Below are positions 1-32,365 of a stretch of DNA of 32,365 nt, piece by piece; positions within the stretch are counted from its first letter, which is position 1; each line of letters starts with the position of its first letter. A program made the position numbers and the translations under genes. The DNA is taken from IMG/VR virus record IMGVR_UViG_3300027851_000085, positions 1-32,365 of that record, one strand, 5' to 3'. The DNA comes from a virus. Under the pieces are notes generated by a model, which worked only from the letters and a program-made list of their open reading frames with translations, ran no database searches and was not told the DNA's origin.

Positions 1-1
1 G

Positions 2-7
2 TATAAT
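2..7 (+). promoter_or_regulatory. Possible sigma70-type -10 box
   Basis: A perfect TATAAT hexamer sits at the extreme left edge, about 36 bases before the first start codon. If real, transcription would begin near base 14 and feed the rightward early block. Its -35 element would lie outside the window, so the call rests on one hexamer in AT-rich DNA and is weak. Confidence 0.25.
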
Positions 8-43
8 AACTATTAGTTCTCCACCGGGAAAGGACCACCCATA

Positions 44-235
44 GTGATGCGATGTTCAATCTGTGATTACACAAATGATAAGAGTTTGCGAACAACATTC
101 TATTCTCAAAATTATAATTCTACTACTGACAATAGGATTATATTAGATAAAAGAACTGCTAAACCAATTTGTCTGGACTGTGCTAAGTCCATTAAAAGTG
201 CATTTTTTAAGAGAAACAGAGGTAAAGGATTATGA
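44..235 (+). CDS. Small zinc-ribbon-like protein
   Basis: The 63-residue protein starts at GTG 44 (ATG 47 is the alternative), with an AGGA at 31-34 as ribosome site. It has two CxxC knuckles, Cys4/Cys7 near the N-terminus and Cys43/Cys46, about 36 residues apart, and a basic C-terminal tail. This is the layout of a small treble-clef or zinc-ribbon metal site that could bind DNA, RNA or protein. It overlaps the next gene by 4 bases, so the two are probably co-translated. I do not recognise a family; zinc binding is inferred from cysteine spacing alone. Confidence 0.6.
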   Translation: MMRCSICDYTNDKSLRTTFYSQNYNSTTDNRIILDKRTAKPICLDCAKSIKSAFFKRNRGKGL

Positions 236-549
236 TAACTGAGATTAAGTTGGCACCAAGTCGATACGTACTATCTCGGGACGCTGACGGTGCCGGGGCC
301 TCGGGTATAATGCTACAAGCTATTGAGTACAATGGACCAACAGAAAATAATGCAATACGTGTAGGTTCTCTGTGTTGCGTTGGTTCCCCGTACGTTAGTA
401 CGTACGCAAAAGACGATTACTGGATGACAACTCCTGTTACAGAGATCCTTTCTTACGTTTTTCATTACGATGATGAGAACGAGTCAACACACGGTACTGT
501 ACGATTTAAGACACGGAACTCTCTGTACACACTGGATTACTATGCTTAA
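232..549 (+). CDS. Hypothetical early protein
   Basis: A 105-residue protein that starts in an ATGA overlap with the zinc-ribbon gene, preceded by AAAGGA. Its end overlaps the primase-helicase start by 8 bases. It is rich in Tyr, Asp and Ser, has no membrane segment and has a Cys-Cys pair near residue 48. I recognise no domain. Its place directly before the primase suggests an early accessory or regulatory role, but the sequence does not show one. Confidence 0.6.
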   Translation: MITEIKLAPSRYVLSRDADGAGASGIMLQAIEYNGPTENNAIRVGSLCCVGSPYVSTYAKDDYWMTTPVTEILSYVFHYDDENESTHGTVRFKTRNSLYTLDYYA

Positions 550-2173
550 ACGATTAAGCTCACCAAAACAAACTAATCTACCTTGTCCACAAAAGAACTG
601 TCATTCAAGTGATGCCTTTGTTCTGTACGACGATGGACACGGATACTGCTTTTCATGTGCTACATCCGTCCAACCAAGGAGTACTATGAGTAAAGAACCT
701 AAAGAAAGTATGGACCTAGAGTACCAGCTAGAGAGTCCAGAACAGGCTCCAGAGACAGATGGGTCTTCGAAACAAATTATTGACGGTTGGCGTTCTTTGT
801 CAGCTAAAACTCAACAATTCTATGGAGCGTACTTTGATGTTGCACCAGATGGGGAGCCAAAACGGTTCACCTGCACCCATGCCAATGGGTCCAAACGTAT
901 TAGGAACGTACAAGATAAATCCTTTTTCTCGTCCGGTCCTATTAACGAAGGTGGCTTATTTGGGAAAGAACGTTTTAACGCTGGATCAGCTAAGGCAATA
1001 ACAGTTACGGAAGGTTACGAAGATGCTATGGCAGTATACCAAATGCTCGGCTCTAAGTACCCTGTAGTATCTGTTCGTTCCGCTTCTACCGCGAAGAAGG
1101 ACTGTAAATTAGATTATGAGTTTCTGAATTCCTTTGAGAAGATTTACCTTTGTTTCGATAATGATGAGCCGGGTCGCAAAGCCAAGCAGGATGTCGCCTC
1201 ACTCTTTGATTTTAATAAGATATATGATGTCCCTTTGACGAAATACAAGGATGCTAACGACTATCTTGTCAATAAGGAATCTGCATCCTTTCAGAACATT
1301 TGGTATAATTCTAAGAGGTTTTTACCTAAGGGTATTCTCTCCTCTTTCTCAGAATTTGATAAGGCTTTAGACGAAGAAGAAGACCAAGTACCCGTTGCCA
1401 CATTTCCATTCCCTACGTGGCAATCTATGTTCTATGGTATTAGACCTGAAATCTATCTTGTTACAGCGCAAGAGGGACAAGGAAAGACAGAGGTCTTTAG
1501 AGCTATCGAAAATCATTTACTTGAGTCCACGAATAACAAGATAGGTATTATCCACCTAGAAGAACCAAAGACACGGACTATTAAAGGTATCGCAGGGTAT
1601 AAATTAAAGTTACCCGTCCACTTACCGACTGTAGAAGTTTCAAAAGAAGATATTAAAAAAGCGTATCGTGAGGCCATTAAGTACGATGATAGAGTCCACA
1701 TCTATTCCCGTTTCGGGTCAGATGACCCTGATGTCATTCTAGATACTATTCGCTTCCTCGTGTCCGTCTGCGACTGTCGCTTCATCTTTCTCGACCACAT
1801 AACTATGATTGTTACGGGTCTTGAAGGTGAAGACGAACGTAAGAAACTAGACTATATCTCTACTAAATTAGATATGATGGTTGAAGAACTGAGGTTCACT
1901 TTATTTCTTATCTCACATATTAATGATGACGGTAAGACTAGAGGCTCTAGAAACATCTCGAAGGTAGCACACAATCACGTGAGAATTGAACGTAACATCA
2001 TTTCTAGTGATCCTGTTGAAAGAAATACAACTATTTGTACTATCTTTAAGAACCGATTTGGGGCTGAGACAGGACCAGCCGGTAAGTTATTCTTTGATAA
2101 AGAAACCTTTCTTCTATCGGAGGTAAGCCAAGAAGAAATAGACGCAAAAGCAACAGGAGGTGTACCATTTTAA
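542..2173 (+). CDS. Bifunctional DNA primase-helicase (T7 gp4-like)
   Basis: A 543-residue fused primase-helicase that unwinds the fork and lays RNA primers. From the N-terminus: a zinc-binding primase finger (Cys15, Cys20, Cys36, Cys39), a TOPRIM domain with the EGYED motif at 157-161 and DND at 206-208, then a RecA-like DnaB-family helicase with Walker A AQEGQGKT at 309-316, Walker B FLDH at 416-419 and the later SHI...RGSRNIS segment near 458-473. The size matches T7 gp4 (566 aa). I chose ATG 542 because the zinc finger begins right after it; a longer frame from 470 adds only sequence overlapping the upstream gene. A second in-frame ATG at 686 has its own Shine-Dalgarno and would give a finger-less helicase. 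The C-terminus ends GGVPF, like the SSB-like protein. Confidence 0.93.
   Translation: MLKRLSSPKQTNLPCPQKNCHSSDAFVLYDDGHGYCFSCATSVQPRSTMSKEPKESMDLEYQLESPEQAPETDGSSKQIIDGWRSLSAKTQQFYGAYFDVAPDGEPKRFTCTHANGSKRIRNVQDKSFFSSGPINEGGLFGKERFNAGSAKAITVTEGYEDAMAVYQMLGSKYPVVSVRSASTAKKDCKLDYEFLNSFEKIYLCFDNDEPGRKAKQDVASLFDFNKIYDVPLTKYKDANDYLVNKESASFQNIWYNSKRFLPKGILSSFSEFDKALDEEEDQVPVATFPFPTWQSMFYGIRPEIYLVTAQEGQGKTEVFRAIENHLLESTNNKIGIIHLEEPKTRTIKGIAGYKLKLPVHLPTVEVSKEDIKKAYREAIKYDDRVHIYSRFGSDDPDVILDTIRFLVSVCDCRFIFLDHITMIVTGLEGEDERKKLDYISTKLDMMVEELRFTLFLISHINDDGKTRGSRNISKVAHNHVRIERNIISSDPVERNTTICTIFKNRFGAETGPAGKLFFDKETFLLSEVSQEEIDAKATGGVPF
676..688 (+). promoter_or_regulatory. Internal ribosome site and start inside primase-helicase
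   Basis: AAGGAG at 676-681 is followed 4 bases later by ATG at 686, in frame with the primase-helicase at codon 49. Initiation here would make a 495-residue protein lacking the zinc finger but keeping TOPRIM and helicase. T7 gene 4 makes its short form gp4B from an internal start (codon 64) in the same way. That T7 behaviour is established; its use here is inference. Confidence 0.55.
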
Positions 2174-2691
2174 ACCGATTCATAGGACTGATACCAGTAC
2201 TAGCCTTAGCTTTAGTACTTCCCTTATCCTGCACTAGTGAGGGTTTTTGGTACAAGGGTGCCTCCGGTTCGACAGAACTTCGGGAATTGATTAAGGAAGC
2301 GGCTAAGACAGAGCCTCCCTCACGAATTGTGATAACCGAATCTTACGGTGGGTCTGTCGGTGGAACCTTAATTAACCTATTCTATCTAAAGAAATTAAAG
2401 GTCCCTCTAGTTTTAACAGGTAAATGTTATTCAGCCTGTACGTACTTTCTTAATGCCGATTTAGTTTGTTACACACAGGATACTGTATTCGGCTTCCATG
2501 GTGCATCACATAAGGACACACCTGATGTCCCAGATAAGGGTGTTAACAGTCAAACAATCTTATTGTACCCAATTAAATTACAAGAGTTCTTAGTACAGAC
2601 GAAGGCCCTCGAAACAACCAAGGTTCTCTGGATATTAAATGCGAAGGGTACAGCCGAACTTGACACAAGTAATAGAATTTGTCCCAACTAG
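2167..2691 (+). CDS. ClpP-class serine hydrolase-like lipoprotein, probable ATT start
   Basis: The frame contains a ClpP/crotonase-fold signature: GGS at residues 61-63 (oxyanion-type loop), candidate nucleophile Ser89 in CYSAC at 87-91, and His111 in GFHGA. The CxSAC and GFH pattern resembles ClpP-class proteins of the periplasm (COG3904 type). The first conventional start is TTG 2287, but the frame is open further upstream and there encodes a signal peptide: an Arg near the N-terminus, about 16 hydrophobic residues, then PLSC with Cys22 as a lipobox-like site. A strong AGGAGG at 2155-2160 lies 6 bases before ATT 2167, which I take as start (174 aa). The 5' end overlaps the primase by 7 bases. 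Substrate and role are unknown; a secreted phage hydrolase among replication genes is unusual. Confidence 0.65.
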   Translation: MLNRFIGLIPVLALALVLPLSCTSEGFWYKGASGSTELRELIKEAAKTEPPSRIVITESYGGSVGGTLINLFYLKKLKVPLVLTGKCYSACTYFLNADLVCYTQDTVFGFHGASHKDTPDVPDKGVNSQTILLYPIKLQEFLVQTKALETTKVLWILNAKGTAELDTSNRICPN

Positions 2692-4573
2692 AATTATAGC
2701 ATGTGACATAGAGACTAACGGTCTAGGTAATGATGCCACAATTGTTTGGGTGGTCTGTTGTGAGGATATTCGTACAAAAGAACAATGGACTTTTATCCGT
2801 CCAGATAAGGAACCTAAAGCCTTAGAAGAATTTGCTAGAACAGTTCGTACGTGGGTATTCCATAATGGTATAGCTTTTGACTGTCCTGTTCTCAAAAGAT
2901 TAGTTCCTTCGGTGCTAATAAACGAAGACGCTGTTTTGGATACACTAATTATTTCTAGATTATTTAGGTACGATGTCCAAGGTGGTCATTCCTTAGATGC
3001 TTGGTCTCAACGTTTACATGGACCACGCAAGGTAGAGCACGAAGACTGGACCCAATTTTCTGAGGCTATGGTTCATCGGTGTGTTGTTGATACCAGTATC
3101 ACAGCTTCTCTTTTTCGACGCTTCGAAAAACACATTGAACGAGATGAGTACAAAGATGCAGTACAATTAGAACATAAAGCCGCTCAGTTAAGCCAAAAGA
3201 TGCATGAGAATGGCTTTTGCTTTGATATAGAGGGTGCAAAGGAACTCCACAGCGAACTAACAAGACGCTCCCTGCGGATTCTCGAAGAACTACAACAGGA
3301 CTTTAAGTCTAAGCCAAGTTTTATTCGAGTAATAAATCCTAAGTGTACTAAATTTGGTACTATATCTAAAGTAGACTTCCGATGGACAGATGATTTAACA
3401 CCCTTTTCTGCAAACTGCCCCTTTTCTCTTATCGAATGGGAACCATTTAATCCAGATAGTCCTAAACAGATTGTTCAACGATTAAATCAAGCCGGTTGGA
3501 AACCCTTCGATAAGACAAAAGGCCATATAGAATATCTTAAATTGCCTAAGAGGCAACAAGATAACACCCGGTTGGAACACTTTTTAGAGTTCGGTTGGAA
3601 GGTTAATGAGGCTAACTTAGAGACACTACCACAGAATGCCCCTAAATCGGCCCACAAGCTCCGTGAGTACATTATTCTATCGTCCCGTGTGTCCACCTTG
3701 GTTGAATGGATAAGCGCGTACAGGGCCTCTACAGGGCGAATACACGGTATCTTTACTCCTATTGGCTCTTGGACTGGTAGGATGTCCCACAGTAAACCTA
3801 ACATGGCCAATATTCCTAGAATACAGTTTGATTCTGATGGGCCAATCTTAGGTTTGGAAGGTGGCTTCGCACATGAAATGCGTTCCTTATTCAAAGTCCC
3901 AGAGGGTGCTTTACTTGTGGGTGTGGACGCAGAAGGCATCCAATTACGTGTTCTGGCACATAAAATGGACGATGTACCTTTCACTAATGCTATCGTCTCA
4001 GGTCGAAAAGAAGATGGAACGGATGTACATACTCTGAACATGAAGGCATTGAATGTTACCGGCGTAGACCGGGATATGGCTAAGACATTCATCTATTCGT
4101 GGTTACTCGGGGCCGGCATTGGAAAAAGTGCTGTTGTTTTAAACTGCTCTATGGAAGAGTCTAAGAGAGCTAGAGATGACTTCGTTAAATCCTATCCCGG
4201 TCTAAAAAGGTTGAAAGAAAAACTAATACCGCAAGATGCTGCTAAAGGGTACTTCATAGGACTTGACAAGCGTCTTGTTCCGTGTCATAATGAACACCTT
4301 ATGTTGGCAGGATACCTACAAAATGGCGAGTCTGTAATCATGAAGTTAGCGAATGTTTTATGGCACGAACAATTGACTAAAGAAGGGATTCAGTTTAAGC
4401 AAGTAGACTTTGTTCATGATGAGTGGCAGACTGAGTGCTATACAATGGAAGATGCCCAAAGAATTGCTAGCGTACAGAAAGAAGCGATTGCCAAGGCTGG
4501 TGTACTGCTAAATATGAAATGTGCTCTATCCGGTTCTTCTTCCATTGGATTAACATGGGCCGATACACATTGA
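2639..4573 (+). CDS. Family A DNA polymerase with 3'-5' exonuclease (T7 gp5-like)
   Basis: A 644-residue replicative polymerase. The proofreading exonuclease shows Exo I DIE (Asp23, Glu25), Exo II HNGIAFD (Asp81) and Exo III with Asp151. The polymerase half has the GSWTGRMS...PNMANIPR segment at 376-394, motif A VGVDAEG (Asp430), the O-helix from Arg478 through Lys482 to Tyr486, and motif C VHDE (His593, Asp594, Glu595). Tyr486 aligns with E. coli Pol I Phe762 and T7 Tyr526. Leu490 sits where Pol I has Tyr766, which is unusual. The start at ATG 2639 overlaps the previous gene by 53 bases; a downstream TTG at 2660 is possible because the first conserved motif starts near residue 19. Confidence 0.95.
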   Translation: MRRVQPNLTQVIEFVPTRIIACDIETNGLGNDATIVWVVCCEDIRTKEQWTFIRPDKEPKALEEFARTVRTWVFHNGIAFDCPVLKRLVPSVLINEDAVLDTLIISRLFRYDVQGGHSLDAWSQRLHGPRKVEHEDWTQFSEAMVHRCVVDTSITASLFRRFEKHIERDEYKDAVQLEHKAAQLSQKMHENGFCFDIEGAKELHSELTRRSLRILEELQQDFKSKPSFIRVINPKCTKFGTISKVDFRWTDDLTPFSANCPFSLIEWEPFNPDSPKQIVQRLNQAGWKPFDKTKGHIEYLKLPKRQQDNTRLEHFLEFGWKVNEANLETLPQNAPKSAHKLREYIILSSRVSTLVEWISAYRASTGRIHGIFTPIGSWTGRMSHSKPNMANIPRIQFDSDGPILGLEGGFAHEMRSLFKVPEGALLVGVDAEGIQLRVLAHKMDDVPFTNAIVSGRKEDGTDVHTLNMKALNVTGVDRDMAKTFIYSWLLGAGIGKSAVVLNCSMEESKRARDDFVKSYPGLKRLKEKLIPQDAAKGYFIGLDKRLVPCHNEHLMLAGYLQNGESVIMKLANVLWHEQLTKEGIQFKQVDFVHDEWQTECYTMEDAQRIASVQKEAIAKAGVLLNMKCALSGSSSIGLTWADTH

Positions 4574-4588
4574 AGGATAAAATAACTA

Positions 4589-4813
4589 GTGAAACGCTTT
4601 ATTGCTGATGTTAAGTTTTTGGGTCCAATATTTGCGACCTCTAACGTTATTCTTGCTGAGAATGAAGAAGATGCGCGCTTGCAACTAGAAGAGATGGGTT
4701 CTAAACTACAGGAGTTTGTTATCGAACAGATAAAGGAATTACCTACAGAAGAAGAACAACTTACTTTTAGTACAAGCGTCATCCCTTTTCCGAAACATGA
4801 TCTAATTAACTAA
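4589..4813 (+). CDS. Small acidic hypothetical protein
   Basis: A 74-residue protein starting with GTG at 4589, with AAGGAT at 4573-4578 as ribosome site overlapping the polymerase stop. The start MKRFIADVKFLGPIFATSNVILAENEEDA has a beta-hairpin look, followed by a charged helix rich in Glu. No family recognised. It lies between the DNA polymerase and the SSB-like gene, so an accessory replication role is possible but not shown. Confidence 0.6.
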   Translation: MKRFIADVKFLGPIFATSNVILAENEEDARLQLEEMGSKLQEFVIEQIKELPTEEEQLTFSTSVIPFPKHDLIN

Positions 4814-4828
4814 AGGATACAACACACT

Positions 4829-5269
4829 ATGGCTTCAAAAATCTATTACTTCTCTGGTGAGTTTCGTTGGGCTAAGTTGCTTCAACCTGACACAGAGTAT
4901 GAGTGCTACTCTACAGACGTGATTTTAGACCCATCTAGTTTGGACTTATTTAATAAGTCAGAGCTTCGCTTAAAGGTTCGGACAGAAGAAGATGGTCGGT
5001 CTAGCGTGAAGTTTCGTCGCTCTATGACTAAGAAGAATTACACAACCGATACTGAGGAACCACAAGGTCCTCCTGAAATTGTGTTTGCTGAAGGGGCAAA
5101 ACCCGAAAAATGGAATGGTCTTGTGGGTAATGGTTCAGAAGGTGCAGTCAAAGTAGAAGTGTACGACTCTAAAAAGGGCAAGGGGCATCGTCTTCTTAAG
5201 GTACGTGTAGATACACTTGTTCCGTACGGTTCAGATGATGAAGTACCCGAAGGTGTCTTACCCTTCTAA
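4829..5269 (+). CDS. Probable single-stranded DNA-binding protein
   Basis: A 146-residue protein, likely coating single-stranded DNA at the fork. The body is beta-rich with many Lys/Arg and aromatic residues, includes a GLVGNGSEGAVKVEV stretch near residues 97-111 that I associate with phage SSB-like OB folds, and ends in an acidic tail (GSDDEVPEG) finishing with LPF. A terminal acidic peptide ending in Phe is the hallmark of T7 gp2.5 and, as DIPF, of E. coli SSB. It directly follows the polymerase cluster and has AAAGGAT about 12 bases before the ATG. Alternative: an unrelated DNA-binding early protein. Confidence 0.65.
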   Translation: MASKIYYFSGEFRWAKLLQPDTEYECYSTDVILDPSSLDLFNKSELRLKVRTEEDGRSSVKFRRSMTKKNYTTDTEEPQGPPEIVFAEGAKPEKWNGLVGNGSEGAVKVEVYDSKKGKGHRLLKVRVDTLVPYGSDDEVPEGVLPF

Positions 5270-5406
5270 GATATTGAGTAAGTGTCCGTGGGCTAGACGT
5301 TGATTCGTCTATTGAGGACAAGAGGTTTACCCGGTTACCCTCTCCACAAGAAAACTGGGATTTCTTTCTAAGAAAAGTACTATGAATATGAAAGCGTATT
5401 TAGTCG
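5270..5406 (+). other. Structured leader before thyX
   Basis: This 137-base gap is unusual in an otherwise gapless operon. A nested hairpin has an outer stem TGTCC (5283-5287) with GGACA (5316-5320) and an inner stem TAGACG (5294-5299) with CGTCTA (5306-5311). A second hairpin pairs AGAGG (5321-5325) with CCTCT (5339-5343). A small frame at 5382-5426 encodes 14 residues and overlaps the thyX start, and thyX itself lacks a clear Shine-Dalgarno. I see no tRNA and no poly-T tract after the stems. Possible roles are translational control or RNA processing. Confidence 0.45.
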
Positions 5407-6261
5407 ATGACAAAACACTTTACTGACTTAACAAGTGCCAGTATCTTAGCAGATTCAATCTCTCCAGCAGGGTATCGTATCACCACATTACGAGTCACCT
5501 TTCCACGTTTTGTACTGCCTGAATTCAACACTCACCGTGCGTTCTCTCGTTCTTTTAGGTCTAGTCGGGCAGTCCCAACAAAGGTCTTACTAGAAGAGGT
5601 TCGTTCCAACCCTGTGATACCTTGTGAGTTTGGTTTGAATCGACCGGGTATGCAAGCCAGCGATAATATGGTTGGTTGTGAGTTAGAACAGGCGAAGTTC
5701 TTCTGGGTTAAAGCCGCACGAGAAGCAGCAGATAGAGCCGAAGAGTTGGCTGCCCTGCACGTACACAAGCAGGTTACGAACCGTCTTATCGAACCTTTTC
5801 TTTGGGTACATGGTGTTGTAACTGCTACTGAATGGAATAATTTCTTTAGGTTACGATGCCATAACGATGCCCAACCAGAGTTTCGAGCACTAGCTATTGC
5901 TATGCGAACGGCAATAGAAGAGTCCACGCCAGAGCAAAAATACTATGGTGAATGGCACGTACCGTTTATTCGAGAAGAAGATAAAAGGGATATGTTAAAT
6001 TTTGAGGATATTCTTAACATATCTGCTGCTCGGTGTGCTCGTGTTTCTTATAAACCCTTTGGGTCTAATAGCTATTCTACTATTAGCGATGATTTGGACT
6101 TGGTTCAAAAGTTGATGGGTTCTGACCCAAAGCATTTTAGCCCATTTGAACACCAAGCTAGAGTTCCTGAAGAAGGCTATGATTATTTAATGTTTGCCAA
6201 TCTAGAGGGATGGGCCTCTCGTCGCACAGTCATTGAATACCCAAAGATTGCAGGAGAGTAG
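5407..6261 (+). CDS. thyX: Flavin-dependent thymidylate synthase ThyX
   Basis: A 284-residue ThyX that makes dTMP from dUMP using methylene-tetrahydrofolate, FAD and NADPH. The signature region is THRAFSRSFRSSR at residues 42-54, a variant of the canonical RHRxxSxNExSxR: the first Arg is Thr and the Asn-Glu pair is Ser-Phe, while His43, Arg44 and Ser52 remain. The C-terminal half carries TATEWNNFFRLRCHNDAQPEF near 139-159, a strongly conserved ThyX region. The start has no strong ribosome site and lies inside a 14-codon leader frame. Together with RNR and the pyrophosphohydrolase it forms the dNTP-supply set. Family assignment is firm; activity with the altered motif is likely but not proven. 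Confidence 0.9.
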   Translation: MTKHFTDLTSASILADSISPAGYRITTLRVTFPRFVLPEFNTHRAFSRSFRSSRAVPTKVLLEEVRSNPVIPCEFGLNRPGMQASDNMVGCELEQAKFFWVKAAREAADRAEELAALHVHKQVTNRLIEPFLWVHGVVTATEWNNFFRLRCHNDAQPEFRALAIAMRTAIEESTPEQKYYGEWHVPFIREEDKRDMLNFEDILNISAARCARVSYKPFGSNSYSTISDDLDLVQKLMGSDPKHFSPFEHQARVPEEGYDYLMFANLEGWASRRTVIEYPKIAGE

Positions 6262-6269
6262 TACACACT

Positions 6270-6770
6270 ATGACTAAGACATGGGTTATTGCAGACACAC
6301 ACTTTGGACATGAAAATATTTGTTTGTTCAAAAGAGATGACGGAACACCACTTCGATCTTTTTCGTCTGCAAAAGAAATGGATGAAAAAATCATTGGTAA
6401 CTGGAATAGTGTCGTCAAGAATGAGGATAGAGTGTACGTTCTTGGTGATCTGTGTATGGCCCGTAGACACATTGCTACAATAGCCCGGTGTGCTGGACGT
6501 AAGATTCTAATTAAAGGAAACCATGATGTATTTAAATTAGAGGAGTACACACCGTACTTCGATGACATTCGAGCGTATTCTATTCTTGGACGTACTCTAC
6601 TACTTAGCCACATACCAGTACATTCCGAGTCCATAGGCCGTTGGAAAATGAACGTTCATGGACATACACACGATAGGTCATTAAAAGATTCTAGGTACAG
6701 GTGCGTTTCTGTTGAACAAACGAACTACTATCCAATTGATTTAGATACCATCTTAAAGGAAATTAAATAA
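6270..6770 (+). CDS. Calcineurin-like metallophosphoesterase 1
   Basis: A 166-residue single-domain phosphoesterase. All metal-site motifs are visible in order: DTHFGH (Asp9, His11, His14), GDL (Asp60), GNHD (Asn84, His85), SHIP (His114) and HGHTH (His130, His132). The small size and DTHFGHENI start resemble the subgroup of stand-alone bacterial and phage enzymes whose substrates are poorly known. It starts 8 bases after thyX ends and 1 base separates it from the following nuclease gene, so it probably acts with the DNA metabolism genes. It is not similar enough by eye to SbcD to call a nuclease. Confidence 0.88.
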   Translation: MTKTWVIADTHFGHENICLFKRDDGTPLRSFSSAKEMDEKIIGNWNSVVKNEDRVYVLGDLCMARRHIATIARCAGRKILIKGNHDVFKLEEYTPYFDDIRAYSILGRTLLLSHIPVHSESIGRWKMNVHGHTHDRSLKDSRYRCVSVEQTNYYPIDLDTILKEIK

Positions 6771-6771
6771 G

Positions 6772-7641
6772 ATGCCGAATAAAACTATTGACACACTTGT
6801 AGAAGATATCTACAACCTTTTCTCTAGTGACTTTAGTGTAACACACGAAGAAGTGGAAGAGTTTGGTAAGAACTTAGCCAGTATTGTTGTGCGCCGTATC
6901 AATGAGGAACGTGGTAAGTCTACACTTCGCATGTCTAACCTTGGTAAACCTTGTGATAGACAATTGTGGTACGACATCAATGCTCATGAACTAGGTGAAA
7001 AGTTGGACCCTAGTACACGCATGAAGTTTCTTTTTGGGGATATCTTAGAAGAACTTATGTTATTCTTAGCACATAAGGCTGGACATAGAGTCGAAGGTGT
7101 GCAGGATACTCTGGAGTTTGAGGGTATTAAAGGTCATCGAGACGCCATTATTGACGGTGTCCAAGTAGATTGTAAGAGTGCCTCCTCGTACGCGTACAAG
7201 AAATTCAAAAACCACGAACTAGAAGGTGACGATCCATTTGGGTACATTGACCAGCAGAACTTGTACTTAGAAGCATCGAAAGATGATCCACGTATAACAA
7301 ATAAGAAGGAGTTTGCCTTTTTCGTTATTGATAAGGCACAAGGTCACTTATGTATTGACAAATACCCTGCCGCTAGTGTAAACTATAAGGAAAGGGTCGC
7401 ACAGAAGAAAGCGATGGTAAATAATTCTGAACGACCCGGTCGTGGTTTTGTAGATGAACTGGACGGGAAGAGCGGCAATAAAAAACTAGGTACTAACTGC
7501 TCGTACTGTGCGTACAAAGGGGTCTGTTGGCCCAACTTACAAACGTTCTTATATTCCTCTGGCCCACGGTTCTTAACAGAAGTTCGTCGGGAACCTAAAG
7601 TTCAACGAGACGAACATATCGACCCAGTACAAGGCTTTTAA
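6772..7641 (+). CDS. PD-(D/E)XK nuclease with Fe-S cluster (RecB/Cas4-like)
   Basis: A 289-residue exonuclease-type protein. The nuclease core shows Glu93/Glu94 in GDILEEL, Asp124 in GHRDAIIDG, the D-x-K pair Asp133/Lys135 in VDCKS, and QQNLY at 161-165 (the Q-xxx-Y motif of RecB nucleases). Four cysteines are placed as in Cas4/AddB: Cys61 (KPCDRQLWY) and Cys243, Cys246, Cys252 near the C-terminus, expected to hold a 4Fe-4S cluster. It likely degrades or resects DNA for recombination or host DNA recycling, the job of gp6 in T7. It precedes the endonuclease I gene. The C-terminus also ends in Phe. Confidence 0.85.
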   Translation: MPNKTIDTLVEDIYNLFSSDFSVTHEEVEEFGKNLASIVVRRINEERGKSTLRMSNLGKPCDRQLWYDINAHELGEKLDPSTRMKFLFGDILEELMLFLAHKAGHRVEGVQDTLEFEGIKGHRDAIIDGVQVDCKSASSYAYKKFKNHELEGDDPFGYIDQQNLYLEASKDDPRITNKKEFAFFVIDKAQGHLCIDKYPAASVNYKERVAQKKAMVNNSERPGRGFVDELDGKSGNKKLGTNCSYCAYKGVCWPNLQTFLYSSGPRFLTEVRREPKVQRDEHIDPVQGF

Positions 7642-7646
7642 CAAAG

Positions 7647-8039
7647 ATGGCATTAAAGAATAATCCCGCTCCTCGAAATAAATTTGAAATCTTAGCGGAG
7701 AAGATACTGACTAAGTTTAAGAACGACAAAAAGATTAAAGACTTCTCTTATGAAACCCACGAATTATCGTACGTTCTAGAAAAACATTACGTACCGGACT
7801 TCACGGTTCTTCGACCTAATGGTACTGTAGTTCACATTGAAATGAAGGGTTACTTCAGACCTGAGGATCGAGCTAAGTTACTAGCAGTTAAGTCCAGACA
7901 CCCTCAAGTAGATGTAAGAATTGTGTTTGAAAGAAATCATGTTATTGCGAAAGGTTCTAAGACTCGGTATACTGATTGGGCACTAAAGAATGGTTTTCCT
8001 TGTGCCTTAAATAAGATACCTGAGGAATGGTTAGAGTGA
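7647..8039 (+). CDS. T7 endonuclease I-like Holliday junction resolvase
   Basis: A 130-residue protein closely matching T7 gp3. It has the catalytic set Asp51 (VPDF), Glu65 and Lys67 (IEMKG), an N-terminal Glu at 14 or 18, and the RIVFERN strand and PEEWLE end that mirror the RIVF and PAEWI of T7. In T7 the residues are Glu20, Asp55, Glu65 and Lys67, so spacing is nearly the same. It resolves branched replication and recombination intermediates before packaging and helps break down host DNA. It begins 5 bases after the Fe-S nuclease gene. Confidence 0.93.
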   Translation: MALKNNPAPRNKFEILAEKILTKFKNDKKIKDFSYETHELSYVLEKHYVPDFTVLRPNGTVVHIEMKGYFRPEDRAKLLAVKSRHPQVDVRIVFERNHVIAKGSKTRYTDWALKNGFPCALNKIPEEWLE

Positions 8040-8092
8040 CTAGGTAACGAAAGTATCCACACACACACAGTTTGTAAAGGCACCCTTAGAAT

Positions 8093-8347
8093 ATGACACT
8101 AAGACTCGAAATATCTATTGTACCATTTGGAGAAGAGGATGCCAAAAAGCTTCTCAGAACATTTAACATCTCAAATCTCGGTCACTTCAATAAGTTTAAA
8201 GAATACCGTTATGGCGTGGAGGTTGATAAGTATAAGACCGAAGAGTACGACTTCTTTGTAGACCACTACAGAGAGGATGGAGCGGAAGTACTAGCAGAGT
8301 TAGTTCTCGAAGAGTTCTCTAACATCGAGAGAGAAAAGACACTATGA
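8093..8347 (+). CDS. Small hypothetical protein
   Basis: An 84-residue acidic protein, starting after a 53-base gap that contains a short CA repeat near 8060-8070 and an AAAGG ribosome site. It is rich in Glu, Lys and Tyr with a helical C-terminus. Its stop overlaps the ATG of the second phosphoesterase by 4 bases, so translation of the two is probably coupled. No recognisable domain. Confidence 0.6.
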   Translation: MTLRLEISIVPFGEEDAKKLLRTFNISNLGHFNKFKEYRYGVEVDKYKTEEYDFFVDHYREDGAEVLAELVLEEFSNIEREKTL

Positions 8348-9102
8348 CCGTTCATTTAGTTATACCAGATGCTCACGCCCATCCAGATTACGATAATAAA
8401 AGGTTTGATTATCTAGCCAAATTCATCAAAGACTTAAAACCCGATGTAGTTATTAATCTCGGGGACGGTGCCGATATGCCTTCTCTGTCCTCGTACGATA
8501 AAGGTACTAAAGGTTTTGCAGGACGTACGTACAGAAGGGACATTGATGCCTTTCTAGAGTCTCAAGAACGGACGTGGGGGCCAGTTAAACGAACAAAGAA
8601 AAAGATGCCACGTAGTGTATACTTGGAAGGAAATCATGAGTACCGTATTAAAAGGGCTATTAACTTCTCTCCTGAGTTGGAAGGAACGTACGGTCTACAC
8701 GATTTGGAATTGGACAAGTACTATAATGATGTTGTCGAGTATAACGGTGCTACCCCCGGTGTTATTCGCATTGATGGTGTATGTTACTCTCATTACTTCA
8801 TCTCTGGTGTCATGGGTAGGCCAATTTCTGGAGAGCATCCAGCGTACTCCCTTATAACAAAAGAGTTTGTCTCTTGTACTCAAGGTCACGCCCATGTGTT
8901 CGATTATGCTATGCGTACAGACGCCGTTGGTAATAAGATTATGGGCCTCGTAGCCGGGTGCTATCAAGATTACATTAGTGATTACGCTGGTGAAGCAAAC
9001 CACATGTGGGAGGCAGGAGTGGCCGTTAAACGCAACGTAGAACAGGGTCGATACGATTTGCAATGGATCTCTTTAGCGGCATTAAAGAAGGAGTACAGTT
9101 AA
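8344..9102 (+). CDS. Calcineurin-like metallophosphoesterase 2
   Basis: A 252-residue metallophosphoesterase, distinct from the first. Metal-site motifs are DAHAHP (Asp9, His11), NLGDGAD (Asp41), EGNHEYR (Asn97, His98), CYSHYF (His150) and QGHAH (His182, His184). It is longer and has an Arg/Lys-rich insertion at 61-90 that could contact nucleic acid. Members are common in podovirus early regions; the substrate is unknown. It follows a small gene with a 4-base overlap. Confidence 0.85.
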   Translation: MTVHLVIPDAHAHPDYDNKRFDYLAKFIKDLKPDVVINLGDGADMPSLSSYDKGTKGFAGRTYRRDIDAFLESQERTWGPVKRTKKKMPRSVYLEGNHEYRIKRAINFSPELEGTYGLHDLELDKYYNDVVEYNGATPGVIRIDGVCYSHYFISGVMGRPISGEHPAYSLITKEFVSCTQGHAHVFDYAMRTDAVGNKIMGLVAGCYQDYISDYAGEANHMWEAGVAVKRNVEQGRYDLQWISLAALKKEYS

Positions 9103-9109
9103 ATACATT

Positions 9110-9283
9110 ATGAGTAAAACAGAGCAGGAAGCTTACTTAACTGATCTAGCAGAACGTATCATCGAGATGTTTGATGGTAACTTAGAGGAAATTCTGTACT
9201 CTGCTGATCTAACAACGGAAGAAGTTATCTTTTACCTATTAGCTGCTGGCCTTATGGACGCTCCCGAAGTATTGGGTTTGTGA
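9110..9283 (+). CDS. Small acidic hypothetical protein
   Basis: A 57-residue protein starting at ATG 9110, 7 bases after the phosphoesterase stop. It is strongly acidic with two predicted helices, ending in APEVLGL. No family recognised. The next gene is a similar-sized but strongly basic protein 13 bases away, so the two may act as a pair. Support for coding is tight spacing, a clean frame and codon use like the neighbours. Confidence 0.55.
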   Translation: MSKTEQEAYLTDLAERIIEMFDGNLEEILYSADLTTEEVIFYLLAAGLMDAPEVLGL

Positions 9284-9296
9284 ACGGATTTGTATC

Positions 9297-9467
9297 ATGA
9301 CTAGCGAGAAACATAATCCTGTTGCCAAACGAAAGCGTAACTTACTAGCTAAACGTTTGCGAGAACATAAGTCTTTTAGACAACGTCACATACCACGTCC
9401 TAGTTCAACTAGAGCCGAGCAATTACTTAGAGAATTAAGGTACCATCCTGATGACCTTAACTCTTAG
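9297..9467 (+). CDS. Small basic hypothetical protein
   Basis: A 56-residue, very basic protein (the N-terminal half contains KRKRNLLAKRLREHK), likely nucleic acid binding. ATG 9297 follows the acidic protein by 13 bases. It ends 55 bases before the RNR start. No recognised domain; small basic phage proteins at such places often bind DNA or host proteins, but nothing here shows which. Confidence 0.5.
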   Translation: MTSEKHNPVAKRKRNLLAKRLREHKSFRQRHIPRPSSTRAEQLLRELRYHPDDLNS

Positions 9468-9522
9468 TAGAAAAATCAACATTGACCCACACTGAACAAT
9501 CTGTTGGAAGAAATACATCATC

Positions 9523-11184
9523 GTGACAATTAATAAACCATTTCGGTCTAAATTATCTCAAGATATCTTTAATGCTAAGTACCGACATGACGGGGCTGAA
9601 ACATGGGATGACCTTTGTAAAACACTCGTCAACCAAGTGTGCTCTCCGTTTATGTCTAAAGATGAGGTATCCCAGTTAACCAAATTCATGCAGGACATGA
9701 AGTTCATTCCGGGTGGACGATACTTGTACTACGCAGGTCGTCCTAAGCCTTTTATGAACAACTGCTTTCTGTTACGTTCAGAAGAAGATACCAGAGAGGA
9801 TTGGGCTAATCTATCGTGGAAGGCCGAGAGTTGTCTTATGACAGGTGGCGGTATTGGTAACGATTACTCTGTGTACAGACCACGTGGAACCACTCTAGGG
9901 TCTACAGGTGGGGTTGCGTCTGGTCCTATACCTAAAATGCTCATGATTAATGAGATTGGTCGTAATGTCATGCAAGGTGGTTCTCGACGATCTGCTATAT
10001 ACGCCAGTCTAAATTGGCAGCATGGGGACATCCATGAGTTCTTATCTATTAAGGATTGGGACAAACAGGTAGTATCTGGTACTAATGGACTATCCGTTGG
10101 TGATCTAAAACGAGCTAACTTTGATTATAAAGCACCTCTCGATACAACAAACATCTCTATTAACTACGACACAGATTGGTTACTAAAGTACTACACAACA
10201 GGTTCTGTTGGGGATGTCTTTAAGCGTAACGTTCGTCAGGCTATGACAACAGGTGAACCCGGCTTCTCATTCAATTTCTTCGAGAAGGAAAAGGAAACAC
10301 TACGTAACGCCTGCACAGAAGTAACCTCAGAAGATGACTCTGATGTATGTAACCTAGGGTCTCTGAACCTTTCTCGATGTTCCAGTATTGGAGAGTTTGC
10401 TGCTCTCGCTGAGTTGGGTACTAAGTTTTTATTGTGTGGCACTCTTATTGCAGAGGTACCGTACCCTAAAGTCGCTGATGTGCGAGAGAAGAATAGACGG
10501 TTGGGTTTGGGCTTAATGGGTATACATGAATGGTTGCTTCAACGAAACAGTTCTTATGAAGTCACACCTGAATTACATAAATGGTTGAATGTGTACAAAG
10601 GAGTATCGGACCATGTTTCTCGTTCATTTTCTAAAGAACTTAGTATCTCCACACCAGTGGCTAACCGTGCTATTGCTCCTACTGGTACTATTGGGATGCT
10701 TGCTGGTACTACTACCGGTATTGAACCTGTGTACGCCACCGCTTATAAGCGTCGTTATTTGGTTAATGGCAATAGGTGGCGCTATCAGTTTGCTGTAGAC
10801 CACATGGCACAGACTATGGTTGAACAGTATGGTATTGATCCCGATACTATCGAGAGTGCCTATCATATGTCTAATAATTATGAGAAAAGGATTAAGTTTC
10901 AAGCTGACGTACAGGATTACGTGGATATGTCGATTTCTAGTACCATTAACTTACCTAAGTTTGACGGTGACGAAACTAAAGTAGAGACCATGTCTCAAAC
11001 ACTTGCAAAGTACGCTCCGAGGCTTCGTGGGTTTACCTGCTATCCTGATGGTTCCCGTGGAGGTCAACCCTTAACATCGGTACCGTACAAAGAAGCTATC
11101 GAAAAATTGGGCGAAGAATTTGATGAACATATTGAGTTTAATGATGTCTGCGATATCACAGGAGGAGGCACGTGTGGTCAGTGA
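9523..11184 (+). CDS. Class II ribonucleotide reductase (adenosylcobalamin-dependent)
   Basis: A 553-residue RNR that reduces ribonucleotides to deoxyribonucleotides. Visible active-site elements: redox cysteines Cys81 (MNNCFLLR) and Cys276 (CNLGSLNL), the radical site NACTE with Cys264 and Glu266, a glycine loop GGGIG at 108-112, APTGTIG at 385-391, and a C-terminal cysteine pair Cys543/Cys551 for recharging. No beta subunit or NrdG-type activase is nearby, which fits the B12-dependent class II. The start is GTG 9523 with a GGAAG upstream. Roseophage SIO1 and cobaviruses carry the same class. It overlaps the next gene by 11 bases. Confidence 0.9.
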   Translation: MTINKPFRSKLSQDIFNAKYRHDGAETWDDLCKTLVNQVCSPFMSKDEVSQLTKFMQDMKFIPGGRYLYYAGRPKPFMNNCFLLRSEEDTREDWANLSWKAESCLMTGGGIGNDYSVYRPRGTTLGSTGGVASGPIPKMLMINEIGRNVMQGGSRRSAIYASLNWQHGDIHEFLSIKDWDKQVVSGTNGLSVGDLKRANFDYKAPLDTTNISINYDTDWLLKYYTTGSVGDVFKRNVRQAMTTGEPGFSFNFFEKEKETLRNACTEVTSEDDSDVCNLGSLNLSRCSSIGEFAALAELGTKFLLCGTLIAEVPYPKVADVREKNRRLGLGLMGIHEWLLQRNSSYEVTPELHKWLNVYKGVSDHVSRSFSKELSISTPVANRAIAPTGTIGMLAGTTTGIEPVYATAYKRRYLVNGNRWRYQFAVDHMAQTMVEQYGIDPDTIESAYHMSNNYEKRIKFQADVQDYVDMSISSTINLPKFDGDETKVETMSQTLAKYAPRLRGFTCYPDGSRGGQPLTSVPYKEAIEKLGEEFDEHIEFNDVCDITGGGTCGQ

Positions 11185-11542
11185 GAGGTCGAAAGGTCTT
11201 CCTATTAAAGAGGAACTTCTCGTAGGTAGTGGTTCTAAAAGTATTGGGACTAAGGACGATACTAATAAGTTACCTTATCATCTACTATCAGGAGAAGCGC
11301 TAGAAGAAGTGGTTCGTGTTCTGCAATTCGGAGCGTCGAAGTACTCAGAACGTGGTTGGGAAAACGGTATACATTTCTCTCGTGTATTTAGCGCTTCCAT
11401 GCGACATCTATGGGCGTGGTGGAGGAGGGAACCTCTAGACCCTGAGTCAGGTATTACCCACTTAGCACATGCTCTGTGTTGTATTATGTTTCTTTTGCAC
11501 TACGAATTAAAGAAAATGAACTCTTTGGATGATAGACCATGA
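11174..11542 (+). CDS. MazG-like nucleotide pyrophosphohydrolase (DUF5664 type)
   Basis: A 122-residue protein starting at GTG 11174, 5 bases after a strong AGGAGGAGG (11160-11168). An ATG at 11120 would lie deep inside the RNR gene without a better ribosome site. The signature LQFGASKYSERGWENG, then SASMRHLWAWWRREPLDPESGITHLAHA, is the helical fold of phage dATP/dGTP diphosphohydrolase N-terminal (DUF5664) proteins, with His and Glu/Asp residues for metal. It would hydrolyse selected (d)NTPs to monophosphates, trimming the nucleotide pool next to RNR. Exact substrate cannot be read from sequence. A 4-base overlap joins it to the next gene. Confidence 0.75.
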   Translation: MVSERSKGLPIKEELLVGSGSKSIGTKDDTNKLPYHLLSGEALEEVVRVLQFGASKYSERGWENGIHFSRVFSASMRHLWAWWRREPLDPESGITHLAHALCCIMFLLHYELKKMNSLDDRP

Positions 11543-11943
11543 CAACCATTGCGTGGGACGGCAAGAAACTGGTAGGAGACACACAAACACAGTGTGGTAA
11601 TCTACGAGATTTAACACCAGTACTTAAAATAACTGAAATGGACGACCATTACATTGCTGTGTGTGGTAACTTATTCGTCGTACAAAAGTACATAAATGGG
11701 ACAATGACTCGAAAAGATTTAAAGGAGAGTCAACTCTTAAGGGTTTTTAAGACTGGTACTGCTGAAGTAACCGATGGTACAGGCCATTGGTTTGCCGTAG
11801 AAGCGCCCTTTGCTATGGGCACCGGTGGTGAGGTGGCATTAGGTGCCTTACTAGCTGGCGCGTCCGCAACAAAGGCTGTAGAGATCGCAATAAAAGTGGA
11901 CACCTCCTCTGGAGGGCCTCTGCAAGTTATTAAGGTTCTTTAA
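11539..11943 (+). CDS. Proteasome/HslV-like Ntn-hydrolase
   Basis: A 134-residue protein starting MTTIAWDGK. Removal of Met would expose Thr2 as the N-terminal nucleophile, as in HslV and proteasome beta subunits. Asp14 (GDTQ) and Lys30 (VLK) fall where HslV has Asp17 and Lys33, and the second half has the family pattern AMGTGGEVALGALLAGASATKAVEIA with SGGPL near the end. No HslU-type unfoldase is in the window. Such small phage Ntn-hydrolases are found in other phages but their targets are not known. It overlaps the pyrophosphohydrolase by 4 bases and abuts the next small gene. Confidence 0.75.
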   Translation: MTTIAWDGKKLVGDTQTQCGNLRDLTPVLKITEMDDHYIAVCGNLFVVQKYINGTMTRKDLKESQLLRVFKTGTAEVTDGTGHWFAVEAPFAMGTGGEVALGALLAGASATKAVEIAIKVDTSSGGPLQVIKVL

Positions 11944-12105
11944 ATGAAGCACGTACGACGCAAAGAAGGCGAGACTGAAGACTTTAAATTGGCGGCAGAG
12001 AAGTGGACACGCCGTGTGACACGAACTAAGAAGACTGCTTTTAAGGCTCTTATTAAACTCGGTTATTTAAATGAAGATGGAACAGTCTCCGATAAGTACA
12101 AGTAA
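11944..12105 (+). CDS. Small basic hypothetical protein, last gene of early block
   Basis: A 53-residue basic protein (KHVRRKEGE at the start, KWTRRVTRTKK in the middle) beginning immediately after the Ntn-hydrolase stop. It ends 25 bases before the terminator stem. Possibly nucleic acid binding. No family recognised. Confidence 0.55.
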   Translation: MKHVRRKEGETEDFKLAAEKWTRRVTRTKKTAFKALIKLGYLNEDGTVSDKYK

Positions 12106-12130
12106 TATATTAACCTATCACTGACAAAAG

Positions 12131-12170
12131 AAAACCCCTAGGAAATCCCATAATGGTTCCTAGGGGTTTT
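12131..12170. terminator. Bidirectional intrinsic terminator
   Basis: A perfect 14-bp inverted repeat: AAAACCCCTAGGAA (12131-12144) and TTCCTAGGGGTTTT (12157-12170), 12-base loop. T-rich ends on both strands (TTTTTATT after the + strand stem; TTTTCTTTT after the - strand stem) let it stop transcription from both sides. It lies exactly between the convergent early and late blocks. Confidence 0.93.
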
Positions 12171-12202
12171 TATTGGATTATTAACGGTAGTCGAACCAAA
12201 TA

Positions 12203-14710
12203 CTAGTTCATATTATACGCAGACAACATAATATTATTAACGTACTTCTTTGTTTCTGGGTACGGAATACTGTCAACCCAATCGACTATATCTGTATCCG
12301 ATGTTCTTGGATCACCGTATTTTTCGATCCATTTATTCACATTCGTTGGTCCAGCATTGTACGCAGCTAGAGCTAATGGTGTGGAACCGTACTGTGCCAT
12401 TAGTTTCTTAAGGTACTGTTCTCCTAAGGCACGATTGTACTCACGGTCATGTAACAACTTATTAGAATCGTAAGGTACACCCAATTCCTTCGCCATCTCT
12501 TTAGCTGTTCCGGGCATTAATTGCATTAGACCACTAGCACCCACCGAAGAGGTAAGTCCTGTTTTATTACGAGATTCTTGGTGTACAAGAGAGTCCGTTA
12601 GTGTTTGGAAATCGGGTTCATTCGTAAGGATTCGAGAAGCCTCTGGCTTAGCTAGTGGTACCTGCACGTTAGAGTTATCTTGCTTTATCGGCGGTGTACC
12701 TTCGGTGTCTTTAGACGGCTTTGTATCTGCGTATGAATCAACCAAACTCGACCGAGCCGACTCCATAAGCGAGCCGAATAGATTAGTCGGACTAGCTCCA
12801 GTAGAAGCTACCATAGAAGATAGTTCGTACATTTGTTGATTGACATCACCACCCGTCAAGGAGGCTACCCCTTTAACCGAAGTCAAGGCCCTATTAATCT
12901 TATTGACGGCAGCAATAGCCTGTAACTTCTCGAAGGAACGCCACTCGCTAGTAAACAAACCGGTCGAGTCAAGGGACTCTTGAAACCATTCCCCAGAGAA
13001 GGGTTTAGGTGTATTCTCTTTGATAGTAAATTGGGAGGTCTTCGCGTCAAAACCTATAGACACATTGGAAGACTGAAGAACTTGTTGGGAGACTGTATCT
13101 CCTTCTTCACGTAGTAATGACACAAACTGGCGACTAGCCCACTGCTGGTACTGCTGAATCAGTTGCGGATTATTCTTAGCGACAGTGGCCATTTTAGCTG
13201 TTACAGCAGGTGATGTGAACTTGGCAAAGAGGTCCATGCGTTCAGGCTTACTAAAACGACTAATAAAGGATTCATCAGTCAGATTAAAGATGTTACTAGC
13301 CATAACCTGAAAGCCCTCAGGTGTTATCTCATTAGACGTTAGGGCTTCTAGAGAGGTAGCCATAACCTTCTTGACAATAGCGGGATCAGCTTTCTCGGCA
13401 GCGTAGGTTAATTCGTCTAAGGAACTGGTTAACGAAGTTCCGGGTGTACCTAGATAAGCAAAGAGGCCGTTGCTAATAGCCGCCTGTGTAGCCGCTAATG
13501 ACTCATCAACCATAACAGAGGCCGCAAATTGAGGACCTACTAATTTAGTTACCGCCGCTACACGCCCCAAGGTCTCACCCCCCTTAGAGTGCATGATACG
13601 GTACGTTAGGTCATCTTGATTAGCGGAGATGTCAGCTGCCGCAGCGCTTAGAACGCCAATATCCTTATTAACAATTGCTTGCTCCAGAGTATCAATACGC
13701 GACATAGCCTTAGATTTAATATCGTCTAAGACTGGCTTATCAATAAGAGATGCGTACGATTGGCCCTGATCGCCCCATGCCTCTGACGCCTGCCGGTCTA
13801 TCTGATCGGACATATTCAAACGTAACTGCTGCATTTGAGTACGTAGACCAGCTTGTTCTTCTGGTGTGTACGGGGCCGTGCCATGCTCTGCTATAGACTG
13901 TCGTAGACTCTTATAGCTTTTCCCTGTGGAGTACAAACCATTGTCTAAAGCGTCTCTAGAGAACAAATCAATCACTGCTGCAAAGGACGTAGCCGCTGTC
14001 TGTTTAGTCAAAGTCTGACTCGTTAACTGAGCGTTCATACTCTGCACGTTAGATTCTATACTTTGTTTACGTGCTTTAGACCGTTGTATAGCGTCAGCTA
14101 CCTCGGATGACGAAATAGAACCAGAAGAGATAGCTGCGAGAGCACCCGGAGGAGCGTACTCGGAATTAGATCGCACGTAGGACATCGTTTTATCTTCACT
14201 TGCTACCAGTGCGCTAGCGCTAGCTTCGGCATCCTGCATCAAAGAACGCTGAAGAACGTTCGCAGGGGTAACACCTGTCACGTCAGATACAATCGTATCA
14301 ATTTGGTCATCGTACGCTGGATACTGTGATTTTAGCTGTCGAACCATGGAGTCCAACCTAGCATAGTACGTTGTCTGACTAAGAGAACCTTGTGACACAC
14401 CTGACTTTAAGTCTCTTATCGTTCTACTCGCTGAGTCTAATTCTTTTGGTAGCGGTTGTGGACCTGTGGCTGGGGACTCTAGGACAGATGCAGCCTGAAC
14501 TCCAAACTCCTTTTGTATTGTACCTGTAGTATCTTGCACCTTTTGGCGGATGTTGTTCTGAGTTGCTTCGTCCGCGATATTAAAGCCTGTTGAGATGCCC
14601 TGACCAATATCCCCAAATAACCTACCAAGAGAGGTGTCCACAACGGGATTAGGCGTTGGTCCGATATCAATCCCTTTTTCTTCTACAAGAGTTGTATTAA
14701 AATTAGCCAT
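12203..14710 (-). CDS. Internal virion (ejection) protein with C-terminal lytic transglycosylase
   Basis: An 835-residue protein, the last gene of the late operon. Residues about 700-835 form a soluble lytic transglycosylase (SLT/GH23) domain: catalytic Glu712 in HQES, GASGLMQLMPGTA at 724-736, LALAAYNAG around 779-787, and PYPETKKYVNNI at the end. The rest is long, helical and Gln/Ser-rich, as in ejection proteins such as T7 gp15/gp16. It should be injected with the DNA and cut peptidoglycan so the ejection channel can cross the wall. In T7 the transglycosylase is at the N-terminus of gp16, here it is at the C-terminus of another protein. The start ATG overlaps the upstream stop as TAATG. 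Confidence 0.88.
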   Translation of the reverse strand: MANFNTTLVEEKGIDIGPTPNPVVDTSLGRLFGDIGQGISTGFNIADEATQNNIRQKVQDTTGTIQKEFGVQAASVLESPATGPQPLPKELDSASRTIRDLKSGVSQGSLSQTTYYARLDSMVRQLKSQYPAYDDQIDTIVSDVTGVTPANVLQRSLMQDAEASASALVASEDKTMSYVRSNSEYAPPGALAAISSGSISSSEVADAIQRSKARKQSIESNVQSMNAQLTSQTLTKQTAATSFAAVIDLFSRDALDNGLYSTGKSYKSLRQSIAEHGTAPYTPEEQAGLRTQMQQLRLNMSDQIDRQASEAWGDQGQSYASLIDKPVLDDIKSKAMSRIDTLEQAIVNKDIGVLSAAAADISANQDDLTYRIMHSKGGETLGRVAAVTKLVGPQFAASVMVDESLAATQAAISNGLFAYLGTPGTSLTSSLDELTYAAEKADPAIVKKVMATSLEALTSNEITPEGFQVMASNIFNLTDESFISRFSKPERMDLFAKFTSPAVTAKMATVAKNNPQLIQQYQQWASRQFVSLLREEGDTVSQQVLQSSNVSIGFDAKTSQFTIKENTPKPFSGEWFQESLDSTGLFTSEWRSFEKLQAIAAVNKINRALTSVKGVASLTGGDVNQQMYELSSMVASTGASPTNLFGSLMESARSSLVDSYADTKPSKDTEGTPPIKQDNSNVQVPLAKPEASRILTNEPDFQTLTDSLVHQESRNKTGLTSSVGASGLMQLMPGTAKEMAKELGVPYDSNKLLHDREYNRALGEQYLKKLMAQYGSTPLALAAYNAGPTNVNKWIEKYGDPRTSDTDIVDWVDSIPYPETKKYVNNIMLSAYNMN

Positions 14711-17700
14711 TATTTCCCACTCGTTTCCTTGTCAGTTAAAGCTCTCTGACGTGCAGACTGTTGGTCGGTGGGACCTTTCGTAACAAAATCCCAGTTCATT
14801 TTACTATAGAAGTCATCTGTACGTGATGCATTCCTAAAGATGTCTGCGTACTGATCGGGCCTAAAGCCACCCATGACTAGGTGTAACTTAGCTGCCTTAA
14901 AGTACCGAGCCTTCTCTTCTTCTGTCTTAGCAGAGAAACCGAGACGCAGGTACTTAACAACCTGTTTTTCAGCCTCTTTCTGTGCGTCTTTAAGTTCCGT
15001 TAAAGAGTTAAGTTTAATAAATGTGTCTGTGAATCGTTGAGGTTCTAGACCTGCCACGCCCATTAAAACAGCTTCAATTGGTGTGACATCACCCATTCTC
15101 ATTTGGTTCTTAGAGACGTACTTACCTGTGTTCAAAGCAAAGACCATCTTTGTGGTGTTGTTAATAGAGGAGATATTCGAGAAAGCATTAATAAAGTCTT
15201 CTGGTACGAGTGGGTACGTCTCATTACTATCTGAGAACACCGAACGTATAGCATTCCAACCGGGTTCCGTGGAAGACAACATGTCCCCGAGAATAGAGCC
15301 TGAGGCACCAAAAGCGATTTCTAACGCGGATGTTTCCCCATTAAACACATCTTTAAAGAAGCTTAGTCCACCGGGTCCGTACCTCTCACCATAGTTCTCA
15401 TCAAGTCCTGTAGCTAAACGAAGTGCAGTACTTGGAAGTCCATCTAGGATAGCCGAGAGTGCCCCTTCATCAGCCTTAATTCCACGTTCTAATAAGCCAG
15501 CCCGAATGTCCTCGTACCATGGGTACACTCCTAGCGGGGCACCAATAGCAACAGGTAATCCGTACATCATCGCATACGTACTAAAGGCTCTCAGTTTCTC
15601 TTCTCGTGTAAGACGTTTACCGAGGAACTGTTCCATAAGACGTGCTTGGTAACCAAAGAACTGTGTTGGGACAGAAAGTGGTCCTCTTTGCCACATGGCA
15701 TTAGAAGCATAAGTCATATTTAGTGAGAGGTCATTTTGCCTTCTTAGAATATTAGCACGGACCCCATTTGTGATGCGAGCAGTTGGGTTCGCAGAGCGCC
15801 ATTCTAGGTACGCTGCATTCCACGCGGTTACTCGAACGATACGTTCCCCTTCTGTAAAGAAGATAGTCCCTTTATCAAGAAACTTTCCCACAGATGACTG
15901 AAAGAGTTTCGGGCTAAGCCAGTCATCTCTTACGGCTACTTCACCACCTACGTTATAGATACCCGAACGTTTCATTTCATTGTACGACTCGATAAAGTCG
16001 TCAGCTTTCCATCCAAAGGCTTCAGATTTTTTAGCCAAAGAACGTACAACACTTTCATCTAGTGTTAAACCAGCAAAGCGCATAAGGGTAGAACCCATAA
16101 GACTAGTTCCGCCCACCTGTGGTCCAGCAATAGCGACAATATGCGTGAGTGTCTGAGATTGTAAGAATGCTTGTACTGGATTAAAAAGACCTAACTTAGA
16201 ATGAAAAGCTACGTTACGCATAAAAATAGTGGGGTCTTTTATCAGAGATAAAAGGTGTTCATCTACAAACTCTGCGGACTTAAATCCGAATTTATCGTAC
16301 ACCCCATTAAGTAACTTAGAGCGAACCCAATTAAGAGATTTTTGAGTTTCTGATTGCTGCCTAAGTAAAGATAATGCGGCCCGTCTATAATTCTTAGCCG
16401 CACCGAGAACGTGCCTATCAACAGTATTAGACCACCGAGGATTAAGTAAGGCTTCGTAGGGATTCTTTCGCAACTCCGACAAAGGTTGGTCTAGAATCGT
16501 ATAAAACTCTTCTACAAAGTTCTCCGTAGCTTGTATCTTATACTGATCCAGTAACTTAGCACGAGACAAAGAACTAATAGACCTTGTGATAGTAGCCAAG
16601 GGGTCCATTAGTTTACTCTTCTCTAACTGGAAGATCGGCTCTGATTCAGAACCTGAACCCTTCACGATGCTATCGAGCGTCATACCACGTTCAGACATAT
16701 ACTGTCTGTCAATATTTGCTACCAGACTATCGGGATGAACTGTATTATCTACCGCATCTGGAAACATGGACCGAATAGTGGTAGAGTCTTTCGTTCTTTG
16801 TCCGGCACGTGTGTACACAATTGGTGCATCTAATCTCAGCCTAGGAGGTAAATGGGCAGAGTCCTCAAAAAGAGTCTTAAACTCATCAACAGTAAATGGG
16901 AGGTTCTCCTCCACTAATTCTGCCACACGCTTCATGTTCTTTTGAGCTAAGGCTTGTCGTGCTGCTTCCATCGCTGAAGAAAACTTTCTGCCCTCTGCTT
17001 CTGTTGAATGTGCGAAGATAGAAGTATCGCCATTGTACGAAACAGAGTCTTCAAACTTGGAAATATTGGCTTGTTTAGTGTACCACTCTTGCGGGTACAC
17101 TACGTGTCCACCCGGTCTTTTAGGTATCTGTTGATACGGAATACGACCAGAAGAAACGTCCTTAACTACGATAAAGTGTACGGGTCTTCCATCAGGTACG
17201 AGTCCCTTTAGGTCGCTAGTTGGGTCAGCAACTTGAACAATCTTAAAGCCTTCTTTACTAACCTTTTCACGTACTTGTTTGTACGAGATAACGTTTCCCT
17301 TAGTGACTCGGACTCTGCCATTCTCTTCAACAAAGAGAATATTACGCTGGACCCCATCACGCTCCGGTATAGAAGAGACAAATTTTCCTTCAAAGGGGGC
17401 TTGAACTTCTTTAGTAAACTTCTTAGTCTTTGAATTAAAAACACCCTTCTTAACGGAAATACTCTCGATGCCTGCACGGGCCTTTGCTCTGTATATATTA
17501 TTGTTATTGATAAATAGATCAATATCATTTAATTGAACGTACTGGAAGTACGCTTTAGCTTCCTTCTCTGTAGGATAGGAACCTATTAAATCTTTGTACC
17601 CTTGTTCGAACTCATTTAAGTCCTGATAAAAGTACCCACGTTCACTGTTTATTTCGATATCCCTATTCGCACGTGCCACCTTTTCAAAGGCTAAACGTTC

Positions 17701-19518
17701 TGTACGATTTAGCGCACCAAGATCTTTTGCGCCCTCTTTAATGAGTCGGGAGATTTCCTGAGAACCGTTAACTACTACATGCCTACTTGCACGATGGACA
17801 TCACTAAGAGTGTCCTCGGGTGAGCGCATAGCACCAGTCAGAGCAGTTACTAAATCCTTCGGTGTGGTATTATTTGTTGTTAGACTAAGCTGTAAGACTT
17901 CTGGTGTTGTTTCATCAATAGTCTTTTTAACTTCAATCTTATAACCGAGTCCATGAGGCTTAATCTCATATGAGCCATCCATTAAACGGTACTGGGACTT
18001 AGCGAAGTGTTCAGCGTTCTTGCGGGTTTCAAATAGAGCCCCCTTAGGTGTCCCAATGGAGATGAGAACATCATGAACGTTAGCAATAGAAGTCTCTGGA
18101 GCTATGTGCGCTACATCTAGAAAGGCATCTGCTGTAACTGGGGTGTTTTGTATTAAGCGTTCTACAGTCTGCATAACACCTTTCGTGATCTGGGCAGTAT
18201 TCAGAGTAGCAAGATTAGGAGTGTCGGTCATGACTGCTAGAAGTGACTTAGCAGACTTAGGTAACGCACTAGTAATACGAGATAGAGCAGCGGAACCTAA
18301 GTTACCAGTGTACCCTTTAACAATTCTATTAGGATTGAATAGAGAGGGCATCTCCTGTTCGAGTGATTTTGATAAACCAGCAACATCGTTCTCTGCTAAC
18401 TTCGCCTTAACAGACTTAACAGCATTGATGATAGAACCCTTCTCAATATCTCCGACTGCTGTAACAACCTCTCCCTCGTCTAAAGTACGTTTACCTGTAG
18501 CTTTAAGAGTTTCTTTTAGACCCTCGGCTACATCCTTGAGAGCCGAAGACTCCGCAGATTTTGTGACATCTTCGATAAGTTTTTCTTTAGAACCGCCCTT
18601 AAGAAGACGAGAACCAGATCTAGTGAGTACACCTGTGGGGACGATGGAAGCAATATCAACAATAGAAAATAAGTTATTCAAATACTTATCAGTGGTACTG
18701 TACGCAGTAGCAGAACGAGCAAATGTTAATGCGTCTAAGGAGTTCTTCGTCCAAAGATCGTCTACAACGCGTTTTAGCTCCCTCTGGAATCTCTCTGGAG
18801 GAAGTGAATGTAGGTAGTCTAATTGTTCTGATAAGTTTGATCCTGATAGAAATGAAGACTTTGGACCAGTATCCCCACCAGTACTATTCTGTAAGTGAAA
18901 CCAAGAGAGAAACGGTACAAAGGTCTCGGCTAAGTCTGCACCCTTGGCGATATAACCCATGTTCGCTCTACGTTGTTCAACATTTTCCAGAACCTTCTGA
19001 GCTATTTCCTTTTTTTCTATGACACCTTGGTGTAAATCCAGAAGGTTCATGACATCTTCTGAATTAGTTTTAGCAGCATCTCTTAATGAACTATTCTCTT
19101 TCAAAGATGCAACGGAATTAGTAACATTTGTGGCAAACTTCTTTTCCCAGATGGTGTCTGGATTATGAATGTCAGATTTAGATAACTGCTTGATAAAAGC
19201 TACTTCCTCAAGGGATACGGCCTCTTCTGGTTTCTTAGAAGATAAAACTTCAGAGACGATTCTAGCCTTTAGTTCTCTATCCTTAAGTAATTCCCTTTGT
19301 ACTGTATCACGACGCAGTTTGTCCTCGGTACCTGAAGCGATACCAGAGGCTAACATTTCGGATGTCGTAGTAGGGTCTTCTAAGCCAAAGGCAGCCTTAT
19401 CACCGCGATTCTTAGCGACTTCTGGCGAGACAATAGGGCCGAGAGCACTAGTGTCCTGAAGACTTAGAAGACCTGAGTTCTGATCGTCTGTCGGTGTTGT
19501 TAAGGAAAGATCAGCCAT
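14710..19518 (-). CDS. Giant internal virion (ejection) protein, T7 gp16-like
   Basis: A 1602-residue protein, the longest in the window and somewhat longer than T7 gp16 (1318 aa). I see no transglycosylase motif; that lies in the next gene. A C-terminal region around residues 1220-1330 reads NMTYASNAMWQRGPLSVPTQF followed by FGYQARLMEQFLG, a pattern I associate with the conserved part of podovirus ejection proteins. A hydrophobic stretch (MMYGLPVAIGAPLGVYP) follows. The rest is helical and charged, without clear enzymatic motifs. It should leave the capsid with the DNA to form the envelope-spanning channel. It follows the gp14-like gene as in T7. Confidence 0.8.
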   Translation of the reverse strand: MADLSLTTPTDDQNSGLLSLQDTSALGPIVSPEVAKNRGDKAAFGLEDPTTTSEMLASGIASGTEDKLRRDTVQRELLKDRELKARIVSEVLSSKKPEEAVSLEEVAFIKQLSKSDIHNPDTIWEKKFATNVTNSVASLKENSSLRDAAKTNSEDVMNLLDLHQGVIEKKEIAQKVLENVEQRRANMGYIAKGADLAETFVPFLSWFHLQNSTGGDTGPKSSFLSGSNLSEQLDYLHSLPPERFQRELKRVVDDLWTKNSLDALTFARSATAYSTTDKYLNNLFSIVDIASIVPTGVLTRSGSRLLKGGSKEKLIEDVTKSAESSALKDVAEGLKETLKATGKRTLDEGEVVTAVGDIEKGSIINAVKSVKAKLAENDVAGLSKSLEQEMPSLFNPNRIVKGYTGNLGSAALSRITSALPKSAKSLLAVMTDTPNLATLNTAQITKGVMQTVERLIQNTPVTADAFLDVAHIAPETSIANVHDVLISIGTPKGALFETRKNAEHFAKSQYRLMDGSYEIKPHGLGYKIEVKKTIDETTPEVLQLSLTTNNTTPKDLVTALTGAMRSPEDTLSDVHRASRHVVVNGSQEISRLIKEGAKDLGALNRTERLAFEKVARANRDIEINSERGYFYQDLNEFEQGYKDLIGSYPTEKEAKAYFQYVQLNDIDLFINNNNIYRAKARAGIESISVKKGVFNSKTKKFTKEVQAPFEGKFVSSIPERDGVQRNILFVEENGRVRVTKGNVISYKQVREKVSKEGFKIVQVADPTSDLKGLVPDGRPVHFIVVKDVSSGRIPYQQIPKRPGGHVVYPQEWYTKQANISKFEDSVSYNGDTSIFAHSTEAEGRKFSSAMEAARQALAQKNMKRVAELVEENLPFTVDEFKTLFEDSAHLPPRLRLDAPIVYTRAGQRTKDSTTIRSMFPDAVDNTVHPDSLVANIDRQYMSERGMTLDSIVKGSGSESEPIFQLEKSKLMDPLATITRSISSLSRAKLLDQYKIQATENFVEEFYTILDQPLSELRKNPYEALLNPRWSNTVDRHVLGAAKNYRRAALSLLRQQSETQKSLNWVRSKLLNGVYDKFGFKSAEFVDEHLLSLIKDPTIFMRNVAFHSKLGLFNPVQAFLQSQTLTHIVAIAGPQVGGTSLMGSTLMRFAGLTLDESVVRSLAKKSEAFGWKADDFIESYNEMKRSGIYNVGGEVAVRDDWLSPKLFQSSVGKFLDKGTIFFTEGERIVRVTAWNAAYLEWRSANPTARITNGVRANILRRQNDLSLNMTYASNAMWQRGPLSVPTQFFGYQARLMEQFLGKRLTREEKLRAFSTYAMMYGLPVAIGAPLGVYPWYEDIRAGLLERGIKADEGALSAILDGLPSTALRLATGLDENYGERYGPGGLSFFKDVFNGETSALEIAFGASGSILGDMLSSTEPGWNAIRSVFSDSNETYPLVPEDFINAFSNISSINNTTKMVFALNTGKYVSKNQMRMGDVTPIEAVLMGVAGLEPQRFTDTFIKLNSLTELKDAQKEAEKQVVKYLRLGFSAKTEEEKARYFKAAKLHLVMGGFRPDQYADIFRNASRTDDFYSKMNWDFVTKGPTDQQSARQRALTDKETSGK

Positions 19519-19523
19519 ACTGA

Positions 19524-19979
19524 TTACAACGATTGAATAGTACGAGAAATTTCCCCACGGCTAGAGACAATACTGCCACCGAGGGAGGTAAGACCGGACC
19601 CCATACTAGCCATTGATGCAGCCGAACTGTACTGATTATTAGCCTCAGTCATCTGTGCCCCGATTTCCTGCCCCTGATTAACGCCCAGTAGATTAGACCA
19701 ACCAATACCCATTGTACTGGCAATAGCGCCACTTAATCCAGATGAACCACCGGCACCCTGATTAGTTCCTCTAGAGAGTTGAGACGCCCTTTCAATCCAC
19801 GAACCACGAAGCCATTCTCGTTTCTTACGGTTGGCCTCTAAATCTGCTTTACGTTTATTTAACTCATTCATCTTCCTTTGTGCAGAAGCCGCTTCCTTAG
19901 CCTGAGTGAACGATGTGTACGCCCCGGCTCCAGCGACGGCAAGTCCGGCAACGGCTATGAAAGTTGTGAGAGCAGGCAT
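19524..19979 (-). CDS. Internal virion protein, T7 gp14-like
   Basis: A 151-residue protein starting with a hydrophobic segment (residues 5-22, FIAVAGLAVAGAGAYTSF), a charged coiled-coil-like helix (about 25-65), then a Gly/Ser/Ala-rich C-terminal half. This resembles gp14-type ejection proteins that insert in the outer membrane. The position, after the gp13-like and before the large ejection proteins, matches T7 order. The call rests on topology and synteny rather than on clear residue matches. Confidence 0.68.
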   Translation of the reverse strand: MPALTTFIAVAGLAVAGAGAYTSFTQAKEAASAQRKMNELNKRKADLEANRKKREWLRGSWIERASQLSRGTNQGAGGSSGLSGAIASTMGIGWSNLLGVNQGQEIGAQMTEANNQYSSAASMASMGSGLTSLGGSIVSSRGEISRTIQSL

Positions 19980-19980
19980 A

Positions 19981-20438
19981 TTATTTTATTCCTTTTGCAA
20001 AAGTACTTTCGTACAGACTGTAACCCCGACGTACGTACCATTTAGTTAATGTTTTATTTTTCTCATCGTTTAGATGGGCTAGGACTATAATGTTTCCATC
20101 TACTAGTGAGCCCCAGTACTCAAATGCATTTAATAATTCTACAGCACGTTTAAAATTTCTAAACTCGGGGTCTACCCACCAAGCCAATTCCGTCGCAACT
20201 TTCTGTTTCGAGAATAAGAGTTCCTGTAGTGTTCCGATTAAAAAACCAACAACCGTATCGGTTTTATCATCAATAGAACGTACAGGTACTCTTTTTTCTT
20301 ATAGAATGTACTGTTAAAGAAAGAGGACATCTTTTCGTATGAGTACTCTAGATTCTGGTACTCAGAGTGCTTATGGAAATCTGTCATAAGTTCGTGTAAA
20401 CGCGGTAAGTCATTTTTATCTGCTAGCCGTAAGGACAC
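19981..20438 (-). CDS. GNAT-family acyltransferase-like protein, reading frame broken
   Basis: The gene runs from GTG 20438 to the stop at 19981 but in two frames. The first covers about 48 residues (SLRLADKNDLPRLHELM...), the second continues with VPVRSIDDKTDTVVGFLIG, then AWWVDPEFRN and the C-terminal WYVRRGYSLYES, the end pattern of GNAT folds. The switch falls at an A6 run (T6 at 20292-20297 on + strand). The total is 458 bases, one short of 153 codons, so restoring one A gives an intact 152-aa protein. The place between nozzle and gp14-like genes is that of T7 gp13. It is either a homopolymer sequencing error, a recent mutation or a -1 frameshift signal. Confidence 0.75.
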
Positions 20439-20439
20439 A

Positions 20440-22578
20440 TTATACTCCAGAATTGCCTGATTCAGTTACGGACCAACCGATAAGTTCAAAGGGTAAGCCG
20501 GTCTCTGAACTGTAACGAAACTGTGCTACAAGTCCTGAACCACGCATCTTTAAACGTCGGTGTTGGTAATGTCTATTAATCTTATTATTATACACCTGTT
20601 GCCTAGAGAATGTCAAGGTATTTGTTTCTGGTACTGACCAGTCCCATATCACCTCTACAAAACACGAGCCACCAAGAACTTCTTTTGTTATAACGGTAAG
20701 GTAATTAGTTTGGAACCGTCTCTGGGCTTCGGCATGGATCTTGTACCCTGAAACGAATGAACTAGTATAATCTAGACCAAGGGAGTCAAAGTCAAACCAG
20801 TCGATATATCGTGGGTCTTTATCAAAAGCAAAAGAAGCTACGTACGTAGAACCACTAGAAACTCTAGAGACGACAAATTTAGTTATCTTGGAAACAGAGG
20901 TAGGAGTCTCAATAGCGGTTTCTAGTGGGTCTAATAAATTATTAGTGATTGGTACTAAACTATTGTCTACAATCGAGTCGTAGGTGATGTCCGAAGCCGT
21001 TCCTTTGATCGTGACAATTCCATTGATTTTAATGTTGGGATGCGGTGCAGGCTTCCACGTATAAAACGCTTTCGTTTGTACATTAAAGTTTAATATGGTA
21101 TCGTACTCGTACTTATTTAGGTCCGTCGTAGGTTCTGATGAAGAGAACACCCATTGTAGCAGCTTCTCTGTCGTATTATACGTGCCTTGAACGAATAAAC
21201 GAGAAAGGGCGGGAATAGTATCATAATACGATTTAATAGACCCATCCGTTATAGACTGTATACTAACAGAACTAGTTTGGTCTGGTACAAGAGCGTAAAT
21301 ACCACCATCTGCCCACCAGAACGGGATACCGTCTACATCAACAAAGGAGAGGGCACTAGGAATGGATAGAGTGGCGACAAAGCCAACAGTGAAGTCATCT
21401 GTTAAGAAGCCTGAACCCACCGAACCGCTTAACGTCCAAATACCATTAGTGGCAAAAATGATAAGTGTACTCTTGATTGTTACGAGTTTTAAGATGACAC
21501 CAGCATCAGGAATAAGTAGGAAACCACCATCCGAGGACCCAAGACCAGCGGAACCTTCAACAGTCGGGTCGGCTGATTGATAGCATTGCCCTAGTTGCTC
21601 GTCTCGTTCAAGAACTGGGCTGAAGTACACTTTGTTTCCGAAGTCACCATAATTAACGCCAGAATAAAATACCCGACCACTAAAAAAACTGACGGTGGAA
21701 GGTCGGTAGAAAGAAGAAGAAACAACTGCTAAACCTGCGATACCCGAAGCAGTAGCCCTGTCTTGATTGAACTCATCTAGGATGTAGTGGCCCTTTGCAG
21801 CAGGTGTATTATTCAATTGGAACTTGTCAACGTACGTCCAGTTAATTTCTTCAAGAGAGTCCTTGTACAAGTACCATACGTCAGAGTTCGATGGAAAATC
21901 TGTTCGAGCCGTATCCCATGCTGTTATAACTTGTGCAACACTACCACCTGTAATCGTCGCATTTGGGTACCAGCCTTGATTGAATAGATTGTACTTATGG
22001 GCATCAGTAAGAGTAGTCGGACGTTCATCGACACCAAGATTATCAACTACACCAACCATATCGCGAGTCTTAAGGACGATTGTACTGATGCTAATACTGT
22101 CAGTAGAGGCCGTATACGTAATCGAGAATGGGTCGCAGTACGGATGGGCTACAAATAACTTACCAGAACCAGAGGCAAACTGACACATAGCTGTCCTTGT
22201 ACTAGGAGCACCCGCGACCTTTTGAATATCTAAGTCTATCGCGAAAGTTTTAAAACCCGGTGAAAGTGGATTGACAATGTCAACTTCATAGAAGTACAGT
22301 TTACTTTCTACTTGTTGAACCACAAAATCAAGATCAGGAGAGCCGGCAACATTACGCCACGTAAACGTTTGCATGACACCGCCAGTACGGGTGACAAGAT
22401 TTTGCTGTGCCCCTTCTTCGTAGTCTATACCTAGTCTACGTCTCACAGTACCAGTTTGATCGAACACACAATTAGATTCTTGTGTAACAGCATTCTCTGG
22501 AAAGTTTAATCCCGTGGCTTCTGTAATTAAACCTCGGAGAAAACTATTCTCAACGTTTGTACCTAATTGACGAGCCAT
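20440..22578 (-). CDS. Tail nozzle protein (tail tubular protein B-like)
   Basis: A 712-residue tail protein. The N-terminus, RQLGTNVENSFLRGLITEAT then GLNFPENAV and RRRLGIDYEEG, is the typical beginning of podovirus nozzle/stabilisation proteins. The body is beta-rich, consistent with a propeller-type nozzle around the DNA channel like T7 gp12. It lies downstream of the adaptor gene and a small gene, and its stop almost touches the GNAT start. Confidence 0.85.
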   Translation of the reverse strand: MARQLGTNVENSFLRGLITEATGLNFPENAVTQESNCVFDQTGTVRRRLGIDYEEGAQQNLVTRTGGVMQTFTWRNVAGSPDLDFVVQQVESKLYFYEVDIVNPLSPGFKTFAIDLDIQKVAGAPSTRTAMCQFASGSGKLFVAHPYCDPFSITYTASTDSISISTIVLKTRDMVGVVDNLGVDERPTTLTDAHKYNLFNQGWYPNATITGGSVAQVITAWDTARTDFPSNSDVWYLYKDSLEEINWTYVDKFQLNNTPAAKGHYILDEFNQDRATASGIAGLAVVSSSFYRPSTVSFFSGRVFYSGVNYGDFGNKVYFSPVLERDEQLGQCYQSADPTVEGSAGLGSSDGGFLLIPDAGVILKLVTIKSTLIIFATNGIWTLSGSVGSGFLTDDFTVGFVATLSIPSALSFVDVDGIPFWWADGGIYALVPDQTSSVSIQSITDGSIKSYYDTIPALSRLFVQGTYNTTEKLLQWVFSSSEPTTDLNKYEYDTILNFNVQTKAFYTWKPAPHPNIKINGIVTIKGTASDITYDSIVDNSLVPITNNLLDPLETAIETPTSVSKITKFVVSRVSSGSTYVASFAFDKDPRYIDWFDFDSLGLDYTSSFVSGYKIHAEAQRRFQTNYLTVITKEVLGGSCFVEVIWDWSVPETNTLTFSRQQVYNNKINRHYQHRRLKMRGSGLVAQFRYSSETGLPFELIGWSVTESGNSGV

Positions 22579-22581
22579 AAG

Positions 22582-22863
22582 TTACTTTCTAGGTTTACCA
22601 TTAGAAATGCTAGCTTCCTCGAACTTCTTAAGGGCGAAGTACGCCTCGATAGCCCTTTCTACAAAAGATAGCGATGTGTACGAACCAGAGAGGGAATCTG
22701 GTACTGTGCCATGTTCAAAATGAAGAAACCATAAACCATGAGGACTTTTACGTTCCGCAATAATTTTATTCTTTTCGAATGGGTACTCACGAGTAGCGCC
22801 GACATCTCGTTCTGGATCAAAACTAGACTCTAAACTGTCGGCTGCAATGCTGTTAAATTTCAT
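22582..22863 (-). CDS. Small protein between adaptor and nozzle genes
   Basis: A 93-residue protein whose ATG overlaps the adaptor stop by 4 bases and which ends 3 bases before the nozzle gene. It has a central HGLWFLHFEHGTVPD motif and a helical, charged C-terminus ending in KPRK. I recognise no family. Its place suggests a role in tail assembly or as a minor tail component. Confidence 0.6.
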   Translation of the reverse strand: MKFNSIAADSLESSFDPERDVGATREYPFEKNKIIAERKSPHGLWFLHFEHGTVPDSLSGSYTSLSFVERAIEAYFALKKFEEASISNGKPRK

Positions 22864-23618
22864 ACTCTACGTCCGTAGTTAGGTGTTGAGTCCAAGGGAG
22901 AACTCTGTGTGATACTGGTCTTTGTTCTCTGAGAGGTTATAAGACCCCGCCGCAGCCGTCTTTCTGCGATAGGATTTTGGACTTGCTTTAGTTCAACAAA
23001 AGCCTGTGCTTTAGCAGCATTTAATAGAAGGTTTGTCTGTCGTGTATCTAATGGGATGACAAAAGAATCAGTTAAGGAAAACGAGAATTCTTTTAGACCG
23101 TACGCCAAAGTCTTAGAACTCGTTAAGAAAGTGTCTATAACAGAGTTGTACGAGTTAAAGATCACCATTGAATCATTGTACGTCGTATACTTAGTGGGAA
23201 ATCTATCATTACGAACAGTAAAGTTTAAACCACCAGTATAAGCGATTTCTGTCGTACTGCCACTGTCTACAGTTAAGCTATGAGCCTCAGACATAAACTC
23301 TATAAATGGCTGATAAGTAACTGGTACATAATTAACGAGTGTATCGCCGATTAACTGATTGTCGTACTTAATCCAGTCTAACGAAAGTACATCTGTTGGT
23401 TTAGTCATAAAGACTGGAAGTGCAATATCATTAAGTTCAGTTAATTGAAAGAATGATTTACTAGACGGAAAATCAATCGAAGCCTGTAAGTCCTCAAAAG
23501 AATCTCTAACAACATGCGCAACCTGTAAAGATTCAACTGTGTCATTAATAGAGGTTACTTCATCGCCGTCCATAGACGATAAGATACTAGTGACGAGTTC
23601 TAGGAGTGTTTTAGCCAT
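22860..23618 (-). CDS. Tail adaptor protein (tail tubular protein A-like)
   Basis: A 252-residue protein that probably joins portal to nozzle, like T7 gp11. It starts MAKTLLELVTSILSSMDGDEVTSINDTVES with an N-terminal helical part, then a beta-rich insertion, and ends in a helical region with RRLRRGLITSQRTK and a flexible C-terminus (PNYGRRV). The family is diverse; the call rests on start pattern, length and position directly upstream of the nozzle gene. Confidence 0.78.
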   Translation of the reverse strand: MAKTLLELVTSILSSMDGDEVTSINDTVESLQVAHVVRDSFEDLQASIDFPSSKSFFQLTELNDIALPVFMTKPTDVLSLDWIKYDNQLIGDTLVNYVPVTYQPFIEFMSEAHSLTVDSGSTTEIAYTGGLNFTVRNDRFPTKYTTYNDSMVIFNSYNSVIDTFLTSSKTLAYGLKEFSFSLTDSFVIPLDTRQTNLLLNAAKAQAFVELKQVQNPIAERRLRRGLITSQRTKTSITQSSPLDSTPNYGRRV

Positions 23619-23623
23619 ATGTT

Positions 23624-24052
23624 TTACTTAGAAACCCCCGTGAACTTCTCGTAAGTACGAAGACCGCCAAGACCCAAGAGGCCGAATAGAACTGGGAGAA
23701 CTTCGGTAACTGCCAGAACTGGAAGAACACTAGTAGGGAAGGTTGGGTCAATCACGACAATTGCCGTGACTAGCAGACTATGTATAATATAATTATAACA
23801 GAAGATAACACCACACGTCCACCCAATGAAGGGTCGCCAACCAGACTTAAAGAAATTATCCGAGGAGGCTTCGACCTTGTTAATCTCAATCTGTCCCATG
23901 GCGAGTTGCGTTTCAGCATTTAACTCTGCTAATTCACCCGTCTGTTTCAGTTCTAGCAATTTCTGCTGTGCCTCGGCTTTCTGAACTGGGTCAGGAATAA
24001 CCTTATCGAGTATCTTAAGACCAGCAGTTAGAAGAGTATCTATTGCAAACAT
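23624..24052 (-). CDS. Holin, gene-transfer-agent 3TM type
   Basis: A 142-residue membrane protein. It starts with an amphipathic region (VIPDPVQKAEAQQKLLELKQ), then the hallmark SGWRPFIGWTCG, two hydrophobic segments (about 74-99 and 108-130) and ends GLGGLRTYEKFTG. This pattern is that of the 3TM holin of gene transfer agents (PF11351 type), common in alphaproteobacterial phages. It should permeabilise the inner membrane so that the endolysin encoded just upstream reaches the wall. Confidence 0.85.
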   Translation of the reverse strand: MFAIDTLLTAGLKILDKVIPDPVQKAEAQQKLLELKQTGELAELNAETQLAMGQIEINKVEASSDNFFKSGWRPFIGWTCGVIFCYNYIIHSLLVTAIVVIDPTFPTSVLPVLAVTEVLPVLFGLLGLGGLRTYEKFTGVSK

Positions 24053-24053
24053 T

Positions 24054-24482
24054 TTAACCTCTCAACATCATTTCTGCTAATTCTTTAGCTCGGGTGGGTG
24101 TCTGTGTGGCCCACTTAGAGTTCAACATACCATCGAAAGCATCCTGCCAGCGGCTATCTTCAATAGACTTTAGGGTCCGCTTAAAGTCTAATAGACCAGC
24201 GAGACCAAGTTGAAAACACATCTCGTACAGTACACGTTGTCGGGCATCTACGAGGTCAGTGACCCAAGGTAAAGCCTTCTGAACACTGGCTACACATTTA
24301 TTAATATCATTTAGCAATAAGTACTCAGCCTCATCAGAAGAAAGACCACCATTCTTTCGTGAGTCAATAAGTCTACCATAGCCGATAGTCCAGTAGCCCA
24401 AGTGATCTTGGTACGCAGCTAGAGAGAGGCCCTCGTGACGTTTAAGAGAGTCTAGGAGTTTATTCTTACTGAAAGAGTTCAA
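24054..24482 (-). CDS. Endolysin, T4 lysozyme-like GH24 muramidase
   Basis: A 142-residue lysozyme that cuts peptidoglycan at lysis. The catalytic triad is Glu17 (RHEG), Asp26 (YQDH) and Thr32 (YWTIGYG), with the 9- and 6-residue spacings of T4 lysozyme (Glu11, Asp20, Thr26). No signal peptide, so it needs the holin. It overlaps the upstream TM/coiled-coil gene by 4 bases and ends 1 base before the holin gene. Confidence 0.93.
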   Translation of the reverse strand: MNSFSKNKLLDSLKRHEGLSLAAYQDHLGYWTIGYGRLIDSRKNGGLSSDEAEYLLLNDINKCVASVQKALPWVTDLVDARQRVLYEMCFQLGLAGLLDFKRTLKSIEDSRWQDAFDGMLNSKWATQTPTRAKELAEMMLRG

Positions 24483-24781
24483 CGTTTGTCAACCTTTTTA
24501 TCGAGTTTATCTTCAATCCGGTTTAGAATACCAAGAGCTAGATCAGTCTTTGTCTCAACGGAGGCTAACCTTTGCTTAGTCAATTCAACACTATCTAATT
24601 TCTGTTCTATTACGACAATACGATCTTTAGTATTAGATAGATCATTGTACGATTGACCAATAGTGAAACCACTAATACCAAAAGAACCGAGCATACCGGA
24701 AGCTAAAATAGCTATAACACGCCATGGATTTCGCTCTACTGCGTGTTTAAAGTCTTCTTTTAACTCGGAAGTCAAGGACAT
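24479..24781 (-). CDS. TM plus coiled-coil lysis-cassette protein
   Basis: A 100-residue protein with a charged N-terminus, one membrane segment (about residues 22-44, VIAILASGMLGSFGISGFTIG) and a C-terminal coiled coil rich in Lys, Glu and Leu heptads. The topology (N-terminus in, coiled coil in the periplasm) resembles an inner-membrane spanin, but an antiholin or a second holin is possible. It leads the lysis cassette with a 4-base overlap with the endolysin. No separate outer-membrane spanin is evident. Confidence 0.55.
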   Translation of the reverse strand: MSLTSELKEDFKHAVERNPWRVIAILASGMLGSFGISGFTIGQSYNDLSNTKDRIVVIEQKLDSVELTKQRLASVETKTDLALGILNRIEDKLDKKVDKR

Positions 24782-24837
24782 TGCGATTATTACCTGCGAT
24801 ACTCGTTATTAGTGGAACGGGATTAGTTAACGGACTC

Positions 24838-25386
24838 TTAGTACGGTTTAGCGCGAATGAATAACTTAAAGTTGGCGGATGTGGCTGCCAAAAGAGCACC
24901 ATTCGTCGCATTGATGATATAGATGCCCGCGCCGATGGCATATCTGATCTGCGTCGCATTGGCCTTGGAGAGCTGAACGCCGAGAGCCCCGCTCCCTGTG
25001 TGGTCACATGGACCCACAATAATTTCTTCGCCCACCGCCCAGCCACCTATAGCGGTAGTACAGCGCAACCATGCCTGCATTTGAAGGGCAGGCGCACCCA
25101 AGCCATGCGTCCAAAGGCCGGTCGCGGCGGAGGTAATTGTGTACTCGGGACTTTCAGCCAACATGGCTTTAAGTGACGAAGGAGTAACTACTCGTATCGT
25201 GTCGGTACCAGCAGTTGTCTCGGCATTTGTAGCTAACTCGACGGGACCCTTAAGTGTTGTGGACGCAGCTTGCCACACACCAGAACCTGAACCATTCGCA
25301 ACGTACGCTTGACCAGCAGTAGCACCAGCAACACCTTTTGGTTCATGAAGGTCAGCACCAGTTAGGTTTTTGTGTAAAACAGACAT
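24838..25386 (-). CDS. Fibre-like protein with GC-rich C-terminal half
   Basis: A 182-residue protein. The N-terminal half (LHEPKGVAGATAGQAYVANG, then KGPVELATNAETTAGTDT and RVVTPSSLKAML) contains a typical phage tail-fibre repeat. The C-terminal half (from about residue 83; WTHGLGAPALQMQAWLRC) resembles a compact receptor-binding tip. Base composition changes within the gene: 24961-25020 is about 63% GC while 25141-25200 is about 47%. This suggests a swapped tip domain. It could decorate the head or tail; I cannot decide. It follows a long inverted repeat. Confidence 0.65.
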   Translation of the reverse strand: MSVLHKNLTGADLHEPKGVAGATAGQAYVANGSGSGVWQAASTTLKGPVELATNAETTAGTDTIRVVTPSSLKAMLAESPEYTITSAATGLWTHGLGAPALQMQAWLRCTTAIGGWAVGEEIIVGPCDHTGSGALGVQLSKANATQIRYAIGAGIYIINATNGALLAATSANFKLFIRAKPY

Positions 25387-25432
25387 CTTGTACTTTTCAA
25401 TCCTTTATGGATACTGGTAGGAAATAGGTGGG

Positions 25433-25486
25433 CTGGAATCCTTTTCTGTGTTGGAACACACGATATTAACACGAAAAGGATTCCAG
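25433..25486. terminator. Long inverted repeat in late operon (possible terminator or processing site)
   Basis: CTGGAATCCTTTTC (25433-25446) is the exact inverse complement of 25473-25486. Inside it GTGTT (25448-25452) pairs with AACAC (25468-25472), giving about 19 base pairs with one bulged base. An inner TGTGTTGGAACACA palindrome offers an alternative fold. No poly-T run follows on the - strand, so it may attenuate, be cut by RNase III or protect the capsid mRNA 3' end rather than act as a full terminator. Confidence 0.6.
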
Positions 25487-25513
25487 TTTCTCACCTTAGT
25501 CTTTTGTAACTTA

Positions 25514-25732
25514 TTACGTTGCGGACATTAAGCCATGAGCTTCAAGTACATCCAAGATCGCATTAATTTTAGTACCAAGTGCGTTAAGCGCAGCTTCTAC
25601 TTCAGTATCCGAGAACGTAGCGTTCAAGGCATGAGCAACAGAGGCATCAGCAATTAGGGCCTGCTGTGTACTAATCATAGGTGTACTATTCCTGTCCGCA
25701 AGCAACGAATCCTTCTTTTTAGGATTAGCCAT
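25514..25732 (-). CDS. Small head-associated protein, possible head fibre
   Basis: A 72-residue protein with an N-terminal charged region (ANPKKKDSLLADRN) and a C-terminal helix, EVEAALNALGTKINAILDVL. Such an Ala-Leu-rich end is a likely coiled-coil trimerisation segment of the kind found in short phage head-fibre proteins. Its place after the capsid block fits. Function is inference. A ribosome site AGGAAAGGA like that of the preceding gene lies upstream. Confidence 0.5.
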   Translation of the reverse strand: MANPKKKDSLLADRNSTPMISTQQALIADASVAHALNATFSDTEVEAALNALGTKINAILDVLEAHGLMSAT

Positions 25733-25759
25733 AGTTTAATAGTCCTTTCCTAAGAAGGG

Positions 25760-26254
25760 TTACGATGGGATGTACCAGTACAGGCGGATACGAATCTTAC
25801 CCGCCGAGAACGCAGCAGTATCCCAGTTCGCGCAGATCAAGCCAGTGTTAGTGATAGGCTTTCCTATCAGGGCACCAGCTTCGGTAGAACCAGTATCGAA
25901 ACGAGTTACTGTTCCAGCGGCAGAAGTATGCCAATCGTCTGAAGCAGCAAGAATGCCGTTAAAGTCGATTTCCGTTGTACGATCCTGATCAATAAAACCA
26001 AGATCGAGGTTCGAGTTAACCCCAGCGGAGGCAGTAATAACGAAGACTTCCGCCCTCGCCAAGATAGAACCATTAGGTACTGTCACTGTCGAACTAAGAA
26101 TCAGTGGGGTGGCGACAGCAGTAACTTCCGTAAGGTTGAGAGTAAACTCGGTGAGGTGCTCACCATCAAAGTCTACCTCACCGCCACGACCGGGTGTGGC
26201 TTCGTCTGTACCGTACTTAATGTACAAACCGTCCTTATTAGTCCAAGTAGCCAT
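25760..26254 (-). CDS. Probable structural protein downstream of major capsid
   Basis: A 164-residue, beta-rich protein starting MATWTNKDGLYIKYGTDEATPGRGGEVDFDGE with many Thr, Ile and Val strands and ending RIRLYWYIPS. The position right after the major capsid gene suggests a capsid decoration or minor head protein. Strong ribosome site (AGGAAAGGA). I have seen this type of start in marine podovirus virion proteins, but I cannot name the family. Confidence 0.55.
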   Translation of the reverse strand: MATWTNKDGLYIKYGTDEATPGRGGEVDFDGEHLTEFTLNLTEVTAVATPLILSSTVTVPNGSILARAEVFVITASAGVNSNLDLGFIDQDRTTEIDFNGILAASDDWHTSAAGTVTRFDTGSTEAGALIGKPITNTGLICANWDTAAFSAGKIRIRLYWYIPS

Positions 26255-26282
26255 TTTCTTTTATCCTTTCCTATGAACTCTC

Positions 26283-27230
26283 TTAAACAACCTGATCCGT
26301 ATCCGTGAGGATCGTGACTAAGTTTTCAGGACGGAAGAGTTTAAAACCGTACCGGCAGGTCGTGACGTACTCTTCACGCTGGAAGTCCTTGTTATAATCC
26401 GAGTCAACCTTAGGAGCCTGACGAAGCAGACCAACCACAGGAAGAACGTCCGATGTCGCCGAGAAGAACAGATTACCCACACCAGCAGTAGTTGTTACAC
26501 CACCAATGGTTTCATTAAGAGTAGGAAGATTCTGAGATGTGTACACGTCAAAACCATAGATGTTCTTAACAAACGACATACCTGTCGAGATGCCAGAAGC
26601 AACAATACCTTCCCAACGGGGATTATTCGATACGTTCACAATATTAGTGAGCGTATTGATTGTGTACTCTACAGACGGGTCAACAATAGCTACAAGGTTA
26701 GTTGTAGGAACGTTAGCTTTCTGAAGGGCAAACAGAGCCTTCGCAAAGTCCGTCACAGAGATCGTTTCATTAGTACCAGAACCAACAAAGCGATGATTTG
26801 CACCATTGATAGCGTTGACATTGCTTGCCGTTTGACCAGCAGGCCCTGCCGCGAGAAGATCAACTTCCATAGATTTCATAATGGCACGATTCTGGCGTGG
26901 TACAAAAGAGGCGATAAGGCGGGACATATAAAACGAGTCCTGCTTCTCTTTCTCCGTGATGTACGTAGCCGAAGACTTGTATTTGTTCACTGAGAATGTA
27001 AAGTTACCAGTGTCCATAGCGGTGTACTTAACCGCCTGATTTTCGGCATAATCAAGAACCTCGGCCTGACCAATACTCGGAATGTTCAGAGTATCGCCAT
27101 CAGGAAAGTCCGTAATCATATCGACGTAACGCAGACCGATCAGTTCATCTTCGAGCACTTCTTTCAACTGAGTGGACCAAAGATTTGAGCGAATCAGATG
27201 CTCCGTATTTTGTGTGCTAAAACCAGACAT
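26283..27230 (-). CDS. Major capsid protein (HK97-fold type)
   Basis: A 315-residue protein, the expected size and place for the podovirus major capsid protein, directly after the scaffold. The N-terminal region has an LRYVDMITDFPDGDTLNIPS strand-loop set and TYITEKEKQDSF; the rest is rich in short strands, with a glycine- and Asn-rich middle (FVGSGTNE). The C-terminus reads TTCRYGFKLFRPENLVTILTD. It has the best ribosome site of the late block, TAGGAGGAC 8 bases before the ATG, as fits the most abundant virion protein. Confidence 0.85.
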   Translation of the reverse strand: MSGFSTQNTEHLIRSNLWSTQLKEVLEDELIGLRYVDMITDFPDGDTLNIPSIGQAEVLDYAENQAVKYTAMDTGNFTFSVNKYKSSATYITEKEKQDSFYMSRLIASFVPRQNRAIMKSMEVDLLAAGPAGQTASNVNAINGANHRFVGSGTNETISVTDFAKALFALQKANVPTTNLVAIVDPSVEYTINTLTNIVNVSNNPRWEGIVASGISTGMSFVKNIYGFDVYTSQNLPTLNETIGGVTTTAGVGNLFFSATSDVLPVVGLLRQAPKVDSDYNKDFQREEYVTTCRYGFKLFRPENLVTILTDTDQVV

Positions 27231-27252
27231 AAACTATGTCCTCCTATTTTGT

Positions 27253-28038
27253 TTAACGAAAATTATCACCAAGTTCGGCAGCTAGGCGATGAATCTCATT
27301 CTGAATCTTGGGTGTCCAGTACAAATGCGGGTCTGTTTTACGAATGTTGTCATAGTAACTTTTATTCCGTGTGCTACCGAGGTCCCTAGGAAGAGACCCG
27401 GAGTTCAGGCTTGAAGAAACTGTGGATAGAGATGTACGTGGTAACGTACCTTTCTGTGTGGATGAGGTCTCCACTCCGACAAGTTTAAGTAAAACAGCAG
27501 GCGTTGTCTTGGCCATCTGTGTCAAGTATTCAGGTGTTAGACCCATATCGTCTGCAACCTGTTTGAGTTTAAGACTGTACTCAGAGCCGAATGCCACCTG
27601 TAACTGCTTCTTAACAGTTTCTAAATTAGTGGATTCTATCCGAGTGCGTTCTACTTCTTGAAGACGCCGATTAATAAGTGCTTCGATGTCCTCAGATTTA
27701 AGTGACGCCGTATCTTTAAAACCGTGTCCTTCATCGCCAAGCAAAGGTGTTGCTTCAGTTCCGACAGGTGGTGTTGTCTTTTCGGAGTTCATAGTGGTCA
27801 ATAGTTCCTCAAGAGTCATACGGGTGCGTAAGTCATTACGAAGTCCTTCGGTCTCAGACTTTAATTGTTCGATGAAGCGGTCGGATTCAAGTTTACCGCG
27901 AGCTAAATCCTCGACTGTTTTAAACTTCTTACCTTCTCCAACCAATTCTTCCACGTACTGTTTTGTGGGATCAAGATTGGTGCTATCATCATTTAAGTCA
28001 CTGAATAGGTCATCAGTAGTATTTGCCATCTGGGTCAT
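27253..28038 (-). CDS. Scaffold protein
   Basis: A 261-residue acidic, helical protein. It has an N-terminal acidic segment (DDLFSDLNDDS), a long charged helical region (KQYVEELVGEGKKFKTVEDL onward), a low-complexity Ser/Thr stretch near 200-215 and a basic helical C-terminus (NEIHRLAAELGDNFR) that would bind the capsid shell. It lies between portal and capsid genes. Whether translation starts at ATG 28038 or at Met4 (28029) cannot be decided. Confidence 0.78.
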   Translation of the reverse strand: MTQMANTTDDLFSDLNDDSTNLDPTKQYVEELVGEGKKFKTVEDLARGKLESDRFIEQLKSETEGLRNDLRTRMTLEELLTTMNSEKTTPPVGTEATPLLGDEGHGFKDTASLKSEDIEALINRRLQEVERTRIESTNLETVKKQLQVAFGSEYSLKLKQVADDMGLTPEYLTQMAKTTPAVLLKLVGVETSSTQKGTLPRTSLSTVSSSLNSGSLPRDLGSTRNKSYYDNIRKTDPHLYWTPKIQNEIHRLAAELGDNFR

Positions 28039-28057
28039 AGATGTTTTATTCCATCCT

Positions 28058-28315
28058 TCAGGGTTTAATAAACTCTAACAAACGTTTGAGTTCTGCAAGT
28101 TGTTGTAAGGAACCGTTCTTGTGTGCTTGCAGGAACGCCCAAGAAGGATTGTCATAATCTTTAGTCTTAACAATGTTAAGTTCTCGTTCCCTATCAGAAA
28201 GTAGGTTGTACACGAGTGAAAGGGCGGCTGTAGAGTTCCTGAGTAACTGTTCTACTCTGGCCCTATCCTGAGGCGTGTGGTGTGTCTTTAACCACTCTGT
28301 AGGGATACCACTCAT
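28058..28315 (-). CDS. Small protein between portal and scaffold
   Basis: An 85-residue helical protein, starting one base after the portal stop. It has a long amphipathic helix (AALSLVYNLLSDRERELNI) and a charged end. No family recognised. Genes at this place can encode head-assembly factors, but nothing in the sequence identifies it. Confidence 0.55.
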   Translation of the reverse strand: MSGIPTEWLKTHHTPQDRARVEQLLRNSTAALSLVYNLLSDRERELNIVKTKDYDNPSWAFLQAHKNGSLQQLAELKRLLEFIKP

Positions 28316-28316
28316 A

Positions 28317-30104
28317 TTATAAGAAACTCTGTGTAGCGTCTTCTGGTGTCAAACCAGAGGGTGTCTGTGAGGCCATCATGGATTGTTCCTGTGCCACATT
28401 ATTCAATGTCTGTGCTTCTGCGTTCTCAGTCAGTCTGATGTTAGGAGAAACCAAATTAAACAGATCAAGATCAAGAAGGTGCTCAACCATAGAGGCCAAT
28501 TTAATTGACGAGAAATGCCGTCTAACATCTGCATCCTGACCGACCGAAGAAGAAAAGAAGTTCGAAAGATTTTGAATAATCTCGGAACGTTCAGCGAAAT
28601 GTCTCGCTGCCATTGGACGTAACCTACCCTGACCTGCGATATCGGCGGTGGTTAAGTCTGCAAATCTGGTTATCTTCGCCTCTGAATCAAAAATACGTAC
28701 AGGTGTTGCACCGTCCATCTTCCTAGAAGCTAATTCTAACATAGCATTTAGGCAGGGTTCAACAACCTCTTCCTCGAATTGAGCAATCTTATTCTGAAAC
28801 ACACGGGAGGCACTATTCTCTAATCGCTGGACCTCGAAAGCAGTCTTTTCACCGGGAGTACGGAAACCCATCGCCTCCTTAGGGGCACCAGCCATCTCCT
28901 CCATCTTCTTTTCAAGATTGTCAATCTCGAAGTTAGCGGTCAGGGCGTTGACATCTGGCACCAACATGGAAACGTCACCGTCGTCACCAACGTAAATACG
29001 GGACATAGGTGCCCACTCGAAGTCTTCTACGTAGCCCTTAATCTTAAGCGGGGGGAAGGCAATAAGATCGAATACGTCCGCTTTCATATTTTCAAGATGG
29101 TCGATACGATACTGCATACCAAGAAGGTTATCGAGAGGACCCATACCCCACAAGCTATCTTGACGTTTACGCCACGAGGAGGAGAAGATGCGGGCCGAAC
29201 CAAACACTGCTGGATTAGGTTTAATTGATAAAACCTTATGACGGTCAACTATTGTTACAATATGGTTTTTTAAAAGAATACCCTTTTCGTAGTCAAAGAT
29301 ATCTCCATAAAAGGTCAGCAACTCGGCGTAATCGGAACCTAAGTACGAACGGAAATCTGTAAAACCGTCCATCTGAAAGAAGCCATCTTTAATAGCTAAA
29401 TCACTATCCAACTGCTGGGCGTTACGACGTACTTCCATCAGGTACGAATATAGGTCCTCCATCTCCAGTTGGTTATCTTCTCGGGTTTCACTATCGAGGA
29501 TATCCTTGACTTCACCTAGAGTCTTATACGAACGGATGATCTTTGGTGCTTGGGAAATAGATGGTGCCAAAGGATTCATAACAATATCCAATGGATTAAT
29601 ACGCTGAAGTACTGGACCCACGTACCCAAGTTTTTCCCCAGTATCAAGAGTCCTGCGTTCATCCAACCAGTCAACCGTTAGAAATGGATTGCCATAGTCA
29701 ATGTAATCTAATAGGGCTTTCTGCATAATGTTCTTGAAGTCGGATCGTTCAACAACCCACATCATGTACATCTCAATAGCAGAGGTCTTCTCTTTGTCTG
29801 CTCCATCTTCTGTGTCTGACTCCCAGACTAACCACTTACGCTTAGGAAACATAGCTGCTATGTAGTTAGCGTACAGGTTATCTCTAATCTGGCAGAGTTT
29901 AGGGATGGTGGTCTTATTCTTCCAAGGCAAAGAAGCATTATTAGTTTCGGATGTATCTGTGGCGTACACGTACCGACGTATCTCTTCCCACTCCCTTTCA
30001 CGAGAGGCTCTGGCAGTCTTCCACGTAGACCACTGCTCAGCGATCTTTAGGCCCATCTGATCGGGATTTATAAGATCATAGATGTCGAGAGTTTGACCAG
30101 CCAA
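28317..30104 (-). CDS. Portal protein
   Basis: A 595-residue portal that forms the DNA entry ring. The start codon is TTG, preceded by AAAGG about 9 bases away. Recognisable regions include IAEQWSTWKTARASREREWE, LCQIRDNLYANYIAAMFPKR, and MGPLDNLLGMQYRIDHLENMKADV at about 317-340, then MEEMAGAPKEAMGFRTPGEKTAFEV at about 395-419, a typical portal sequence in T7-like and marine podoviruses. Position between terminase and scaffold supports this. Confidence 0.9.
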   Translation of the reverse strand: MAGQTLDIYDLINPDQMGLKIAEQWSTWKTARASREREWEEIRRYVYATDTSETNNASLPWKNKTTIPKLCQIRDNLYANYIAAMFPKRKWLVWESDTEDGADKEKTSAIEMYMMWVVERSDFKNIMQKALLDYIDYGNPFLTVDWLDERRTLDTGEKLGYVGPVLQRINPLDIVMNPLAPSISQAPKIIRSYKTLGEVKDILDSETREDNQLEMEDLYSYLMEVRRNAQQLDSDLAIKDGFFQMDGFTDFRSYLGSDYAELLTFYGDIFDYEKGILLKNHIVTIVDRHKVLSIKPNPAVFGSARIFSSSWRKRQDSLWGMGPLDNLLGMQYRIDHLENMKADVFDLIAFPPLKIKGYVEDFEWAPMSRIYVGDDGDVSMLVPDVNALTANFEIDNLEKKMEEMAGAPKEAMGFRTPGEKTAFEVQRLENSASRVFQNKIAQFEEEVVEPCLNAMLELASRKMDGATPVRIFDSEAKITRFADLTTADIAGQGRLRPMAARHFAERSEIIQNLSNFFSSSVGQDADVRRHFSSIKLASMVEHLLDLDLFNLVSPNIRLTENAEAQTLNNVAQEQSMMASQTPSGLTPEDATQSFL

Positions 30105-30181
30105 AAGATTAACCTTTAAAGTTTAGTGGTGTGTGGGAGAGAGAGAGAGTACGTGCTATCAGGGGGTGTGGACTATGGTTT
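30105..30181. repeat. Terminase-portal gap with GA repeat
   Basis: A 77-base gap unusual for this packed block. It contains a 13-base GA repeat (30137-30149, CT on the coding strand) and a GTGTG run. I see no hairpin with poly-T and no small gene. It may only be a spacer or part of the portal leader. Confidence 0.35.
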
Positions 30182-31753
30182 TTAACCAATACCACCAAAG
30201 CGTGGATGTGTTAAAACATTTAATTTAGCACTCTGTCGAGCTGACGAAGAAGAACCAAACTGTGAAGGAGCTATACAGATTTCGATACAAGAAGCGAGAC
30301 AGTCTTTAACATCGTCATGTGAGGGATTCTGTAAGACCAGTTCTTCTTCAAGGATTTGACAGTTACCTCCGTGGTAGTGCCAGATTTGTCTATTAGAGTA
30401 CCGAGGTTGAAGAATTGCCTCCATACGTTCTTCTTTAGTACCGGCATATCGTGTGGGTTTATGTTCTTCAATGGACAGTGCCAGTCCGTGCGGTTTAATG
30501 TAGTTCTCTTTAAGGTCTCGAACAATGATACTCTGTGCAGAAGTTATCTCGGCCCGTATCTTTCTGAAGTCCCACTTCTGGTGTAACCTCAAAATCTGAT
30601 CGAAATACTCGCTAATTCTATCGGTCTTAAATCGGGAAATATCTAATACATAAGTATTACGATTGGCATCAATACCAAGAACCACAATTGCAGTATAGTC
30701 TGCTTTCTTAGACAAGGAGAAGGCGAAGTCCACGGCAGCAAACACGTTTAAGCGGCGTCCTTTAATAAACCAAGAACCATCGCTGCGACTAAGGTGGGTG
30801 CGATCATAGTACTGAAAGAAATCAGGATTAATGGAAGCACCGGAGATGTCATTAGGATCATTGTAATACTGTGCTCTAAACTGAGTTTTGTCTTTGTACT
30901 GTGCGCGTTTCTTCGCTAAGATCGCGGCATTGAAACCGAACCACTTACCGTCTACTCTTTGCTGACGAGGCCATAGAAATTCCCCTGTTCCATCACCGAC
31001 ATCTTCTACTTTGCGTTCAAATACTTCGTACAGCGGCGTGGAACCTGACAACTCACCCTGTTCATCGTACGTATCAACCTCTGTCTCTAAAAGGTCGGCG
31101 TACAAGTCTTTAGGGTGATACCTAGTGCCTACAGCCCATTCCTTTGCCTCCGAAGATTCGATGGACGAAAGAAGACTGTACTGTGTTTTAACCTTTTCAC
31201 GACCGTCTTGAGTGTACGCATTCTCAATAACAACAACATCGTCTAGAACCGCTATATCACAATGAAAGCCTGTGAGAGAGGTTGTTAAACCGCCGGTGAA
31301 GATTGTAGCATCACGGACAGATTCTGCTTTACGACGAGGATCGTCTACAGCGATTTCTGTTTCAGTCCACTTCTCCCTGTGGCCGACATCAGGATTAACC
31401 ATATTAGGCCAGTACCGTGTGTATATCGGACTAGTTAGAATATCTTTGATAAACTTTAACTGCTTAATAGCGAGGCCGGCAGTAGAGGATACGTATAAAA
31501 CCCTTAGTGTTGGGTCTCTTGTTACTTCCCATGCCACACGATAGCCTACTAAAGCACTCTTCATATGGTCACGAGGCATTAACAGTAGCTGATGCGATAA
31601 AGAGTCTTGTCTAGTCCACCATTGAATGATCTCTTTGTGAACAGACCCTAGAATACGATGTGGATGAACTAAGCGGATAAAGACTTCTAAATCTTGTTCT
31701 GCGGCTAAACGAGCTAACTGTTTTTTATCTAATTGTGAGGAAGTGACAGACAT
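30182..31753 (-). CDS. Terminase large subunit
   Basis: A 523-residue packaging motor. The ATPase has Walker A MPRDHMKS at 59-66 (the PRDH variant typical of many podoviruses), Walker B IAVLDD at 167-172 with Asp171/Asp172 and the coupling motif VGTRYHP at 208-214. The RNase H-like nuclease has AAVDFAF (Asp342) and KADYTAIV (Asp352), then a third acidic cluster HDDVKD (479-484). The ATG overlaps the preceding gene stop as TAATG. The packaged end type cannot be inferred from one protein. Confidence 0.94.
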   Translation of the reverse strand: MSVTSSQLDKKQLARLAAEQDLEVFIRLVHPHRILGSVHKEIIQWWTRQDSLSHQLLLMPRDHMKSALVGYRVAWEVTRDPTLRVLYVSSTAGLAIKQLKFIKDILTSPIYTRYWPNMVNPDVGHREKWTETEIAVDDPRRKAESVRDATIFTGGLTTSLTGFHCDIAVLDDVVVIENAYTQDGREKVKTQYSLLSSIESSEAKEWAVGTRYHPKDLYADLLETEVDTYDEQGELSGSTPLYEVFERKVEDVGDGTGEFLWPRQQRVDGKWFGFNAAILAKKRAQYKDKTQFRAQYYNDPNDISGASINPDFFQYYDRTHLSRSDGSWFIKGRRLNVFAAVDFAFSLSKKADYTAIVVLGIDANRNTYVLDISRFKTDRISEYFDQILRLHQKWDFRKIRAEITSAQSIIVRDLKENYIKPHGLALSIEEHKPTRYAGTKEERMEAILQPRYSNRQIWHYHGGNCQILEEELVLQNPSHDDVKDCLASCIEICIAPSQFGSSSSARQSAKLNVLTHPRFGGIG

Positions 31754-32052
31754 TAATTTAAAACACTAACTAGTTCTAAGGCCCCATCTGGTTCATCAAG
31801 AATGACTTTGCACAGCCAATCGCCGGTCGCAACCTGTGGCGTGGTTGTAACCGTTTCGCCCGTCTCGGGGTCTGTGCTCTCCACCGGTGTACCCGGCACA
31901 GTCTCGGCCCAAGGCTCTATGAGGCGAGAGTCACGAAACACGGTCTTGCCTTCAAAGGTCCAGACCAACGGCTGTGTCTTGCCTTGGCTTGCCATGGTTA
32001 GAATGGCGATGATGGCGTCCCGGCTCGAAGCCCTTATCAGATACTCGGTCAT
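31753..32052 (-). CDS. Small GC-rich hypothetical protein upstream of terminase
   Basis: A 99-residue protein (ATG 32052) with the run TVPGTPVESTDPETGETVTT, a charged linker and a VATGDWLCKVIL core. The 5' part is about 67% GC (31861-31920) while the last 50 bases are AT-rich like the terminase, so the composition changes inside the gene. No family recognised. As it lies between a fibre-like gene and the terminase, a tail-fibre assembly or fibre-associated role is possible. Confidence 0.6.
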   Translation of the reverse strand: MTEYLIRASSRDAIIAILTMASQGKTQPLVWTFEGKTVFRDSRLIEPWAETVPGTPVESTDPETGETVTTTPQVATGDWLCKVILDEPDGALELVSVLN

Positions 32053-32063
32053 GTGTTCACCCG

Positions 32064-32365
32064 TTACACTGTTGCGGCAAGGGCAAGCGCCTGTGCCTGT
32101 GGAATGTGGTGTAATGTCGCGCGGCGCTCGAGAATGTCGTTGATGTACGTGCCATCAGAGGCGCTGCCCCATCGGTCACCCGTCATGCCGCCCGGCAGGC
32201 TCACAGCCCCGAATGTTGCAACATTCCCCGCCGCGTCTCCGATGTACCCGCCCGCTGGCGACCAGCCGAATGCCAGCGGCTTGCGGCCCGCAGCGATTGC
32301 CGTGGTCAGCGCCGTGTCGGTCTGCGTTGTGCCGCCGGTCACGATCTTGAGCGCCGGTTGGTCGC
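32064..32365 (-). CDS. Fibre-like protein C-terminus, 5' end outside the window
   Basis: The frame is open to the right edge; the GTG at 32342 lies inside it and is not needed as start. The visible part (about 99 residues) is Gly/Ala/Thr-rich, includes FGWSPAGGYIGDAAGN and VSLPGGMTGDRWG, and ends in a helical ILERRATLHHIPQAQALALAATV. This composition suggests the C-terminus of a tail fibre or other virion protein. GC is about 70% (32161-32280), far above the 32% of 30601-30660. The full length and domain structure are not visible here. Confidence 0.55.
   Translation of the reverse strand, partial: DQPALKIVTGGTTQTDTALTTAIAAGRKPLAFGWSPAGGYIGDAAGNVATFGAVSLPGGMTGDRWGSASDGTYINDILERRATLHHIPQAQALALAATV

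Follow-up and report, generated by a model that had tools for sequence, protein, structure and literature searches.

An exported protein of the ClpP fold appears to be translated from an ATT codon in the replication block of the viral DNA analyzed here. This DNA, hereafter the window, comprises one IMG/VR virus record (32,365 bases), possibly a fragment. The gene (2167-2691, plus strand; 174 amino acids, coordinates including the stop codon) was characterized by a family profile (E 5e-24), an AlphaFold2 model and a fold search. It lies between two other plus-strand genes, assigned by tblastn to phage primase/helicases (470-2173, upstream) and to phage family A DNA polymerases (2639-4573, downstream). 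The best overall explanation, which we regard as fairly probable, is that of an ATT-started, exported and membrane-held hydrolase, with Ser89 and His111 as its putative catalytic residues, that would act on the cell envelope.

Phage proteins with the ClpP fold are usually treated as cytoplasmic proteases or head-maturation enzymes. An exported and sometimes lipidated branch of this fold, common to phages and roseobacters and with no assigned function, offers a specific candidate for a role in exclusion or in taking over the envelope. Gene callers limited to ATG, GTG and TTG would give a truncated and seemingly cytoplasmic protein, masking the export signal.

Translation start

The reading frame is open from position 2101, after an upstream stop codon, and contains no in-frame ATG, GTG or TTG before TTG 2287. 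The original prediction had placed the start at an ATT located six bases past an AGGAGG and had held that every NTG start would discard the signal peptide. Both points are borne out by the sequence, with AGGAGG at 2155-2160, ATT at 2167-2169 (plus strand) and TTG 2287 as the first NTG codon in frame. The extended Shine-Dalgarno AGGAGGTG (2155-2162, plus strand), which sits in the 3'-terminal part of the helicase gene, matches the anti-Shine-Dalgarno over eight bases and is the top ribosome-binding site among about 36 window genes tested; the runner-up, upstream of the gene at 26283-27230, has six bases. Other long frames of the window with a strong Shine-Dalgarno at a like spacing are evident genes. 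The gene starting at ATT 2167 overlaps the helicase stop codon (TAA, 2171-2173), which suggests translational coupling to the helicase.

In Staphylococcus aureus, AUU and AUA starts are accompanied by extended Shine-Dalgarno sequences, and their output is about 10% of that from AUG (PMC13009471), and a strong Shine-Dalgarno was found in one of the four E. coli genes listed with an ATT start, namely infC (PMC1805508). The window gene would fit this pattern, combining a weak start with the strongest Shine-Dalgarno of the genome. It has the weak start and strong extended Shine-Dalgarno in common with infC and other AUU- or AUA-started genes (PMC13009471, PMC1805508); those, however, are conserved regulatory cases, whereas the ATT of the window is known from one contig.

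ATT 2167 is the best reading of the start, as judged from that one contig. Viral contigs searched with the exact DNA of the start region, or scanned with the window protein alone, gave no match, and no second sequence of the same phage was found, so that an error or a private mutation at the ATT is possible. The gene and its exported product would then be real and the ATT would have replaced an ordinary start, such as ATG; the ATG, GTG or TTG codons used by the phage relatives agree with this, as does the dependence on a single record with no close relatives found. The longest Shine-Dalgarno of the window is nevertheless located precisely here, which would make sense as compensation for a weak start codon, and the adjacent sequence shows no sign of error; we consider this alternative rather unlikely. 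Hardly any weight can be given to a -1 frameshift at the helicase end that would yield a helicase fusion. The two frames do overlap at CCATTTTAA; however, CCA_TTT_TAA is no slippery heptamer, a signal peptide following a helicase is implausible, and a full Shine-Dalgarno is present, and the fusion was rejected.

N-terminal export signal

From the ATT, the frame reads ILNRFIGLIPVLALALVLPLSCTSEG...ESYGGSVGG...GKCYSACTYF...GFHGA...RICPN, with Cys as codon 22, and the features originally described (Arg, a hydrophobic core, Cys22, GGS, CYSAC and GFHGA) are all present in the translation. The putative signal peptide or membrane anchor ILNRFIGLIPVLALALVLPLSC (2167-2232, plus strand) consists of an N-terminal Arg and a hydrophobic segment with an 11-residue hydrophobicity of 2.7, followed by the possibly lipidated Cys22. 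A six-frame scan of the window for Arg or Lys, a hydrophobic core and a small residue preceding Cys returned a single place, the N-terminus of this protein. In 60 Markov-random genomes such segments occurred at 0.13 per genome, none with a correctly placed GGAGG, a comparison that is indicative only, as the filter was designed after the hit had been seen.

An N-terminal signal or anchor is found at the corresponding place in all 15 phage relatives examined, and the roseobacter relatives, as listed, have a hydrophobic N-terminal segment too. Relatives without the upstream signal, which had been named in advance as evidence against the longer frame, were thus not encountered among these phages. 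Export of the window protein is strongly supported, the signal being part of the product if translation starts at or close to 2167.

Lipidation at Cys22 is likely, though not secure, the alternative being an uncleaved anchor. The -3 residue of a lipobox is usually Leu, Val, Ile or Ala; in the LPLSC of the window, Ser at -1 and the Cys conform to the pattern and Pro at -3 departs from it, so that the lipobox-like site initially proposed stands in its Ser-Cys part and breaks the usual pattern at -3. Lipobox or near-lipobox sequences characterize 3 of the 15 phage members, namely the first copy in Phosso (LSTGC), L144 (VSGC) and L143 (CAC), which resemble lipoproteins.

Predicted fold and conserved residues

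The AlphaFold model, built from a 60-row alignment, has a pLDDT of 82 and a pTM of 0.76. Its best PDB matches in Foldseek are ClpP (E 8e-6), and VIA-align superposes 145 residues on ClpP with a Z of 12.3 and 9-12% identity. The predicted structure is therefore of the ClpP fold and not one lacking a ClpP/crotonase fold, the outcome that would have spoken against the original prediction. At the cut-offs used, no ClpP-family model in Pfam or NCBIfam matched the window protein, and sequence searches of the PDB returned no useful relative; weak matches to a phosphoglucose isomerase model, Carb_kinase and Abhydrolase_6 were judged to be chance.

The fold alignments with ClpP start at residues 13-25, and DSSP places the first strand (residues 27-31) and the first helix (residues 36-47) at 2245-2307 on the plus strand. 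TTG 2287 is codon 41, preceded by strand 1 and part of helix 1, so a start there cuts into the fold. A cytoplasmic protein made from TTG 2287, with the signal segment as chance untranslated sequence, has in its favour that this is the first NTG in frame. Such a protein would lose the first strand, part of the first helix and the signal segment seen in all phage relatives examined, and the eight-base Shine-Dalgarno at 2155 sits 124 bases away; this reading was rejected as very improbable. Three independent lines, namely the predicted structure, the relatives and the segment scan, indicate that the part upstream of TTG 2287 is translated.

Three conserved features mark the putative active site, all on the plus strand. 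Gly61-Gly62 (2347-2352) is invariant in the alignments and takes the place of the oxyanion-hole glycines of ClpP. The motif C87-x-S89-x-C91 (2425-2439), which takes the form CxS[AT]C in the family and has Ser89 as putative nucleophile, is invariant in both the 13 and the 60 sequences, as is His111 of the GFHG motif (2497-2499), the putative catalytic histidine. By the order of these motifs, Ser89 and His111 would correspond to the nucleophile and histidine positions of ClpP. The 60-row alignment shows an invariant Cys172 and a nearly invariant Cys101, while in the 13-row alignment, which proved too diverse for a pattern scan, the C-terminal Cys and Cys101 are absent from some phage members. 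The four invariant or near-invariant cysteines would suit an oxidising periplasm, with some phage members having fewer than four.

It is conceivable, if somewhat unlikely, that the domain serves as a non-enzymatic binding or structural module of the envelope: the putative nucleophile sits between cysteines, and the 60-row alignment revealed no Asp that could complete a catalytic triad. Invariance of Ser89, His111 and the glycine pair even in very distant members argues for an enzyme instead. For the serine hydrolase first suggested, it is the invariant Ser and His that speak in its favour. Compared with ClpP (peptidase family S14), the window protein shares the predicted fold and likely the same Ser and His positions; it differs in its low identity, in being exported and cysteine-rich and in having no Clp ATPase.

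Family and taxonomic distribution

A family profile built without the window protein retrieves it with an E of 5.2e-24, the next frame having an E of 2. PHROG 19619, of unknown function, is matched by all 13 of the first members, and its profile reaches the window protein with an E of 0.0049. Direct tblastn matches are weak (Phosso, E 9e-3; roseobacter plasmids, as low as 2e-4). A search of the literature on the ClpP-like family, COG3904 and phage AUU starts returned nothing directly relevant, so that the earlier statement that no such phage system had been described holds for function; the family itself, however, is already in PHROGs as 19619.

Phage members were identified in Bradyrhizobium phage BDU-MI-1, Rhizobium phage Paso, Nostoc phage NMeng1, Sinorhizobium phage Phosso and Agrobacterium phage Atu_ph07, and in several other viral contigs along with L004, and two phage records label their members "putative secreted protein". 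The PHROG 19619 members of BDU-MI-1, Paso and NMeng1 have in common with the window protein the GG pair, CxSAC, the His, small size and an N-terminal signal; they differ in being very divergent from it, in their ordinary start codons and in having mostly plain signal peptides. In the tree, phage and roseobacter proteins separate (96/97), and the window protein groups with Phosso and Atu_ph07 (95/89), although the branches are very long and its placement is unsure. These nearest proteins, also exported and ClpP-like, differ in length (about 200 amino acids), in belonging to jumbo phages and in lying outside a replication operon. Phosso has two tandem divergent copies (L002, 3827-4429 and 4478-5119), one with a clear lipoprotein signal.

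Among cellular genomes, at least 80 Rhodobacterales loci carry a family member, often near polysaccharide genes. These small signal-peptide proteins, encoded on chromosomes and plasmids and often near exopolysaccharide genes, share the fold motifs and cysteines of the window protein; they differ in having plain signal peptides and a conserved GFHGPS, and in being cellular. Among 289 genomes sampled from the class there were only eight matches, some of them weak, and the cellular family thus looks concentrated in Rhodobacterales. A search of genome contigs with the alignment of the Bradyrhizobium phage and L004 proteins found no relatives. In four roseobacter plasmids (L025, L026, L028 and L019) a metallophosphoesterase gene lies directly 3' of the ClpP-like gene, and a similar gene is present in 29 of 80 genomic loci.

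Genomic context and possible function

By tblastn, the primase/helicase and polymerase most resemble their counterparts in rhizobial phages and in Cobavirinae of roseobacters, among them CRP-4 and ICBM1/2. In relatives the slot between helicase and polymerase is filled by differing accessory genes, including those for a metallophosphoesterase and a uracil-DNA glycosylase, so that the ClpP-like gene is an accessory gene inserted where the content varies. L004, a phage with related replication genes (polymerase 44% identical), carries its ClpP-like gene outside this slot, just before ribonucleotide reductase; a PADLOC Argonaute model match to L004 was weak and judged to be chance. The genes of both NMeng1 and L004 are located among replication and nucleotide genes, and that of Paso in the region ahead of the primase.

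The endolysin gene of the window (24054-24482) is in a late block on the minus strand, whereas the ClpP-like gene belongs to the plus-strand replication block, an arrangement that points to a role during replication and not in lysis. A lysis protein, be it a timing factor or an outer-membrane spanin-like lipoprotein, would be consistent with an exported and possibly lipidated product; the separation from the endolysin gene, together with the gene positions in NMeng1, L004 and Paso, makes it improbable, and the suggested role in lysis timing is accordingly disfavoured.

In the preferred explanation of an envelope hydrolase, the long Shine-Dalgarno, probably helped by coupling to helicase termination, would permit initiation at ATT 2167, while the weak start codon probably holds the dose low. 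The N-terminal signal would export the product, which may be membrane-held either as a lipoprotein or by an uncleaved anchor, placing the ClpP-fold domain in the periplasm, where the conserved cysteines could stabilize it. There it would serve as a serine hydrolase using Ser89 and His111, in all likelihood a peptidase, and act on a protein of the envelope in the replication phase, with superinfection exclusion or modification of the host envelope as plausible outcomes. The polysaccharide neighbourhood of the cellular relatives lends weak support to an envelope role. As a more speculative generalization, phages of alphaproteobacteria may repeatedly carry a periplasmic hydrolase of the ClpP class, stabilized by cysteines, whose action remodels the host envelope in the replication phase and whose dose is set, in the phage of the window, by an AUU start coupled to translation of the helicase.

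Several minor features of the locus were also noted. Small frames in the helicase-polymerase slot of two relatives resemble a lipoprotein (LLMGCSHP; Rhizobium phage RHph_N3_19, L023 5361-5498) and a membrane protein (ICBM2, L022 2761-2997), respectively. The polymerase gene of the window overlaps the 3' end of the ClpP-like gene, and its start may be read as ATG 2639, with a poor Shine-Dalgarno, or as TTG 2660, with AAGG at a better spacing. Within the primase/helicase gene, an internal in-frame ATG at 686, directly past the zinc-finger cysteines, is preceded by AAGGAG four bases upstream and could give rise to a short form devoid of the zinc finger, for which gp4B of phage T7 provides a comparison.
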